DNA of 64,000 nt from Rhodobiaceae bacterium (lineage in GTDB: Bacteria > Pseudomonadota > Alphaproteobacteria > Parvibaculales > Parvibaculaceae), in contig CP030277.1 of assembly GCA_003330885.1 (NCBI GenBank), positions 124,001 to 188,000 of the forward strand, read 5' to 3'. This document shows, one piece after another, positions 1-64,000 of this stretch. The position numbers were made by a program, and so were the translations under genes. Position 1 is the first letter of the stretch, and each line of letters opens with the position of its first letter. The notes under the pieces are model-generated. The model saw only the letters and a list, made by a program, of their open reading frames with translations, was not told the origin of the DNA and searched no databases.

Positions 1-239
1 AGGGATGAGCCGCAATGCTCACAAAATGCGCGCCTGTGAACGTTTGGCGCTTCCGGCTCAAGCCGCGTGATGTGGCACTCACCGCTGGTGATTTTGAGAT
101 CCGCAACGGGGCCAATCAGCACAGCGGAGAAGACACCCGCCGCCTTGCGGCAGCGTGAGCAGTGGCAATAGCTGAGCGAATTTGGGCTCCCCGAAATTTC
201 CAGCGTCACGGCCCCGCAGAGACAGCTTCCCTTGATCAT
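1..239 (-). CDS. GFA (CENP-V/Gfa) family zinc protein, C-terminus cut by window edge
   Basis: Partial gene running off the left edge; the first 79 residues are present. It begins MIKGSCLCGAVTLEI and continues with SYCHCSRCRKAAG, the cysteine pattern (CxCG, then CHCSxCRK) of the glutathione-dependent formaldehyde-activating enzyme family. A third zinc pair is visible near the cut (FCEHCGSS). The ATG at 239 follows a strong AGGGAGGTG ribosome binding site. Family members bind structural zinc; most have no proven substrate, so formaldehyde activation is only a family label. It lies last in the visible leftward run that starts at the TetR-type operator near 2870, so it may belong to that regulon. 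Confidence 0.85.
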   Translation of the reverse strand, partial: MIKGSCLCGAVTLEISGSPNSLSYCHCSRCRKAAGVFSAVLIGPVADLKITSGECHITRLEPEAPNVHRRAFCEHCGSS

Positions 240-306
240 GTGCACCTCCCTTGATGTGGCTCACATATAGGGAGAGGGGCTCAGAACCGGGAGAGGGCGA
301 GACACG

Positions 307-333
307 GTCTCCTGACACTAAGTGGCAGGAGAC
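307..333. other. hairpin between membrane-protein gene and GFA gene
   Basis: Perfect 8-bp arms (GTCTCCTG/CAGGAGAC) with a partly paired loop. A short TTTT tract follows on the plus strand only, whereas both flanking genes run leftward. It may be an mRNA-stabilising hairpin or a weak terminator for the membrane-protein transcript. No plus-strand gene upstream needs it. Confidence 0.4.
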
Positions 334-340
334 TTTTCCT

Positions 341-1063
341 CTAGCCGTTGCGGCGGTCCATCACCCACAACTGAGCCGCAACACCAAGATTGATCAGGAC
401 AAACAAGGGCACCACAAGCATGGGCGCAATTGACATGGGGTAGGTGAACACAGCGCGTGCATCCGGCGCGTCAGTGAAGACATAGAGCGGTCCGGGTAAG
501 CCCAGCTGCAGCAGGATGGGGGCGGCAGGCACAATCACCAGAGCGCCAATAAGGTTCCAGCGCAGGAAACCGCGTCGCGACATCTGTCTCCGCTGAAGCC
601 GGGAACCCATCCATAGGGCGGACAGACCAAACAATAGATCGGGGATGCCGACCAACAGCTCGAAATAGAGGGGAAACTCGCCGATGGACGTTTTATAGGC
701 CGTTCCCAGAGCAGAAATCCTCAGCGCATGGAAATAGGCCAACCAGTGAAGGGGCGTGCCCTCCACGATCCTGGCGAGTCCTCTGCGGAGCTCCGAAAAC
801 AAGAGGATCGGGAGCACACAGATTGAAACCGTGATCACCTGCAGCCAAAGTCCGGGCAGATATGGCATCAGCGCGTCGCTTATAAAGAGTCCCCTCGCGC
901 CAAGTACGCTTGTCAGAACACCATAGGCGGCAATCCAAAATAGGAAGAGTGTGACGGCGCGGTGGAGGTCAACACGATGGCTTTGCAGGGCGCAACGCCT
1001 CGACAGAAAGAACACAAAGCCGAGCTGGACCATTAATAGGAATGGTGTGAGCGATAGGGGCAT
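341..1063 (-). CDS. polytopic membrane protein of unknown function
   Basis: 240 residues with about six to seven hydrophobic segments (near residues 3-20, 35-55, 65-90, 118-150, 172-195 and 212-236 from the chosen start) joined by Arg-rich cytoplasmic-looking loops, so an inner-membrane protein. I do not recognise the family. The start used is the ATG at 1063, preceded by GAGGAG at normal spacing. An upstream ATG at 1108 would add 15 residues and overlap the preceding SDR gene. It is the fourth visible gene of the leftward cluster (AhpD-like, unknown, SDR, this, GFA), so a role linked to that detoxification-like set is an inference from position only. Confidence 0.6.
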   Translation of the reverse strand: MPLSLTPFLLMVQLGFVFFLSRRCALQSHRVDLHRAVTLFLFWIAAYGVLTSVLGARGLFISDALMPYLPGLWLQVITVSICVLPILLFSELRRGLARIVEGTPLHWLAYFHALRISALGTAYKTSIGEFPLYFELLVGIPDLLFGLSALWMGSRLQRRQMSRRGFLRWNLIGALVIVPAAPILLQLGLPGPLYVFTDAPDARAVFTYPMSIAPMLVVPLFVLINLGVAAQLWVMDRRNG

Positions 1064-1091
1064 GGAATTTCTCCTCGGTGCGTGGGTGTCG

Positions 1092-1829
1092 CTACCAGTT
1101 CTCCGCAAAGGGACGGATCACCAGATCAAAGCTCCAAGTTGAGCGGTCCTGGTGCGCGACATGGAAGACTTCTTCCGCGATGGCCTTGGGGTGGGCAAAA
1201 AAGGCTTCTCGTTCATGAGGCCAGTCGTCCGGTGGCATGAGCCAAGTGGCTTCCTCGGCATCTGCGTCGAACCAGGTCACGTCGATGGCGGCATCGACGG
1301 TGACGTACGCCACGTGAATGCCTTTGGGGCCGAGGTCCCGCGCCATGGCTTCTGCGAGGACACGTTGAGCGGCTTTTGTGGGGGCAAAGAGCGCATATTT
1401 TGGAACACCGCGATGAGACGCGGTGTTGCCCGTCACAACGATCGTGCCTGCTCCAGCATCAATCATTGCTGGCGTAACATGCCGCGCGAGCGTGAGCAGA
1501 GATGTTGCATTGACGCGGAAGTTGCGTTCAAAGCCTTCAGGGTCGGCATCCAGAAAGGTATCGAACGTATGAGAGACCGCGTTGTGGACAACAATATGTG
1601 GAGGACCCAATTCCTGGGTAATCCTCTCCAGAACGCTCTCAAAGCGCTTTAGGTCGCTCACATCGCAAACATAGGCGTGAGTGTGGGGGATCTCCTTTTC
1701 TAGCGCCGCAAGACGTTCCGCATTGCGGGCGATCATCGCAACCTCATAGCCGCCGTCAACGAACCGACGCACAAGAGATGTACCGGTTGCATCGCCAACG
1801 CCCACAATCAAACAGATTTGACGGGTCAT
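1092..1829 (-). CDS. atypical short-chain dehydrogenase/reductase, catalytic Ser and Tyr replaced
   Basis: 245-residue Rossmann-fold SDR. The nucleotide-binding loop (VGVGDATGTSL, residues 9-19), the Asp after beta-3 (CDVSD) and HNAV in place of NNAG are visible. Aligned with classical SDRs, the catalytic Ser is Asn135 (VVTGNTAS) and the catalytic Tyr is Phe148 (FAPTK), while Lys152 is kept. The classical hydride-transfer mechanism should therefore not work, although related divergent SDRs exist with altered triads. The start at 1829 has GGGAG upstream; an in-frame ATG at 1847 would overlap the preceding gene. It sits 14 bp after that gene, within the TetR-linked leftward cluster. Confidence 0.8.
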   Translation of the reverse strand: MTRQICLIVGVGDATGTSLVRRFVDGGYEVAMIARNAERLAALEKEIPHTHAYVCDVSDLKRFESVLERITQELGPPHIVVHNAVSHTFDTFLDADPEGFERNFRVNATSLLTLARHVTPAMIDAGAGTIVVTGNTASHRGVPKYALFAPTKAAQRVLAEAMARDLGPKGIHVAYVTVDAAIDVTWFDADAEEATWLMPPDDWPHEREAFFAHPKAIAEEVFHVAHQDRSTWSFDLVIRPFAENW

Positions 1830-1843
1830 GTTCAGCACTCCCG

Positions 1844-2260
1844 TCACGCGGCTGACGGCGCGCGGCCATAGGGCGCGCCGTATTTTGGATTTTCCTCGCC
1901 CGCCAGCACCACATCGTGCAGCCCTAGATCCACCTCATAAGTGCGGACCCATTCAAGCTCGCCCTTCTGCATCAGCTTCGAAGAATGGGGAGAGCGGGCG
2001 GTGCGTTTGTACCGGACTTCCGCCATCCGACAGGCCTGTCCGCCATAATGGTGGCTGTAGGCGGCTGTATCGGGCGCGACAAAGCGCAGGCGATAGAGTT
2101 TCCAATACTGGCCATCATGTTCGTAAATATCGAACGTGAGCTCATGTGTGTCGTACTGCCAGTGCCAGACGCCGCTTTCTTCGATCTTTTTCCAATCGTC
2201 AAGATTGCTGCCATCTTCAAAGCGGACGCCGGGCTCAGCCCAGCCAAGAGTATCTGTCAT
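1844..2260 (-). CDS. conserved-looking protein of unknown function
   Basis: 138 residues, soluble, rich in Tyr, Trp and acidic residues (for example WHWQYDTHELTFDIYEHDGQ), with no signal peptide or membrane segment. I do not recognise a domain; the alternating strand-like pattern suggests a small beta-rich fold, perhaps a ligand-binding or SnoaL/lipocalin-like barrel, but this is speculation. The ATG at 2260 follows AAGGAG; a longer reading to 2401 would overlap the upstream AhpD-like gene and is unlikely. It lies between the AhpD-like and SDR genes in the same leftward cluster, with short gaps (25 and 14 bp), consistent with co-transcription. Confidence 0.6.
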   Translation of the reverse strand: MTDTLGWAEPGVRFEDGSNLDDWKKIEESGVWHWQYDTHELTFDIYEHDGQYWKLYRLRFVAPDTAAYSHHYGGQACRMAEVRYKRTARSPHSSKLMQKGELEWVRTYEVDLGLHDVVLAGEENPKYGAPYGRAPSAA

Positions 2261-2285
2261 CAGACGTCTCCTTGTGTGTTTGGGG

Positions 2286-2840
2286 TTAGCCAGCCTTGCG
2301 GGCGGCCATTTTGATGAGCGGCGCATAGCCCTCTGTCGCGAGCATCTCGCCCACATAGGCGAAATAGTCCGTGGAGCCTTTGACGCCTGTTGCGTCCACA
2401 AGCCGGTTCACATAAGCAAAGAGGGAGATCACATTGATCGCATCCTCAATAGCCTGGTCGTCCCACCCGGCGTCGCGCAGGGTGTCGATCTCGTCTGGCC
2501 CGATACCGTGCGGGTCTCGCGTCAATTTCTCAGCAAAGGTGAGAACAGCCCGGAGACGATCGTCAATCGCGGAAGAGTGTGGCCCGGTTGTCAGCTGGGC
2601 GAGGACATCGTCATCCGCTTTTAGGGACTTCAATGTCGCGTGGTGCACGCCCACGCAAAAATCGCACCCGTTAAGATGGGATACATAAGAGGCAATGATC
2701 TCCCGCTCTGCCACGGTGAGGGCGGATGCACGTGTCATCACCGCTTCGATGAAATGCAGCAGGGAGCCATAAAGCGCCGGGTCGCGCATAAAGACGTCGG
2801 CGACGCCTTTGAAGTCTTTGGTTTGTTCGAGGTGGGACAT
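2286..2840 (-). CDS. AhpD-like / carboxymuconolactone decarboxylase family peroxidase-related protein
   Basis: 184 residues. The motif GCDFCVGVHH (CxxC followed by His) is the redox centre of AhpD-like proteins, preceded by the family's EREIIASYVSHLNG helix. AhpD-type proteins use the CxxC pair for thiol peroxidase or disulfide reductase chemistry; the real substrate here is unknown. The ATG at 2840 has AAGGAG. A perfect inverted repeat at 2862-2883, matching the one in front of the neighbouring TetR gene, lies 21 bp upstream of the start, so this gene is the likely direct target of that repressor and the head of the leftward transcript. Confidence 0.85.
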   Translation of the reverse strand: MSHLEQTKDFKGVADVFMRDPALYGSLLHFIEAVMTRASALTVAEREIIASYVSHLNGCDFCVGVHHATLKSLKADDDVLAQLTTGPHSSAIDDRLRAVLTFAEKLTRDPHGIGPDEIDTLRDAGWDDQAIEDAINVISLFAYVNRLVDATGVKGSTDYFAYVGEMLATEGYAPLIKMAARKAG

Positions 2841-2861
2841 GAAAGTCGCTCCTTGGGTTAT

Positions 2862-2883
2862 TTTCATATCAAATGATATGAAA
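2862..2883. promoter_or_regulatory. TetR-type operator in front of the AhpD-like gene
   Basis: Perfect inverted repeat: arms TTTCATATC and GATATGAAA around 4 bp (AAAT). The same motif, with one changed base, occurs at 3491-3512 in front of the TetR gene. Placement between the TetR stop and the AhpD-like start fits repression of the detoxification-like cluster. Confidence 0.8.
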
Positions 2884-2897
2884 TGGGGGAAAATTTT

Positions 2898-3479
2898 TTA
2901 GGTCAGAATAGAAAGCGCGTTTTGAGCATGGCGTTTGACATAAGGCGCCGACATGCCCGCGCGCACGAGCATGCCAAGGGAATAGGCTGTGGTGGCAAGA
3001 TATTCACCAAGGCTTTTCGCGTCGGCGTCGCGAGAGAGTTCACCCGCCTCCTGTGCATTTTCCAGCGCGGCCTGAAAACCGAGCCGCAGCTGTTTCAGAT
3101 GCGCCTGCACTTTTTGGGCGGCCTCCGTGTCGTGGGGCGCGAGCTCAATGGCCGTGTTGCACATGAAGCACCCGGCATGACCGTTTTGAGGCTTTACCAG
3201 GTCATAGGCGCGATCAAACGCGTTGTGAACACCGATAAGGGGGGAGGGCGCATTGTCGAGTTCGCTCAGAATCTGGGTGGTGACAGTGCTCCGATATCGA
3301 TCAAGGGCCGCAAGAAAGAGCCCGCGCTTATCGTCGAACACATTGTAGAGCCCGTAATAGTTGACGCCGGTTGCAGCGACGAGGTCGCGGATCGATGTGT
3401 CGTAATAGCCCTTCGCCCAAAAGAGATGCATAGCCCTGGACGTGGCATCAACGGGGTCAAATTCCTGCTTCCGGCCCAT
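2898..3479 (-). CDS. TetR/AcrR family transcriptional repressor
   Basis: 193 residues. The N-terminal helix-turn-helix is clear (residues about 10-55: TSIRDLVAATGVNYYGLYNVFDDKRGLF). The ligand-binding part contains GCFMCNTAIELAPHD, a pattern common in this subgroup; its two cysteines could sense electrophiles or thiols, which would fit the redox-type neighbour, but that is inference. The ATG at 3479 follows GGAG. Upstream in-frame ATGs at 3491 and 3524 would run through the operator and lack a ribosome site. Two matching inverted repeats, one over its own leader and one before the AhpD-like gene, indicate autoregulation plus control of the downstream cluster. Confidence 0.9.
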   Translation of the reverse strand: MGRKQEFDPVDATSRAMHLFWAKGYYDTSIRDLVAATGVNYYGLYNVFDDKRGLFLAALDRYRSTVTTQILSELDNAPSPLIGVHNAFDRAYDLVKPQNGHAGCFMCNTAIELAPHDTEAAQKVQAHLKQLRLGFQAALENAQEAGELSRDADAKSLGEYLATTAYSLGMLVRAGMSAPYVKRHAQNALSILT

Positions 3480-3490
3480 GCTAGTCTCCA

Positions 3491-3512
3491 TATCATATCG
3501 TTCGATATGAAA
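3491..3512. promoter_or_regulatory. TetR-type operator in front of the TetR gene
   Basis: Arms TATCATATC and GATATGAAA around GTTC; eight of nine arm positions pair, and an internal 18-bp stretch (3493-3510) is a perfect palindrome. It matches the operator at 2862-2883. It covers the 5' leader of the TetR gene, 12 bp before its ATG, a typical autorepression position. Confidence 0.8.
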
Positions 3513-3550
3513 ATAGGAAGACACAATCTGTGTTGCAAGGGTCAGGCAAT

Positions 3551-3586
3551 AAAAAAACCCGGTCCTAGATACGCAAGGACCGGGTT
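3551..3586 (-). terminator. Rho-independent terminator of groESL
   Basis: Perfect 11-bp stem (AACCCGGTCCT/AGGACCGGGTT, 9-nt loop). Read on the minus strand it is followed by a run of T. It lies about 70 bp beyond the groEL stop. Confidence 0.9.
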
Positions 3587-3654
3587 CCGTTTGACGCCTC
3601 AGTTGACCTGAGTTGTCATTATTCAGTCGGGCGGGTGTGCCCAGACAGCCATGA

Positions 3655-5307
<1,653 letters not shown>

Positions 5308-5350
5308 TTATTCCTTCTGTTACGGCAATCATTGGGGAAGTTGAGGCAAT

Positions 5351-5380
5351 AAAAAGCCGCGCTGGGCGAAACCCGCGCGG
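5351..5380 (-). terminator. terminator-like hairpin in the groES-groEL gap
   Basis: On the minus strand, CCGCGC-GGG pairs with CCC-A-GCGCGG (nine pairs, one bulged base, 5-nt loop) and is followed by TTTTT. It lies 4 bp after the groES stop and about 50 bp before groEL, so it may partly terminate transcription or act as an RNA processing and stability element that sets the GroES:GroEL ratio. Confidence 0.7.
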
Positions 5381-5384
5381 GTGA

Positions 5385-5690
5385 TTATTTCTTCTTCTTG
5401 CCGCCTTCGATGATGCCGAGAATGTCGGACTCTTTCATGATCAAGAGCTCTTCGCCGTCGACCTTAACTTCAGTGCCGGACCATTTGCCGAACAGAACGC
5501 GGTCGCCCGCTTTCACGTCCAATGGGGTCACTTTGCCGTCTTCAGACTTGGTGCCTGAGCCAGCAGCAACGATTTCACCTTCAGATGGCTTTTCCTGAGC
5601 TGAGTCAGGAATAATGATGCCACCGGCGGTTTTCGTGTCTTCTTCGACCCGGCGCACCAGCACCCGGTCATGGAGAGGACGGAATTTCAT
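5385..5690 (-). CDS. groES: co-chaperonin GroES (10 kDa)
   Basis: 101 residues, beginning [18 protein letters not shown], with the mobile-loop region ([20 protein letters not shown]) and ending in a Lys tail. It forms the heptameric lid of GroEL. The ATG at 5690 follows GGGAG; the reading frame is open for another 45 codons upstream, but that extension crosses the CIRCE operator and has no GroES similarity. First gene of the leftward groESL operon. Confidence 0.98.
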
Positions 5691-5748
5691 GAGATATCTC
5701 CCTTGAAGCCTGCAAAAGTGCAGGAATTCTCTCAGATTTCTGGTTCTG

Positions 5749-5775
5749 TTAGCACTCAAGCTTGGTGAGTGCCAA
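5749..5775. promoter_or_regulatory. CIRCE element (HrcA operator)
   Basis: TTAGCACTC, 9-nt spacer, GAGTGCCAA: the CIRCE consensus with one departure (CCAA for CTAA). It lies about 60 bp before the groES ATG, the usual position for HrcA repression of groESL in Alphaproteobacteria. Confidence 0.95.
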
Positions 5776-5870
5776 CGAAGCGAAGCAGAAATAGGGAGTC
5801 CGGGCTTTCCTGTCAAGGCTCGCAAGGGCTAAGCAGCGGAAATGATTCAGCTTTTCATGGGGCCGTCATC

Positions 5871-7397
5871 TCAGGGGGTGGGGCCGTCCGCCTGCAAAAG
5901 GGGCAGAAGCGCGCCGTGGACGGCGGGCGCGCCATCAGGTCCTACGGAGACGATCTCTCCATAGGTCTCTTCCTCATAACCGTATATCCAGGGCGCCTCA
6001 TTATCCCATTCACTTTTCGGGATGATGTAGCCAATGGCATCGTTCGCCAGATTGACCATCAGGTTCACACGGCCCTGCATGGCGGGTCGGAAGGGCGGCA
6101 CCTCGAGCGGAGCCATCTCATAGTCAGCTCCTGGCGGGTTTTCGATCCCACCAACCGCAATCTCAGGATAGAGCTCCCCCGGGATTGTTGCGATCCGCGC
6201 CTCTCCGACTTTGAGGAGCGCGACTTCCGATTGCGTTGTCAGCTGCGGTGGGAAAAGTCCCAAGTCGAAATCCCTATCAAGCAATCCAATCACAGAGGCA
6301 ACCGCCAGCGGGTAGTTGGCAGTTGGGACCTCGAAGCTGTGGGGTGTCGCCTGCAATGTGGGGGCAGGGTCTTCATAGAATCCATCCGGCTTCAGAACGG
6401 TGTCGAGTACGGCACTCGCCACGCCATAGCCAAAGGCGCGCGCTTTGCCATGGCCTGACGCGGTGATTTCCTCCTGGGTCCACGGATCTACCACCGCTTC
6501 GCCGGGAAGCACAGTCATGAGACCGCCCACATTTCCAGTGAGCCACATGGTTGTACCGCCAATGCCCGGTCGCACAATCTCACCGTCATAGTCGAGGCCG
6601 GTCGAAACGCCGCGTCGGAGATAGCCTGCAAGGTCCGCGGTGAAGGAGAGGTTCTTGTCCCAGGCAAGTTCTACATGCATGCCGTAATTGACCAGCGTAC
6701 CAATGACGCTGTCATCCCCCTCGTCGCGATTTGGGTGCTTGAGCATGAGAACGCGAATGCCAGGATCAAGGATCAGAGGTTTGCGCGTGTCCATAGTACC
6801 GAGCGCCGCGTCATATCCTTCAACCGTTGCCATGCTGAGACGCGCGGGTTCGAGGGCTGCGACAGAATCTTCCAAAGCGCCGACCATCTCTGCCTTGAGC
6901 CGTGCCATATAGGCTTCACTCACACCGCTCTCAAAATCAGCTGCACCCCAGAGGCCTTGTGTGTCAGGCCCTTCATGATTGTGGGTCGCGTGCACCAGCA
7001 CATAGTCAAGCTCAAGTTCAGGCGGGACCGCTGTACGGACGGACGCAACAAAATTGGCCATCAAGCCCACCACATCAGCGGTGACAATGCCGATGCGGAT
7101 CTCGCCATCATCAAAGACGGCCGCAACGGCCATCAGGTCATCGTGGACATCTGCGGCTGCGCGCCCGTTTTGGAAACCTGCCATCCAGGCGGCATCGAAG
7201 ACGCCGTTTCCATTTGCGTCATCGTAAGTGTCGATATCGGGATTGTATTGCGCATCCCCATCTACGTCCGTCCAGCTCTCAAAACCTTGCGGCGTGATCA
7301 CACGAGATCCAAACCCGGCCCGAAACTCAGCATTCGCTGGAAGTGTTGCTACGACGCCGAGAAGTAGTCCTGCAACCCATGTAATCGTCACCCGCAT
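5871..7397 (-). CDS. secreted neutral/alkaline ceramidase-like hydrolase
   Basis: 508 residues with a Sec signal peptide (hydrophobic core VTITWVAGLLLGVVATL, cleavage near ANA-EF). HATHNHEGPD matches the zinc-binding THxHSGP region of neutral ceramidases, and the protein has that family's opening (RAGFGSRVITP). An acidic insertion (DVDGD, then DDANGNGVFD, about residues 45-70) looks like a calcium-binding loop of EF-hand or thrombospondin-3 type. Shorter than classic neutral ceramidases, so the C-terminal immunoglobulin-like domain seems reduced or absent. The ATG at 7397 has GGAGG; an ATG 15 bp upstream overlaps this ribosome site. Substrate is not predictable: it may cleave N-acyl sphingoids or another amide. 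It stands alone between groES and a divergent PLP-enzyme operon. Confidence 0.75.
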   Translation of the reverse strand: MRVTITWVAGLLLGVVATLPANAEFRAGFGSRVITPQGFESWTDVDGDAQYNPDIDTYDDANGNGVFDAAWMAGFQNGRAAADVHDDLMAVAAVFDDGEIRIGIVTADVVGLMANFVASVRTAVPPELELDYVLVHATHNHEGPDTQGLWGAADFESGVSEAYMARLKAEMVGALEDSVAALEPARLSMATVEGYDAALGTMDTRKPLILDPGIRVLMLKHPNRDEGDDSVIGTLVNYGMHVELAWDKNLSFTADLAGYLRRGVSTGLDYDGEIVRPGIGGTTMWLTGNVGGLMTVLPGEAVVDPWTQEEITASGHGKARAFGYGVASAVLDTVLKPDGFYEDPAPTLQATPHSFEVPTANYPLAVASVIGLLDRDFDLGLFPPQLTTQSEVALLKVGEARIATIPGELYPEIAVGGIENPPGADYEMAPLEVPPFRPAMQGRVNLMVNLANDAIGYIIPKSEWDNEAPWIYGYEEETYGEIVSVGPDGAPAVHGALLPLLQADGPTP

Positions 7398-7496
7398 TCT
7401 TTCCTCCGTCAAATAGCATTGAAATCCCGAGCGTTGGTCTTGCTGCTATCTTGAAAGCGGATAGGATCGCACGGCTCAACAGGGGAGGGGATAGGT

Positions 7497-8642
7497 TTGT
7501 CTGATTTTATTAATACACCTTTGGTCGGGGTTCCTGACAGCAGAACCCGCATGGCGACTCCGGCTCTGGTAATTGACCTTCCCGCCTTCGAAGCCAACGT
7601 CACTGCGATGGCGGCTCATTGTGCAAAACATGGGTTGAACTTGCGTCCACACGCCAAGACCCACAAATCTGCCGAAATTGCCCGCCGTCAGATTGCGGCC
7701 GGGGCATTGGGCGTCTGCTGCGCCAAGCTGGGGGAGGCGGAAGCGCTGGGCGCTGCGGGCATTGACGGCATTCTCCTGACCTCGCCAGTTGTCCTACCCT
7801 TCGCAATTGAGCGACTGATGGCGCTGAATGGGAAGCTCGACGACCTCATGGTTGCTGTCGACAACCCGGAAAATGCAACGGCGCTCGCGACTGCCGCGGA
7901 AGCTTCAGGCAAACCCCTACAGGTCTTGATGGATCTGGACGTCGGCCTTCACCGAACGGGCATTGCGCCGGGAGACGACGCTCATGCGCTCGCCCGACAG
8001 ATGGAAGAAAGCCCCCATCTCCATTTTAAAGGTCTCCAAGCCTATGCCGGTCACCTCATGCATATTGAAGACTTCGCCGCCCGCCGTGAAAAGTCTCTCG
8101 CCGTGATGAACATGCTGGCCGACATGCGGGATCGATTGGACAAAGACGGCATCACCTGCGCAATCCTTTCAGGCGGGGGAACGGGAACGTTCGACATTGA
8201 TGTTGAAGCGAATGTGTTGACGGAACTTCAGGGCGGTTCCTATGTCTTCATGGACAAGCAGTACAATGATGTGGATGGCCCGGATGGGCGTTCACTTGGC
8301 GATGCCTTTCAAACATCGCTTCATGTGCAGATGAGTGTCGTCTCCAACAACACACCTAAGCTTGCGACGACCGATGCAGGCTTCAAAAGCTTCTCAACCG
8401 ATGCGGAGCTCCCAGTGCTGAGTGACGGTGCGCCTGAGGATGCGAAGTATTTTTTCTTTGGCGATGAGCAGGGCGGCATCATGCTCTCCAGCGCTAATGA
8501 GAAGCTGGCACTCGGCACAACGCTCACTGCGGTCACCCCGCACTGTGATCCCACCGTCAATCTCTATGACGCCTATCATGTTGTTGAGGGCGATAAGCTC
8601 ATAGCCATCTGGCCCATCGAGGCCCGCGGGCGTTCTGCATGA
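7497..8642 (+). CDS. DSD1-family PLP-dependent enzyme (D-threonine aldolase / D-serine dehydratase-like)
   Basis: 381 residues. RPHAKTHK near residue 53 holds the PLP Schiff-base lysine of the alanine-racemase-like barrel, and PHCDPTVN near the C-terminus supplies the His and Cys that bind the catalytic metal in D-serine dehydratases and D-threonine or hydroxyaspartate aldolases. Probable action is on a D-beta-hydroxy amino acid; which one cannot be read from sequence. The start is TTG at 7497 behind GGGAGGGG; the next ATG (7551) has no ribosome site and would trim the conserved N-terminus. The stop overlaps the next ATG (ATGA), so it is translationally coupled to the HAD hydrolase. Confidence 0.85.
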   Translation: MSDFINTPLVGVPDSRTRMATPALVIDLPAFEANVTAMAAHCAKHGLNLRPHAKTHKSAEIARRQIAAGALGVCCAKLGEAEALGAAGIDGILLTSPVVLPFAIERLMALNGKLDDLMVAVDNPENATALATAAEASGKPLQVLMDLDVGLHRTGIAPGDDAHALARQMEESPHLHFKGLQAYAGHLMHIEDFAARREKSLAVMNMLADMRDRLDKDGITCAILSGGGTGTFDIDVEANVLTELQGGSYVFMDKQYNDVDGPDGRSLGDAFQTSLHVQMSVVSNNTPKLATTDAGFKSFSTDAELPVLSDGAPEDAKYFFFGDEQGGIMLSSANEKLALGTTLTAVTPHCDPTVNLYDAYHVVEGDKLIAIWPIEARGRSA

Positions 8643-9256
8643 CAGATATTCGAGCTCTCGTTTTTGACGTTGATGGCGTGCTTGTCACGGGCCACAAAGA
8701 CAAGGGCGGGTGGTGGCATGCCGACATGGACAAAGACATTGGCCTCGATCCGGAACTGTTTCAGCGTGCCTTTTTCACAGAGCAATGGGCGGAGATTGTT
8801 TGCGGCAGGCAAGGCATTGAAGAGCCCCTGGCAAAGACGCTGGCCGACCTTGCATCTCATTTGAGTGTCGAGGACATGCTGGACTATTGGTTCCGTCAGG
8901 ATTCAAAGTTGGAACACACTCTCCTTGCAGAGCTGGAAACGTTGAGATCTCGGTGCAATCTAGGGCTCAACCTTGCGACCAACCAGGAGCATCGCCGAGC
9001 TGACTACCTATGGCGCGAGATGGAGCTCGAGCATCACTTTGATGCGATCCACTATTCCGCCGACATTGGGCATGCAAAACCTGACGATGAATTTTTTGCT
9101 GCTGTTGAAAACCGCACCGGTTTTGACGGGCTCCATCTTCTCTTTTTCGATGATCAGGAGCGCAATGTTCTGGCAGCGCGTGAGCGGGGCTGGCAGGCGC
9201 ATATCTGGACAGGAATGGAAACCTTCGAAAAGGCCCTCCTGACGCACGGTCTTTGA
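8639..9256 (+). CDS. HAD-superfamily hydrolase (haloacid dehalogenase-like)
   Basis: 205 residues. Motif I is FDVDGVLV (nucleophile Asp and acid-base Asp), motif II is ATNQEH with Thr, motif III is the Lys in GHAKPDDEFF, and motif IV is FFDDQERN. The cap is helical, type C1. Likely a phosphatase for a small metabolite; the substrate is unknown. Its ATG overlaps the stop of the PLP enzyme by 4 bp, implying a shared pathway, perhaps a phosphorylated or hydroxylated amino-acid derivative. The phosphofructokinase gene follows after 74 bp. Confidence 0.85.
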   Translation: MTDIRALVFDVDGVLVTGHKDKGGWWHADMDKDIGLDPELFQRAFFTEQWAEIVCGRQGIEEPLAKTLADLASHLSVEDMLDYWFRQDSKLEHTLLAELETLRSRCNLGLNLATNQEHRRADYLWREMELEHHFDAIHYSADIGHAKPDDEFFAAVENRTGFDGLHLLFFDDQERNVLAARERGWQAHIWTGMETFEKALLTHGL

Positions 9257-9330
9257 GTGTTTGTGGTTTGATTTGCGGGCGAACCTGAGGCCTAATCTCT
9301 CTAGGACGGTCGAAAAAAGGGAGAGGGCAT

Positions 9331-10482
9331 ATGCGCATCGGAATTCTGACAGGTGGCGGGGATGTTCCTGGACTGAACCCGTGCATCAAGGCGGCAACGA
9401 GGGCCGCTGAGACACTCGGCTGGGAAATGGTCGGCTTTCGTCGCGGTTGGGCGGGGCCTCTGAACTACAACCCGGATGACAAGGCAGGCTCAGATCATTT
9501 GCTCATGCCATTGGACCGGTCTCGCGTTCGCAAGATCGACCGGACAGGCGGTACTGTGCTCCATACCTCCCGAACCAAACCGAGCAAGGTCAAAAAGGAG
9601 GACATCCCCTCTTTCGTCAAAGACGCGACCCTGAACGAGGATGGCACATACGATTGCACGGCCCATGTCCTGCGCGTGATGGAAAGCGTCGGCATTGATG
9701 CGCTCATTCCCATCGGCGGTGATGACACGCTCTCCTACGGCGCGCGGCTCTATCAGGAAGGCATGAAAACCATGTCGATCCCCAAGACCATGGACAATGA
9801 TGTTTTCGGGACGGATTATTGCATTGGTTTTTCCACCGCAGTCACCCGCTCAATTGACAGTATTACAGGGCTTCGCACGTCGACGGGCTCTCACGAACGC
9901 ATTGCTGTTGTTGAACTCTTCGGTCGCAATTCCGGCGAAACCGCCCTCATGTCGGGTGCGTTGGCTGACGCTGATCGCGTGTTGATTGCCGAGGTCCCGT
10001 TTGATGTAAACCGCGTCGCCGAAATGCTTGCGGCAGACCGGGCTGCAAACCCATCCAACTACTCCATGGTCTGTGTGTCTGAAGGTGCGCAGATGGAGGG
10101 TGGCGAAATCATTGAGCGGGGAGAGGCGGATGCCTACGGACACCGCAAGCTCGGCGGCATTGGACAAATGCTGGGAGATGAGATCAAACGCATCACCGGC
10201 ATCAACATCATCTCGCAGAATTTGGGATACATCATGCGCGCAGGTGCACCGGATGCGCTGGATCAGATGGTCTCTCGCTCCTATGGCACCATGGCTGTGC
10301 AACTGTTGGCCGAAGGACAGCATGGGCTGATGATGGCTCTGCAGGACGGGAAATATACGACGGTTCCCGGCGATACCTGTATTCAGGGGGAGAAGCGCGT
10401 CGACATTGACGCCTTCTACGACACGGAAACCTATCGTCCCCGCGTGGATCAGATCCTCGGCAAGCCGATGTTTATGTATTGA
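9331..10482 (+). CDS. pfp: 6-phosphofructokinase, pyrophosphate-dependent type
   Basis: 383 residues. The PFK core is clear: GGGDVPGLN (phosphoryl donor loop), GGDDT (129-133), PKTMDND (151-157) and GFSTAVTRS. Two positions decide the donor: ATP enzymes have Gly after GGD and Gly in the GTIDND loop, while here Asp132 and Lys152 occupy them, the pattern known for PPi-dependent enzymes (EC 2.7.1.90). It should reversibly interconvert fructose 6-phosphate and fructose 1,6-bisphosphate. The ATG at 9331 has GGGAGAGGG. It is preceded by the HAD gene and ends 3 bp from the convergent thioesterase gene. Donor assignment is inferred from these residues. Confidence 0.88.
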
Positions 10483-10485
10483 AGC

Positions 10486-10914
10486 TCAGGCCTTCAGCAA
10501 ACGTTCCACCGCGCGCGCTTTAAGCGCGATTTTGCCATCATCATTGGTGAAGGTCGCTTCCACATAGGCCTGCGTTTTGGAGACATTCACCACTTCGCCG
10601 ACGCAGGTAAGCGTGCCGCCGGTGACGGGTCGGAAATAGTGAAGGTTCAGGTCAACGGTTGTGAAGTTCTGATCATCCTCTAGGAGCGTCATCAAGGCGA
10701 AAGAACATGTCTGGTCTGCAAGGGTCGCGAGATAGCCACCAAACACCGCCTGCGGGTTCATGAATTCCGGGTTCACCGGCCACTCATAGGTAATCCGCCC
10801 CTCCCCAATTTCCGTGAGCTTGCCGTCATAAAGCTTCAATGCATGCACATGAGGTGGAGCTTTTTCCATGTCCTGATCCAGAATGCGATCAAGAATATTC
10901 TTCCAACTGGGCAT
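10486..10914 (-). CDS. PaaI-type hotdog-fold thioesterase
   Basis: 142 residues with the hotdog pattern NPQAVFGGYLATLADQTCSFAL (helix with catalytic-site Gly and Asp) and the strand pair TTVDLNLHYFRPVTGGTL. Likely hydrolyses an acyl-CoA thioester in the cytosol. Its ATG overlaps the stop of the isocitrate-lyase-family gene by one base (TAATG), so the two are translationally coupled and probably act in one pathway. Confidence 0.85.
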   Translation of the reverse strand: MPSWKNILDRILDQDMEKAPPHVHALKLYDGKLTEIGEGRITYEWPVNPEFMNPQAVFGGYLATLADQTCSFALMTLLEDDQNFTTVDLNLHYFRPVTGGTLTCVGEVVNVSKTQAYVEATFTNDDGKIALKARAVERLLKA

Positions 10915-11792
10915 TACTCACTATCACCTTCAAATGTGGCGGCCTCTGCCAGCATGTCGCCCAGGCCAATCACGTCGTTGTATTTCTGGAACGTCACGCG
11001 AGGTGTGTCGATGGGCAGCTTGTTGGCGGCCAGCATATCCGCATAAAGCGTCTGCAACCGCTCCGTCACGGAAAGAAGCGCTGACACCGGGAAGATCGCA
11101 ATCTTATAGCCAAGCTCTTGGAGCGTTGGGCCATCGAGATAAGGTGTCTTTCCATCTTCCACCATGTTCGCAACAAGCGGCGTTCCGCTAAACGTCGCTG
11201 CGACTGTTTCCAACTCCTCTATGGAACAGGGTGCTTCGATGAAGAGAATGTCCGCCCCTGCATTGAGAAAGGCTTCTCCTCGTCTGAGAGCTTCATCAAA
11301 TCCATCCGTCGCTCGTGCGTCTGTCCGCGCCATCACTTTGAAGTCCGGATTGTCTCGCGCCTCCACCGCTGCACGAATTTTTGCGGCGGCATCGTTCGTG
11401 GGCACGATCTCTTTGTTCTCCATATGCCCGCAGCGTTTGGGAAAGACCTGATCTTCCAGTTGAATGCAGGCGACACCGGCCTGCTCATAGAGGCGGGTGA
11501 GGCGTGCTGCGTTGAGCGGACCCCCATGACCATTGTCGCCATCAGCAAAAACAGGGACAGGAGTTGCCGCCCCTGCCAGTGCGCGCGCGCGATCCGCCAT
11601 CTCCGTGGCACTCATGAGACCGATATCTGGAACGCCTAATGTGGAACCCGCGACACCAAAGCCGGTCATATAGACAGCCTTGGCGCCGGCCTGCGCGGCC
11701 AGCTTCGCCGAAAGCGCGTCATAGGCGCCAGGTGCCAAGATAATGTCAGGGCCGCTGAGCAATGCGCTCAACTGATCAATTGCTGATGGCAT
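10914..11792 (-). CDS. isocitrate lyase / PEP mutase family enzyme
   Basis: 292 residues of the phosphoenolpyruvate mutase/isocitrate lyase barrel. FADGDNGHGG carries the metal-binding Asp residues, QLEDQVFPKRCGH contains the KRCGH signature with the lyase catalytic Cys, and MARTDARATDGFDEAL follows. The Cys favours a C-C lyase (methylisocitrate lyase-like) or oxaloacetate decarboxylase over a phosphonate mutase. Substrate unknown. It is second in a leftward operon after the XRE-cupin regulator (9-bp gap) and overlaps the thioesterase start. Confidence 0.85.
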   Translation of the reverse strand: MPSAIDQLSALLSGPDIILAPGAYDALSAKLAAQAGAKAVYMTGFGVAGSTLGVPDIGLMSATEMADRARALAGAATPVPVFADGDNGHGGPLNAARLTRLYEQAGVACIQLEDQVFPKRCGHMENKEIVPTNDAAAKIRAAVEARDNPDFKVMARTDARATDGFDEALRRGEAFLNAGADILFIEAPCSIEELETVAATFSGTPLVANMVEDGKTPYLDGPTLQELGYKIAIFPVSALLSVTERLQTLYADMLAANKLPIDTPRVTFQKYNDVIGLGDMLAEAATFEGDSE

Positions 11793-11801
11793 AAGGTGTT
11801 C

Positions 11802-12407
11802 TCAAAAAGAAGGGGGGGTGCAGGAAGAAACGATGACGCACTCTTCCTTGCCCAGATTACGGAAACGATGGGGCAGGCGGCTGTCAAAATAATAAGCTTC
11901 GCCCGGTTGTAGAAGTCGGGTTTCGCCACCGACCGTCAGGACAATTTCACCGGAGATCACGATGCCGCATTCTTCGCCGGAATGCGCGAGCATTTCTTCG
12001 CCCGTGTCGGCGCCTGGCTGATATTTCTCGTGCATCATCTGGATGGCGCGATTGCGGGTGTCCTTGCCCAGAAGCTTGAAGGAGATCGGGTCGCCGCCTG
12101 CGATTTCCTTCTGATCCTTTTCGCCATAGAAAATCTGCCGATTGGGCTGCATGTCCAGCGTCAGAAAATCAGTCATGCTGATGGGAAACCCATCCAGCAC
12201 CTTTTTCATGGAGCCGATGGAGGGGCTGATCCGCTCCTGCTCAATGAGCGAAATGGTGCCATTGGTGACACCAGCGCGCTTGGCCAATTCCCGCTGAGAA
12301 AACCCATACATCTTGCGGAGATCGCGAAGCCGCCGTCCAATATCCGGCGATTCTGTCTTGGTTTCAGCCTGGGCCTGCCCGTGGGCGATGCGAAAATCCT
12401 TGGTCAT
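11802..12407 (-). CDS. XRE-family regulator with C-terminal cupin domain
   Basis: 201 residues. The helix-turn-helix spans about residues 25-80 (RLRDLRKMYGFSQRELAKRAGVTNGTISLIEQ) and a cupin_2 domain follows (about 120-195: GEECGIVISGEIVLTVGG, then PHRFRNLG). This is the PuuR-like architecture in which a small ligand binds the cupin. It is first in an operon with the lyase and thioesterase and is divergent from an omega-amino-acid transaminase, so amine or omega-amino-acid catabolism is a reasonable inducer class. The ATG has no clear ribosome site and abuts a 20-bp inverted repeat, which suggests autoregulation and possibly a leaderless mRNA. Confidence 0.9.
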   Translation of the reverse strand: MTKDFRIAHGQAQAETKTESPDIGRRLRDLRKMYGFSQRELAKRAGVTNGTISLIEQERISPSIGSMKKVLDGFPISMTDFLTLDMQPNRQIFYGEKDQKEIAGGDPISFKLLGKDTRNRAIQMMHEKYQPGADTGEEMLAHSGEECGIVISGEIVLTVGGETRLLQPGEAYYFDSRLPHRFRNLGKEECVIVSSCTPPSF

Positions 12408-12427
12408 TCGTTTAATTTACTAAACGA
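12408..12427. promoter_or_regulatory. inverted repeat abutting the XRE-cupin start codon
   Basis: Arms TCGTTTA and TAAACGA separated by 6 bp (ATTTAC), ending at the base before the ATG on the minus strand. It lies in the shared 123-bp region between the regulator and the divergent transaminase, so it is the best candidate operator for controlling both. Confidence 0.6.
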
Positions 12428-12530
12428 GCGGCATTTGTCACGCGCTCTCTTGGTTGCGTGGGCGCGGGTGAGGGCGTTCAATTGGGTCGTTGCAGCGAGG
12501 GAAAACACCTGTTGAGGCGAGGGACACACG

Positions 12531-13889
12531 ATGGCTGAGGCCGGAACCACAGAAAATCAGTCGGCGGACGGGGCTCCAAATGACCTGGAAGCCTTCTGGC
12601 TTCCCTTTACACCCAATCGGCATTTTAAGCGGGATCCGCGCATCGTTTCGCGCGCAAAGGACATGCACTATTTCAAACCCGACGGTACAGCTGTACTGGA
12701 CGGGACCGCCGGGCTCTGGTGCTCCAATGCGGGCCATTGTCGAGAGCCGATTGTTGAAGCGATTCAGGCGCAGGCGGCTGAGTTGGATTTTGCTCCGACC
12801 TTTCAATTCTCACACCCCAAAACATTTGAGGTGGCCAGCCGATTGACGGCAATGGCGCCGGACGGACTCGACTATGCGTTCTTCTGCAACTCGGGATCGG
12901 AAGCAGCGGACTCTGCGCTCAAAATGGCGCTCGCCTACCACCGCCTAAACGGTGAGGCATCGCGAACCCGTTTCATCGGTCGTGCGCGCGGCTATCACGG
13001 CACAGGCTTTGGGGGTATTTCCGTTGGCGGGATTTCGCCAAACCGAAAATTCTACGGCTCCCTACTGCCGGGTGTGGATCATCTTCCCCATACCTACAAT
13101 CGGGAGCGACAGGCTTTCAGCAAAGGCGAACCGGAATGGGGTGCCCATCTGGCCGACGAGCTTGAGAAGATTGTCGAGCTCCATGATGCCTCAACTGTCG
13201 CGGCAGTGATCGTTGAGCCTATGGCTGGATCCACCGGTGTGCTGCCGCCCCCGAAAGGATACCTCAAACGTTTGCGGGAGATTTGTACCCGCCACGGGAT
13301 TGTCCTGATCTTTGATGAGGTGATTACAGCTTTCGGTCGCTTGGGCGCTGCCACAGCGGCGGAACGCTTCGGTGTAACGCCGGACCTCATGACCTTTGCC
13401 AAAGGGGTCACAGGCGGCACAGTGCCCATGGGCGGTGTGCTGGTGTCGAAAGAGATCTATGACAGTTTCCAGGGCGAAGGCGGACCCGATCACGCCATCG
13501 ATCTCTTCCACGGCTACACCTATTCCGGCCATCCCCTGGCTATGGCGGCAGCGCTGGCGACGTTGGATCTGTACAGGGACGAAGGTCTGTTTGAGCAGGC
13601 CGCTGCGAACGAAACTGTGATGGCCGACGCGGCCCATGCACTCAAGGACCATCCATTGATGCTCGACATCAGAACCATCGGTCTAGTCGCCGCATTTGAT
13701 TTGGCGTCCATTGAAGGCCTGCCTGGAAAACGTGGTTACGATGCCATGTGCCGGGCCTTTCATGACGAAGGCATGATGATCCGTGTGACAGCTGACACCA
13801 TTGCCTTCTCACCGCCGCTTATGGCAACGGAAGACCACATTATGGAAATGTTTGAGAAGTTCAGGCGCGTGTTGGATGCGTGTTCCTAA
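12531..13889 (+). CDS. class III aminotransferase, beta-alanine/omega-amino acid:pyruvate type
   Basis: 452 residues. Landmarks are the substrate loop GLWCSNAGHCREPIVEAI, CNSGSEAADSALKMA, the phosphate-binding GYHGTGFGG, FDEVITAFGR with the PLP-binding Asp, and TFAKGVTGG with the PLP lysine. The sequence most resembles omega-amino acid (beta-alanine):pyruvate transaminases. It would convert beta-alanine or a related omega-amine to a semialdehyde, with alanine formed from pyruvate. Start ATG at 12531 behind GAGGG. Transcribed divergently from the XRE-cupin regulator, its likely controller. Confidence 0.9.
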   Translation: MAEAGTTENQSADGAPNDLEAFWLPFTPNRHFKRDPRIVSRAKDMHYFKPDGTAVLDGTAGLWCSNAGHCREPIVEAIQAQAAELDFAPTFQFSHPKTFEVASRLTAMAPDGLDYAFFCNSGSEAADSALKMALAYHRLNGEASRTRFIGRARGYHGTGFGGISVGGISPNRKFYGSLLPGVDHLPHTYNRERQAFSKGEPEWGAHLADELEKIVELHDASTVAAVIVEPMAGSTGVLPPPKGYLKRLREICTRHGIVLIFDEVITAFGRLGAATAAERFGVTPDLMTFAKGVTGGTVPMGGVLVSKEIYDSFQGEGGPDHAIDLFHGYTYSGHPLAMAAALATLDLYRDEGLFEQAAANETVMADAAHALKDHPLMLDIRTIGLVAAFDLASIEGLPGKRGYDAMCRAFHDEGMMIRVTADTIAFSPPLMATEDHIMEMFEKFRRVLDACS

Positions 13890-14004
13890 GGCCTGAAGGG
13901 GAAGTTTGGTGTCATTTTGTCGCAATGCAATATTTCGGTGCGGATTGAGGCAAAACACTCTTGTAAATCAGTCTACCCATCTTATCTCTTTTGCATGAGA
14001 CGGC

Positions 14005-14092
14005 GATCGGCCAACAAAGCAGCACCCCCCCTCCCGCTGCAGGCCTGATCCCACCCAGCCCCTGGCGCTCCCCTCGCCGGGGGCTTTCTTTT
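14005..14092 (+). ncRNA. candidate small RNA with two hairpins bearing C-rich, anti-Shine-Dalgarno-like loops
   Basis: Two hairpins lie in the gap between the transaminase and a convergent SDR. The first (14005-14050) stacks GATCGGCC with GGCC-T-GATC and then GCAGC with GCTGC around a 12-nt loop ACCCCCCCTCCC; an AACAAA bulge is on the 5' side. The second (14057-14085) is an 11-bp stem with one G-U pair, loop CTCCCCT, followed by TTCTTTT, a Rho-independent terminator. This layout recalls the CCUCCUCCC-loop (cuckoo) RNAs of Alphaproteobacteria, but the loop sequence is not identical. The exact 5' end is unknown; a weak promoter is possible near 13961-13989 (TTGTAA, 17 bp, TATCTC). Confidence 0.6.
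14057..14092 (+). terminator. Rho-independent terminator
   Basis: Stem AGCCCCTGGCG/CGCCGGGGGCT (one G-U pair), 7-nt loop, then a T-rich tail on the plus strand. It is 167 bp beyond the transaminase stop, so it probably ends the candidate small RNA and can also serve the transaminase transcript. Confidence 0.88.
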
Positions 14093-14131
14093 GCGGGAAG
14101 CAAAACCGGCAGCGTTCCGCTGGGTGTGATC

Positions 14132-14986
14132 TCAGTCTTCCTTTTTAAGACCCAACCGTCCGGCCATCATGCCGTCGACAGTGCGTTTGGGAAGCAGGCC
14201 CGGAAGCGTCCAATTCATCAAGCGCCCCGGCACAACCGCATAGCGTGTTCTCGGGTTTGCTGTTGTCAGCGCTTTCCAAACCGCGCGACCAAGCTTCTCA
14301 GGCGGGAAGCCCTTTTTGCCGTTTGCGATCATGTATTCCTTGATCCGATCGAGGGCTGGCGCGAAGGGACTGTTCTGATATTGCGTGACATCGACGTCTT
14401 CCGCCTTGTCCCAGATCTTTGTGGCAACAGCGCCGGGGCCCACGATCACTACATCAATGCCAAAGAGCATGAGCTCGCGACGGAGACTTTCGCTGACACC
14501 CTCCAGGCCATGTTTGGATGCAGCATAGGCGCCGAGGAAAGGCGCCCCGTTTTTCCCGGCAACAGAACTGATCATCACAATGCGTCCAGGCTTACCTGTA
14601 AGGTCTTTGTCGATACCAAGCAGAGGCGCAAAAGCCTGTGTCACAATTACCTGGCCGGTAATGTTCACTTCGAGCTGATTTCGAAATTCATCAATCGGCT
14701 GGTTGAGAACAGGTCCAGGTGCCGCGATGCCTGCATTGTTGACCAGCCCAAAAAGGGTCGCGCCATTCAACGCGTCACGGACCGTTCGTGCGCCTTGCGC
14801 CACCGCGGCTTCATCTGTGACGTCAAAGAGGAGCGGCGTGAACAGGTCACCAAATTCCGATTTAAGGCGCTCTCCATCCTCGGCCTTGCGGACGCTGCCA
14901 AAAACATGAACGCCATTTTTGGTGAGAATTTTCGTGATACCCCAGCCAATGCCGGTGGAAACACCTGTGACCACAACTGATTTCAT
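14132..14986 (-). CDS. short-chain dehydrogenase/reductase
   Basis: 284 residues. Classical SDR motifs are all present: TGVSTGIG (cofactor loop, residues about 7-14), NNAG, catalytic Ser in VMISSVAG and YAASK with catalytic Tyr and Lys. The C-terminal extension (ending near GRLGLKKED) and the LRREL segment suggest a lipid, steroid or retinol-type substrate, but this is loose. The ATG at 14986 follows GGAGG; a reading from 15019 is unlikely. Directly upstream lies a fragment of the GNAT gene that is intact at 17735-18181, so this SDR was probably once the neighbour downstream of that gene. Confidence 0.88.
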   Translation of the reverse strand: MKSVVVTGVSTGIGWGITKILTKNGVHVFGSVRKAEDGERLKSEFGDLFTPLLFDVTDEAAVAQGARTVRDALNGATLFGLVNNAGIAAPGPVLNQPIDEFRNQLEVNITGQVIVTQAFAPLLGIDKDLTGKPGRIVMISSVAGKNGAPFLGAYAASKHGLEGVSESLRRELMLFGIDVVIVGPGAVATKIWDKAEDVDVTQYQNSPFAPALDRIKEYMIANGKKGFPPEKLGRAVWKALTTANPRTRYAVVPGRLMNWTLPGLLPKRTVDGMMAGRLGLKKED

Positions 14987-15031
14987 CTGCTTTTCCTCCC
15001 CATGCGCCCGACCCCGCAACTTTCTTCGAGG

Positions 15032-15124
15032 TTAGAGCTCCATCTCATATCGCACCCAGTCTGTGCGTGTCGCCAGCTTGTCATATAGGTGCTGCGCGGT
15101 CTTATTGCTCGCTGCAGTCTGCCA
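15032..15124 (-). pseudogene. 3'-terminal fragment of a GNAT acetyltransferase gene (repeat copy 1)
   Basis: Bases 15034-15124 match 17737-17827, the last 91 bases of the intact GNAT gene, with three mismatches (15050, 15108, 15112). The fragment still reads in frame as the final 30 residues (WQTAASNKTAQHLYDK onward to YEMEL) and ends in TAA instead of TGA. There is no start or acetyl-CoA site, so it is not a gene. It marks the left end of the LysR-pirin-isochorismatase cassette. Confidence 0.9.
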
Positions 15125-15170
15125 CAATATGGATACGCAAACTCACACCGCCAAGGGGCAGGTTCCTTGG

Positions 15171-16094
15171 TTATGGTCTATCAAGTGGATCGTCGAAACG
15201 ATGGGCAAGCCTGACAACAAGGAAGTCGAGAAACGCCCGGACTTTCGGTGTTGCTCCACGATGACTGGGGAACATTGCGTGAAACTCAACTGAGGGTACT
15301 GACCAGTCGCCCAAAACGCGGACCAGTCGCTTCTTGTAATCATCGACATGCATATAACCCGGAAGGACGGTAATACCGGCTCCTTGGGCCGCCAAGCTCC
15401 TCAGCGTGCTGAAGTCATTGACAGACACACGCGTCTTTAAGGAGACCTGCTTGGTGGTATCACCACTTGAAAGCGTCCATTGATTTTTGGTGTGTCCGTC
15501 ATCCATTGCCAGGAGATCATGATTTTTGAGGTCTTCTGGTTCCTGCGGTACGCCCTGCGCGTCGAGATATTCTGGACTGGCGTAGAGAAACAGCCCGCAT
15601 CTGCCCAGACTGCGCGTCACCAGACTTGAATCCTGCAGGGTTCCTATTCGAACGACCAAATCGAAGCCCTCTTCAATGACATCAACCTGACGGTTTGCCA
15701 AAACCAGCTCCAGTTGCACTTCCGGATACTTCGCGATGAACTCATTGGCAATTGGCGCAAGCAACTGTTGACCGGTCGTGACCGAGGCGCTGACCCGCAG
15801 TGTACCGCGAGGAGTTTCAATGGCGTGCTCCACGCAGAGATCCGCGTGATTGGCTTCATCAAGCATGCGGCGGCAATGCTGATAATAGATTTGCCCGATC
15901 TCGGTGACATGAACCTTTCGAGTGGTTCGCTCCAACAGACGCACACCCAACCGCTTTTCGAGATTGGCAATCCGACGGCTGATGTTTGATTTTGGCAGAT
16001 GAGTTGCTTCTGCGGCCGCTGAGAATCCGCCGTGCTCAACAACATGGGCGAAAACTGCGAGTTCGTTCAGGTCTCTGCTTAGATTGTCGCTCAT
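15171..16094 (-). CDS. LysR family transcriptional regulator
   Basis: 307 residues. Winged helix-turn-helix at about residues 8-65 (ELAVFAHVVEHGGFSAAAEATHLPKSNISRRIANLEKRLG) followed by the two-lobe effector domain (RGTLRVSASVTTGQ onward). It belongs to the large CrgA/DsdC-like group seen next to small oxidative or electrophile-response genes. Divergent from pirin with a 97-bp gap, it should control pirin, the isochorismatase-like gene and the DUF2798 gene. All four lie between the two 91-bp GNAT repeats and look like one transferred or rearranged unit. Confidence 0.92.
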   Translation of the reverse strand: MSDNLSRDLNELAVFAHVVEHGGFSAAAEATHLPKSNISRRIANLEKRLGVRLLERTTRKVHVTEIGQIYYQHCRRMLDEANHADLCVEHAIETPRGTLRVSASVTTGQQLLAPIANEFIAKYPEVQLELVLANRQVDVIEEGFDLVVRIGTLQDSSLVTRSLGRCGLFLYASPEYLDAQGVPQEPEDLKNHDLLAMDDGHTKNQWTLSSGDTTKQVSLKTRVSVNDFSTLRSLAAQGAGITVLPGYMHVDDYKKRLVRVLGDWSVPSVEFHAMFPSHRGATPKVRAFLDFLVVRLAHRFDDPLDRP

Positions 16095-16104
16095 ATGAAA
16101 CAGT

Positions 16105-16143
16105 TTGTTCTGATTTGGAGTATTTATCGTGATATCGGAACAA
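16105..16143. promoter_or_regulatory. probable LysR control region between lysR and pirin
   Basis: An interrupted inverted repeat (TTGTTC at 16105-16110, GAACAA at 16138-16143) encloses a short LysR-box-like palindrome TATC-GT-GATA (16125-16134). Location midway between the divergent genes fits a LysR site; the sequence match alone is weak. Confidence 0.35.
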
Positions 16144-16191
16144 TCTAGCGTAGCCTCCGAACTTGAGACAAGCCCTGGTCGGAGGTGAATT

Positions 16192-16875
16192 GTGGAAATC
16201 CTGCGAAGAGATGATCTGAAGCGTGGCGGGTTCGCGGGCCTGCGTGAAACCCGGCTCGTGATGGACCGGCGCGTCTATGCCGGACGGGCAGAACCAGGTA
16301 CCTGGGACGGTATCGGAAATTTTGTCTATTTGGCTGATGCCAAATTTTTGCCAAAAGGCGAAACACACCTTCATGGCCACAAAGAAATCGACGTCATCTC
16401 AGTGATGGTCAAAGGCCGGATCGCTCATGAGGGGTCCCTAGAGCACGGTCAGCAGATGGACAGTCACAATGTCCAGGCCCAACGCGCGGGCGGTGAAGGT
16501 TTCTCTCACAACGAAATCAATCCTGACGATACGGAAAATCGAATGATCCAGCTGTGGGTGCTTCCGGAGCGAACGGGCGAACCGGCTAGCTACAAATTGT
16601 ACAGCCCAGTGAAAGGCGAGATGACCCGTGTGTATGGCGGCACGACCGATCAGGACGAGACCCTTGATAGCCATACGCTTATCGATGTTGGTCTTTTGAC
16701 AGAGGGCAACAACGTAAAAATCGATGGTCCATTCCTTGCCTATGTGACGCGTGGATCTGGTCGTCTGAACGACCATTCAGTTGGCGATGGTGACCTCATA
16801 AGAGGAGAGGAGCTTGAGTTTGACGCGCTTGAGCCCACGCAACTCATCGTCGTGCATACCAATCAATCTAGCTGA
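16192..16875 (+). CDS. pirin family protein (bicupin)
   Basis: 227 residues. The N-terminal cupin has the metal-binding pattern HLHGHKEIDVISVMVKG and ends with a His-containing strand (FSHNEIN), as in YhhW/YhaK-type pirins. These are iron-binding proteins, some with quercetin dioxygenase activity. The start is GTG at 16192 directly behind GGAGGTG; no ATG lies upstream in frame. It is followed 11 bp later by the isochorismatase-like gene and is divergent from lysR, a combination common in proteobacteria. Confidence 0.88.
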   Translation: MEILRRDDLKRGGFAGLRETRLVMDRRVYAGRAEPGTWDGIGNFVYLADAKFLPKGETHLHGHKEIDVISVMVKGRIAHEGSLEHGQQMDSHNVQAQRAGGEGFSHNEINPDDTENRMIQLWVLPERTGEPASYKLYSPVKGEMTRVYGGTTDQDETLDSHTLIDVGLLTEGNNVKIDGPFLAYVTRGSGRLNDHSVGDGDLIRGEELEFDALEPTQLIVVHTNQSS

Positions 16876-16886
16876 GGAGAAGAACC

Positions 16887-17480
16887 ATGGCGTATGAGCG
16901 TTTCAATGCTGACAACGCGGCAATGCTGCTGATCGACCATCAGGTCGGAACCATTGAGTGGATGCATTCTGCACCTAAGAGTGATGTCATCCGCAACACG
17001 CTGGCACTTGCGAAGACAGCCAAAGAACTGGGTATGCCAGTCTTGCTGACCAGCAGCCAGGAGGATCAAACTCAAGGGCTGCTGTTGCCAGAACTGAAGG
17101 CGCTCCTTCCCGAGGCGCACCAAAACCGCGTGAAGCGGGGTGGTATTGTTGATGCGTTTGACGATCCCAATTTTACAGCTGCCGTGAAAGCCACTGGGCG
17201 CAACAAGCTCATCATGGCCGGGTTACTGACAGAGGTGTGCCTAATTTATCCGGCCCTGAATGCTCAGGATGAAGGTTATGAGGTGCAAGCCGTGGCTGAT
17301 GCATCCGGATCTGGAACCAAACTAGGTGATGAAATTGCACTTAGTCGAATGCAACAAGCGGGCATTGGTGTTACCAGCACGATCCAGATCATGTCGGAGT
17401 TGGTGTTTGATTGGTCAAAGGGCGCGGGTCCTAAGATTCTTCCCGTCCTTGGCGAAATCTATGCGGAATTGGGCGAATAA
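16887..17480 (+). CDS. isochorismatase-like cysteine hydrolase (YcaC-type)
   Basis: 197 residues. The catalytic triad of the family is visible: Asp in LLIDHQVG (about residue 17), Lys in NRVKRGG and Cys in LTEVCLIYPAL (about residue 118). YcaC-type proteins form large oligomers and hydrolyse small amides or related compounds; the substrate is unknown. The ATG follows GAGGAG. It sits between pirin and the small DUF2798 gene in the LysR-controlled cassette. Confidence 0.9.
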   Translation: MAYERFNADNAAMLLIDHQVGTIEWMHSAPKSDVIRNTLALAKTAKELGMPVLLTSSQEDQTQGLLLPELKALLPEAHQNRVKRGGIVDAFDDPNFTAAVKATGRNKLIMAGLLTEVCLIYPALNAQDEGYEVQAVADASGSGTKLGDEIALSRMQQAGIGVTSTIQIMSELVFDWSKGAGPKILPVLGEIYAELGE

Positions 17481-17484
17481 CACC

Positions 17485-17733
17485 ATGGCGCTAAGTGCAA
17501 AAAGCGCGGAACTCGTGTCGGTGTTGTTTATTGCTGCCGGGATGAGCCTGCTCATGTCGGCGGCAATGCTTTTGCTCAATGTGGGCATGGCCCAGGATTT
17601 TTTGTCAGCGTGGATGAAGAGCTGGGCAGTCTCTACCGCGGTGGCCTACCCGGCGGCGCTCATGATTGTACCACTGGGTCGCAAGCTCACTGTTTGGTTG
17701 ACCAGTTCAAATAGCTCCGCCGATCAAAAGTAG
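17485..17733 (+). CDS. small DUF2798-like membrane protein
   Basis: 82 residues with two hydrophobic helices (about 12-32 and 46-66) and a short polar tail, matching the DUF2798 pattern (helix, FLSAWMKSW, helix, then P-L-x-R-K). Function unknown. It starts 4 bp after the isochorismatase stop and so is probably translationally coupled. Its stop is one base from the convergent GNAT stop, which is exactly where the 91-bp repeat begins, so it forms the right end of the cassette. Confidence 0.75.
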   Translation: MALSAKSAELVSVLFIAAGMSLLMSAAMLLLNVGMAQDFLSAWMKSWAVSTAVAYPAALMIVPLGRKLTVWLTSSNSSADQK

Positions 17734-17734
17734 C

Positions 17735-18181
17735 TCAGAGCTCCATCTCATACCGCACCCAGTCTGTGCGTGTCGCCAGCTTGTCATATAGGTGCTGCGC
17801 GGTCTTATTGTTCGTTGCAGTCTGCCAATAGATGTTTTGCCAGCCGGCGGCACGTCCTTTGTCTGCAAGTGCCTCAATCAAAGCACGGCCAGCGCCGGCG
17901 CCGCGGGCGGCGTCTGAAACAAAGAGATCCTCCAGGTAGCAGATAGGGCCCGGTCCCCAGGTGCCGCCATGAAGAAGGTAGTGGGTGAAGCCGATCAGCT
18001 CACCGGCAGTATTGACAGCACCGAGGCCAAAAATATTGCCACTGGCAAGCATGAGCCGGGCCCAGGTGTCTTCGGTGATTTCGGGGGCAAGGTCGGTTTC
18101 GTAGAAGGTCAGATAACCCTGCCAGAGGGGAAGCCACTGGGGCTTATCCTCCGGCAGAAGCTCTCTGATTTGTACCGACAT
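17735..18181 (-). CDS. GNAT family N-acetyltransferase
   Basis: 148 residues. The acetyl-CoA loop is DLFVSDAARGAGAGRALIEAL (split here: DLFVSDAARGAG then AGRALIEAL, residues about 85-105), with the C-terminal YDKLA-TRTDWVRYEMEL closing strand. Acceptor unknown; small GNATs of this type often acetylate amines or amino acids. Fourteen bp after the upstream SDR, probably one leftward transcript. Its last 91 bases are duplicated at 15034-15124, so the ancestral order seems to have been SDR, GNAT, SDR before the LysR-pirin cassette separated them. Confidence 0.9.
   Translation of the reverse strand: MSVQIRELLPEDKPQWLPLWQGYLTFYETDLAPEITEDTWARLMLASGNIFGLGAVNTAGELIGFTHYLLHGGTWGPGPICYLEDLFVSDAARGAGAGRALIEALADKGRAAGWQNIYWQTATNNKTAQHLYDKLATRTDWVRYEMEL
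17737..17827. repeat. 91-bp direct repeat, copy 2 (inside GNAT 3' end)
   Basis: Matches 15034-15124 at 88 of 91 positions, same orientation, 2703 bp apart. The two copies bracket lysR, pirin, the isochorismatase-like gene and the DUF2798 gene. No integrase or transposase lies between them. Confidence 0.92.
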
Positions 18182-18195
18182 GGTCTGCGGCTGCC

Positions 18196-18960
18196 TTAGC
18201 TAATGGTCACGCCGCCATCGATAACCAGACCCTGACCGGTCATGAAGGCGCCTGCCTTTGAAGACAGGAACACAGCAGCGCCTGCAATCTCATCGGGCAG
18301 GCCGATGCGGCGTAGCGGTGCGTTGGACGTGGAACGTTCAAGTGTCTCAGGATTGTCCCAAAGCGCTTTGGCAAAATCTGTCTTGATGAGTCCAGGTGCA
18401 ATGGCATTCACACGGATGTTGTGTTGGCCAAACTCTACGGCGAGGTTCCGCGCAAGCTGGAAGTCAGCCGCTTTTGAAATGCAATAGGCACCAAGAACAG
18501 GCGAGCCCTTCAGTCCCCCGATGGAGGAGACGATGGTGATGTTGCCCTCTTTACGCTCAATCATCTGTGGCAGCACCATATTGCAGAGCCAGTGATTGCT
18601 CTTCACGTTGGAGCTCATGATTTTGTCGAAGGCGTCGTCAGGAATATCAGCCGCAGACCCATAGAAAGGATTGACCGCAGCATTGCAGACAAGCGAGTCA
18701 ACTTTGCCCCACTTGTCATTGGTGGTGTCGACCAGCCGCTGCAGATCTTCTTTTGAAGAAATGTTGCATGGCACTGCCATGGCTTTCTCAGGGTATTTGG
18801 CGTTGATTTCTGCCGTCACTTTTTCGCAGGCGTCCGCTTTTCGGCTGGAAATGACGACATTCGCGCCATGCTCCGCCATGCGATGAGCAATGGCCTCGCC
18901 AATGCCGCGTGTCGAGCCGGTAATGATGGCGGTTTTGCCACTAAGGTCAAAAAGTTCCAT
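18196..18960 (-). CDS. short-chain dehydrogenase/reductase, FabG-like
   Basis: 254 residues with full classical SDR motifs: TGSTRGIG (15-22), NISS, VCNAAV, catalytic Ser in VSSIGG, YCISK with catalytic Tyr and Lys, and the C-terminal GQGLVIDGG. Resembles DHRS4-type or acyl/carbonyl reductases. Cofactor is probably NADP or NAD; the substrate is not predictable. The ATG follows AGGAAGGA. First gene of the SDR-GNAT pair and divergent from the OmpA-type lipoprotein; an inverted repeat lies in the shared gap. Confidence 0.88.
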   Translation of the reverse strand: MELFDLSGKTAIITGSTRGIGEAIAHRMAEHGANVVISSRKADACEKVTAEINAKYPEKAMAVPCNISSKEDLQRLVDTTNDKWGKVDSLVCNAAVNPFYGSAADIPDDAFDKIMSSNVKSNHWLCNMVLPQMIERKEGNITIVSSIGGLKGSPVLGAYCISKAADFQLARNLAVEFGQHNIRVNAIAPGLIKTDFAKALWDNPETLERSTSNAPLRRIGLPDEIAGAAVFLSSKAGAFMTGQGLVIDGGVTIS

Positions 18961-19093
18961 GAAAAAGCGATCCTTCCTGTCAGGTTCCAGCGATTTGCGC
19001 CGGTTTGTCGAATTTTTGTGATGACATTTTTACATCGTTTGAGAAGATCTGCCAGACACAAGCGCTGGAACTTCGTGTTAGAGTGCCCAAATC

Positions 19094-19111
19094 GGACCAG
19101 TGATTTGGTCC
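19094..19111. promoter_or_regulatory. inverted repeat in the SDR / OmpA-lipoprotein gap
   Basis: Perfect 6-bp arms GGACCA and TGGTCC around GTGATT. It sits midway in the 248-bp divergent gap and could be an operator for either gene; no regulator is assigned. Nothing else was recognised in this gap. Confidence 0.35.
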
Positions 19112-19208
19112 ATGCGTGGGGTACGCAAACGATCTGAAACCGATAAAGGGGCGGCTTTCCCTAAGAAGCAGCACTCATCTCGGAAATGGGACAGTCAGGA
19201 GTTATTCT

Positions 19209-19865
19209 ATGAAACGTATCGCAACCTTATTTGTCGCTGGCGCTTTTGCGCTCTCAGCGTGTACCTCAGCAGACCCGTACACGGGTGAACAGGGTGTCAA
19301 CAATACGACCATTGGCGCTGGGCTTGGTGCGCTCGCAGGTGGTGTAGCCGGCGCGCTCATTGGTGGCGGCGACTGGCGGAAACGGGCGCTGATTGGCGCT
19401 GGTGTTGGCGCACTTGCAGGTGGTGGCATCGGCTACTACATGGATCAGCAGGAAGCAAAACTAAGACAGCGTCTGCAAAACACGGGCGTCTCAGTGACGC
19501 GTGTTGGCAATGACATCATTCTAAATATGCCGGGGAACATTACGTTTGCGTCTGGCTCCGCCGACATCAACGCCAACTTTTACGAAGTGTTGAACTCCGT
19601 GGGCATCGTGCTCGACGAATATGACAAGTCGCTCGTCGATGTATATGGCCATACAGATTCAGATGGTTCGGCTCAGTTCAACCAGTCTCTTTCCGAGCGA
19701 CGCGCACAGTCCGTTGCAGCCTATCTGCAGTCTCGCGGTGTTTTGGGAGACCGTTTCTTCATTCGCGGCCTCGGCGAAAGTCAGCCAATTGCGTCTAATG
19801 CGACAGCAGCAGGCAAGGCGCAGAACCGTCGGGTGGAAATCCGGATCGCGCCTCTGACGGCGTAA
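19209..19865 (+). CDS. OmpA-family lipoprotein with glycine-zipper (YiaD-like)
   Basis: 218 residues. A lipoprotein signal ends in LSAC (lipidated Cys at residue 18), followed by a glycine-zipper transmembrane-like pair (GAGLGALAGGVAGALIGGG and GAGVGALAGGGIGYY, about 35-80) and a C-terminal OmpA domain (about 105-215). YGHTDSDG and NQSLSERRAQSV carry the Asp and Arg that bind the diaminopimelate of peptidoglycan. It probably tethers the outer membrane to the cell wall. The start at 19209 has AGGAG. A strong terminator follows, so the gene is a single transcription unit. Confidence 0.92.
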   Translation: MKRIATLFVAGAFALSACTSADPYTGEQGVNNTTIGAGLGALAGGVAGALIGGGDWRKRALIGAGVGALAGGGIGYYMDQQEAKLRQRLQNTGVSVTRVGNDIILNMPGNITFASGSADINANFYEVLNSVGIVLDEYDKSLVDVYGHTDSDGSAQFNQSLSERRAQSVAAYLQSRGVLGDRFFIRGLGESQPIASNATAAGKAQNRRVEIRIAPLTA

Positions 19866-19887
19866 ACCGATCAGACAGATTAGAGAA

Positions 19888-19921
19888 GGGGTGTCCTGGT
19901 TTCTCAGGGCACCCCTTTTTT
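19888..19921 (+). terminator. Rho-independent terminator after the OmpA-type lipoprotein
   Basis: Stem GGGGTGTCCTG/CAGGGCACCCC (one G-U pair), 6-nt loop, then TTTTTT. It may also help the convergent DinB transcript in the other direction, though that side lacks a T run. Confidence 0.93.
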
Positions 19922-19943
19922 ATGGTCGTAAGTTCGTTATCCG

Positions 19944-20447
19944 TCAGTAGGGGGTCAGTGGATTGAACGGCATGTCGGTATTGCCGTAATCCACACCCAT
20001 CCGGTGAAGTTCTGACGTGATCTGACTTCGATGGTGCGTCTGATGGTTGAACATCTGGGCAATATAGAACCAGCGGGGAAAATGGCGGGTCCGACCCAAC
20101 TCGGCACTCTCGCGTGGCAGGTCATCTTCGAACCATGTTGGTCCGGCTCCCTCACAAACGCGGGTGATCTCGTCATCCAGCTCTACTCGAGCCGTTTTGA
20201 AAGCCTCATAGGTGGCGTTTGTGCGCTTGTTTGGATCGAATGGAGGTATTTCACCAGACTTCGTCATCTGCAACAGCACCTGATCCACATTCAGAATGTG
20301 ATCAAACGTCGCCAGGATTGAGCGAAAGAAAATACCCCGATCCTCTTCCAGGACCTCCGGCGAAAGCGCGTCGCATACCTGCAGCAAATTTTCGTTCTGC
20401 CACTTATTATACCGCGCCATTTCGCAGGCAGTTGGTTTGTAACTCAC
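19944..20447 (-). CDS. DinB family protein
   Basis: 167 residues of the four-helix DinB/YfiT-like bundle. Metal-binding histidines are visible in FDHILNVDQ and in MFNHQTHHRSQ. Members are metal-dependent transferases or hydrolases using thiols; the substrate is unknown. The start is a GTG that overlaps the glutathione peroxidase stop (GTGA), so the two genes are translationally coupled, suggesting a shared thiol or stress role. Confidence 0.85.
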   Translation of the reverse strand: MSYKPTACEMARYNKWQNENLLQVCDALSPEVLEEDRGIFFRSILATFDHILNVDQVLLQMTKSGEIPPFDPNKRTNATYEAFKTARVELDDEITRVCEGAGPTWFEDDLPRESAELGRTRHFPRWFYIAQMFNHQTHHRSQITSELHRMGVDYGNTDMPFNPLTPY

Positions 20448-20920
20448 GCGAGTACCTTATCGATTTCAGCAAGAAGCGCTGCATCGAGCGGCCCAACCTT
20501 GCTGGGGAAGGCGCCGGCAAGGTTACCGCTCGGCCCGATAAGGTATTTGTGGAAATTCCACTTCGGTGCCGCCCCTTCGCCAGCTTCCGCCACAACCCAT
20601 TTGTAAAACGGGTGTGCCTCTGCGCCGAGAACAACCTGCTTTGAAACCATCGGAAAACTGACCGAATAGTTCACCTCACAAAAGCTCACGATTTCCGCTT
20701 CGGTGCCTGGTTCCTGTGCGCCAAAATCATTCGACGGGACACCGATGACGGTGAGGCCTTTGTCGCCATAGCGTTCCCAAAGCCCCTGCAAATCGCGGTA
20801 TTGCGGCGTGAATCCGCACTGGCTGGCGGTGTTGACGATCAACACAGCGCCACCTGAAAAGTCGGAAAGGGCAAGTTCGCCCCCTGATATGTGCTGAAAA
20901 GCAAACTGATGCGCGCTCAT
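20444..20920 (-). CDS. glutathione peroxidase family (cysteine type)
   Basis: 158 residues. NTASQCGFTPQY holds the peroxidatic Cys at residue 35, replacing selenocysteine, and PKWNFHKYL holds the Trp-Asn of the active site. It should reduce hydroperoxides with a thiol donor; many bacterial members use thioredoxin rather than glutathione. The ATG at 20920 has AAGGAGG; a longer reading to 20959 lacks one. Overlaps the DinB-family gene by 4 bp and is divergent from the TipF-like gene. Confidence 0.93.
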   Translation of the reverse strand: MSAHQFAFQHISGGELALSDFSGGAVLIVNTASQCGFTPQYRDLQGLWERYGDKGLTVIGVPSNDFGAQEPGTEAEIVSFCEVNYSVSFPMVSKQVVLGAEAHPFYKWVVAEAGEGAAPKWNFHKYLIGPSGNLAGAFPSKVGPLDAALLAEIDKVLA

Positions 20921-21069
20921 GGCATGCCTCCTTGGGAGTTTTCCATAGGTTTTGGACATCTTAGGCGGAGCAGCAGGCGCATGGTTAACACTTTCTCAAA
21001 GACTCACTGCCACTGTCTCAAACTGGGAAATAGGCGGCTCAAGCCTTATCGAGGCGAGCCTGGAGACAG

Positions 21070-22308
21070 ATGAGGAAGAGTGCCATGTCGCGCTTGAACA
21101 AGATCATGCTCGTGATGACATCGGCCATTTTGGCAGCGACCCTGTCCTTTGGCTTGATTGTTTTCGGGGAATTGAAAGACATGGAAGCCTGGCTTGTGGG
21201 CGGGGTGATCTTCCTTCTTGTTGCGCAGACCCATGCAACCTTGGCGCGTGCAAGCGAACGCAAACTGTTCGTCAAAAACATTGCGGACATTAATTCCTTT
21301 GCAGCTGGCCTCAACCGTGACCTTGAACGCGCAGAGGCTGATATTGAAGTGCTGACCGAGCGGCTGGAAACAGAAACCAAAACCCGCAATGAAGAGATTG
21401 TCGCAGAGATGCGCGTGATCGAGACTTTTGTGAAACGTCTCGCCGAAGAGCGCCAACCGGCAAAACAGATTGCCGCCACACAACAGAGCAACCGCGTTGT
21501 GCCCCTGCCGGGCGTTGCTGCACCCGCGGTGCCGGTCGGGGAAATGAATGACGCTGATCTTTTGGATGTGATCCGCCATGCATTGGAAGAAAATCGCGTA
21601 GATCTCTACCTGCAGCCGATTGTGACGCTGCCTCAGCGCAAGGTGAAATACTATGAAGCGCTGACGAGACTTCGCGGTGGCTCGGGCGAAATTATTATGC
21701 CAGGCGACTACATGCGGGTGGCCGAACCTGCGGGCATGATGCCAACCATTGATAATCTGCTGCTGTTTCGCTGTGTGCAGGTTGTGCGGAAACTGAACGA
21801 ACGGGACTCAGACACAGGTGTGTTTTGCAATATTTCTGCAAACTCGTTGCTCGACAGCGACTTTTTCCCGCAATTTGTTGAATACATGCAGCACAATACA
21901 ATGCTCGCAGATCAGCTTGTTTTTGAATTCTCTCAGGCAACAATTGATGCCTGTGGCCCAATCGAAATTGCGAGCCTCGATGCGCTCGCGAAGCTTGGCT
22001 TCCGCTTCTCCATGGACCAGGTGACCGACATTAATCTCGACTATCGCCGCCTCCACAACCTGAACGTACGCTACGTAAAGATCGCAGCCCACGTGCTGGT
22101 AGGCCAGGCAGATGATGGCCGGACGGATATCCGGCCTGAGGACATCAAAGAACTGATGGCCCGCTACGGCATGAACCTCATCGTCGACATGATCGAGAAA
22201 GAACGCTCCGTGGTTGATGTTCTAGACTTCAATGTCGACTATGGACAGGGCTACCTCTTTGGCTCGCCGCGCCCCGTCCGCGATGAAGTCCTGGCGGACG
22301 TTGCCTGA
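21070..22308 (+). CDS. tipF: TipF-like flagellar protein: two TM helices, coiled coil, degenerate EAL domain
   Basis: 412 residues. Two N-terminal membrane helices (about 12-32 and 41-58), a charged coiled coil (about 70-135), a Pro/Ala linker, then an EAL domain from about 170. EALTR is kept (Glu196), but later metal and catalytic positions are altered: the usual DDFG reads MDQV (315-318), and the KID motif reads KIA. It is thus likely a c-di-GMP-binding, non-hydrolysing protein. The architecture matches Caulobacter TipF, which recruits flagellar parts at the new pole. cheZ and cheY lie close by. The ATG at 21070 follows GGAGA. The identity as TipF is inference from architecture. Confidence 0.75.
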   Translation: MRKSAMSRLNKIMLVMTSAILAATLSFGLIVFGELKDMEAWLVGGVIFLLVAQTHATLARASERKLFVKNIADINSFAAGLNRDLERAEADIEVLTERLETETKTRNEEIVAEMRVIETFVKRLAEERQPAKQIAATQQSNRVVPLPGVAAPAVPVGEMNDADLLDVIRHALEENRVDLYLQPIVTLPQRKVKYYEALTRLRGGSGEIIMPGDYMRVAEPAGMMPTIDNLLLFRCVQVVRKLNERDSDTGVFCNISANSLLDSDFFPQFVEYMQHNTMLADQLVFEFSQATIDACGPIEIASLDALAKLGFRFSMDQVTDINLDYRRLHNLNVRYVKIAAHVLVGQADDGRTDIRPEDIKELMARYGMNLIVDMIEKERSVVDVLDFNVDYGQGYLFGSPRPVRDEVLADVA

Positions 22309-22368
22309 CCGGCAGAGCGTGCGGGCCCAGGGCTTGACGATCCGGCTCTGAACGTCCTACTTGGGGCC

Positions 22369-23235
22369 ATGACCGATACATCTGGCTTGGTGCCGATCCA
22401 CACCCATTTTGAACCTATCGCCCATCAATATAAGGCGCTCCTCTGTGATATCTGGGGCGTGCTCCATAATGGTGTTGCGGCATATGACGGGATCGTCGAC
22501 GCGCTAACGCGGTACCGCGCGAGCGGCGGCCGGGTGCTGCTTCTGTCGAACGCTCCCCGGCCAGGCATCGGCATTCCTGGGCATCTCGAAGGTTTAGGTG
22601 TTCCTCGTGATGCCTATGACGATGTTCTGACCTCCGGAGATGCGACACGGGAGAGCATTGCTTCCGGTCAGTTCGGTACATCTTTTTGGCACTTGGGTCC
22701 TGAGCGCGATCGTCCGACATTTGAAGGATTGCCGCTAAACCAAACAGACGAAGACACTGCTGATTTTGTTCTCTGTACCGGCTTGTTTGACGACGAAGTC
22801 GAGACGGCAGACGATTATGAGGAAACGCTCGCGCGTCTCAAAGAACGCGATCTGGACCTTGTATGTGCCAACCCGGACATCGTGGTCGACCGTGGTGAAA
22901 AGCGTGTTTATTGCGGTGGGGCGATTGCAGGCGCCTATAAAGAAATTGGCGGCAGGTCCCACTATTTCGGCAAACCCCACGCGCCTATCTATGACCTCGC
23001 GCGCGCACGTTTGGATGATTTGGCTGATCACCAAATTTTGGCAGTCGGTGATGGTCTGCTGACAGACATTAAGGGCGCAAATGATCAAGGCATTGACGCG
23101 CTCTTTGTCACCGGTGGCATTGCCTATGAGCGCTGTGGGCCCACTGTAGACAACCCACAGTCTGAGTTGGTGACTGAAGTGCTGGCTGAGACCAACGGCC
23201 GCGCCATCGGTGCGATGGCCCGTCTGATTTGGTAG
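22369..23235 (+). CDS. HAD-superfamily IIA hydrolase (TIGR01459-type, NagD-like)
   Basis: 288 residues. Motif I CDIWGVLHNG (Asp nucleophile, the usual second Asp replaced by Gly-Val), motif II LLSNAPR, the large C2 cap, and C-terminal GKPHAPIYDLA with Lys plus AVGDGLLTDIKGA. This alphaproteobacterial subfamily typically lies near ribF, as here. Probably a sugar or nucleotide phosphatase; the substrate is unproven. It converges on cheZ with a 34-bp gap. Confidence 0.88.
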   Translation: MTDTSGLVPIHTHFEPIAHQYKALLCDIWGVLHNGVAAYDGIVDALTRYRASGGRVLLLSNAPRPGIGIPGHLEGLGVPRDAYDDVLTSGDATRESIASGQFGTSFWHLGPERDRPTFEGLPLNQTDEDTADFVLCTGLFDDEVETADDYEETLARLKERDLDLVCANPDIVVDRGEKRVYCGGAIAGAYKEIGGRSHYFGKPHAPIYDLARARLDDLADHQILAVGDGLLTDIKGANDQGIDALFVTGGIAYERCGPTVDNPQSELVTEVLAETNGRAIGAMARLIW

Positions 23236-23269
23236 GGACTTGCTCTATTGAAAGAGGGTGCGGTCTGAT

Positions 23270-23956
23270 TTAGTCGAAGAGCGCGTCGATATCATCCTGG
23301 CTGGCACCATCGCTCAATATGTCATCGACATCTGATTGATCGATACCCTGGCCCTCAAGGGCAGGGCCATTCAGGATAAGCTCGCGGTTTCGTTTTTCTT
23401 CGGCAGTTTCTTCTTCGTCTTCAATCGCTTCACTCAGCGCAGAGCCGAGGGCCTCAGCAAGTGTGCTGATCTTGGTTTCAATGTGAACAAGCGTGCTGAC
23501 GACCTTGCTGATCCGTTGACCAGTAATGTCTTGAAAGGAGCAGGCCTCAAAGATCTCCATGACGGCGCCCTGAACAGTGTCATGATAGGCAGGCATGTCA
23601 TCAGGGTCGGCAGACATAATCAGTTCTGCTTGTTCCATGATCGTATTGGTCGCCGTTTCCGTCGACTGAACGATGGCTTCCAGCTCAAGCCCTGCTTCAG
23701 GAATGTGCTTATCTTTCAGATTGCCTGGCTGCAGGCGGCCGATTTCCGTTCTTGTCGTGTCGATGAAATCAGATATCTCCGTCAACTCTTTGTAGATGGC
23801 GGTGTCCACATGGCCAAAGAAGCCCTGCATGGATCCGACCATAATCTCGGCGAGGTTCAGGATATCAGGAAGCGTAAGGCTATCCGTTTTCATGTCACGG
23901 ATATGACCGGCAACTTCGTCGAGACGTGAATCAACTGACTTTTCAGGCGCACTCAT
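23270..23956 (-). CDS. cheZ: CheY-P phosphatase CheZ
   Basis: 228 residues, mostly helical. SFQDITGQRISKV (140-152) holds catalytic Asp143 and Gln147 on the long hairpin, the same residues and numbering as in enteric CheZ. The C-terminus carries the CheY-docking peptide, here apparently in two copies: QSDVDDILSD (207-216) and SQDDIDALFD (219-228). The second closely resembles the FliM N-terminal CheY-binding motif. It should dephosphorylate the neighbouring CheY. It lies 30 bp downstream of cheY and is presumably co-transcribed. Confidence 0.9.
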   Translation of the reverse strand: MSAPEKSVDSRLDEVAGHIRDMKTDSLTLPDILNLAEIMVGSMQGFFGHVDTAIYKELTEISDFIDTTRTEIGRLQPGNLKDKHIPEAGLELEAIVQSTETATNTIMEQAELIMSADPDDMPAYHDTVQGAVMEIFEACSFQDITGQRISKVVSTLVHIETKISTLAEALGSALSEAIEDEEETAEEKRNRELILNGPALEGQGIDQSDVDDILSDGASQDDIDALFD

Positions 23957-23986
23957 GGCGTAAAACCGCTGTCGTTTTAAGAAGGA

Positions 23987-24373
23987 TTAGAAGTCGCCGA
24001 TAACTGCGGTGATCTTCGTTTTGAGCGTTGCCGCGTTGAAGGGCTTCACGATGTAATTGTTCACACCAGCCTTCTTCGCTGCGATAACGTTTTCCGTCTT
24101 CGACTCAGCTGTGATCATGATGAACGGTGTTGGTTTCAGCCCTTCATCGCTCCGAACTTCTTTGAGAAGCTCATACCCGGTCATGGGTTCCATGTTCCAG
24201 TCGGAGATGACCAGCCCATAGCGCTTGCCGCGCATCTTTGCCAGTGCTTCGGTGCCGTCTGCAGCATCGTCAACATTGGTGAAGCCAAGCTGCTTCAGCA
24301 GGTTGCGGATAATGCGGATCATTGTCTTGTAGTCGTCGACCACCAGAACGGGCATTGAGAGATCTACTGCCAT
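23987..24373 (-). CDS. cheY: chemotaxis response regulator CheY
   Basis: 128 residues, a single receiver domain with no output. Asp13 and Asp14 (VVDD) bind magnesium, Asp58 (ISDWNM) is the phosphorylation site, Thr88 and Lys110 (VKPF) complete the switch. Diffuses to the flagellar motor to bind FliM. The ATG follows GGAGA. First gene of cheY-cheZ; no other chemotaxis genes are in the window. The 287-bp gap to ribF holds its promoter region, where I could not fix a clear hexamer pair. Confidence 0.95.
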   Translation of the reverse strand: MAVDLSMPVLVVDDYKTMIRIIRNLLKQLGFTNVDDAADGTEALAKMRGKRYGLVISDWNMEPMTGYELLKEVRSDEGLKPTPFIMITAESKTENVIAAKKAGVNNYIVKPFNAATLKTKITAVIGDF

Positions 24374-24572
24374 GGTTATTCTCCATGTGAAGGGCGCTCT
24401 TTTTAGCGCCCCGAATCGTGTGCCTTACACCAAAGCGAACCCAGCTTTTCGCGCTAAGCTCGCTCTTGGCCCCTGCCACAACCTACGGCAGTGGCTTTAA
24501 ATTTTTGGTTAAATGACTGGGTTAGCGAAGGGTTACTGCCGCGTTCGAGGTTTCACCAAACGGGGCCGACAC

Positions 24573-24600
24573 TTGACGTTCGCCCCTGGATGGTTATCAC
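24573..24600 (+). promoter_or_regulatory. possible sigma-70 promoter for ribF
   Basis: TTGACG, 16-bp spacer, TATCAC, about 60 bp before the ribF ATG. Sequence match only. Confidence 0.4.
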
Positions 24601-24660
24601 CACTGAGGCAAAAAGACTGCGCACGCTTGCTTTTGCGTGAATGAAAGAGAGTGTCCGGGG

Positions 24661-25611
24661 ATGCATATCATCCGTCATACAGTAGATATGGCAACCGCTG
24701 AACGTGGCGGTGCGTTTGCGCTCGGCAATTTCGATGGTGTGCATTTGGGCCATCAGCAGGTCATCGGGAGCGCCTTTGCAGCCGCTTCAGAGAAGTCTGT
24801 CCCGAGCGGAGTCCTGATTTTTGAGCCTCACCCACAGCAGTATTTTTTCCCGGACAAGCCTTTCTTCCGCCTGACCCCCTTCCGTGCGAAAACGCGCTTA
24901 CTGGAAGGGCTGGGCGTTGATGTCCTGGCTGCCTTGCCTTTTGACGCGGCAATGGCAGAGCGCACGGCTGAGAGTTTCGTCCGAGACATCCTGGTGGAGG
25001 GTCTCGGCGCCTCGCACATTGTGGTTGGGTATGATTTTCGCTTCGGCAAGGGCCGCGCTGGCGATGGCGCTCTTCTGCAGAAAATGGGCGGCGAACTTGG
25101 ATTTGGCGTGACCATCGTTGATGAGGTCACCAATGGCGGCGAGACCTACTCGTCTACCCGTATTCGTGAATGTCTGGCAGCCGGCGACCCTCTCGGTGCT
25201 GCGCGCCTCCTTGGGCATTGGTGGACCGTGGAGACGCACATTGTGACCGGTGACCAACGAGGCCGGACAATTGGCTTCCCAACCATCAATCTGCCATTGG
25301 AAGAGCACGTTGAACCCGCCCTTGGCGTGTATTCAGTTTTGATAGAGATCGAAGATGGTCCCCACAAAGGTTCGTACAAGGGTGTCGCCAATATTGGTCG
25401 CAGACCGACTTTCAATAAGTCAGACGTGCTCCTGGAAGCCCATCTGTTCGACTTTGAGGGGGATCTCTATGGGGCCCATGCGGCGGTGTCGTTCGTTGAA
25501 TATTTACGTCCTGAGCGCAAATTTGATGGATTGGACAGCCTGAAGGCCCAGATCGCGCTGGACAGCGATCAAGCCCGAGAGCGCCTCAAAAAGGTCGACG
25601 AGCCCTGGTGA
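24661..25611 (+). CDS. ribF: bifunctional riboflavin kinase / FAD synthetase RibF
   Basis: 316 residues. The N-terminal FMN adenylyltransferase domain shows ALGNFDGVHLGHQ (HxGH-type nucleotidyl transfer), VVGYDFRFGKGRAG and YSSTRIRE; the C-terminal riboflavin kinase domain shows GRTIGFPTINL and GVANIGRRPTF. Makes FMN and then FAD. The ATG at 24661 begins MHIIRHTVDM, typical of the family; an ATG 24 bp upstream lacks a ribosome site. Leads the rightward block ribF-ileS-lspA; a 222-bp gap precedes ileS. Confidence 0.97.
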   Translation: MHIIRHTVDMATAERGGAFALGNFDGVHLGHQQVIGSAFAAASEKSVPSGVLIFEPHPQQYFFPDKPFFRLTPFRAKTRLLEGLGVDVLAALPFDAAMAERTAESFVRDILVEGLGASHIVVGYDFRFGKGRAGDGALLQKMGGELGFGVTIVDEVTNGGETYSSTRIRECLAAGDPLGAARLLGHWWTVETHIVTGDQRGRTIGFPTINLPLEEHVEPALGVYSVLIEIEDGPHKGSYKGVANIGRRPTFNKSDVLLEAHLFDFEGDLYGAHAAVSFVEYLRPERKFDGLDSLKAQIALDSDQARERLKKVDEPW

Positions 25612-25670
25612 TCTGCTCAATGGAGTGATCTGCTGGACGGGGTTCGCCACCGCTGGTACAAGACGGCATC

Positions 25671-25751
25671 ATGATGATCGAGTGGATAGACGGGGATTAT
25701 GCCCCCATTGAAAGCTCCGGGACGCGAATTATCGTCCCGGCCTGTCGCTGA
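25671..25751 (+). other. possible ileS leader ORF (26 codons, five Ile) with overlapping hairpin
   Basis: In the gap before ileS an ATG opens a 26-codon frame whose peptide has five Ile, including a consecutive pair near its end (TRIIVPAC). A perfect hairpin (CCGGGACG/CGTCCCGG, 8-nt loop, 25717-25740) covers the Ile pair. This is what an isoleucine-sensing attenuator could look like, but no T run follows the hairpin, and the ribosome site is weak, so the call is tentative. Nothing else was recognised in this gap. Confidence 0.3.
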
Positions 25752-25833
25752 CGTCCAAACGAGGATGCATGCACAGGACCGGGTCTTCAACCGCCATCTT
25801 TGACCTAAATTCTTGAGCGAGAGCTATCCGCCT

Positions 25834-28686
25834 ATGTCTGCTGACCAAACAACTGATACCCGCGACTATCGAGACACACTACGGCTTCCGAAAACCGACT
25901 TCCCAATGAAGGCCGGACTGCCTAAGCGCGAACCCGAAATGCTGGAGCGTTGGGCAAAGCTCGACCTCTATGACCGTCTGCGTAAAGAGAGCGCAGGCCG
26001 CGAGAAATTCGTCTTCCATAATGGACCGCCATACGCCAATGGGGCGATCCATATGGGCCATGCGCTGAATCATATCCTCAAAGATATTGTGGTGCGCTCT
26101 CAGCAGATGATGGGCAAAGACGCGCTCTTCGTGCCCGGCTGGGACTGTCATGGTTTGCCCATCGAATGGAAAATCGAAGAAAAATACCGCTCAAAAGGCG
26201 TGGACAAAGACACCGTCCCGGTTCTGGAGTTTCGTAAGGAGTGTCGGGAATTTGCCACCGAATGGATTGACGTTCAGCGCGAAGGCCTCAAACGTCTCGG
26301 CATTCAGGCTGAGTGGGATAATCCCTACCTCACCATGTCCTATGACGCGGAAGCAGCCACTGTCGCAGAGTTCCAAAAGTTCATCATGAATGGCGGGCTC
26401 TATCGCGGGTCAAAACCTGTCATGTGGTCGGTCGTTGAAAAGACGGCTTTGGCAGAAGCCGAGGTCGAGTATCACGACCATGTGTCGCCGACCATCTGGG
26501 TGCGCTTTCCTGTTGTAAGCGGTGCGCCAGAAATCGACGGCGCAACCGTCGTGATCTGGACAACCACTCCCTGGACGATCCCGGGCAACCGGGCGATTGG
26601 CTTTTCAGACAAAATCGCCTATGGCCTCTACAAAATCGACGAGACGCAGGAAGAAAGCTGGGCAGAGGTTGGTGAGACCCTGGTGCTGGCCGATGGTTTG
26701 GCAGAGCAGGTGCGCGAAGATGCGCGCATTGTGAGCTGGACACGGCTTGGTGATGCGCCAGACCTTGCTGGGACAGTGTGCGCGCATCCGTTCCGCGGTC
26801 AGGGCTATGATTTTGACGTCAATCTTTATCCAGGCGATTTCGTCACCGACGAGACCGGCACGGGCTTTGTCCACATCGCGCCGGGCCATGGTCAGGATGA
26901 CTATCTGCTCGGCATGAAACACGGCGTGGAAGTGCCCTTCACCGTCGATGAAGCCGGTATTTACTATGACGACGTGCCGCTCTTTGCTGGCAAGCGTGTC
27001 CTGAAGCCAAATGGTAAAGATGGTGATGCCAACAATGCGGTCATCGAAGCGTTGAAAGACGCTGGAAAATTACTGACCCGCGGCAAGCTGGAACATTCGT
27101 ACCCGCATTCCTGGCGCTCTAAAGCACCACTCATTTTCCGCAACACGCCGCAATGGTTCGTGTCGATGGAAACAAACGATCTGCGGAAAACAGCGCTCGC
27201 TGAAATCGACAAAACACGATTTGTGCCGGAAACCGGTCGCAACCGGATCCGCTCAATGGTTGAAGGACGTCCCGACTGGGTCTTGTCCCGCCAGCGTGCC
27301 TGGGGAGTTCCGCTCACTGTATTCATGCATAAAGAGACCGGTGAGATCCTGCGCGATGAAGCCGTGAACAAACGCATTGTCGATGCTGTGGCCGAGCGGG
27401 GCGCAGACGCCTGGTTTGAAGATGACCCGCAGACCTATCTCGGCAACGACTATGCGGCAGACGATTATGAGAAGGTCGACGACATTCTCGATGTCTGGTT
27501 TGACTCTGGCTGCACCCACGCTTTTGTTCTGGAAGCCAGGGAGGACCATCATTCTCCAGCTGACCTCTATCTGGAAGGCTCGGACCAGCATCGCGGCTGG
27601 TTCCAGTCTTCTTTGTTGGAGAGCTGTGGCACCCGTGGGCGAGCGCCCTACAAACAGGTTGTGACCCACGGCTTCTTGCTGGACGAGAAGGGTGTGAAAA
27701 TGGCCAAGAGTGGCAAGAACGCTGTCTCCCCTGACAAGATCGCAGACCAGAGTGGCGCTGAGATCATCCGTCTATGGGTCGGGAGTGCCGACTTCACCGA
27801 AGACATGCGGATTGGGCCGGAGGTCATCAAGTCGAACACGGATGCCTATCGCAAGCTCCGCAATACCTTCCGCTTCCTGCTTGGAAATCTCGACGGGTAT
27901 GAGGCGGAGAATCGTGTGGCACCGGCAGATATGCCAGAGCTCGAACGCTACATGCTCCATAAGCTCAGCGAGCTTGATGCGCTCGTGCGTCAGGCTTACC
28001 TGGACTATGACTTCAAAAAAGTGTTCCACACCCTGTCGAACTTCATGACCGTGGAACTGTCGGCGCTTTACTTCGATATCCGCAAAGACACGCTTTATTG
28101 CGATCCGCAGTCGAGCCCGGTTCGGCAGGCCTGTCAGACAGTGATGGATGAGATCTTCATGTGTCTCACAGCATGGTTGGCGCCGATCATGACCTTCACA
28201 ACTGAAGAAGTATGGCTCTCGCGTTTCCCCTCAGAGGAAGGGTCGGTGCATTTGCGGACGTTCCCGGATGTTCCGGCTGATTGGCAGGATGATGTTTTGG
28301 CAACGAAATGGTCAAAGGTCAGAGATCTGCGCCGCGTTGTAACTGGTGCGCTTGAGATTGAGCGGCGCGAAAAGCGAATCGGCTCAAGCCTTGAAGCAGC
28401 ACCCACCGTCTATGTGTCTGATGAGAGTTATGTGGAAGCGATGACTGGCATCGATCTGGCAGAGATCGCAATCACGTCTCAGGCGACCCTGAGCACAGAT
28501 GCAGCACCCGCTGAGGCCTTCACGCTGGAAGATGTGGCGGGCGTGGCGGTTGTGCCCAGCTTGGCCATCGGGAACAAATGTGCCCGGTCCTGGAAGATTT
28601 TGCCTGAGGTTGGTTCCGTCGAAGGTTACCCGGATCTCACCCCGCGCGACGCTGCAGCCGTCGCTGAGTTTGACAGCGCGTCATGA
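25834..28686 (+). CDS. ileS: isoleucyl-tRNA synthetase
   Basis: 950 residues. Class I motifs are clear: [14 protein letters not shown] (HIGH-type HMGH) and KMAKS (in [10 protein letters not shown]), with the editing domain between ([16 protein letters not shown]) and [16 protein letters not shown]. Charges tRNA-Ile. The C-terminus is short and has no zinc-finger Cys cluster, so this is the type lacking the C-terminal zinc site. The start used is ATG at 25834; a TTG at 25813 in frame would add seven residues and cannot be excluded. Followed directly by lspA, the usual arrangement. Confidence 0.96.
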
Positions 28687-28697
28687 GGGAGAGGCTC

Positions 28698-29228
28698 ATG
28701 AGCTGGCTTTCCGATATGCCGTTGAAAGGCCCTCTAACGGCTTTTGGTCTTTCAATTGCGCTTACGGCATTTCTGGTCGATCGCCTGTCTAAATGGTGGT
28801 TGATCGATGTATATGGCATTGCGGATCGGGGAATCGTAACGGTTCTGCCGTTTTTTGACTTGGTCATGGCGTGGAACCGGGGCATTTCCTACGGCCTGTT
28901 TCAGGCCGATACGGCGGTCGGCGTAACGCTGCTGGCAAGTTTTGCGATTGTCGTGACCGCGGCGCTGACGCTCTGGTTGGCCCGCATTAACCACCGACTT
29001 ATGGCGCTGTCGATTGGTCTGATCATTGGCGGTGCAATTGGCAATATTTATGACAGGATCGTTTTTGGGGCGGTTGCTGACTTTTTTAGTCTCCACGCCT
29101 ATGGTTATTATTGGTATATCTTCAATATCGCAGACATTTGGATTGCGTTTGGTGTGATCTTGATGATTTATGATTCATTCTTCCCTGTTGCAGAAGAGGC
29201 TGAAGCTGGTCAATCTGGGAAGAAATAG
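28698..29228 (+). CDS. lspA: lipoprotein signal peptidase (signal peptidase II)
   Basis: 176 residues, four membrane helices. The catalytic Asp pair lies in GGAIGNIYDRIVFGAVADFF and FNIADIWI. Cleaves the signal peptide of lipidated prolipoproteins such as those encoded next door (DUF3035, M16, OmpA types). The ATG at 28698 follows GGGAGAGG. An earlier in-frame ATG at 28683 overlaps the ileS stop (ATGA) but lacks a ribosome site, although coupling could use it. Confidence 0.95.
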   Translation: MSWLSDMPLKGPLTAFGLSIALTAFLVDRLSKWWLIDVYGIADRGIVTVLPFFDLVMAWNRGISYGLFQADTAVGVTLLASFAIVVTAALTLWLARINHRLMALSIGLIIGGAIGNIYDRIVFGAVADFFSLHAYGYYWYIFNIADIWIAFGVILMIYDSFFPVAEEAEAGQSGKK

Positions 29229-29273
29229 ACTGACAGCTGAGCAAGCAGATTCAACAAGGTGCCGAAGGCAAAT

Positions 29274-29864
29274 ATGACTATGCGTATCAGGACAGGTTCC
29301 ACACCCCGCACACTTACCCGTATTGTCCTCCTAGGACTTTCAGCAGCTGCGCTCTCTGCGTGTGGCAGCTCCCTTTCTGAGTCGCTGGGCTACGGCAAAG
29401 AAGCGCCGGATGAGTTTGCTATTGTCACAAAGGCGCCTTTGGTGATTCCACCTGATTACTCACTTCGGCCGCCACGGCCGGGCGCGCCAAGTCCGCTGGA
29501 AACAGCCCCAGGCACGATTGCCCAGGCAGCATTGCTCGGCACTGAAAGCTTCGGCCAAACGGCAGCGGGGCCGTCTGCTGGTGAACTAGCGCTTCTCACA
29601 AACGCGGGTGCCTTGAATGCCGACCCGGCAGTTCGTGCTCTGATTGACGATGAGACCCGCGCGCTCAAGCAGAAGGACGAGCGGTTCATGGATGAAGTGT
29701 TGTTCTGGCAGAAACCATCTGAACCAAACCGCGTCGTCAACGCGAGTGGTGAGGCTCAGCGTCTCCGGGAAAATGAAGCACTCGGACGTCCAGTGACAGA
29801 CGGTGAAACGCCGGAGTTTGATGACACAGAGGGCGGCGGTCTTCTGGACTATTTCTTCGACTGA
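29274..29864 (+). CDS. DUF3035 lipoprotein
   Basis: About 196 residues. A signal peptide ends in LSAC (lipobox), followed by APDEFAIVTKAPLVIPPDYSLRPP, the hallmark of the alphaproteobacterial DUF3035 family, then a low-complexity acidic tail. The family has been linked to BamF, an accessory lipoprotein of the beta-barrel assembly machine; I cite that from memory and it needs checking. Start uncertain among GTG 29259, ATG 29274 and ATG 29280; 29274 has AAGG nearby. Downstream of lspA in the conserved order lspA-DUF3035-M16-M16. Confidence 0.8.
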   Translation: MTMRIRTGSTPRTLTRIVLLGLSAAALSACGSSLSESLGYGKEAPDEFAIVTKAPLVIPPDYSLRPPRPGAPSPLETAPGTIAQAALLGTESFGQTAAGPSAGELALLTNAGALNADPAVRALIDDETRALKQKDERFMDEVLFWQKPSEPNRVVNASGEAQRLRENEALGRPVTDGETPEFDDTEGGGLLDYFFD

Positions 29865-29875
29865 TAGGCTGAAAC

Positions 29876-29895
29876 GGCAGCCGAATTCGGCTGCC
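29876..29895. other. perfect 20-bp palindrome after DUF3035 gene
   Basis: GGCAGCCGAA followed by its exact complement. It forms a strong hairpin 12 bp after the stop but has no T run in either direction, so it may be a 3' stabilising hairpin or a weak terminator. The rest of the 230-bp gap before the M16 gene holds three copies of GTCTGGT or its complement but no promoter I can fix. Confidence 0.5.
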
Positions 29896-30094
29896 TCTCA
29901 GACGATCACAATCGCGCGGGGCAACACCCTGTCGCGCGATCTTTCCTTGCGTGAGCGCACTAATTCCCTGACTCTCGGGCCTTGGCCCCAATTTGGGCAC
30001 AAAAGACCTGTTGAGTGACGCCACCAGACTGTGCGCCAGTTTAGTGCAGGTGGGTCTGGTACGATAAGGTCTGGTCACGCGGAGGTTTCAGAGT

Positions 30095-31495
30095 TTGCTC
30101 AACCGGTCATTTTTCTTATCCAAGCTTGCTGTAGGCGCGCTTTTGTCCGCCACTCTTGTTTTGGGCGCTTGCTCTGAAGATGAGACAACGGCGCTGAGCT
30201 CCGAGCCGATCATTCATGGAGATGAGCCGGGCGCACCTGAAACCTTCGACCTCTCAAATGGGATGCAGGTTGTGGTGATCCCTGACCGCCGGGCACCGGT
30301 GGTGACCCACATGGTCTGGTACCGGGTTGGCGCAGCCGATGAGCCTGAGGGCATGTCTGGTGTGGCGCATTTCCTTGAGCATTTGATGTTCAAAGGCACC
30401 GATACAATCCCGCCAGGAGAACTTTCCAAAATCGTCGCGCGCAATGGGGGGCAGGACAACGCCTTTACGTCATCAGACTTCACCGCCTATTTCCAGCGTG
30501 TGGCCATTGACCGTCTCCCGCTTGTCATGCAGATGGAAGCCGACCGTATGTCAAATCTCGTTTTGACGGATGCGGAAGTGATGCCAGAACGCGACGTGGT
30601 TCTGGAAGAACGCAGCATGCGGGTGGACAACAATCCCCGCTCACTTCTGTCTGAAAAGATCAACCAGGCTTTGTTTCCAGTGCATCCCTATGGCACGCCA
30701 GTCATTGGCTGGGAACGCGAAATTGAGGCGCTCTCGACTGAAAATGCCATCGCCTTCTACGACAGGTTTTACACGCCCAACAATGCCATCCTTATTGTCG
30801 CAGGGGATATCACAGCCGCTGAGCTGAGGCCGCTCGCAGAAAAATATTACGGGTCTATAGAACGCCGCGCAGATACCCCACCCAGGGTGCGTGAGACGTC
30901 GGTGGGCCCGGACGGGCCTTTGCGGGTCGAACATGCAGACCAGAGGGTGCGCCAGGCAACTGTGCAGCGCCAATACCGTGTGCCGAGCTATCGCAATGCA
31001 CCAGGCTTAGACAGTGAAGCAATGGACGTCCTTGCAACATTGCTGGGCGGCAGTGCCACGAGCCGTTTGTACCGCAACCTTGTTGTCGGCAGCCGCGTCG
31101 CTGCCAATGCGGGGAGCTGGTACTCCGGAACAGCGCTCGACGATGCAACCCTGGGCATCTATGCCATCCCTGCGCCTGGACACACGATCGCTGATGTCGA
31201 AGCGGCGCTCGATGCAGAAATTGCTGCCTTTTTAGAAGAAGGTGTGAGCCAGGAAGACGTGGACCGCACCGTCAATCTGCTTCTGGCAGAAGCGATTTAC
31301 GCGCGTGATGATCAGCAGGACATGGCGCGGATTTATGGCGTTGCGTTGACGACCGGTGGCACCGTTCAGGACGTGCTCGACTGGCCGGACAATCTGCGCA
31401 AAGTCACACCTGATGATGTCATGGCAGCCGCCAAAAAGTACCTTGATCTCTCCCGCTCAGTGACCGGGATATTGAAGCCAGCGGGAGATATCTAA
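30095..31495 (+). CDS. M16 family zinc peptidase, catalytic subunit type (lipoprotein)
   Basis: 466 residues. A lipoprotein signal ends in LGAC (Cys26). The inverted zinc motif is HFLEH (92-96), with the distal Glu in VVLEERSM, so it is catalytically competent. M16B bacterial pairs act as heterodimers that clamp and degrade peptides, usually in the periplasm. The start is TTG at 30095 behind GGAGG; no ATG lies upstream in frame. Its stop overlaps the next ATG by one base (TAATG), so the partner is made in step. Confidence 0.93.
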   Translation: MLNRSFFLSKLAVGALLSATLVLGACSEDETTALSSEPIIHGDEPGAPETFDLSNGMQVVVIPDRRAPVVTHMVWYRVGAADEPEGMSGVAHFLEHLMFKGTDTIPPGELSKIVARNGGQDNAFTSSDFTAYFQRVAIDRLPLVMQMEADRMSNLVLTDAEVMPERDVVLEERSMRVDNNPRSLLSEKINQALFPVHPYGTPVIGWEREIEALSTENAIAFYDRFYTPNNAILIVAGDITAAELRPLAEKYYGSIERRADTPPRVRETSVGPDGPLRVEHADQRVRQATVQRQYRVPSYRNAPGLDSEAMDVLATLLGGSATSRLYRNLVVGSRVAANAGSWYSGTALDDATLGIYAIPAPGHTIADVEAALDAEIAAFLEEGVSQEDVDRTVNLLLAEAIYARDDQQDMARIYGVALTTGGTVQDVLDWPDNLRKVTPDDVMAAAKKYLDLSRSVTGILKPAGDI

Positions 31496-32838
31496 TGTTC
31501 GTGCAGATCACCAAAACGCTGGCAATTGTAGGCAGCGTTGCCATTGCTGCCCTCACTCTGATTGCAACACCTGCCGCCTTGGCTGCGACGGAAATACAGG
31601 AAGTCACCAGTCCAGGTGGAATTACGGCCTGGCTTGTTGAAGAACATTCGCTCCCCTTTGTCGTGATTGAAGCCGCATGGGAAAATGGCACGCTTCAGGA
31701 CCCGGAAGACAAAGCAGGCCTCACCTACATGATGGCGGGGCTCATGAATGAAGGGGCAGGCGACCTTGAGAGCCAGGCCTTTCAGGGTGAGCTGGAGCGC
31801 CTGGCCGCCAATCTATCGTTTCGGGCAAGCAGAGACAGGCTGTCTCTATCGTTCAAAACCCTGACAGAAAACCGGGAAGAAGCTGTCGAGCTTCTAAGGC
31901 TCGCATTGACGGAGCCACGATTTGATCAGAGTCCGATCGAGCAGATCCGTGGTCAGTTGAAGGTGGCAATCCTAAGAGATGCCGAAAGCCCGGACAAAAT
32001 TGCTGCTGATGCCTGGTACAGCACAGCGCTTGCTGACCATCCTTATACGCGCCCATCCAAAGGCACACTGGACAGCATTACCACTCTTGGCCGCGATGAT
32101 CTCATCGCCCATCGGGAGCGTCTTTTTGCAAAAGACAATATCAATATTGCCGTCGTCGGCGACATTGACCCCGAAGCCCTTAAAGAGCTGCTGGACGATG
32201 TGTTTGGCGGTCTGTCCGATGCCACACTTTTTGAGGAAGTGGCTCTGGCAGAAGTGAACCCAGAGGCTCAATTGCAGATCATTGAGCGGAACATGCCGCA
32301 AAGTGTGGTCCTGTTTGGTCACGCGGGTATCGCCCGAGAAGATGATGATTTCATTCCCGCCTATGTCATGAATTACATTCTTGGCGGTGGCGGCTTTTCT
32401 TCCCGTCTCATGACCGAAGTGCGCGAGAAGCGCGGGCTTGCCTATTCCGTTGCAACCTATCTCTATCCACTCCGCCACGCAGCGCTCTTCATTGGGCAGG
32501 TGGCCACTGAGAATGAACGCGTATCTGAATCTCTTGATGTTATCCGAGCTGAGATTGCGAGACTGGCGGCTGAAGGGGTCACGGAGAAAGAGCTGACGGA
32601 CGCCAAGACCTATTTGACGGGCTCTTACCCTCTGCGGTTTGACACCAACGACAAAATCGCTGGGCAACTGATAGCCATTCAAGAGGCAGATCTGGGTATT
32701 GACTACATTAACCGGCGTAACGGCCTAATTGAGGCAGTGACGCAAGACGACATCAAACGGGTTGCGGAACGCTTATTAGGACCTGAAAACCTGATCGTGA
32801 CGGTTGTGGGTCAGCCAGAAGGCTTAGAAGCCAACTGA
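31495..32838 (+). CDS. M16 family peptidase-like, non-catalytic partner
   Basis: 447 residues with a cleavable Sec signal (hydrophobic core to about residue 30, cleavage near ALA-AT). The zinc-motif position reads GLTYMMAGLMNEGAG, with neither His nor the Glu, so it cannot bind zinc in the M16 way. It does carry the substrate-binding Arg/Tyr segment GGGFSSRLMTEVREKRGLAYSV. This is the known asymmetric division of labour in M16B heterodimers: the upstream subunit cuts and this one supplies the R/Y motif. Translationally coupled to the catalytic gene. Confidence 0.93.
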   Translation: MFVQITKTLAIVGSVAIAALTLIATPAALAATEIQEVTSPGGITAWLVEEHSLPFVVIEAAWENGTLQDPEDKAGLTYMMAGLMNEGAGDLESQAFQGELERLAANLSFRASRDRLSLSFKTLTENREEAVELLRLALTEPRFDQSPIEQIRGQLKVAILRDAESPDKIAADAWYSTALADHPYTRPSKGTLDSITTLGRDDLIAHRERLFAKDNINIAVVGDIDPEALKELLDDVFGGLSDATLFEEVALAEVNPEAQLQIIERNMPQSVVLFGHAGIAREDDDFIPAYVMNYILGGGGFSSRLMTEVREKRGLAYSVATYLYPLRHAALFIGQVATENERVSESLDVIRAEIARLAAEGVTEKELTDAKTYLTGSYPLRFDTNDKIAGQLIAIQEADLGIDYINRRNGLIEAVTQDDIKRVAERLLGPENLIVTVVGQPEGLEAN

Positions 32839-32879
32839 CGGCGAGCTTTTCTGGTTTGCGCAAGGTGATTTGGCGGAGT

Positions 32880-32915
32880 GTTTCCAGGATAAGAGAAGCT
32901 TATCCGTCCGGAAAC
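32880..32915. other. long imperfect hairpin after the M16 operon
   Basis: GTTTCC and GGAAAC enclose GGATAAG/CTTATCC with a 5-nt loop. There is no T run. Probable 3' end structure of the M16 transcript or a processing site. Confidence 0.45.
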
Positions 32916-32940
32916 GCGGCAAAAGAAGGCAACTGGAGCC

Positions 32941-32963
32941 GGGTTTTGATTCAATCAAAACCC
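32941..32963. promoter_or_regulatory. perfect 23-bp palindrome upstream of pgi
   Basis: Arms GGGTTTTGATT and AATCAAAACCC around a single C, 49 bp before the pgi ATG. There is no T run on either side, so it is better explained as an operator than a terminator. The core TTGAT-N3-ATCAA is one base shorter than an FNR box. Confidence 0.5.
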
Positions 32964-33012
32964 AAAAGGCTCTACGCTCAGGCTTCTTCAAATCGGCGCA
33001 ACTGCGATTCTC

Positions 33013-34332
33013 ATGACAAAGCCCAATTACGCATGTGATATCAGCCAGGCTCTGGAAACAGAGATCGGGCCCGGTGGTCTCACGGGGCCGGCTTTTGATG
33101 CAGCTCTCAAGCGGGCAGAGGGTGCAGCAGAGCGCCTGAAACAGAGGCACGCTGCAGGTGAGCTGATGCTCACACAGCTTCCCTCAAAGCGCGATGACCT
33201 CGCAGACGTGAAAGTCTTCGCGGCAGCTCTCACGAAAGACACGACCGATCTGGTGATCCTTGGAATTGGCGGCTCCAGCCTGGGCGCGCAGGCCTTGGCC
33301 CAGCTGATCGGGTGGGGCTTGCCGGGATACCGGTCCCCTGATGATCGCCCAACAATTCATCTGCCGGAGAACCTTGATCCGCTTACCTTTGAGCGCTTGC
33401 TCGCCTCATGCGATCTGCGAACGACCAGGTTTTTGATCGTCTCAAAATCGGGCGGTACAGCGGAGCCTCTGACTCAGATGCTGGCGGCAATGACCGCGGT
33501 TGAAAAAGCAGGCTGTGGCGAACATCTGCGGCACCATTTTTTTGTGCTTACGAGCCCCGGTGACCGCAATCCACTTCGCCAGGTTGCTGACAATCATGGC
33601 TTGCCGACCCTTGATCACGCCGACATAGGCGGGCGTTTTTCGGTCCTGAGCAATACGGGACTTTTGCCGGCAGAGCTTTTAGGGGTTGATGGTGAAAAAC
33701 TGAGGCAAGGCGCTGCCAGCACCCTGGAAGCCACTCTGACGGATGACAAGTCACCAGTGGTGCTCTGTGCCGCGACGACCGTGGGATTGCTGGAGGAGCG
33801 GGGAGTGAGCCTGAGCGCGCTCACTTCCTATGACGATCGGTTGCAGCGCTTTGGGCTCTGGTTCCGGCAGCTTTGGGGGGAAAGCCTCGGCAAAGATGGC
33901 AAAGGCCTGACGCCGCTCGCAGGGGTAGGTCCGGTCGATCAGCACAGCCAGCTTCAGCTCTACCTCGCAGGCCCGAACGACAAGCTCCACACCATCATTA
34001 CGCGCGATGTTAAGGGCGAAGGGCCGGTGCCCGTCTCTGATTTCGCTGCGGGCCCATTAAGTGCCTATGCAGGAACCACCATGGGTGACCTGCTGGACGC
34101 GGAACAACGCGCAACGCTTGCGACGCTGGCAAAAAATGGTCGTCCGGTCCGGCACCTGAGTGTGGCGACGCTCAATGAAGAAGGCATGGGTGCCCTCCTC
34201 ATGCACTTCATGCTCGAAACAATCCTTGTGGCGGATATGCTGGGAGTAGACCCATTTGATCAGCCCGCCGTTGAAGAAGGAAAAATTCTGGCGCGCGCCT
34301 ATCTGGCGGACAGTGGAAAATCGGCAACATGA
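33013..34332 (+). CDS. pgi: glucose-6-phosphate isomerase
   Basis: 439 residues, shorter than the enteric enzyme, as in many alphaproteobacteria. [12 protein letters not shown] and [10 protein letters not shown] bind the sugar phosphate, and [12 protein letters not shown] carries the catalytic-region His and Gln residues. Interconverts glucose 6-phosphate and fructose 6-phosphate, feeding the PPi-type phosphofructokinase encoded 23 kb away. The ATG at 33013 is 174 bp after the M16 gene; a striking palindrome precedes it. Its stop overlaps the mutL ATG by 4 bp (ATGA). Confidence 0.95.
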
Positions 34333-36194
34333 ACAAGGTCAGACGTCTTAGCGAAGGGACCATCAACCGCATCGCAGCAGGTGAAGTGGTTGAGCGGCCA
34401 GCGAGCGCGGTTAAAGAGCTTGTCGAAAACGCCATCGATGCAGGCTCCAGCCAAATCGACATTGTTGTTGTAAGTGGCGGCCGCGATCTCATTCGGGTGT
34501 CCGATGATGGCTGCGGCATGTCACCCGATGACCTGCTCACCGCTATTGAGCGCCATGCAACCTCAAAGCTGAAGCAGGATGAGACCGGTCGCGAAGACCT
34601 GCATGACATCGACACGCTGGGCTTTCGCGGTGAGGCCCTGCCATCGATTGGTGCTGTCGCCCGGCTCAGCATCACCACACGCGATGAGACCGCCGACACT
34701 GCCTCAAAACTGGCCGTCGAAGGTGGCAAGCTTGGCGCCATTGAGCCAGCTGCTGGCCCGGAAGGCACGCGCATTGAGGTGCGCGATTTATTCTTTGCAA
34801 CGCCTGCCCGGTTGAAATTCCTGAAATCCGAAGGGGCCGAGACACAGGCAGTGTCGGATGTCGTGAAACGCTTGGCCATGGCCCATGAGACCATCGGCTT
34901 TTCCCTTACAAGTGGCGACCGCAACCTGCTGCGCTTGCCACCTGCGCAGGGCGACCTCTTTGAAGCACGCCTCTCACGACTGTCCGGCATTATGGGCAAC
35001 GACTTTGCCGCGAACGCACTGAGGGTGGACGCAGAGCGCGAAGGGGTAAGGCTTACCGGCTATGCAGGCCTGCCAACGTTCAATCGCGGCACCGCGCAAT
35101 ATCAGTATCTCTTTGTGAATGGCCGCCCTGTGCGGGACAAGCTGCTGACCGGAGCGGTGCGCGGGGCTTATATGGATTTCCTGGCGCGCAACCGGCATCC
35201 CGTTGTGGCGCTCTTTCTGGAGATTGATCCAGCCCTCGTGGACGTCAATGTGCATCCGGCAAAAACGGAAGTGCGCTTCCGCGACGCGGGGCTTGTCCGC
35301 GGGCTGATTGTCGGCGCTCTGCGTCAGGCACTTGCGGAGGCGGGCCACAGGGCATCCACCACAGTTGCCGAAACCGCCCTAGGAGCTATTCAATCGGAGT
35401 TTCCAGGCAGCGCGCAGGGTGGGGCTCCCGGGTCTCCCTCAGGCGCAGGCTGGCAGGATAGCGGCCGCAGCTGGGCGCCACCATCCTCTGCACTGCAGGC
35501 CCATGCGGCGGCGCAGATGCCCCATCAGCAGGCACCTCAGGCAGATTGGGGCAGTGGCTTTGGCACCAGTGCACGCGTTGAACCGGAAAGCGCTCAATCA
35601 CAGGAGCTGGAAGCACGGCCCCTTGGTGTCGCCCGTGGCCAGCTGCATGAGACCTATGTCGTAGCCCAAACCGCAGATGGCATTGTCATCGTCGATCAAC
35701 ACGCGGCTCATGAGCGTCTGGTCTATGAGCGGATGAAAGAGGCCATTGCTGCCAATGGGCTCACCCGGCAAATGCTTTTGATCCCCGAAGTGGTCGAATT
35801 GGAAGGCGATGCCGCCGACCGCTTGGCGCGCCGCGCGGAGGATCTCGCAGAACTTGGATTTGTGCTTGAGAAATTTGGTGAAGGCGCGGTCGTTGTGCGG
35901 GAAACACCGGCACTTCTTGGCAAGCTCAACGTAACAGGGCTGGTGCGAGACTTGGCGGACGATCTGACAGAACTTGATGAGGCCTTATCTCTCAAGGAAA
36001 GGCTGGAAGATGTTTGCAGCACCATTGCCTGTCATGGATCTGTCAGGGCGGGACGTCGTCTGACGGCAGAGGAAATGAACGCCCTCCTGCGCGAGATGGA
36101 AGCCACCCCCCATTCGGGTCAGTGCAACCATGGGCGGCCCACTTATGTGGAGCTCAAACTCGCTGATATTGAAAGGCTTTTCGGACGGCGCTAA
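34329..36194 (+). CDS. mutL: DNA mismatch repair protein MutL (endonuclease type)
   Basis: 621 residues. The N-terminal GHKL ATPase shows [27 protein letters not shown] and [20 protein letters not shown] Gln/Pro-rich linker (about 355-420) joins the C-terminal dimer domain, which carries [12 protein letters not shown] (near 456), the metal-binding DQHA-x2-E-x4-E nicking motif, and CNHGRP near the end. This marks the self-nicking MutL of bacteria without MutH. Couples MutS mismatch recognition to strand incision. Its last 4 bases overlap the convergent isomerase gene. Confidence 0.97.
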
Positions 36195-36781
36195 ATCTCG
36201 GCGCTTCGTACCGCTTCAATCAAAAGATCAATCCGGTCCTGACCCCAGAAGGGTTCTCCCTGATAGACAAAGAAGGGAACACCGAAGGGCTGGTCAATCT
36301 CCAGCGTTTTTTCGAGGTCCAAGAGGGAGCGCGCGCGAAGATCGACGCTGTCAGCGGCAACGAGCGTGGCATCTGGATCAAGCCCAGCCTCCACAGCAAT
36401 GTCACAGAGGACATCGTCCTCGGAAATGTTCCGCCCCCCAACAAAGCGGGCGCGATAAGCCGCCAGCATGAAGGCAAGGGCCCTGTCTTCTTCTTTCGCG
36501 AGCTGAAAGACATTGTTGGGACGAGAGAAATCAATGTCGAACGGGTTTGGCAGAGCAAACTCAAATCCCAGGCGTTTGGCGAGGCGCACCACATCCCGTG
36601 CGACATAGGTGCCTTTGGCCGGGCTGGTAATGGGATTGGGCGGCGGCGTGCCAGCCGGGGGCTTTATGAAGGCGACCGGATCTATCGCGATTCCGTCCTG
36701 CGCGATCAGCTCCGTTGCCATCCAGGAATAGGGACTGCGGAACGCGAAATACATTCGGACTGGTTCAGTGGTCTTGCCCAT
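36191..36781 (-). CDS. DsbA-family / 2-hydroxychromene-2-carboxylate isomerase-like protein
   Basis: 196 residues, thioredoxin-like fold with helical insert. The active-site region reads [11 protein letters not shown], with Ser where DsbA has Cys, the kappa-GST/HCCA isomerase pattern, and [18 protein letters not shown] supplies the cis-Pro and C-terminal binding part. Likely a glutathione-dependent isomerase or transferase in the cytosol. Start ATG at 36781 behind GAGGGG. Confidence 0.88.
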
Positions 36782-36834
36782 GGAAACCCCTCGCTGGCTG
36801 CTCAGAGTGTATACGTACGGTGAAGGACGATGGA

Positions 36835-37404
36835 TTAAGACGCCAACTGCATCAAAAGGATCTGAGTCGTCGCATAGGTGCGTCGGTCCACTTCCTCAAA
36901 GCCCGGCGGTGGCGAAATGGTCTGATCGCGATCTTCTTCCAGGACGATCAAGGCATCCGGCGCAATCCAATCGCCTTCAAGGGCTGCGGTGAGCGCTTTT
37001 TCGCCCAGGCCTTTGCCATAGGGCGGATCTGCAAAAATGAGGTTAAAGGCAGGCCCCGCACTTGCTGGTCGCGGCCCAAGCTTTGTTGCATCGCGCTTAT
37101 AGAGTTTGATGCGCCCGGTGACGCCAAGCTCTTCTGCGTTCGTGCGGATAAGACCGCGAGAGGCTGTGTGATCGTCCACAAAGAGCGCAAACGACGCGCC
37201 TCTAGAGACAGCCTCAAGACCGAGCGCGCCGGTTCCCGCAAAGAGATCAAGCACCCGGGCGTCCTGGAGCGACAAGTCACCAAAACTCCCGTGCGCCAGC
37301 ACGTTGAAAAGGGCTTCGCGTATTCGGTCGCTCGTCGGGCGAACCCGGTCATCGGTCGGGTTCTGGAGCTTCCGGCCTCTTAACTCACCGCCGACGATCC
37401 GCAT
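36835..37404 (-). CDS. rsmD: 16S rRNA (guanine966-N2)-methyltransferase RsmD
   Basis: 189 residues. Opens MRIVGGELRGRKL, then RPTSDRIREALFNVL, SAM motif LDLFAGTGALGLEAVSRGA, and the N-methylation motif FADPPYGKG. Modifies G966 of 16S rRNA during 30S assembly. The ATG follows AGGAACAGG and lies 20 bp inside the end of the pseudouridine synthase gene, a conserved overlap of two rRNA-modification genes. Confidence 0.96.
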   Translation of the reverse strand: MRIVGGELRGRKLQNPTDDRVRPTSDRIREALFNVLAHGSFGDLSLQDARVLDLFAGTGALGLEAVSRGASFALFVDDHTASRGLIRTNAEELGVTGRIKLYKRDATKLGPRPASAGPAFNLIFADPPYGKGLGEKALTAALEGDWIAPDALIVLEEDRDQTISPPPGFEEVDRRTYATTQILLMQLAS

Positions 37405-38422
37405 TTTTTCCTGTTCCTGCTTTGGGCCCTGTTTTCCGCCCTGTTTTTGGCCCAGGCCTTGAGCCCGTCTTCTTGGTCATGCTTGTCTTTTTTGAAGGGC
37501 CTTTGCCTGCTGGTCCCTCACCATCAGGCTTTTTGCCTGTCGGTTTCTTGCCGAACGATTTTTTACCACCACTTCGTGTACCCCGCGCGCCAGATGTATT
37601 CTTGTCAGTCGACTTTTTCTTCGCGCGACCTGTCTGATCAGCATTTTTTTGACGGTCTGTTTCCCCTAGCTGATCCATCAAAACGCGCTCAGGTACTTCT
37701 TGCACGACGCCTTCTGCCAGATCACCCAGTTGGAAGGGACCATAGGAAGTTCGGATAAGGCGGTTCACATCAAGTCCGAGCTTCTCAAGCACCCGCTTGA
37801 TTTCTCGATTTTTACCTTCCCGAAGGGTCATGTTGATCCAGACATTGGTCCCTTGGTCGCGCTCAAGTCGTGCCTGGATGGGCCCATAGCGAATGCCGTC
37901 GACTTCGATCCCTTTTTGGAGCGCATCAAGCTTGGCCTGATCCGTCCGTCCATAGGCACGCACCCGATAGCGCCGCGCCCATCCCGTAGAAGGAAGCTCA
38001 AGCTTGCGGGCGAGCTCCCCGTCATTCGTTAGGAGCAGCAGCCCCTCCGTATTCACATCAAGGCGACCAATGCTGATGACCCGGGGAAGGTCCGCCGGCA
38101 GCGCGTCAAACACCGTGGGGCGGCCCTCCGGGTCGCGGGCGGTTGTGACTTTGCCCCGCGGTTTGTGGTAGCGCCAGAGCCGGGTCGGTTCTCTGGAGGG
38201 CAAAGGCTTGCCATCCACAATGATCTTGTCTGTTGAGGTGACATTGAGGGCAGGGCTCGTCAGCACCACACCGTTCACAGAAATGCGCCCGGCTTCAATC
38301 ATCCGCTCGGCATCCCGCCTCGAGCAGACGCCGGCGCGCGCGAGCACTTTAGCGATCCGCTCGCCTTGCGGCGTTTTTGCTGCTTCGGGGGCCTCAGCTG
38401 ATGGGTCTTTGTTGTCCGTCAT
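37385..38422 (-). CDS. RsuA/RluB-family pseudouridine synthase with long basic C-terminal tail
   Basis: About 345 residues. S4 RNA-binding domain (ERIAKVLARAGVCSRRDAERMI) followed by the catalytic domain with GRLDVNTEGLLLLTNDG (nucleophile Asp) and REGKNREIKRVL. Most like RluB, which modifies 23S rRNA U2605. After about residue 255 comes a roughly 90-residue tail rich in Lys, Gly and Pro with repeated KKPxGKK-type units, probably disordered and RNA-binding. Start uncertain: ATG 38422 or 38434, neither with a good ribosome site. Divergent from tadA and overlapping rsmD. Confidence 0.88.
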   Translation of the reverse strand: MTDNKDPSAEAPEAAKTPQGERIAKVLARAGVCSRRDAERMIEAGRISVNGVVLTSPALNVTSTDKIIVDGKPLPSREPTRLWRYHKPRGKVTTARDPEGRPTVFDALPADLPRVISIGRLDVNTEGLLLLTNDGELARKLELPSTGWARRYRVRAYGRTDQAKLDALQKGIEVDGIRYGPIQARLERDQGTNVWINMTLREGKNREIKRVLEKLGLDVNRLIRTSYGPFQLGDLAEGVVQEVPERVLMDQLGETDRQKNADQTGRAKKKSTDKNTSGARGTRSGGKKSFGKKPTGKKPDGEGPAGKGPSKKTSMTKKTGSRPGPKTGRKTGPKAGTGKNADRRR

Positions 38423-38496
38423 AAGGGGGTGCATAGCACTCAGGCGCCAACCAGGAAAGCTTGACGGCTGGTAAGGGGACGCGGCAGGGTCCGGCC

Positions 38497-38961
38497 ATGA
38501 GCACTGACGAGACAACAGACACTCCCATGGCCATCGCTCTTGCGGAGGCAGAAGCCGCGGCCGGCCGGGGCGAAGTGCCAGTGGGAGCGGTAATCCTCAG
38601 CGCGGATGGGGAGCTTTTGGCCAAAGCCGGCAACCGGATAGTGGAACTCAAGGACCCAACCGCCCATGCCGAGGTTCTGGCCATTCGCGCGGCGGCAGAA
38701 CGCCTGGGGAGCGAAAGGCTGATCGATTGCGATCTCTATGTCACTCTGGAACCCTGCGCCATGTGCGCAGGTGCGATCTCCTTTGCGCGCCTCAGACGCC
38801 TCTACTACGGTGCTGAGGACCCAAAGGGCGGCGCAGTGGACAATGGCCCCCGTTATTTTGGCCAGCCCACCTGCCACCATGCACCAGATGTCTATGGCGG
38901 ATTGTCCGAAGGGCCGGCCAGTCAGATGCTTAAGCAGTTTTTCGCAGCCCGCCGCCGCTAG
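38497..38961 (+). CDS. tadA: tRNA-specific adenosine deaminase TadA
   Basis: 154 residues. Zinc-deaminase motifs are [12 protein letters not shown] (His and catalytic Glu) and [11 protein letters not shown] (PCxxC), with [18 protein letters not shown]. Converts A34 to inosine in tRNA-Arg(ACG), and is essential in most bacteria. The ATG at 38497 follows AGGG; an upstream TTG in frame (38461) is less likely. Confidence 0.95.
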
Positions 38962-39118
38962 AGAGCGACTAAATGGCTCACCTCCTGAGACCTGCCCAAA
39001 GGACTCTTTTGCGTGCTTCCGGGAGGGCAAAGAGCTAATATGCCCTCATTGGTATTGGAACCGGGGGGCCAGCCAATGGCTTCCCATAGAACATCATAAG
39101 AACATGAAAGGAAGTCCG

Positions 39119-40357
39119 ATGGATTTTGCCTATTCAGACAAGACCCGCGAGCTGATTGATCGCCTTGAGGCGTTCATGGATGCTCACATTCATCCAAATG
39201 AGAAAACATATAACGACCAAATGGACGCTTTCCGCGCGGCAGGCAATCCGTGGCAGGTGCCGCAGATTCTGGAAGACCTGAAGCCAAAGGCTAAGGAAGC
39301 TGGCCTCTGGAACCTGTTCCTGCCGGAATCAGAGCTCGGTGGTGGTCTGACCAACCTCGAATACGCGCCTCTCTGTGAAATCATGGGCCGCGTTGGCTGG
39401 GCGTCTGAAGTGTTCAACTGCTCCGCACCTGACACGGGCAACATGGAAGTATTTGAGCGCTATGCGAGCGAAGGTTTGAAGGAGAAATATCTTCAGCCGC
39501 TGCTCAATGGCGAAATCCGGTCCGCCTTCTTGATGACTGAACCGCTTGTTGCGTCGTCAGATGCCACAAACATCGAAACACGGATTGAACGCGATGGCGA
39601 TCATTACGTCATCAATGGCCGCAAATGGTGGTCGTCGGGCGTTGGAGATCCGCGCTGCGTTGTTGCGATTGTGATGGGTAAAACTGATCCTGAAGCGGAC
39701 TTGTACCGTCAGCAGTCTCAGATCATCGTTCCAATGGATGCGCCTGGCGTTGAAGTGGTCCGTATGCTGCCAGTTTTCGGTTATGACGATGCACCTCATG
39801 GTCATGCTGAAGTGATCCTCAAAGATGTCCGTGTCCCAGCTGAGAACATTGTACTGGGCGAAGGTCGTGGATTTGAGATTTCACAAGGCCGGCTTGGCCC
39901 TGGCCGTATTCACCACTGCATGCGCACCATTGGTGTTGCAGAACGCGCGCTTGAAAAAATGTGCCAGCGCCTGCTGTCCCGGACCGCCTTCGGCAAAACC
40001 GTTGCAGAACATTCTGTATGGGAAGAGCGGATTGCACGTGCACGGATCGACATTGAATGTGCCCGTCTGCTAACGCTGAAAGCGGCGTACATGATGGACA
40101 CAGTCGGCAACAAGGTAGCTCGTGCTGAAATCGCCATGATCAAAGTGCATGCACCGAATATTGCCCTGCAGATCATCGATGATGCCATTCAGGCACATGG
40201 TGGTGGTGGTGTGACATCTGACTTCGGTCTCGCCAAAATGTACTCCGGCATGCGGACACTGCGCCTGGCAGATGGTCCCGATGAAGTACATGCGCGCACC
40301 ATCGCGAAATTGGAATTTCGCAAGCACAAAGAGCAGTTAAAGGCAGCGGCTGAGTAA
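39119..40357 (+). CDS. acyl-CoA dehydrogenase (ACAD10/11-like)
   Basis: 412 residues. FAD-binding ACAD fold: [59 protein letters not shown] and [18 protein letters not shown]. These segments match the ACAD11/ACAD10 branch rather than short-chain ACADs. In mammals that domain is fused to a kinase related to the phosphotransferases encoded at 44.5-46.8 kb in this window, which suggests a shared role in handling hydroxylated or phosphorylated acyl-CoAs; that link is inference. The ATG at 39119 follows AAGGAAG; longer readings run into tadA. A terminator follows. Confidence 0.92.
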
Positions 40358-40410
40358 TCGGCCAGTGACGGTCAATAGGTCACAAATGTCTTTAAGGCCT
40401 TGAAGAATCG

Positions 40411-40447
40411 GGCGGTCGGCTCCACATGGGGGTACGGCCGCCTTTTT
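40411..40447 (+). terminator. Rho-independent terminator after the acyl-CoA dehydrogenase
   Basis: Stem GGCGGTCG/CGGCCGCC (one G-U), 16-nt loop, then TTTTTC. Confidence 0.8.
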
Positions 40448-40490
40448 CATTGGCACCCCCCATATTGGCAAACGGGGATGGGAGGAAGAA

Positions 40491-41168
40491 ATGGCATATA
40501 AACTCTACAACGCGAATCTGTCGCCGTATTCGGCCAGATGTCGCATGCAAATGTACGCAAAAGGCCTCGATTTCGAAGCCGTCAGCCCATTTGAGACGCT
40601 CAGTCCGGAGGAATTCGCCAGTCTTACACCCCTAAAAAAGGTGCCGGTGCTGGATGTTGACGGTCTCATTCTTCCTGAATCTCAGGTGATCGCTGAATAT
40701 CTTGAAGAGGTGGAAACAGATGTTCCGCTTCTGCCAGAAGACCCCGCCGAGCGTGCCCAGGTCCGGCTTCTTTCGCGTGTCGGGGATCTCTATCTCATGA
40801 TGCCGCTGGGCAAACTTTTTGGGCAGGTAAACCCGCAGGGCCGAGACCCGAAGCTCGTTCAATACATGTTTGGCGAGTTGGATAAGGCCATGGCCTGGTT
40901 GGCCCACTATGTTGACGGATCCAAATATGCGGTGGGCGACAAATTGAGCTTGGCGGATTGTACGCTTGTGCCCATGTTGTTTTTCGCGTCCAACATCACG
41001 CCTCTCTTTGGTCGTGAATGTGTTTTGTGCGAAACGCCCATCATCCACAACTACTTCACGAAAACCCTGGAAGATCCTGCTGTTGGCCGCGTTGTTGAAG
41101 AACTCGAAGATGCGTTTGCCAAGATGATGGGACCGAAAACGGAACCGCAAAAACAGCCTGCGGAATAG
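40491..41168 (+). CDS. glutathione S-transferase family protein
   Basis: 225 residues. N-terminal thioredoxin domain (YKLYNANLSPYSARCRMQMYAKG, KKVPVLDVDG, LPESQVIAEYL with the glutathione-binding Glu-Ser) and an all-helical C-terminal domain (about 85-210, with LSLADCTLVPML). The probable catalytic residue is Ser or Tyr near NLSPYSARC. Cytosolic; substrate unknown. ATG at 40491 behind GGGAGGAAG; separated from the ACAD by a terminator. Confidence 0.9.
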   Translation: MAYKLYNANLSPYSARCRMQMYAKGLDFEAVSPFETLSPEEFASLTPLKKVPVLDVDGLILPESQVIAEYLEEVETDVPLLPEDPAERAQVRLLSRVGDLYLMMPLGKLFGQVNPQGRDPKLVQYMFGELDKAMAWLAHYVDGSKYAVGDKLSLADCTLVPMLFFASNITPLFGRECVLCETPIIHNYFTKTLEDPAVGRVVEELEDAFAKMMGPKTEPQKQPAE

Positions 41169-41205
41169 TTTCTAGCTTTCATCAATCGTCGGCTATGTGC
41201 TGGTT

Positions 41206-41586
41206 TTAAGAACTGAGCCACGCCGCAGTGAGCCAGAGATAGGCGATTGTAATGCCGATGAACGACACAGCGGCTATTGCCCGAATGCCGGGTAGGTCCT
41301 GACCGGGCCCCTTTACGGTCGCCTGATACATAAAGAGCTGAGGGTTCGCCCAGGAACCGGCTAAGAGCAGCCACCCAGCCAGAATGGGCAGGGCCGGGAA
41401 AACTGTGGCGATCACCATCTGCAAAATACCCATAAAGATATTATCCAGATGACATTGCAGCACGCGCCGCGCGTTGACCAGCGGACCCACCTTCTCCGCA
41501 CCTGTCTGAAGTCCAACCATGACCCATCCGAGCAAAACACCGAAGGTCACCTGTATCAGGCCAGAGGTCACGAGGATGTCTTGCAT
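41206..41586 (-). CDS. four-helix membrane protein resembling styrene-oxide isomerase / hydroxylaminobenzene mutase
   Basis: 126 residues with four hydrophobic helices (about 8-27, 46-64, 66-82, 103-122). RRVLQCHLDNIFMGILQM and LLLAGSWANPQLF align by eye with the helix-2 and helix-3 segments of styrene-oxide isomerase, in which one His is a heme ligand; His46 here is at the matching place, whereas the second ligand Tyr position appears to be Phe85, with Tyr87 two residues on. If the match holds, it would isomerise an epoxide or hydroxylamine. The ATG at 41586 was chosen; one at 41622 is also possible. It is divergent from a TrmB regulator with about 120 bp between them. Confidence 0.6.
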   Translation of the reverse strand: MQDILVTSGLIQVTFGVLLGWVMVGLQTGAEKVGPLVNARRVLQCHLDNIFMGILQMVIATVFPALPILAGWLLLAGSWANPQLFMYQATVKGPGQDLPGIRAIAAVSFIGITIAYLWLTAAWLSS

Positions 41587-41706
41587 GGTATGATCCAGTC
41601 TGTCGAAAAAAATAGACAACATATGTGTTTGCTGTGGAAAACAAATGCTATGTACTAAATAGATAATTGTTTGAATGGGAGTCAATGAGTTTCGTTGACG
41701 AAGAAA

Positions 41707-42453
41707 ATGTCGGAAAAAACAGACAAAATGGAAATCGGCCTGGCGCGCATTGGCATGACGGGGAAGCGGGCGCGGTTCTACCTGGCAGCGCTTCAGCTCG
41801 GGCCGGCAACCGTTCAAGAAATTGCCCGGCACTGCGGCATCACCCGAACCACCGCCTACTCGCTTGTTGAAAAGCTGTCTGAGGAAGGGGTGATTACCCT
41901 TCTTCAAAAAGGTGGCCGCACCAATGTGGTTGCTGAGGATCCAGAAGTTTTGTTGCGCAATTTGGATGACAGGCGCTCTGCTTTGTCGGACCTGTTGCCC
42001 GAATTGCGCTCGATTTATGCCGGTGGACAAAGCGGACCGAGGTTTCGTCTCTATGAGGGCGTAGAAGGCATTCGGACTGTTTTGAACTCTGTGCTCATGG
42101 CGCAGGCCGACACTTTGTGCGGGATACTTTCCATGAGGGAGCTGCTTCAGTTTCCTGGAAGGGAAGAGCTTGCCCGGTTTGTTGCGAAGCGGGTTGAGGT
42201 CGAAAAAACGCTTCGCGTCATCCGGGCAGCCAGCGAAGAGGTTGATACGATCTGGAACACAAGTGAAGAGGAACTGAGGCAAGTACGGTTTACGCCAACC
42301 GCTTCGCCACTGTTGATGACAACATTTGTGTATGACGATCAGGTTGCCATCATCTCATCTGAGCGCGAAAATTACGGACTGATTATCGAGAGTGCTGGCT
42401 ACGCGAATGTGCAAAAGACGCTGTTTGAATCGCTTTGGGTCGCCAGTCAATGA
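41707..42453 (+). CDS. TrmB family transcriptional regulator
   Basis: 248 residues. N-terminal winged helix (RARFYLAALQLGPATVQEIARHCGITRTTAYSLVEKLSEEGVI, about 17-60) with the TrmB pattern, then an effector domain with FRLYEGVEGIRTVLNSVL. TrmB proteins are mainly archaeal sugar or redox regulators and less common in proteobacteria. Start uncertain: TTG 41695, ATG 41707 or ATG 41728; a better ribosome site (GGGAG) precedes an ATG at 41685, but that is in another frame. Divergent from the isomerase-like gene, its likely target. Confidence 0.8.
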   Translation: MSEKTDKMEIGLARIGMTGKRARFYLAALQLGPATVQEIARHCGITRTTAYSLVEKLSEEGVITLLQKGGRTNVVAEDPEVLLRNLDDRRSALSDLLPELRSIYAGGQSGPRFRLYEGVEGIRTVLNSVLMAQADTLCGILSMRELLQFPGREELARFVAKRVEVEKTLRVIRAASEEVDTIWNTSEEELRQVRFTPTASPLLMTTFVYDDQVAIISSERENYGLIIESAGYANVQKTLFESLWVASQ

Positions 42454-42473
42454 CGGAATGATTTTGCCCGGAG

Positions 42474-44408
42474 TTAGGCGCTCTTAGAACTCGTTTGCGT
42501 CTCAGGATGCGCGCTGGGAAGGATCACGATCGCACGGGTACCTTGGCCCTTCTCGCTTTCGAGACGGAAAGTTCCGCCCTGCAATTCTACGAATGATTTG
42601 GTGAGTGCGAGGCCGAGGCCCGATCCTTCTTCGGCCTGGCTTGATTTGTCAGCAACCTGCTCAAATGGCCTCAAGAGACGGGGAATATCAGCCGGGTCAA
42701 TGCCAACGCCATTGTCACTAACGCTCACTTCCAACCCGTCGGTAAGCGTCTGAACATCTACCCTGATGAACCCGCCTTCGCCGGTAAACTTGACCGCGTT
42801 GGAAAGGAGATTGATCAGGATCTGTTTCGTCGCTCGTATGTCGGCATAAGCAGAATTATTGCTTTGCGGGGCCAATACGTTCAGTTGCATACGCTGGGCC
42901 TTGGCTTCAGATTTGGCTTCCACGAAACGCATACAGGTTTCTATGGTCTCAACCATATCGATGGGTTCCGGCTTGACCTCCATCTTTCCAGCTTCAACTT
43001 TCGACATATCGAGAATGTCGTTGATGAGGTCAAGAAGGTGCGTGCCAGACTCATGAATAAGGTTGGCGTATTCGTCATATACTTCGTCGCCCAACGGTCC
43101 GTACATTTTCCGCTTGAGGATTTCAGAAAACCCGATCACTGCATTAAGAGGGGTGCGGAGTTCGTGACTCATATTGGCAAGAAATGTCGACTTGGTACGG
43201 TTCGCGGTTTCCGCTTTCTCCCGGGCATCAAGCAAACGCTGTTCATATTCTTTGCGTTCTGAGACATCGCGAGTGATGGCGATTGCCTCAACCATTTCAC
43301 CAGTCTGTTCATCGTTGATACGATGGACCGTGCTTTCGAGCCAGACGAATCTGCCTGCAGCATTCCACAGACGGAAGGTCATGAGAACGCTCTCTGCGCC
43401 GTTCCTGAGTTCTTCCATTTTCTGCTCAACCATCGCTTTGTCGTCGCGATGTGCCCAATCAATCATCTTCTGACCGATGGCATCTTCCGGCGTATAACCC
43501 AGGACCTTTTTGATAGCAGGCGAAATAAAATTCACGCATCCATCCGGCGCGTGGCGCGCAAACATATCGTAAGCGTGATCCGCGATTAGCCTGTATTCCT
43601 CTGCGGTGCGCTTGAGAGAGAGCTCTGTATTTAGGCTTTCTGTGACATCATCCATGATGCCGACAACACTTGTGATTTCATTATTGGTGTCGAGCTCGGG
43701 GAATCCGTGTGAGATAAAATGGCGATAGCTTCCGTCTTGTTGCCGCAACCGCATAGCAAGTGAGAAGGGTTTTGGGTCATCTTCGAGGGATGCGAATGTT
43801 TTGCTGATCCGGTCCACATCGTCTGGATGCAGAAGTTCATACATTGTAGCGTCGGGAAGTTCGTCAACCTCATCTGGTAGATCAAGCATGCGCGCAAGGG
43901 CAGGAGAGATATTGGGTGCATCGCAGCCTTTGTCCCACCGGTATGTACCAAAACCCGCCGTGTGTTCTGCAATTGAAAAATGATCTTCGATGCGTCGGCG
44001 GGAGGTCACGTCGCGACTAACCACAAGAACACCTCGAATAGCAGGATCGTCGAGCAGATTACGTACATCTGCTTCTACCCATCGCCAAGACCCATCAGCG
44101 TGCGGTAGCCGAAAATTTTCACTCAAGCGCACACCCTTGTTCGCCAGGCAGTATCGAATTCTGTTCGCAACCCGCTCGCGATCTTCGCTATGGACAATAT
44201 CAGCGGCGAAAAAGCCCAACGCTTCTTCAGGTTCGATGCCGATCATCTCCTTGATGGCGGGGCTGTGATAGATGTAGTGGCCCTTGTCGTCGAGCAAGGT
44301 CAGAACATCACCGGAGTTCGCGAGCAAAGCCTCAAAGAAATTCGCGCCGCGCGTGTGAGGGCGTGCGTTATCTGCACTACTTTCCGCTGGTTGCTTCTGG
44401 TCCGTCAC
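42474..44408 (-). CDS. three-PAS sensor histidine kinase
   Basis: 644 residues. Three PAS/PAC units (about 25-145, 150-265 and 275-395), then HisKA with the phosphoacceptor His415 in ANMSHELRTPLNAVIGFS, and a HATPase_c domain with ILINLLSNAVKFT (N box), DNGVGIDPADI (G1), and GSGLGLALTKS (G2). No membrane segments, so cytosolic. The HisKA sequence and following GPLGDEVYDEYA stretch resemble the PleC/DivJ/PdhS cell-cycle kinase group. The start is GTG at 44408 behind AAGGGG. No response regulator is adjacent; the partner is probably elsewhere. Confidence 0.92.
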   Translation of the reverse strand: MTDQKQPAESSADNARPHTRGANFFEALLANSGDVLTLLDDKGHYIYHSPAIKEMIGIEPEEALGFFAADIVHSEDRERVANRIRYCLANKGVRLSENFRLPHADGSWRWVEADVRNLLDDPAIRGVLVVSRDVTSRRRIEDHFSIAEHTAGFGTYRWDKGCDAPNISPALARMLDLPDEVDELPDATMYELLHPDDVDRISKTFASLEDDPKPFSLAMRLRQQDGSYRHFISHGFPELDTNNEITSVVGIMDDVTESLNTELSLKRTAEEYRLIADHAYDMFARHAPDGCVNFISPAIKKVLGYTPEDAIGQKMIDWAHRDDKAMVEQKMEELRNGAESVLMTFRLWNAAGRFVWLESTVHRINDEQTGEMVEAIAITRDVSERKEYEQRLLDAREKAETANRTKSTFLANMSHELRTPLNAVIGFSEILKRKMYGPLGDEVYDEYANLIHESGTHLLDLINDILDMSKVEAGKMEVKPEPIDMVETIETCMRFVEAKSEAKAQRMQLNVLAPQSNNSAYADIRATKQILINLLSNAVKFTGEGGFIRVDVQTLTDGLEVSVSDNGVGIDPADIPRLLRPFEQVADKSSQAEEGSGLGLALTKSFVELQGGTFRLESEKGQGTRAIVILPSAHPETQTSSKSA

Positions 44409-44510
44409 CGGACATGCCCCTTCTCTGGTCTATCCGGCAATCGCCGAATTTCTCTCTACCCAGACGATAGGGCGAGCAAGAAAAGGAAGCGTTAAAGCGG
44501 AGGGCGAGGG

Positions 44511-45572
44511 TTAACGGTTTCTTTGCGCGACTTTCCAGGCCGTTTCAGCGAGGCGACGGCACATATCGCCATACTGTGTCGCCTTTTCTGAGCTAGCATT
44601 GCCATCGAGTCCGCGTTTGTAGACACCCTGAGTGATTGATGCGAGACGGAAGATGGAAAACGAAAGGTAAAAATCCCAGTCTTCAATACCGTCGCGCCCG
44701 GTGCGTTTGCAATACGCATCCACATAAGCTTCCTCGCTTGGAATGCCGAGTGACGCGTAGTCCAGGTCCATAATGGTCCCCTGGCTTGGGCTATTGAAAT
44801 GATAAAGCATGCAATTATAGGCAAGGTCGGCGAGCGGATGGCCAATCGTTGAGAGTTCCCAATCCAGAACGGCGATCATCTTTGGCTCGGTTGCATGGAA
44901 CATCGTGTTCTCAAGCCGATAGTCGCCATGAGCGATGCTCGTTGCATCGTCTGCCGGGATGTGCGCGGGCAAGTAGGCAATAAGGTCTTCCATAGGCTCA
45001 ACAGTTTCGGTCTCCGCTGCGCGGTACTGTTTGATCCAACGGCCGATCTGGCGTTCGTAATAATTTCCTGGGCGCCCGTAATCTTCGAGGCCGATGGTCT
45101 TGTAGTCGACCTTGTGCAGTCGGGCGAGCACATCATTCATCTGATCATAAATGGCGCGGCGCTCATCTGCGCTGAAACCCGGCAATTGCGGATCACGCAA
45201 TACACGGCCGTCCAGAAAGTCCATGATGTAAAATTCAGTACCGATAACATCCGGGTCCGTACAGAGCGCACGCATGGTCGGGACAGGCACATCGGTGTCA
45301 GCCAAAGCCTTCATAACCCGGTATTCCCGATCCACCTGATGCGCACTGGCAAGAAGCGTCCCCGGTGGCTTTTTGCGCATCACATAGCGCTTGCCGCCAG
45401 CAGATAGCATGAAGGTTGGATTGGACTGTCCCCCCGAAAACTGGCGAACGTCCAAATTTCCCGAAAAGCCCTCAACCTCTGCTCGGCAGAAATCCTCCAG
45501 CTGCCCGACGTCAAATCGGTGTGCTTCACGAATATCAATTGTCTCGTCGTTCTGGGTGGCAGGCTCGGCCAT
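44511..45572 (-). CDS. ACAD10-type phosphotransferase (APH fold), copy 1
   Basis: 353 residues. APH/choline-kinase fold: FSGGQSNPTFML (nucleotide loop), YVMRKKPPG with the ATP-binding Lys, Brenner motif SIAHGDYRLENTMFH (catalytic Asp), and VLDWELSTIGHPLADLAY (metal Asp). Homologous to the kinase half of mammalian ACAD10/11, which phosphorylates hydroxyacyl-CoAs, and to bacterial LvaA-type kinases of 4-hydroxyacid catabolism. Paralogous to the next gene upstream, with a terminator between. The ATG follows AGGAGAGAG. Confidence 0.9.
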   Translation of the reverse strand: MAEPATQNDETIDIREAHRFDVGQLEDFCRAEVEGFSGNLDVRQFSGGQSNPTFMLSAGGKRYVMRKKPPGTLLASAHQVDREYRVMKALADTDVPVPTMRALCTDPDVIGTEFYIMDFLDGRVLRDPQLPGFSADERRAIYDQMNDVLARLHKVDYKTIGLEDYGRPGNYYERQIGRWIKQYRAAETETVEPMEDLIAYLPAHIPADDATSIAHGDYRLENTMFHATEPKMIAVLDWELSTIGHPLADLAYNCMLYHFNSPSQGTIMDLDYASLGIPSEEAYVDAYCKRTGRDGIEDWDFYLSFSIFRLASITQGVYKRGLDGNASSEKATQYGDMCRRLAETAWKVAQRNR

Positions 45573-45634
45573 GTCTCTCTCCTAAATGTCTTTGAGTTAG
45601 GGATAGCAAGGGATCCAGGCGCATGCAAAGGGTC

Positions 45635-45673
45635 AAAGAAAAGCCAGGCAATCCGTATGGATGGCCCGGCTTT
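45635..45673 (-). terminator. Rho-independent terminator between the two phosphotransferase genes
   Basis: On the minus strand AAAGCC-GGC-ATCC pairs with its complement (two internal mismatches, 4-nt loop) and is followed by TTTTCTTT. Confidence 0.8.
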
Positions 45674-45693
45674 CTAGGAGTGCAGAAAATTGT

Positions 45694-46788
45694 CTAAACG
45701 GCGCCGGCTTTCTGAGCATGTTGCCACCCAAGCTCTGCGAGCGTGCGAACCTGCGAGGCATCCTGAGCCGCATGTTCGCTGGCAGCCGTCCCGTCTCGCA
45801 CCCGGCCAACAATGCCCTGCAAGATACCGCCAAGGCGGAAGAGATTGTACGCGAAATAATAGTCGAGATTGTCGATGCCGCTGCGACCGGTCTGATCACA
45901 ATACATTTTCACATAATCGTCGAGGGTCGGAATGCCGAGCGCCGGTAGATCAGCGTCGCCGAGGGTCTGGGTACCCGGCGTATCTCCCATGCTTGGCATG
46001 ATCCATTGCATCATATGGTAGGTGAAATCGCCGAGCGGGTGTCCGAGTGTCGAGAGCTCCCAGTCAAGGACCGCGAGAACACGGTCTTCAGTTGGATGCA
46101 GCACCATATTATCCAGTCGGTAGTCCCCATGGACAATGCTCACCGCATCATCTTCAGGAATATTGCCGGGCAACCAATCCATCAGCTTGTCCATTTCGCT
46201 GATGTTTTCGGATTCTGATGCCACATACTGCTTTGACCAGCGGGAAATTTGGCGGGCAAAATAGTTGCCTGGTTTACCGAAATCGCCAAGACCGATCGCC
46301 TCATAATCCACCATATGAAGCTGGGCCAATGTCTTGTTTTTGGCTTCAAAGATTGCCTTGCGACGCGCTGGCTCATAACCAGGCAGCAGTGGCTCCCAGA
46401 GAATACGTCCCTCGACCATATCCATCACGTAGAAGATGGTGCCGATAATGCTTTCATCCATGCAGAGGCAGTAGGTTTTTGCGACCGGGTAGCCGACCGT
46501 GCCGAGGGCGGTGATGACTTTGTACTCGCGGTCTACCGCATGTGCAGATGGGAGAAGCTTGCCAGGAGGCTTGCGCCGCAGAACATATTTTTTGTTTGGG
46601 GTCACAAGCTGATAGGTAGGGTTGGATTGCCCACCCTTGAATTCTCGGACTTCAAGCGGTCCTTCAAATCCCTCAACATTGGCAGCCAGATAGTCTTCCA
46701 GCGTCTTTTCATCAAAGCGATGCTGTTCCATCACCGCCTGAGTGCCGGAAAACTGCTCTTGCTTGCCACTTGATACAGGCTCACTCAT
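45694..46788 (-). CDS. ACAD10-type phosphotransferase (APH fold), copy 2
   Basis: 364 residues, paralogue of the downstream gene across its length: FKGGQSNPTYQLV, YVLRRKPPGKLLPSAHAV, SIVHGDYRLDNMVLH (catalytic Asp) and VLDWELSTLGHPLGDFTYH. Likely phosphorylates the hydroxyl of a hydroxyacyl-CoA so that it can be eliminated. Two different copies in tandem suggest different chain-length or stereo preference. The ATG at 46788 has GGGAGATGG; purD lies downstream on the same strand after 30 bp. Confidence 0.9.
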   Translation of the reverse strand: MSEPVSSGKQEQFSGTQAVMEQHRFDEKTLEDYLAANVEGFEGPLEVREFKGGQSNPTYQLVTPNKKYVLRRKPPGKLLPSAHAVDREYKVITALGTVGYPVAKTYCLCMDESIIGTIFYVMDMVEGRILWEPLLPGYEPARRKAIFEAKNKTLAQLHMVDYEAIGLGDFGKPGNYFARQISRWSKQYVASESENISEMDKLMDWLPGNIPEDDAVSIVHGDYRLDNMVLHPTEDRVLAVLDWELSTLGHPLGDFTYHMMQWIMPSMGDTPGTQTLGDADLPALGIPTLDDYVKMYCDQTGRSGIDNLDYYFAYNLFRLGGILQGIVGRVRDGTAASEHAAQDASQVRTLAELGWQHAQKAGAV

Positions 46789-46818
46789 GGGCCCATCTCC
46801 CTCATTTCTTATGGATGA

Positions 46819-48102
46819 TTATGCTGATTGTTTTTCACGAGCGACCGCGCGGTAGCCAATGTCGCGTCGGCAAAAGCCTTCTGGCCAGTCGACGGCGTCC
46901 ACGGCCTTGTAAGCGCGTGTCTGGGCTGCAGCGACGGATTTTCCAAGCGCGGTGACAGCCAGCACCCGACCGCCATGGGCCGTGACCTTTGTTCCGTCTT
47001 GTTTTGTGCCTGCATGAAAGATTTCTATGCTGTCTTCGGCGGAAGCAGCTTTCAGGTTTTTGATTTCAGAACCCTTTTCATAAGCCTCCGGATAGCCTTC
47101 CGTCGCCATCACGACGCTGAGCGCGGCCTCGTCATTCCATTCAAGGTCAATCTGATCAAGTGTTCCATCATGGCAGGCGACAAGCGCAGGAAGAATGTCC
47201 GACATGAGACGCATCATCAAAACCTGGCATTCCGGATCGCCGAACCGCACATTAAATTCAATGAGCTTGGGACCGTCTTTGGTGATCATGAGGCCCACGA
47301 AAAGAACGCCTTTAAAGGGCATGCCCTTGTCCGCCATTGCAGCAAGCGTTGGGTTGACGATGCGATCCATCAGCGCAAATTGCATGCTCATGGAAAGTAC
47401 AGGGGCTGGGGAATAAGCACCCATACCACCTGTGTTCAGCCCAACATCTCCGTCGCCGACGCGTTTGTGGTCTTGTGCACCAACCAGCGGTACGGCTGTT
47501 TTTCCGTCGCAAAGCGCAAAGAAGCTTGCCTCTTCTCCCTCAAGCCATTCTTCAATGACGAGTTCCGCGCCTGCGCCGCCGAATTTGCCGCCGAAAATTT
47601 CATCGACCGCCGCAAGTGCTTCCTCATCGGTCTCTGCCATGATGACGCCCTTACCAGCGGCAAGACCATCGGCCTTGATCACGATGGGCGCAGCGTGCTT
47701 GTCCAGATAGGCTTTGGCCTCAGCGGCATCGGCAAACCGTCCATAGGCTGCAGTCGGAATGTCATAATCTGCGCACAGGTCTTTGGTGAAGCCTTTGGAG
47801 CCTTCCAGCTGGGCTGCTGCCGCGTTTGGACCAAAGCTCTTGATTCCCGCCTCATCCAGTCGATCAACAATGCCGCCAACCAGCGGGTCTTCTGGACCGA
47901 CGACAACAAAATCGATGCTGGTGTCCTGGCAAAAGGCGACGATGCCATCGAAGTCGTTCACGCCAATATCCACGCACGTCGCCACATCGGCGATCCCGGC
48001 ATTCCCCGGGGCGCAATAGAGATCGCCCAGCAGGGGGCTTGAGGCAATCGCCCATGCAAGAGCATGTTCGCGCCCGCCTGATCCTATAATCAGAACGTTC
48101 AT
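46819..48102 (-). CDS. purD: phosphoribosylamine-glycine ligase
   Basis: 427 residues, full-length ATP-grasp GAR synthetase. Opens [18 protein letters not shown], then [42 protein letters not shown] and ARFGDPECQ-type [13 protein letters not shown]. Catalyses the second step of purine synthesis (5-phosphoribosylamine plus glycine to GAR). Divergent from xseA with a 188-bp gap in which I see no clear operator. Confidence 0.97.
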
Positions 48103-48290
48103 TCGACTTCGATCCTTGAATTCTAATGTTGAACCGTTTGTCGGTCCTCACTATTCCCTGGGCATTCCCTAAGCAATCCCCGGCCAATCTTGTATCATGG
48201 TGGGCGATTCCGGCAAACCGCCGCGGGACCTCTCGGGTTCTACAAATTTTGAAGTAAAATCAAAGACTTAAAGTGAGAGACGCCTCGCCA

Positions 48291-49760
48291 ATGGCTGACA
48301 ATGCAACCCCCGGAAATGCCTACGAATTCTCCGTAAGCGAGCTGTCCATGGCGCTGAAGCGCACGGTAGAGGACACATATGGTTACGTAAGGGTGAAGGG
48401 CGAGTTGGGGAGGGTCAGCCGCCCGGCTTCGGGCCACCTTTATCTCGATCTTAAAGACGACAAGTCGGTCTTGAATGGGGTGATCTGGAAGGGGGTTGCC
48501 TCAAGATTGAAGGTGAAGCCGGAACAGGGACTTGAAGTTGTCTGCACCGGCAAGCTCACAACCTTCCCAGGGCAGTCACGCTACCAGATTGTCATTGAAA
48601 GCATGGAGTTGGCAGGTGTCGGCGCTCTTATGGCGCTGTTGGAACAGCGCAAAAAAGCGCTGACGGCAGAGGGCCTGTTCGATCCAGCCAAAAAGCGGCC
48701 TCTCCCTTTTCTGCCTGCGACCATCGGTGTGGTGACAAGCCCTTCCGGCGCCGTCATACGGGACATCCTGCATCGTCTCCGTGATAGATTTCCTCGCCAT
48801 GTTCTCGTCTGGCCGGTTCGCGTCCAGGGCGAGCAGTCAGCTGAAGAAGTCACGGCTGCCATCAAGGGGTTCAATGACCTCAAACGGGGCGGGCCAGTGC
48901 CGCGACCGGATCTGTTGATCGTGGCGCGGGGTGGCGGCTCGCTGGAGGATCTCTGGTCGTTCAACGAGGAAATGGTGGTGCGGGCCGCCGCAGCGAGCGA
49001 AATTCCACTGATTTCAGCGGTTGGACATGAAACCGACACGACCCTCATTGACTTTGCGTCCGATCAGCGAGCCCCGACGCCGACTGCCGCCGCAGAGATG
49101 GCGGTGCCTGTTCGGGCTGACCTGGTTGCCCGCGTTTTGGATAATGCCCGCCGTCTTGTGCGCGGGGAAACCCGAAAAGTAACGGAGCTGGGGGCGCGCC
49201 TGGAGGGTCTTAGTCGCGGTCTGCCTAAACCGGACGACCTCTTTGCGCTACCGGGCCAACGGTTGGACCATGCAAGTCAGCGCTTGGGATTGGGCCTAGG
49301 AGCTGCAGCGTCAGCCAAGCGCAGTCAGCTTGAGCGTATAGCAGGCCGCCTGTCTGGACAGGTGCTGACATCCAAACTCACAAATGGGCAGCATCGGACC
49401 CAGGATCTTGCGGCCCGCGCCACCCGGGCGGAACAAAGACATTTGTCTGACCTGGGAAAGCGTCTGGGGCAGGCCGGGCGTTTGCTCGACACATTGAGCT
49501 ATCAGGGCGTGCTCAGCCGCGGGTTTGCGTTGGTCCGGGACACGAACGGTGTGCCGGTGCGCGGGTCGGCTGGGATCGCGCAGGGGACAGAGCTGGAACT
49601 TGAATTCGCTGGCAATGATAAATTGGCGGTGACGACTGGCCCAAGAACGGACAAGGCTGGCGCTGAATCCACGGTCGAGCAGAAGGCCGCCCCCAAGGCC
49701 AAACGCCCCGTTTCAAAAAAGAAATCAGCGCCCGGCGGTGATCAAGGGCAGCTTTTCTGA
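48291..49760 (+). CDS. xseA: exodeoxyribonuclease VII large subunit
   Basis: 489 residues. N-terminal OB fold ([40 protein letters not shown]), catalytic core with [34 protein letters not shown] and [23 protein letters not shown] (split here: [22 protein letters not shown]), then a coiled coil (about 300-400) that binds XseB. Degrades single-stranded DNA to oligonucleotides. xseB is not adjacent. The C-terminal tail is Lys/Ala/Pro-rich. ATG at 48291; a GTG at 48273 is possible. Confidence 0.97.
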
Positions 49761-49839
49761 GGGTGTTGCTTCGGCGCGTAGGAAACCATATTTGCACTGC
49801 AGGAATGACATCGCCGCGCGCCACAGGTAGGTTGAGCTT

Positions 49840-50061
49840 ATGAATCGACATGAAAATGGCTTCGGTGGAAGCAAAGCAGAGCTGGTTTATGGAGATGGCG
49901 AGTACCATGTGGTTCGCAAAGGCACATTTGTTGTCTGTGCGGTTACAGGTGCGAACATACCACTCGAGGATTTGCGCTATTGGCACGCGGATCGCCAGGA
50001 AGCCTACGCGGATGCCGCCGCCGCTTTGAAGCGAGAACTTGAGCTGAGAGGCCAGGAATGA
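49840..50061 (+). CDS. DUF2093 protein
   Basis: 73 residues. AELVYGDGEYHVVRKGTFVVCAVTG, then IPLEDLRYWHADRQEAY, is the DUF2093 pattern found almost only in Alphaproteobacteria. Function unknown; the Cys and compact beta pattern might bind a metal or RNA, but nothing is established. Its stop overlaps the ATG of the M23 gene by 4 bp; xseA, DUF2093 and M23 form a rightward unit. Confidence 0.85.
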   Translation: MNRHENGFGGSKAELVYGDGEYHVVRKGTFVVCAVTGANIPLEDLRYWHADRQEAYADAAAALKRELELRGQE

Positions 50062-50924
50062 AACTGAAGGTTCTGCGCAATCTTTTCCTTTTAGCTGTTG
50101 CATCGCTTTTTGTCGGACACGCTGCCTGGGCCGAAGAACGTGTTACCCTCACTGGCGAAGCAATTCAGGGCGGGATCATTATTGGCACCACCGAGCCCGG
50201 TACAAAAGTCATCCTGGATGGCGAACCGCTTATGGTTTCTGAGCGGGGGCATTTTCTCTTTGCCTTCGACCGTGATCATGAAGGAACAGTGCATCTTGAT
50301 CTTGAATATCCAGATACAGAGCGCGAGAGCCTGTCCATTGACGTTGCAACACGCGAATATGACGTGCAACGGATCGAGGGTGTGGCCTCGAAATATGTCA
50401 GTCCGTCAGCTGAACAGTTGGAGCGGATCGCGCGGGATCGAAATTTGAAGCGGGTGGCCCGGCCTGTCGATACCGCCCAAGACTGGTTTGCGGATGATTT
50501 TATCTGGCCGGTCAAAGGTGTGATCACAGGCACGTTCGGCCTGCAGCGTTTTTTTAATGGTCAGCCACGTCGGCCTCATTACGGCGTTGATGTTGCCGCC
50601 TCCACGGGGACGCCGGTTGCCGCACCAGCCGCGGGCATCGTTCGGCTGGCACACCCTGACCTTTATTTTGAAGGTGGCGCGATCTTCCTCGATCATGGCC
50701 ATGGCATGATAGGCGTCATGATGCATTTAAGCCGTGTGGATGTGGAAATCGGCCAGCAAGTAGAGCAGGGCGAGATCATTGGAGCTGTTGGGGCGACAGG
50801 CAGAGTGACAGGCCCCCACCTAGACTGGCGCATGTATTGGCGCACAGCGCATGTTGATCCAGCGTTGCTGGTTGGCGACATGCCGGCACCCAAACCCCTG
50901 GAACGACCAACAGAAACGCCCTAA
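50058..50924 (+). CDS. M23-type (LytM) peptidase-like protein, secreted
   Basis: 288 residues with a Sec signal (LRNLFLLAVASLFVGHAAWA, cleavage near AWA-EE), an N-terminal beta domain (about 28-105) and a LytM domain (about 150-280). The first zinc motif is RPHYGVDVAA (His and Asp), but the second reads GPHLDW where active enzymes have HxH; the Zn-ligand His is Asp. It may be an active variant, since Asp can bind zinc, or an EnvC/NlpD-like activator of amidases. Starts inside the DUF2093 stop (ATGA) and converges on the lpxL-like gene with no gap. Confidence 0.88.
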   Translation: MKLKVLRNLFLLAVASLFVGHAAWAEERVTLTGEAIQGGIIIGTTEPGTKVILDGEPLMVSERGHFLFAFDRDHEGTVHLDLEYPDTERESLSIDVATREYDVQRIEGVASKYVSPSAEQLERIARDRNLKRVARPVDTAQDWFADDFIWPVKGVITGTFGLQRFFNGQPRRPHYGVDVAASTGTPVAAPAAGIVRLAHPDLYFEGGAIFLDHGHGMIGVMMHLSRVDVEIGQQVEQGEIIGAVGATGRVTGPHLDWRMYWRTAHVDPALLVGDMPAPKPLERPTETP

Positions 50925-51806
50925 TCAGGCGTCCTTCGGCCAACGATTGTGTAGCCATAGCCACTGCGCTGGATTTTCTCTGATCTCAGCTTCCAGAAAG
51001 TCATTCAATCTCTGGGTGATGCGGGCGGTTTCCGCGAGAGGATCCGCATCCGGGTCCGCGAAGATTGGTTCATGCAAGACCTGCTCAAAATGGACGCCAT
51101 TCGTTCGCCGAAAACTAGCTGGAATCACACCGACGCCGTACCGCGCAGCCAGCCCGCCGGGTGTTGCGGGACTCATGGCTTTCATGCCGAAAAGGGTCGC
51201 TTCAATTCCGTCATTCATCTTCTGGTCAACCAGCATGCAGACGAAGCCCTTTTTCCGGATCACACGCAGTACGTCACGTGCGCCTTTCGGGCCTTTTGGA
51301 ATTTGCACAGGCTGAATGGCGCGGGCGCGCAGCTGCACAATCCATTTGTCGATCAGTGGATTGTTGGCATGTCTGTACACCTCACCGCCTTCATAGCCGA
51401 GCAAGTGAAGGTGGAGTGGCATTAACTCCCAATTGGCAAAATGTCCTGACACCAGAATGCCGCCTTTGTCTTTCAAGGCTTCAACATATTCGGCGCCGGA
51501 CAGTGACACGCGGTCCCGGTAAGCAGGTTCGTTGAACCTGTCCAGGTGCGCATATTCCGCAACCGTTCGTCCGAGGTTCTCCCACATGTCGCGAATGATT
51601 GTCTCAATCTCGGCTTGGGTGAGCTCAGGCATCGCGCGTTTGATATTGTTCCGAGCGCGTCGGCTGACACCCACTCGCGGGCCGATGGTTTTAAGCAGCC
51701 AGCCGCCAAAGGCAGAGGCGCGTTCTAACCCAAGGAGTTTAAAAACTCCGATTGGAATAAGGGCAGCGGCCGCTTCTAGGCGGTATCTGATGGCTTTATT
51801 TGACAA
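50925..51806 (-). CDS. LpxL/HtrB-family lipid A acyltransferase
   Basis: 293 residues. One N-terminal hydrophobic segment, then the acyltransferase motif SGHFANWEL (H-x4-E, catalytic), a GPKGARD-type second block, VDQKMNDGIEA and the C-terminal WLWLHNRWP. Adds a secondary acyl chain to Kdo-lipid A at the inner membrane. The start is TTG at 51806, as no ATG lies upstream in frame. It lies 57 bp after lpxK on the same strand, at the end of the envelope block. Confidence 0.9.
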   Translation of the reverse strand: MSNKAIRYRLEAAAALIPIGVFKLLGLERASAFGGWLLKTIGPRVGVSRRARNNIKRAMPELTQAEIETIIRDMWENLGRTVAEYAHLDRFNEPAYRDRVSLSGAEYVEALKDKGGILVSGHFANWELMPLHLHLLGYEGGEVYRHANNPLIDKWIVQLRARAIQPVQIPKGPKGARDVLRVIRKKGFVCMLVDQKMNDGIEATLFGMKAMSPATPGGLAARYGVGVIPASFRRTNGVHFEQVLHEPIFADPDADPLAETARITQRLNDFLEAEIRENPAQWLWLHNRWPKDA

Positions 51807-51863
51807 GAAACCAGTTCCAGATCGAAAGAGAGGGAACGCTTATAGCAGGTCAGCCCATGAGGG

Positions 51864-52934
51864 TCAGTCCCTTCGTGTTCCTGGTGGTGCGTAGGTGTGA
51901 CTTGCCCGCGCGGCGGTGAGGTGCTGGGCTAGCAGCGCGTCAAGACCAGGTAGATCGCCGAAAACGGCTGTAACCGGCAAGACCTCGGTTTGTTCGCTGA
52001 GTTTTTGTGCCGCCGCGCCACTGGCATTGCGAAGTCGCACTGCGTCCTTTTCTGTGGTGATAAGGCTGGCCCCCAGCCGATCTGCAAGATCCAAAAGATC
52101 CTGTGCGTCCTTGTCTGAAAAGGCGTGATGATCCGGAAAGGACCTTGTCTGGGAGAGGGTGACGCCCTGGTCGCTGAGTGTCGAAAAGAATTTTTCCGGG
52201 CGTCCAATACCAGCAAATGCGATGAACTTTATGCCGGCAAGGTTCGCTGCAATATCGGTGCTCGGCCGAACGTTGGCACAAAAGACGGGAACGGCCGCCT
52301 GCTTCGCACGCTGTGCGAGATCTTCTGACAGCGCTTCGGCTCCCAGCGCCACTATACCGTGGGTTCGCTTGAAAGCCGTTTCAATAGGCTCTCGCAAAGG
52401 TCCAGCGGGGATGACGGAACCATTGCCGACCCCGGCACCGGTATCCACAACCAAAAGGGAAAGATCTTTGTGGAGAGCAGGGTTTTGAAACCCGTCGTCC
52501 AGCACGATGACACTCGCGCCAGCTCTTTCTGCCGCTAGTGCGCCAGCGACCCGGTCCTGGGATACCCATGTTGGGCTGTGTGTGCTCAAGAGCAGAGGCT
52601 CGTCGCCCACATCTGTAGAGCTATGTCGCTCGGCATCGACACACACCGGCCCAGCTTCCTGACCACCATATCCCCGACTGACAAAATGGGGTGTCTCGCC
52701 CATCGTCTCGAGTCTTTTGGCAATGGCGATCGCCGTTGGTGTTTTGCCTGCGCCGCCTGCAGTGAAGTTCCCAATACAGATAACCGGGACACTTATGCGC
52801 TCAGGCACAGTCATCCGATGCCGCATACCAGCGCCAAAAGCATAAAGGGTGGCAAAGGGCGTCATTGCGAGGCGCAAAAGCCGGTCTCGCAATGTTGGAT
52901 TGGAAGATGGGTACCAGAAAGAGGGGCTACGCAT
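51864..52934 (-). CDS. lpxK: tetraacyldisaccharide 4'-kinase
   Basis: 356 residues. Walker A is GNFTAGGAGKTPTAIAIA, after an N-terminal amphipathic segment (LLRLAMTPFATLYAFGAGMRH); VSRGYGG, VIVLDDGFQNPALHKD and TTEKDAVRL follow. Phosphorylates the lipid A disaccharide at the 4' position, on the cytoplasmic face. Its ATG overlaps the waaA stop by one base (TAATG), so the two are coupled. Confidence 0.95.
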   Translation of the reverse strand: MRSPSFWYPSSNPTLRDRLLRLAMTPFATLYAFGAGMRHRMTVPERISVPVICIGNFTAGGAGKTPTAIAIAKRLETMGETPHFVSRGYGGQEAGPVCVDAERHSSTDVGDEPLLLSTHSPTWVSQDRVAGALAAERAGASVIVLDDGFQNPALHKDLSLLVVDTGAGVGNGSVIPAGPLREPIETAFKRTHGIVALGAEALSEDLAQRAKQAAVPVFCANVRPSTDIAANLAGIKFIAFAGIGRPEKFFSTLSDQGVTLSQTRSFPDHHAFSDKDAQDLLDLADRLGASLITTEKDAVRLRNASGAAAQKLSEQTEVLPVTAVFGDLPGLDALLAQHLTAARASHTYAPPGTRRD

Positions 52935-54226
52935 TATTGGCCTGCCTTGGGTTTTGCGGCCTCGGGCAAGAAGGGGAGAAGCTTTCGCGTTATCCGTTCG
53001 GCGACGTGTACTGACCTGGAGACGACTTCTCTACCCCGTGTTGCCGCCAGGCTCGCCTCAGCCGGTGCTGACAGCCAGGACGTCAGCCGCTCGGTTAACT
53101 GAGCTTCCGTCGCCGCTTGAACTGCGGCTCCTGCATCAAGCAGCGGCATTGCCGCCTCCTCGAAATTGAACATGTGGGGTCCAAATAGAATGGCAGTATC
53201 AAGCCGAGCGGCCTCAAGAGGATTGTGTCCTCCAATATCGACGAACGACCCACCAATGAAGGCAATGGGTACAAGCTGAAAAAGCAGACCCATCTCGCCC
53301 AGTGTATCCGCGAGGTAAATATTGGTATCTTGTGTAATCGCATCTGATTTCGAACGCTGAGCGACGTTTAGACCAATGTCCACCATCTCGCGCGCAACAG
53401 CGGCCCCGCGGGCAGGGTGTCGTGGCGCAAGAATGGTTAGAAGCTCCGGAAACTGTTTCTGGAGTTCTAGATGGACGCGCCCGACGAGTGTTTCCTCGCC
53501 CTCATGTGTGCTTGCTGCGACCCAACACGGTCGATCGCCGATCTGCATTCGGAGGTCTTGAAGGTCAGCGCTGTCTGCGCGGAGCGGCTGCGCGTCAGAC
53601 TTGAGATTACCAGGGGTCTCAACCGGATCAGCGCCCAAGGCGCTAAGGCGTGCGGCGGACCGTTCGTCCTGCGCAAGCACAAGATCAAAAGAGCTGAGCA
53701 GTTGTTCGATCGAGCGGCCGACGCGGCCCCAGCCTTTGGCAGACTTCTCCGAGAGGCGGGCATTGGCAAGAACCAATGGGATGGCGCGTGTCCGGCAGCC
53801 CATGATCATGTTCGGCCAAAGCTCAGACTCAATAATAACAGCGAGGTCCGGCCGCCAATGGGCAAAAAACCGATCCCAATATTTCGGGTGATCCAGCGGG
53901 ACAAATTGGTGGCAGGCAGACGCGGGAAGACGCTCATCCATTAGTTCTGCTGAGGTAAGAGTGCCGGTTGTAACTAAGAAACGAAGCTCCGGACGCGCCT
54001 CTGAAAGGGTCTCGATGAGCGGAAGCATGGATAGAGATTCTCCAACGCTTGCGCCATGCAGCCAAACTAAGGGGCCCTCCGGCCGTGTTGCTGAAGCAAA
54101 ACCCTGCTTCTCAGCGACCCTGTCTGGATCTTCTTTGCCGTGAAGAGTGCGTCGCTTGAGGATAAGCCGAAAAAGCGGTCCTGCGCTGGCCGCAAGCCTG
54201 CGATAGGTCCTCAAACCCAGCGTCAT
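52934..54226 (-). CDS. waaA: 3-deoxy-D-manno-octulosonic acid transferase
   Basis: 430 residues. One N-terminal amphipathic segment, WLHGASVGE (acceptor-site Glu), ESELWPNMI, VLANARLSEKS, and the GT-B C-terminal GGSFVDIGGHNPLEAA (CMP-Kdo binding). Transfers Kdo to lipid IVA. The start at ATG 54226 matches the usual KdtA N-terminus (MTLGLRTYRRL); a TTG at 54244 with GGGA upstream is a real alternative. Follows the DUF374 gene and overlaps lpxK. Confidence 0.95.
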   Translation of the reverse strand: MTLGLRTYRRLAASAGPLFRLILKRRTLHGKEDPDRVAEKQGFASATRPEGPLVWLHGASVGESLSMLPLIETLSEARPELRFLVTTGTLTSAELMDERLPASACHQFVPLDHPKYWDRFFAHWRPDLAVIIESELWPNMIMGCRTRAIPLVLANARLSEKSAKGWGRVGRSIEQLLSSFDLVLAQDERSAARLSALGADPVETPGNLKSDAQPLRADSADLQDLRMQIGDRPCWVAASTHEGEETLVGRVHLELQKQFPELLTILAPRHPARGAAVAREMVDIGLNVAQRSKSDAITQDTNIYLADTLGEMGLLFQLVPIAFIGGSFVDIGGHNPLEAARLDTAILFGPHMFNFEEAAMPLLDAGAAVQAATEAQLTERLTSWLSAPAEASLAATRGREVVSRSVHVAERITRKLLPFLPEAAKPKAGQ

Positions 54227-54248
54227 CTTAACCGGGGAGACCAAAGAG

Positions 54249-55043
54249 CTATCCCACTTCTCGTGTGTCGGTGAGTGCGTCTTGTTTGCCAGGAGACACC
54301 GTAGGCCCCCGACCCATCATCGCATCGGCTTCGCTGGTCAATTGGTTCAGAGCGTCCTCCACCTGTTGTCGACAGGATTCGATTGTGGCGTCGTCAGCGT
54401 CACGCGGCACATATATCGGGTCTCCCCACACAACCGCGCCACGGTTAAACGGCAGCGGTATCGTGAATTTATCCCAGGTATTGCCAAGCACCAGTCTGGC
54501 TCGTGTGGTGGCAACAATAGGAAGAATAGGACGGCCGGAGAGCCGGGCCATGGTCACAATGCCCAAACCAGCAATGCGACGTGGCCCCGGAGGCATGTCA
54601 GCTGTCAGCCCGATAGAAGCACCGTTTTGCAGAGCACGAACCATTGCGCGCAGGGCCGCTGCACCACCTTTTTCTTTCGACTTTGCAGCTTTTCCTTTTG
54701 GCGCCCCTGATCCGCGAATGGTGCCAAGTCCCAACTTGTGCATCAGTCTTGCGATGATCTCGCCATCCCCGTGTTTCGACACGAGGATTTTGAGGGTCCG
54801 CCAATTGTGCCAAAACATCGGAAGAATGACGTTCTGGCCGTGCCACGTTGCGCAGATGAAGGTTTCATCTTCAGCCCAAAACCGCTCTGGAATGTCCGCA
54901 CGTCTTTGATTGAAACGGCAGGTGAGGTGCACCAGACGAACATAGCTGGCAATCGACAATGCCAAACCGCCTTGCATGGCGCCGCTTTTCAAGATGTCTT
55001 TCGTGAGCGATTTAAACCAGGACATGGCGAAATATCTATCCAC
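54249..55043 (-). CDS. DUF374 lysophospholipid acyltransferase-like protein
   Basis: 264 residues. ICATWHGQNVILPMF is the DUF374 form of the acyltransferase H-x-x-x-x motif, followed by SKHGDGEIIARLMHKLG and TADMPPGPRR. Members are typical in alphaproteobacterial Kdo/lipid A operons and are thought to acylate lipid A or a related lipid; direct evidence is limited. The start is GTG at 55043, which overlaps the exporter's stop by one base and has GGAG; an ATG at 55025 is also possible. Confidence 0.85.
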   Translation of the reverse strand: MDRYFAMSWFKSLTKDILKSGAMQGGLALSIASYVRLVHLTCRFNQRRADIPERFWAEDETFICATWHGQNVILPMFWHNWRTLKILVSKHGDGEIIARLMHKLGLGTIRGSGAPKGKAAKSKEKGGAAALRAMVRALQNGASIGLTADMPPGPRRIAGLGIVTMARLSGRPILPIVATTRARLVLGNTWDKFTIPLPFNRGAVVWGDPIYVPRDADDATIESCRQQVEDALNQLTSEADAMMGRGPTVSPGKQDALTDTREVG

Positions 55044-56926
55044 TATTCTCCAGCAAGAGCTGGTGTGGGATCATCGTTCCGGTCGAACTGAGATCGGGAA
55101 AGTTCCGCATAAACACCACCTTGCGCGATGAGATCTGCATGGCGACCCTGCTCGATGACGCGCCCATGGTCGATGACGTAAATATTGTCTGCATGCATGA
55201 TCGTTGAAAGACGGTGTGCAATGACAAGCGTTGTGCGCCCCCGCATGAGAGTCTGGAGCGCTTTTTGGACCTGCAATTCCGATGCTGTATCCAGCGCTGA
55301 CGTGGCTTCGTCCAAGAGCAGAATAGGCGCATTTTTGAGCATGGCGCGCGCGATGGCGATACGCTGGCGTTGTCCGCCGGAAAGCTTGAGACCAGCTTCG
55401 CCGACATGGGTGTCATAGCCATGAGAGAGCTCCAAGATGAAATCGTGGGCTGCGGCGTTTCGTGCTGCGGCTTCTATCTCTTCTAGGGATGCATCTGGAC
55501 TGCCATAGGCGATGTTCGCTCGAATGGTATCGTCAAACAGGAAAGGTTCCTGAGTAACCAGAGCACTGGCATTGCGCAAAGACGTCAGCGTCACAGATTT
55601 CAGGTTCTGCCCGTCAATAGATACTGTTCCGTCGCTGACATCATAGAAACGGGGGACCAGGTTGAGGATGGTGCTTTTGCCCGCACCGCTCGGGCCCACA
55701 AGAGCCACTGTCTGGCCCGCAGGGACATCAATCGTCACATTGTCCAGCGCCTTGGTGCCGTCATCATAATGGAAGCTCACCCGATCAAGGCTTATGGCGC
55801 CGTCGCTCACTTTTAGCTCTTTGCTATCCGTTCCATCGACGATTTTTGCTTCTACATCCAGGACTGGGAATAGCCGTGAAGCGGCGGCAACACCTTCCTG
55901 CAGCACGGTCTGCTGATTGGCGACGGCTTTGAGCGGCTGGTAGGCCAGCATCACCGCCGCCATAAACGCAAAGAAGGAGCCAGATGTCATGGCGCCGCTA
56001 ATGGCCTGCATGCCCGCATACCCAATCACTGCGGCAATCCCGATGCCGGTCAATGCTTCGGTGATGGGTCCCGCGGCTGCCTTTGCTTTGACCGACCGCA
56101 TTGTGTGTTCAAGCACAAGCGCAATAGTACCCGTTGCCCGTTTGATCTCTGCATCTTCTCGCCCATAGGCTTTGACAACCCGAATACCCCCAAGGGCTTC
56201 CAGGATCAGGGTGGAAAGTGATCCGGTTTCCTCCAACCCCTTGTTGGTTGCCTTGCGTGTTTTCCGACCAAGTCGGCGCATGAAAATGGCGGCGACTGGA
56301 ATGACCCCGGTAGCGATGATCGCCATCAGCCAATCGAGGTAATACATATAGCCAATAAGGAATACGAGCACGGCCAGGTGCCGACTGAGATTGATGATTG
56401 ACTGCGCGGTTGAATCCCGGAGCCGGATAACGTCCGTCATAAAAGTCGAGATAAATCGACCTGAATGGGTTTGTTGGATCCAGCCAAGATCGGCGGTCAT
56501 GAGTTTCGAAAAAAGGTGCGTTTGAACTGCAACGACCATGCGCTGGCCGACATAGTTCATAATCACATTTGAAACATAGGTAGTAACTGCTCGAAGACTC
56601 TGTGCCCCCAGCGCACCAAGGGCGAGGATAAGCAATACATCCTCGCGCTTCTGTTCGAAGATCAACTCGACAGTTTGCTCAATCAAAAACGGCAGCACAC
56701 TTGTGGTTGCAGCAATAATCAGATTGGCGAAGATAGCCATAGCAATGAGTGCCGAATGAGGCTTGAGGTAACTCGAAGCAATCCGCCTGACGGCGACCAT
56801 GGTCTTCAGCGGTGCAACAATCTCAGATGGCGCCGGCTCCTGCCGCGACGATCCACGGGACGCAGCGGCCTCCCGAGCCTCGTCGGCTGCCTCTCGAATT
56901 GTGGGATCGCCAGTATGTACGCTCAA
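55043..56926 (-). CDS. ABC exporter, MsbA-like (fused TMD-NBD)
   Basis: 627 residues. Six membrane helices (about 60-345) and a nucleotide-binding domain with Walker A GPSGAGKST, Q loop VTQEPFLFDD, signature LSGGQRQ, Walker B ILLLDEATSALD and H-loop AHRLS. It lies with DUF374, waaA and lpxK and so is probably the lipid A/LPS core flippase (MsbA role), although other lipid substrates are possible. The start appears to be TTG at 56926, and no good ribosome site is visible; the first 42 residues are polar and low in complexity. Confidence 0.9.
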   Translation of the reverse strand: MSVHTGDPTIREAADEAREAAASRGSSRQEPAPSEIVAPLKTMVAVRRIASSYLKPHSALIAMAIFANLIIAATTSVLPFLIEQTVELIFEQKREDVLLILALGALGAQSLRAVTTYVSNVIMNYVGQRMVVAVQTHLFSKLMTADLGWIQQTHSGRFISTFMTDVIRLRDSTAQSIINLSRHLAVLVFLIGYMYYLDWLMAIIATGVIPVAAIFMRRLGRKTRKATNKGLEETGSLSTLILEALGGIRVVKAYGREDAEIKRATGTIALVLEHTMRSVKAKAAAGPITEALTGIGIAAVIGYAGMQAISGAMTSGSFFAFMAAVMLAYQPLKAVANQQTVLQEGVAAASRLFPVLDVEAKIVDGTDSKELKVSDGAISLDRVSFHYDDGTKALDNVTIDVPAGQTVALVGPSGAGKSTILNLVPRFYDVSDGTVSIDGQNLKSVTLTSLRNASALVTQEPFLFDDTIRANIAYGSPDASLEEIEAAARNAAAHDFILELSHGYDTHVGEAGLKLSGGQRQRIAIARAMLKNAPILLLDEATSALDTASELQVQKALQTLMRGRTTLVIAHRLSTIMHADNIYVIDHGRVIEQGRHADLIAQGGVYAELSRSQFDRNDDPTPALAGE

Positions 56927-57059
56927 CTGCAGGGCTTTCGTTGGCCAGGAAGGTTCGTTGGAAGTTGCCGGATACTATCACGCGCATTGAGGCGCGTCAC
57001 CTTGCAGGGCGACTCCTAACCAGCGGTTTTGCAAGCCTTTTTGGGTCTCTCACCGACCC

Positions 57060-57299
57060 TTAGTCGTCGTGAGGATGGTCATTGTCAGGATCCATCAGAC
57101 GATGCAGGTGAACGATGAAATACCGCATCTGAGCGCTGTCAACGGTCCGCTGTGCGGCTTGTCGCCAGGCAGCCTCCGCTTCGGCAAAGCTGGGATAGAT
57201 GCCGACAACGTCTAGCTTCTCCAGGTCGCTGAAGCGGATGCCGTCAAGGTCTTCAAGTTCGCCCCCGAATACGAGATGAAGAAGTTGCTCGTCTGACAT
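57060..57299 (-). CDS. DUF4170 protein
   Basis: 79 residues. HLVFGGELEDLDGIRFSDLEKLDVVGIYPSFAEAEAAWR and YFIVHLHRLMDP are the DUF4170 pattern. Function unknown. Found in alphaproteobacteria between an inositol-phosphatase-family gene and an ABC exporter, as here. Good ribosome site (GGGAG) at the ATG 57299. Confidence 0.85.
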   Translation of the reverse strand: MSDEQLLHLVFGGELEDLDGIRFSDLEKLDVVGIYPSFAEAEAAWRQAAQRTVDSAQMRYFIVHLHRLMDPDNDHPHDD

Positions 57300-57384
57300 C
57301 AGTGTTTCTCCCGAAAACAGGCTGAATAATCAAGGAAGTATGCCTCGATATCTGTTGGCTGGCCAACAGGATAGCGCAGGGATC

Positions 57385-58200
57385 TTAAGGCAGCGTCAAA
57401 CCACCGACACGCTCAAACAGGGCGTCATAGAGCGCAGGCCCCGCCGCGACGAGGCTGCGATGTTTGGTGAAGCTCTTATTGTAAACAAAGGGCCTGCCAT
57501 CATGGGTTGTCATGCGGCCACCAGCCTCACGAACAATGAGGTCTGCTGCCGCTAGGTCCCAATCACTTTTTCGGTTAAGGGCCATGCAAGCGTCAACAAA
57601 CCCGTTGGCGACCAAGACCAAGCGGTAGGCAACTGAGTTTCGGCTCACAATATCCATTTCCGGCCATGGCTCTGGCCAGGCTGGATGTTTGAACATGGGC
57701 GCGAAGGCGGCCATGCGACAGCCCGAAATATCCCGGCGTTTGCTGGGCGAGATCGGGGTGCCGTTCAGGAGCGCGCCATTGCCCAGCTGAGCTTCGAAGA
57801 ACTCATCGGAGGCAGGATTGAAAACCGCAGCCAAAACAGGTTTGCCCTGGAAGACCAAGGCAACGCAGATCGTGAAATGCGGCCGCCCTTTGAGGAAGGC
57901 GCGGGTGCCGTCTATGGGATCGACGACCCAAACAAAGTCCCGCTCCAGCCGCACTGGATCATCGTCTGTTTCTTCCGACAGCCAGCCGTAATCGGGTCGA
58001 GGCCCCTGTAAGCGCTCATGAAGCAATGTGTTGACCGCGTGATCGGCTTCACTTACCGGCGTGTCGTCATCCTTGTCCCATTGCTCAATGTCGCGCTGAT
58101 AGTAGGTAAGAGCCAGCGCTCCGGCTGCCCGCACAGCGTCGCACAGCAGCTGGTGGTCTTCTTTGAGATTGAGAAGGGACGATGGATCAAGTTCCGGCAA
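57385..58200 (-). CDS. cysQ: 3'(2'),5'-bisphosphate nucleotidase / inositol monophosphatase family
   Basis: 271 residues. Metal motifs WLSEET, DPIDGTRAF and WDLAAADLI are those of the lithium-sensitive phosphatase family; the DGTRAF form and overall length favour CysQ (removing the 3'-phosphate from PAP) over inositol monophosphatases. The start is TTG at 58200 behind AAGGGA; no earlier ATG is available in frame. Overlaps the end of pmbA by 14 bp. Confidence 0.85.
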   Translation of the reverse strand: MPELDPSSLLNLKEDHQLLCDAVRAAGALALTYYQRDIEQWDKDDDTPVSEADHAVNTLLHERLQGPRPDYGWLSEETDDDPVRLERDFVWVVDPIDGTRAFLKGRPHFTICVALVFQGKPVLAAVFNPASDEFFEAQLGNGALLNGTPISPSKRRDISGCRMAAFAPMFKHPAWPEPWPEMDIVSRNSVAYRLVLVANGFVDACMALNRKSDWDLAAADLIVREAGGRMTTHDGRPFVYNKSFTKHRSLVAAGPALYDALFERVGGLTLP

Positions 58201-59542
58201 GGGTCATCCCTTCGATCCGCACGGTGGGCGCGTTGGTCGCTGCCTTGAACTCCAGATCGCTCGCGGGCGTAAGGTTTGCAAACATGTCTTTGAGGTTCCC
58301 CGCGATGGTGATTTCGCTCACTGGGAACGTCAGCTCACCATTCTCGATCCAGAAACCCGAAGCACCGCGTGAATAATCGCCCGTGACGCCATTGACCCCC
58401 ATGCCGATCATCTCCGTTACATAGAAGCCCGATGTGATGTCGGCCATCAATTCTTCAGGTGATAGCGACCCAGCTTCAAGCGTCAGATTGGTGGTTGAAG
58501 GTGAGGGAGACCCGCCCGTACCGCGTGCTGCACGCCCATTGCTTGGCAAACCCAACTGTTTTCCCGTCGACGTATCGAGCAGCCAGGTGGTGAGACGGCC
58601 ATCGTCGATTAGAGTGAGCGCTTCTGTCCGCACGCCTTCGCCATCAAATGGCTTTGATCCGCGTCCTCGTTTTTTTAAGGGATCGTCGGTGATCCGGATG
58701 CCCTGTGCGAAGAGCTGAGTGTCCAAACTGTCTTTCAAGAAGCTCGTGCCCCTGGCAACTGATGCCCCTGAGATCGCGCCTGCGAGATGGCCAACAAGCC
58801 CACCAGAAACACGCGGGTCGTAAATGATCGGAACCTGACAGCTTTCCACCTTCCGGGCCCCTAGTCGGCGGACGGCTTTTTCGCCAGCTTCCCGTCCGAT
58901 TTTTGTCGGGTCCTCAAGGTCTGAAAAATGGCGCGCGGTGGAATAGTCATAGTCGCGCTCCATCTCTGTCCCTTCGCCGGCAAGCACGGAACACGAAACA
59001 GAATGGGTGCTGCCACCATAGTGGCCGGCAAACCCGTCGCTCGTGGCAAGTGTTATAGCCGCGCGGCCAAAGCTTGATCCTGCACCACCGGAATTCGTAA
59101 CACCTTTGACAGCAAGCGCCGCATCTTCCGCGGCTTGAGCACGCGCAACCAATTCCTCTGCTTTGGGGTCGCTCCCATCATCAAGTTCAAGATCTGCGAT
59201 TTTTTCTGCAAGGAGCGCAGGATCTGCCAGACCGCAATAGGGATCTTCTGGTGCGACCCTTGCCATGGCAATCACACGTTCGACAAGGGAGTCAAAAGCT
59301 TTTGGCGCCACATCGGTTGTAGAAACAACCGCCTGTTGCTGTCCAACCATGACCCGCAGTCCCAGATCCTGGGTCTCAGATCGCTCGATATCTTCGAGGC
59401 TTCCCAATCGCCACGACGCGCCAAACATAGTGCTTTCAACCATCAAGGCGTCTGCAGCATCTGCTCCTGCTTTTTTGGCGCGGGTGATGAGATCTTGAAG
59501 GAGATCGGTGCGGTTTTGACTTTGCTGCATATGAGAGAACAT
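58187..59542 (-). CDS. pmbA: metalloprotease PmbA/TldE family
   Basis: 451 residues of the TldE/PmbA fold: GLRVMVGQQQAVVSTTDV (N-terminal domain), GTEMERDYDYSTARHFSDL, and the C-terminal GVNGVTGDYSRGASGFWIENGE. With TldD it forms the heterodimer that processes modified peptides such as microcin precursors and CcdA; tldD is not in the window. TldE lacks the zinc-binding HExxxH, as here. ATG at 59542, with a second possible at 59530. Heads the leftward block pmbA-cysQ-DUF4170-exporter. Confidence 0.93.
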   Translation of the reverse strand: MFSHMQQSQNRTDLLQDLITRAKKAGADAADALMVESTMFGASWRLGSLEDIERSETQDLGLRVMVGQQQAVVSTTDVAPKAFDSLVERVIAMARVAPEDPYCGLADPALLAEKIADLELDDGSDPKAEELVARAQAAEDAALAVKGVTNSGGAGSSFGRAAITLATSDGFAGHYGGSTHSVSCSVLAGEGTEMERDYDYSTARHFSDLEDPTKIGREAGEKAVRRLGARKVESCQVPIIYDPRVSGGLVGHLAGAISGASVARGTSFLKDSLDTQLFAQGIRITDDPLKKRGRGSKPFDGEGVRTEALTLIDDGRLTTWLLDTSTGKQLGLPSNGRAARGTGGSPSPSTTNLTLEAGSLSPEELMADITSGFYVTEMIGMGVNGVTGDYSRGASGFWIENGELTFPVSEITIAGNLKDMFANLTPASDLEFKAATNAPTVRIEGMTLAGT

Positions 59543-59679
59543 CCGTGACAGGTCCGGGGCAGGGGAGCCCCGGTATTGAGGGTCTTATACCAGAAAATGC
59601 GCGAATGTCGCGCTGGCACCATTGGGAGAGCGCCACGGTTGCGCTTTTCAGCGAACCGCGGGAGAGGCTGCAAATTCAC

Positions 59680-60087
59680 TCAGATTGTGTAGGTGAGTGA
59701 GAAATAGAGGCACCCAACGCCGGTAATCAGCTGCCCCAGCCAGGTGAGCAAGGTCCCCCAAAGTCTTGGCCGTGTACTGTCTGCGGAGATATAAAGGCCA
59801 ATCGCATGCAAAAGACGCCCCATGGTCAGCGCGATGCCTGCAGCGTGAATGATCCAAATAGAGGCAGATAGTATGAAGAGCCCGATCAGACCGATCAGGC
59901 CGATGGGTGTGTATTCGCTGTTGACGATGTGCGCCCGCGTCGACTTGTAAAGTGGCTCGTGATCGCCTGTCCCTGTCATGACATTTGTCTTGAGGCGGGT
60001 GGCAGACACCCGGTAGGCCAACACCAGGTTCAAAAGCAGGTTGATCGCAATATAGAGCCCGACCATTTGAAGCGGGTTGTCGATCAT
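59680..60087 (-). CDS. MAPEG family membrane protein
   Basis: 135 residues with four hydrophobic helices. AYRVSATRLKT and KSTRAHIVNSEYTPIGLI correspond to the family's glutathione-binding Arg-Glu region. MAPEG proteins are membrane glutathione transferases or eicosanoid-type enzymes; in bacteria the substrate is unknown. The ATG at 60087 follows AAGGA; the open frame continues upstream to 60198 but lacks similarity. Confidence 0.85.
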   Translation of the reverse strand: MIDNPLQMVGLYIAINLLLNLVLAYRVSATRLKTNVMTGTGDHEPLYKSTRAHIVNSEYTPIGLIGLIGLFILSASIWIIHAAGIALTMGRLLHAIGLYISADSTRPRLWGTLLTWLGQLITGVGCLYFSLTYTI

Positions 60088-60185
60088 ATCTCGGTTCCTT
60101 CGTGGCTCAGCATCGTTGGATTTGGGTGCTGATTCGACACATCCTGGAAAACCTAGCACGAAGCTGGTCCTAGTTTTCATGGCAT

Positions 60186-60911
60186 ATGGACCTCCCACAA
60201 AAGTTTGAAGTCGATGTTAAAGAGATAGAAAGCATGCGCTCCCTATTCTTCGGGCTTAAGGGGCAGGGCGTCCCCAACCAGCAGGACAGGCCAATAGGGC
60301 AGGGACATTTGATGCGATTTTTCGCCGACAAAGAAGATGCAGACCGGTTTCGCAGGCGCTGGACATCACCTGCGTTTGATGCAGATCCCTACCGCCTTCC
60401 CGCCAGCCTGACAGTCCCATTTCAGCCTGTCTGGCGGCGCGCCGTTGGTTTCATCCGCTATGCGACCATCTACCGGGACCGGATTGTGGTGCAGGACAGC
60501 TCGCCGCCTCTTGGCGTATGGGAATGGGAAGCACCAGTGACGGACTACACCGGGGTGGTGATGGCAATTGCCTACAAAGACCGGGACCGCGAAGCGCCTG
60601 TGATCTTGATCGAGCTATGCCATCCAGACCCCACAAAGACGGTGACGGTCCACGCCTCCTTGGACGGCGCGGATGCCGGCGCTCGCTGGCGCTCCTGGGC
60701 AAGTGTCTTGAACCTGCCTTTGCTTGTGCAGGATCGAAGTGGTGATCTGCGCGAAACATCAGAGCAGATCGGAGCCCTTAAAACAGAAGCGCCGCAGCCT
60801 CACCGTGGGGCAAGTCCTCTGACCACACGTCGTCCTATGAGCTTTGGTTTTACCGGCAGGCCGCGGCAATGGAGTGACCGGGTCTCCGCCTCCCGGCCAC
60901 AGGCATACTGA
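60186..60911 (+). CDS. DUF6101 protein
   Basis: 241 residues, no signal or membrane segment. VQDSSPPLGVWEW, VTDYTGVVMAIAYKD, ALDGADAGARWRSWASVLNLPLLV and LTTRRPMSFGFTGRPRQ look like the alphaproteobacterial DUF6101 family (recognised by eye). Function unknown; the compact beta pattern suggests a PH-like fold, with a basic C-terminal tail. Start at ATG 60186 lacks a ribosome site; the ATG at 60234 is possible. Divergent from MAPEG and convergent with the enoyl-CoA hydratase. Confidence 0.65.
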   Translation: MDLPQKFEVDVKEIESMRSLFFGLKGQGVPNQQDRPIGQGHLMRFFADKEDADRFRRRWTSPAFDADPYRLPASLTVPFQPVWRRAVGFIRYATIYRDRIVVQDSSPPLGVWEWEAPVTDYTGVVMAIAYKDRDREAPVILIELCHPDPTKTVTVHASLDGADAGARWRSWASVLNLPLLVQDRSGDLRETSEQIGALKTEAPQPHRGASPLTTRRPMSFGFTGRPRQWSDRVSASRPQAY

Positions 60912-60913
60912 AT

Positions 60914-61699
60914 TCAGATATTTGAAAAGTCAGGTGCTCTACGTTCTGCAAATGCACTTGCGGCCTCTGCAAATTCTGCAGTTTTGAGCTGCGCAGAAAA
61001 ATGGACACTCTCGTCTGCCATCTGCTGCGCAACATTTGCATGGTCACGGCGCACAAGCTGTTTTGTCAGTTTCACCGCATTGGGGGCTTTGGCAGCGAGG
61101 GCGCGCGCACGGTTCGACGCTTCGTCAAGAAGAGCGTCTTCGTCGAAGATAGAGCAGACGAGACCCATCTTTTCGGCATCTTCTGCACTGACCTTTGTTC
61201 CAAGCAGAAACATGTCGTTCGCCTTTTGCGTGCCAATCAGGTTGGGCAAGAGAAGGCTGGATCCGGCCTCAGGAACCAATCCCAAATTGACAAAGGGTGT
61301 CTGGAAGGTTGCATTGGGAGATGCGTAGACCAGATCGCAATGCAGCAACATCGTAACGCCAACACCGATAGCAAGACCATTGACCGCTGCGACGATGGGT
61401 TTTTCGGCATTGAGGATGGCTTGAAGATAGCGTCCGACCGGCGGCAATTCATTTTCGCCTTTGGGTGCATCGTCGCTACCAGCAAAGTCACCTAGATCGT
61501 TCCCGGCTGTAAAAGAGTCGCCCGTACCGGTAATCAGGACCACACGAATTTCGGGATCGGTTTGGGCTGCGACGACATTGTCTGCAAGTGCTGCATACAT
61601 ATCCTGTGTCAGCGCATTTTTCTTCTCCGGCCGGTTCATGGTGAGGGTGAGAACGCCAGCTTCCTTCTGGACCTGAATATGGTCAGATGTCGTAATCAT
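60914..61699 (-). CDS. enoyl-CoA hydratase/isomerase family protein
   Basis: 261 residues of the crotonase fold. AGNDLGDF and GLAIGVGVTMLLHCD form the oxyanion hole, and GLVPEAGSSLLLP carries the Glu near the second catalytic position. The first catalytic Glu of true hydratases is replaced by hydrophobic residues near the oxyanion segment, so an isomerase (delta3,delta2-enoyl-CoA) role is at least as likely. The ATG at 61699 follows AAGGA. Downstream of marR on the same strand with a 17-bp gap, so the two are probably co-transcribed. Confidence 0.88.
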   Translation of the reverse strand: MITTSDHIQVQKEAGVLTLTMNRPEKKNALTQDMYAALADNVVAAQTDPEIRVVLITGTGDSFTAGNDLGDFAGSDDAPKGENELPPVGRYLQAILNAEKPIVAAVNGLAIGVGVTMLLHCDLVYASPNATFQTPFVNLGLVPEAGSSLLLPNLIGTQKANDMFLLGTKVSAEDAEKMGLVCSIFDEDALLDEASNRARALAAKAPNAVKLTKQLVRRDHANVAQQMADESVHFSAQLKTAEFAEAASAFAERRAPDFSNI

Positions 61700-61716
61700 G
61701 GTGAAAATCCTTTTGA

Positions 61717-62178
61717 CTATTTTGGGGACGGCCCGGCATTCGTCAGAGACGCAGCGCGGGCCGATGTTGAAATGACCTGGGTGAGAAATCGCTCAATGGT
61801 TTCAATTTCATGGGGCTCAAATCCCTTGAGAAGGTCCGCATTGGCCTGCTTGGTAAGCGGGAGGGACTTCTGGATCGCCTCTGTGCCCTTGGGGGTCCGG
61901 CTGATGCGTTGTGCCCGTCCATCTTGCTTGTCGGCAACACGGCGAATGAAACCGCCTGTCTCAAGTCGGGTGACAAGTGTTGTCACCGCAGACTTGTTCA
62001 TGTCCAAGGCTTTGGCGATAGCAGACGGTTTACAGGGCTCCTGCTTTCCGATGACGAAGAGCGCTCCCTGTTGCACGGCGCTGATGCCCAGCGAAGCTTG
62101 CAAACGCTGATCGGCGGCCCGGAAAAGCGCTCTGTGAGCAAGCTGCATGAGATGGAATATGCGGGGTTGTTGAGCCAT
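61717..62178 (-). CDS. MarR family transcriptional regulator
   Basis: 153 residues from the chosen start. Winged helix-turn-helix with GISAVQQGALFVI, PSAIAKALDMNKSAVTTLVTRLETGGFI and the wing RRVADKQDGRAQRISRT. It probably regulates the co-transcribed enoyl-CoA hydratase. The start is ambiguous: ATG at 62178, 62187 or 62208, none with a clear ribosome site. A 14-bp palindrome (62182-62195) sits over these codons; choosing 62178 places it in the leader, as expected for autoregulation. Confidence 0.85.
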   Translation of the reverse strand: MAQQPRIFHLMQLAHRALFRAADQRLQASLGISAVQQGALFVIGKQEPCKPSAIAKALDMNKSAVTTLVTRLETGGFIRRVADKQDGRAQRISRTPKGTEAIQKSLPLTKQANADLLKGFEPHEIETIERFLTQVISTSARAASLTNAGPSPK

Positions 62179-62181
62179 ATC

Positions 62182-62195
62182 GTTCATATATGAAC
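62182..62195. promoter_or_regulatory. MarR operator-like palindrome
   Basis: GTTCATATATGAAC, perfect 14-bp palindrome, lying over the candidate start codons of marR. Its AT-rich core is typical of MarR sites. Confidence 0.6.
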
Positions 62196-62240
62196 TAAAT
62201 AGCGCCATGGCAAGCGGAATGAGTTAAATGAACAAAAACC

Positions 62241-62915
62241 TCAGGAAAACTGCCAAACAGATGTGTTCCGCACGTCTGTATCTTCCAGCTCCCGCGATGT
62301 TTTCACCGCGTAGGAAATGACTTTCCGAAGTCGATCCTTGGGAAGATAGGTGCGGCCCGGATCTCCGATGAACACGTCAATCCCCTTGCGCGCTTGTTCC
62401 TGCAGCCATGTTTCCACCTCACCGGCAAGCGGTTGTTCGTAGCACATGTCGCCCACAAGAATGACATCCCACGGACCATCTTGACCGACGAGATCTTGCG
62501 CGGTTGTTGAGAGCAAAACATTGTTTGCCTGCGCATTGAGCTCTGCCGCGGCGCAGGCAAAGACATCAATATCGGCTGCGAGCACTGACGTGGCGCCAGC
62601 GCGCAGGGCGGCGAGGCCGACAAGGCCCGACCCGGACCCAAAGTCGAGCACTCTCTGCTGGGCAATGATGTCCGGATTGTCGAGCAGATAGCGGGCGAGT
62701 GCTTGACCACCTGCCCAGGCAAAGGCCCAGAAGGGGGCTGGCAGGCCTGTAGCCGTCAGCTCTTCCTCGCCCATCTGCCAGAGGGCATCGCCCTCGGTTG
62801 CCAGATGCAAACGCAGCTCCGGCACGAGAGGAGGCTCGTGCAGTGCTGTGCGAGCCCGGATGAACGCGAATGGGTTTTCCTTGGCAGCAGATAGGTCGTC
62901 AGTTTGCAGCTTCAA
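62241..62915 (-). CDS. class I SAM methyltransferase, ETF-beta lysine methyltransferase-like
   Basis: 224 residues from the chosen start. SAM motif I is LDFGSGSGLVGLAALRAGA, and DMCYEQP corresponds to the DxCYE element of the MTF16/ETFBKMT (protein lysine methyltransferase) family. A protein lysine target such as the electron-transfer flavoprotein beta subunit is a family-based guess. Start unsettled: TTG at 62915 overlaps the desaturase by 17 bp and has GGAAGG close by, while an ATG at 62987 would overlap by 89 bp; the first 24 residues of the longer form look like noise. Confidence 0.8.
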   Translation of the reverse strand: MKLQTDDLSAAKENPFAFIRARTALHEPPLVPELRLHLATEGDALWQMGEEELTATGLPAPFWAFAWAGGQALARYLLDNPDIIAQQRVLDFGSGSGLVGLAALRAGATSVLAADIDVFACAAAELNAQANNVLLSTTAQDLVGQDGPWDVILVGDMCYEQPLAGEVETWLQEQARKGIDVFIGDPGRTYLPKDRLRKVISYAVKTSRELEDTDVRNTSVWQFS

Positions 62916-63912
62916 ACCCTTCCGACGTGATCCCGGCAACCCGGCGGCGCGTGTTGTGAATGACTTCGCCTGGCTTGTCTTGATCATCAGGCTTGGAGGT
63001 CGCCATTTTGATCACTTCCCAGTATCCGTTCTTGGTTTCCATCCTGTGCCAATGCCCATTTTCTTTGAGGAACTCCTGCGCTTTGGGAAGGTTGTAGCAG
63101 GGGATCCACATCATGAGATGATGTTCAACATGGTAGTTGACCCAATAGGGCCCAAAGAAAGCGCGTTCCCAAAGGCTGAGCACCGTTGTGCGGGACGAGC
63201 GAAAGACATCGTCGCTGTCTGGTACCATGGCATGTTCTGCGATGTTTCGAATGCGGGTGATCACTTGATGCCAGGTCAGGAATGGGAGCAGCCACAGAAC
63301 AAAATAGAGGTACCAATGGCCTGTCGCAGCAAGCCCGGCAAACAGAATGAGGTGGGTAACGGTCGCGCGGCCGAGTTTTGACCAATAGCGTTTTAGGCGC
63401 GCACCAAGCGGCATATCGGCTGGACCAAATGCACTCAAGATTTGAGCCTTGCGCTGCTGGTAGCCCGTCTGGCCGGTAATATCCCGCCACATTTTCCGCC
63501 GGAAACTCTTCTTCGTGATGGGGAAGGGAGCAGAAAGGATCAGATCCGGGTCTTCCGCCTGCTGCGTATTGTTGTGGTGCTGCAGATGATAGCGCCGATA
63601 GGACCAGGTCTCCGCCATCAATGGATAGGCGCCGAGCCACTGACCGATGAACTCGTTGAGCTTTGGCGACTTGGCCAACACGCCATGCGCAGCGTCATGC
63701 ATGAGAATGGCCAGGCCCAGTTGCCGACTGCCGATAACCACGAACGCCAATATAAAGGTGAGCGGATTGGGGAAATAGACGAACAGGGCCATCGCGGCGA
63801 AGCAGGTTCCCCAGGCGTGAGCAGCAATCCATATGGCGCGGAGATCAGAGCGTTTGCGCACAATCGCAATCTGGTCGTCGGTAAGAATGTCTTGTGCTTT
63901 GACCTTGTTCAT
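62899..63912 (-). CDS. fatty acid desaturase
   Basis: 337 residues. Three His boxes bind the di-iron centre: HDAAH (72-76), HLQHH (109-113) and, near residue 260, NYHVEHHLMM. Four to six membrane helices flank them. This front-end/acyl-lipid type group introduces a double bond in membrane lipids or related substrates (some members act on carotenoids or sphingolipids). The ATG at 63912 follows GGAGAG. First of a leftward pair with the methyltransferase. The last 88 bases of the window, upstream of it, contain its promoter region. Confidence 0.92.
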   Translation of the reverse strand: MNKVKAQDILTDDQIAIVRKRSDLRAIWIAAHAWGTCFAAMALFVYFPNPLTFILAFVVIGSRQLGLAILMHDAAHGVLAKSPKLNEFIGQWLGAYPLMAETWSYRRYHLQHHNNTQQAEDPDLILSAPFPITKKSFRRKMWRDITGQTGYQQRKAQILSAFGPADMPLGARLKRYWSKLGRATVTHLILFAGLAATGHWYLYFVLWLLPFLTWHQVITRIRNIAEHAMVPDSDDVFRSSRTTVLSLWERAFFGPYWVNYHVEHHLMMWIPCYNLPKAQEFLKENGHWHRMETKNGYWEVIKMATSKPDDQDKPGEVIHNTRRRVAGITSEGFEAAN

Positions 63913-64000
63913 ATCCGGCTCTCCAGTTTTGTTTTTGTCGCCGTCTGTCGGGCGGTCACACCCAGAGCGCCAAAACAGAATTGAACGATGCTGTTGAGGA

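Follow-up and report, generated by a model that had tools for sequence, protein, structure and literature searches.

A conserved candidate small RNA with C-rich loops downstream of aptA that resembles the cuckoo RNAs without matching them

Introduction

Among the described small RNAs (sRNAs) closest to the locus reported here, the ar14 RNAs carry redundant anti-Shine-Dalgarno (anti-SD) loops, and NfeR1 of Sinorhizobium meliloti silences ntrB via SD pairing (PMC10746234). The cuckoo RNAs CcsR1-4 of Rhodobacter sphaeroides are C-rich loop sRNAs of Alphaproteobacteria as well, and an RpoHI/RpoHII promoter drives their cotranscription with ccaF1, a DUF1127 gene (PMC10253847). In Rhizobiales, the loops stay and the stems vary; in cuckoo RNAs, stem divergence is rapid enough to weaken covariance models (PMC3927594), which has made the evolution of the loop motif hard to follow in these RNAs. 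C-rich loops are also found in sX13 of Xanthomonas, where they target G-rich motifs close to start codons, as shown by reporters, and do so independently of Hfq (PMC3771888). A further anti-SD signature in alphaproteobacterial sRNAs is that of the alphaR8 RNAs (SisA-D) of Caulobacter, and CrfA of the same organism pairs with UUUCCUCCCU sRNAs through a G/A-rich loop (PMC12559287).

The RNA predicted here lies downstream of aptA in a 64-kb stretch of DNA, hereafter referred to as the window, i.e., the whole stretch that was analyzed. It shares with ar14 and NfeR1 the C-rich, SD-complementary loops, the freely varying stems, and the terminator as the last hairpin. Unlike ar14, which is formed by three hairpins each carrying CCUCCUCCC, it consists of one compound hairpin and a terminator. 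In contrast to the cuckoo/CcsR RNAs, it is single-copy, follows aptA, and belongs to a genome in which PF06568 revealed no DUF1127 gene, although this domain is short and a diverged copy may have been overlooked. Stable stems with apical 4C/5C loops are common to sX13 and the window RNA, whereas sX13 has three stems, is gammaproteobacterial, and is not homologous to the window RNA as far as seen. The alphaR8 RNAs have an anti-SD signature too, but their motif is a single-stranded UUUCCUCCCU stretch without an apical loop.

Locus and predicted structure

The stop of an aminotransferase gene (13889, + strand) and the stop of an SDR gene (14132, - strand) enclose a gap of exactly 242 bp. A reading based on the sequence only (the sequence-only reading) had placed two strong hairpins and a T run in this gap, with the loops ACCCCCCCTCCC and CTCCCCT. 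Both loops are read in the sequence, and folding bore out the hairpins, the T run being a broken one. As for the span that had been given (14005-14092), the 3' end stands and the start does not, hairpin 1 beginning slightly upstream, at 14002. The features of the locus are as follows:

12531..13889, + strand: omega-aminotransferase AptA gene (NF052567, NCBIfam 683.6 bits), upstream and constant neighbor of the RNA
13959..13989, + strand: promoter-like block with CTTGTAA (13960-13966) and CTTATCT (13981-13987)
13994..14092, + strand: predicted sRNA of ~99 nt, the 5' end placed from the promoter-like block and the 3' end from the terminator
14002-14052, + strand: hairpin 1, with outer stem 14002-14011/14042-14052 and inner stem 14019-14023/14036-14040
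14024-14035, + strand: loop 1, ACCCCCCCTCCC, candidate mRNA-pairing site, C-rich in orthologs of the same genus (g1) and in members from genera g3, g4, and g5
14057-14085, + strand: hairpin 2, 11 pairs, intrinsic terminator stem
14068-14074, + strand: loop 2, CTCCCCT, second candidate pairing site
14085-14092, + strand: T-rich tail, TTTCTTTT, a broken T run
14132..14986, - strand: SDR-family oxidoreductase gene, convergent, adjoining the RNA in g1 only

Hairpins 1 and 2 reached folding energies of -19.7 and -22.0 kcal/mol, respectively (z = -3.5 versus shuffled copies in both cases), and the complete RNA folded with -42.1 kcal/mol (z = -2.9), a value equalled by 2 of 200 shuffles. The terminator reads on the + strand only, because on the opposite strand the hairpins are not followed by a T run. 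A 17-codon peptide starting at ATG 13995 would be another product of the locus, and its frame is open in the window genome (G000); single-base length changes shift the frame in G002 and G004, and the start is missing in G005 and G006, which makes a coding role hardly credible.

The combination of two C-rich-loop hairpins and a T run was scanned for in the 64-kb window and 20 sampled stretches, which amount to 464 kb of the 3.86-Mb genome. On both strands, it occurs at two places, i.e., the window RNA and a cuckoo-like RNA (G000:C1:2180468-2180541), the pattern having been composed when the window RNA was already known and the sample deliberately including the stretch that holds the cuckoo-like RNA. 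Six Markov-shuffled copies of the genome sample yielded no match to this pattern. C-rich terminator loops are rare in the 464 kb (5 of 338 candidate terminators), and a search for sequence homologs elsewhere in the same genome returned terminator-like matches only.

Conservation within the genus and promoter-like block

All seven genomes of genus g1 contain the RNA, with alpha proteobacterium Mf 1.05b.01 among the carriers; the copy in G001 is cut by the contig end and shows two uncompensated stem changes right at this end. In six g1 genomes, the mean pairwise column identity was 0.81-1.0 for stems and loops, compared to 0.73 at the 3' end of the aminotransferase gene and to 0.54 and 0.17 in the gaps preceding and following the RNA, respectively. 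Loop 1 varies in length (seven C or fewer) and is always C-rich. Regarding the stems, 22 of 26 pairs are invariant, one shows a double change (G-C to U-A), and two show wobble pairs, with 1 of 155 cells broken. For hairpin 1, this comprises the inner pair that changes from G-C to U-A and two outer pairs with wobble, none being broken in the six genomes. Covariation within the genus is thus weak, with too little variation to judge.

Ahead of the RNA, CTTG[TA]AAAT...TATCT is kept in the seven g1 genomes, and the bases in between vary in the fashion of a promoter. In g2, in g3, and in some g5 genomes, similar blocks of CTTG-NN and TATC precede the RNA. The promoter-like block before the RNA has no match to the sigma-70 consensus, and CTTG[TA]AA is no more than suggestive of RpoH-dependent transcription.

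Conservation across the order

With the aminotransferase gene as an anchor to locate the RNA in other genera, we found a C-rich-loop RNA downstream of an AptA-type aminotransferase gene in five of five genera of the order (g1-g5; g5 in part). Carriers in g3 include Tepidicaulis marinus (identical sequence), in which the RNA would measure ~127 nt, and the loops in this genus are CCCCCCTC, ATTCCCTCCCCCTCGAT, and CATCTCCCCCC. In g4, the loops are TTTTCCCCCTCTGATC and CCCCCC, and in g2 the terminator loop is CTTCCCTCTC or CATCCCCCTC, with a less clear first domain. Two types occur in g5: one combines CTCCCCTCCCCCTCA with CTCCCCC, and the other has CCTCCTCCCCCCTCCTCTCAAA, which contains the classic CCUCCUCCC (G016), and a terminator without C-rich loop. 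The stems are strongly divergent between genera yet still pairing; in a manual alignment of the terminator stems that starts at their base, standard pairs that differ on both sides occupy 4 of 10 aligned positions. The sequence-only reading had proposed to check relatives for conserved loops with compensating stem changes; between genera, the loops remain C-rich and the changes in the stems are compensated.

The RNA is absent from the place downstream of aptA in 13 of the 18 g5 genomes read, G027 being counted among the five that have it. Furthermore, at 73 more distant aptA-like loci the next 420 nt contain no C-rich-loop terminator, and model R1, searched at 1e-5 with stricter filters against 385 genomes from the class, gave no match outside the genus; many of its weak family matches are plain terminators (e.g., L047-L057). 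In g5 genomes without the RNA (L168, L169, L170, and L172), the region downstream of the aminotransferase gene contains 11-bp repeats CTGTCACAAAACTGTCATAAAACTGTCAC, which are PhoB-box-like, followed by TTATCCCCGG repeats.

Given that the RNA is always located directly downstream of the aminotransferase gene, and that g1 has no other terminator in between and hairpin 2 is a good one, the RNA could be merely the terminator and 3' UTR of this gene, with the extra hairpin being incidental. In g2, however, direct reading of the sequence shows a perfect terminator immediately after the aminotransferase gene and clearly ahead of the RNA; the RNA of this genus is therefore not simply the terminator of the gene and, by this arrangement, should have its own promoter. 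The promoter-like block kept between gene and hairpins and the C-richness of the loops across genera, which is not needed for termination, also speak against this explanation, and we consider it unlikely. 3'-UTR-derived sRNAs are known in general, and the position right behind the aminotransferase gene would suit an sRNA that is cut from the aminotransferase mRNA and acts on other mRNAs via the same loops; against the promoter-like block and the g2 terminator, such an origin is decidedly unlikely.

Relation to known RNA families

At the gathering threshold, Rfam gave no match in the whole window. The covariance search that the earlier reading had called for produced a weak, full-length match of the RNA to ar14 (RF02344) with 21.2 bits, far below the gathering score of 58.8; orthologs in other genera reached up to 42.1 bits, which is below gathering too. 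The RNA folds into two domains instead of the three hairpins of ar14, and hairpin 1 of the ar14 model falls on the promoter-like block with broken pairs. Its loops are ACCCCCCCUCCC and CUCCCCU, and not CCUCCUCCC in each loop as in ar14 and cuckoo RNAs, and the association with DUF1127 that applies to cuckoo/CcsR RNAs and the CIN1 locus was not observed. For sX13 (RF02232), the score was 15.2 bits against a gathering score of 50. Matches to NsiR1, FsrA, and suhB were rejected as they were far under the cut-off, with a resemblance limited to the terminator. The order's best ar14 score, 54.4 bits, belongs to G001:C1:11392-11520 (L174), which has no terminator T run and might match by chance or through a coding sequence.

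A canonical cuckoo-like RNA is located in the same genome at G000:C1:2180419-2180544 (L030), 2.04 Mb from the window RNA. With 33.4 bits, it matches ar14 better than the window RNA does, below gathering as well. Its loops, ACCUCCUCCC and ACUCCUCCUCCCCCC, are of the CCUCCUCCC type; it has a TTGACA-like promoter, is kept in the genus, and has similar RNAs in g4 and g5. Both RNAs of the genome comprise two C-rich-loop hairpins, the second being the terminator, whereas they differ in stems, promoter, neighbors, and loops.

A true cuckoo/ar14 member that diverged from a duplicate of the canonical gene, today located at G000:C1:2180419, would be compatible with the mechanism of an anti-SD sRNA. The full-length weak ar14 match of 21.2 bits, the CCUCCUCCC in the loop of the g5 ortholog in G016, and the two-hairpin plan common to both RNAs are in line with such a descent. 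The score far under gathering, the position of model hairpin 1 on the promoter-like block, the missing CCUCCUCCC in the window RNA, and the lack of any evident stem sequence in common with the canonical RNA are not, and we regard it as somewhat unlikely. The description of the RNA as resembling cuckoo RNAs without matching them is supported: it has the anatomy through which those RNAs act, while Rfam score, loop motif, and DUF1127 context disagree. Of the two options that had been offered, a divergent member or a different family, membership of the cuckoo/ar14 family is not supported by the tests run, and the genome has a separate canonical cuckoo-like RNA. The window RNA represents a new family within a kind already described, the anti-SD-type sRNAs.

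Loop complementarity and candidate targets

At least seven contiguous bases complementary to loop 1 were present in 1.8% of 441 called start regions versus 0.24% of coding windows, and for loop 2 the values were 1.6% and 0.17%, respectively; the called gene starts had been chosen partly by SD. SD complementarity thus exceeds the coding background 7-9 fold, and a permuted C-rich control equalled it. The match of the loops to start regions is therefore expected of any C-rich string, because the permuted control loop matched as well. The claim that the loops could pair with G-rich SD sites fits the excess over coding windows, which the permuted control shares. Duplex energies between loops and start regions were barely better than shuffled and gave no useful separation. 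In three genomes, GGGAGGGG within 10 bases of RTG was found 82 times compared to 57 for the reversed motif, a modest excess.

The target search was performed on a 400-kb sample of stretches of the genome, so that the candidates are at least those listed here. Candidate targets retain an 8-base loop 1 match in three or four congeners. One predicted target is a gene of the DSD1/alanine-racemase fold (window 7497), with GGGAGGGG before the start kept in four congeners; its start region AGGGGAGGGGATAGGT (window 7475-7497) is complementary to both loops. Other predicted targets, with GGGAGGGG before the start in three of three genomes compared, encode a GH1-like protein (G000:C1:92957), an exporter of the MMPL type (2305216), a porin-like protein of the outer membrane (2314402), and a small membrane protein (2040448), these names being a reading of the sequences. 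Hfq is encoded in the genome.

Proposed mechanism and implications

We propose, with a probability of roughly two in three, that the window RNA acts in trans as an sRNA silencing mRNAs via its C-rich loops on SD regions. Presence in seven congeners, the promoter-like block, the position in five genera, the re-made stems, and the SD complementarity support the initial claim of an sRNA with anti-SD-like loops. On these grounds, we consider it very likely that the locus specifies a conserved C-rich-loop sRNA, and among the mechanisms considered, silencing by pairing with SD regions has the best support. An RNA of ~99 nt would be made from its own promoter and end at its own terminator. The hairpin loops ACCCCCCCUCCC and CUCCCCU would pair with the G-rich SD regions GGGAGGGG and AGGGGAG of several mRNAs, which would hinder ribosome binding and lower translation, and mRNA decay would probably accompany repression. 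The sequence itself shows the structure and its conservation, the C-richness of the loops, the promoter-like block, and the complementarity to start regions, whereas we infer that the window RNA is transcribed and stable, that it uses Hfq, and that it has targets which it represses. Alternatively, the partner of the C-rich loops could be a protein or a second RNA with a G-rich loop, as in a sponge or decoy, instead of SD sites. CrfA implies that RNA-to-RNA control of such motifs exists in the class; no partner was identified, and SD matches are the simplest reading, which renders this alternative highly improbable.

More tentatively, and with somewhat less than an even chance, the RNA may represent an undescribed order-wide family that arose next to aptA, either separately from the cuckoo RNAs or as an early offshoot of them. 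Its loops would have shifted between CCUCCUCCC, CUCCCCUCCCCC, and ACCCCCCCUCCC by genus, providing lineages with a second anti-SD RNA for a different SD subset than the canonical one. If so, one genome would hold two anti-SD-type RNAs of different loop alphabets, CCUCCUCCC and CCCCCCCUCCC, and their coexistence would be a natural test of target choice by short generic loops. A fixed genomic place combined with changing stems and loops would make a clean series for watching the loop motif evolve.

Other C-rich RNAs

A third possible small RNA is located at G000:C1:1685277-1685363 (L022; also L009 1440-1540) and is kept in g1 and g3. It shows a promoter-like block, a single-stranded AACCCCTCG, and a terminator loop CGCCCCCT. 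A conserved three-hairpin RNA with C-rich loops of the CAUCCCUCCCCUC/CUUCCCCUC type occurs in g5 at the loci L182, L185, L191, L193, and L196, where it apparently follows a coding gene.
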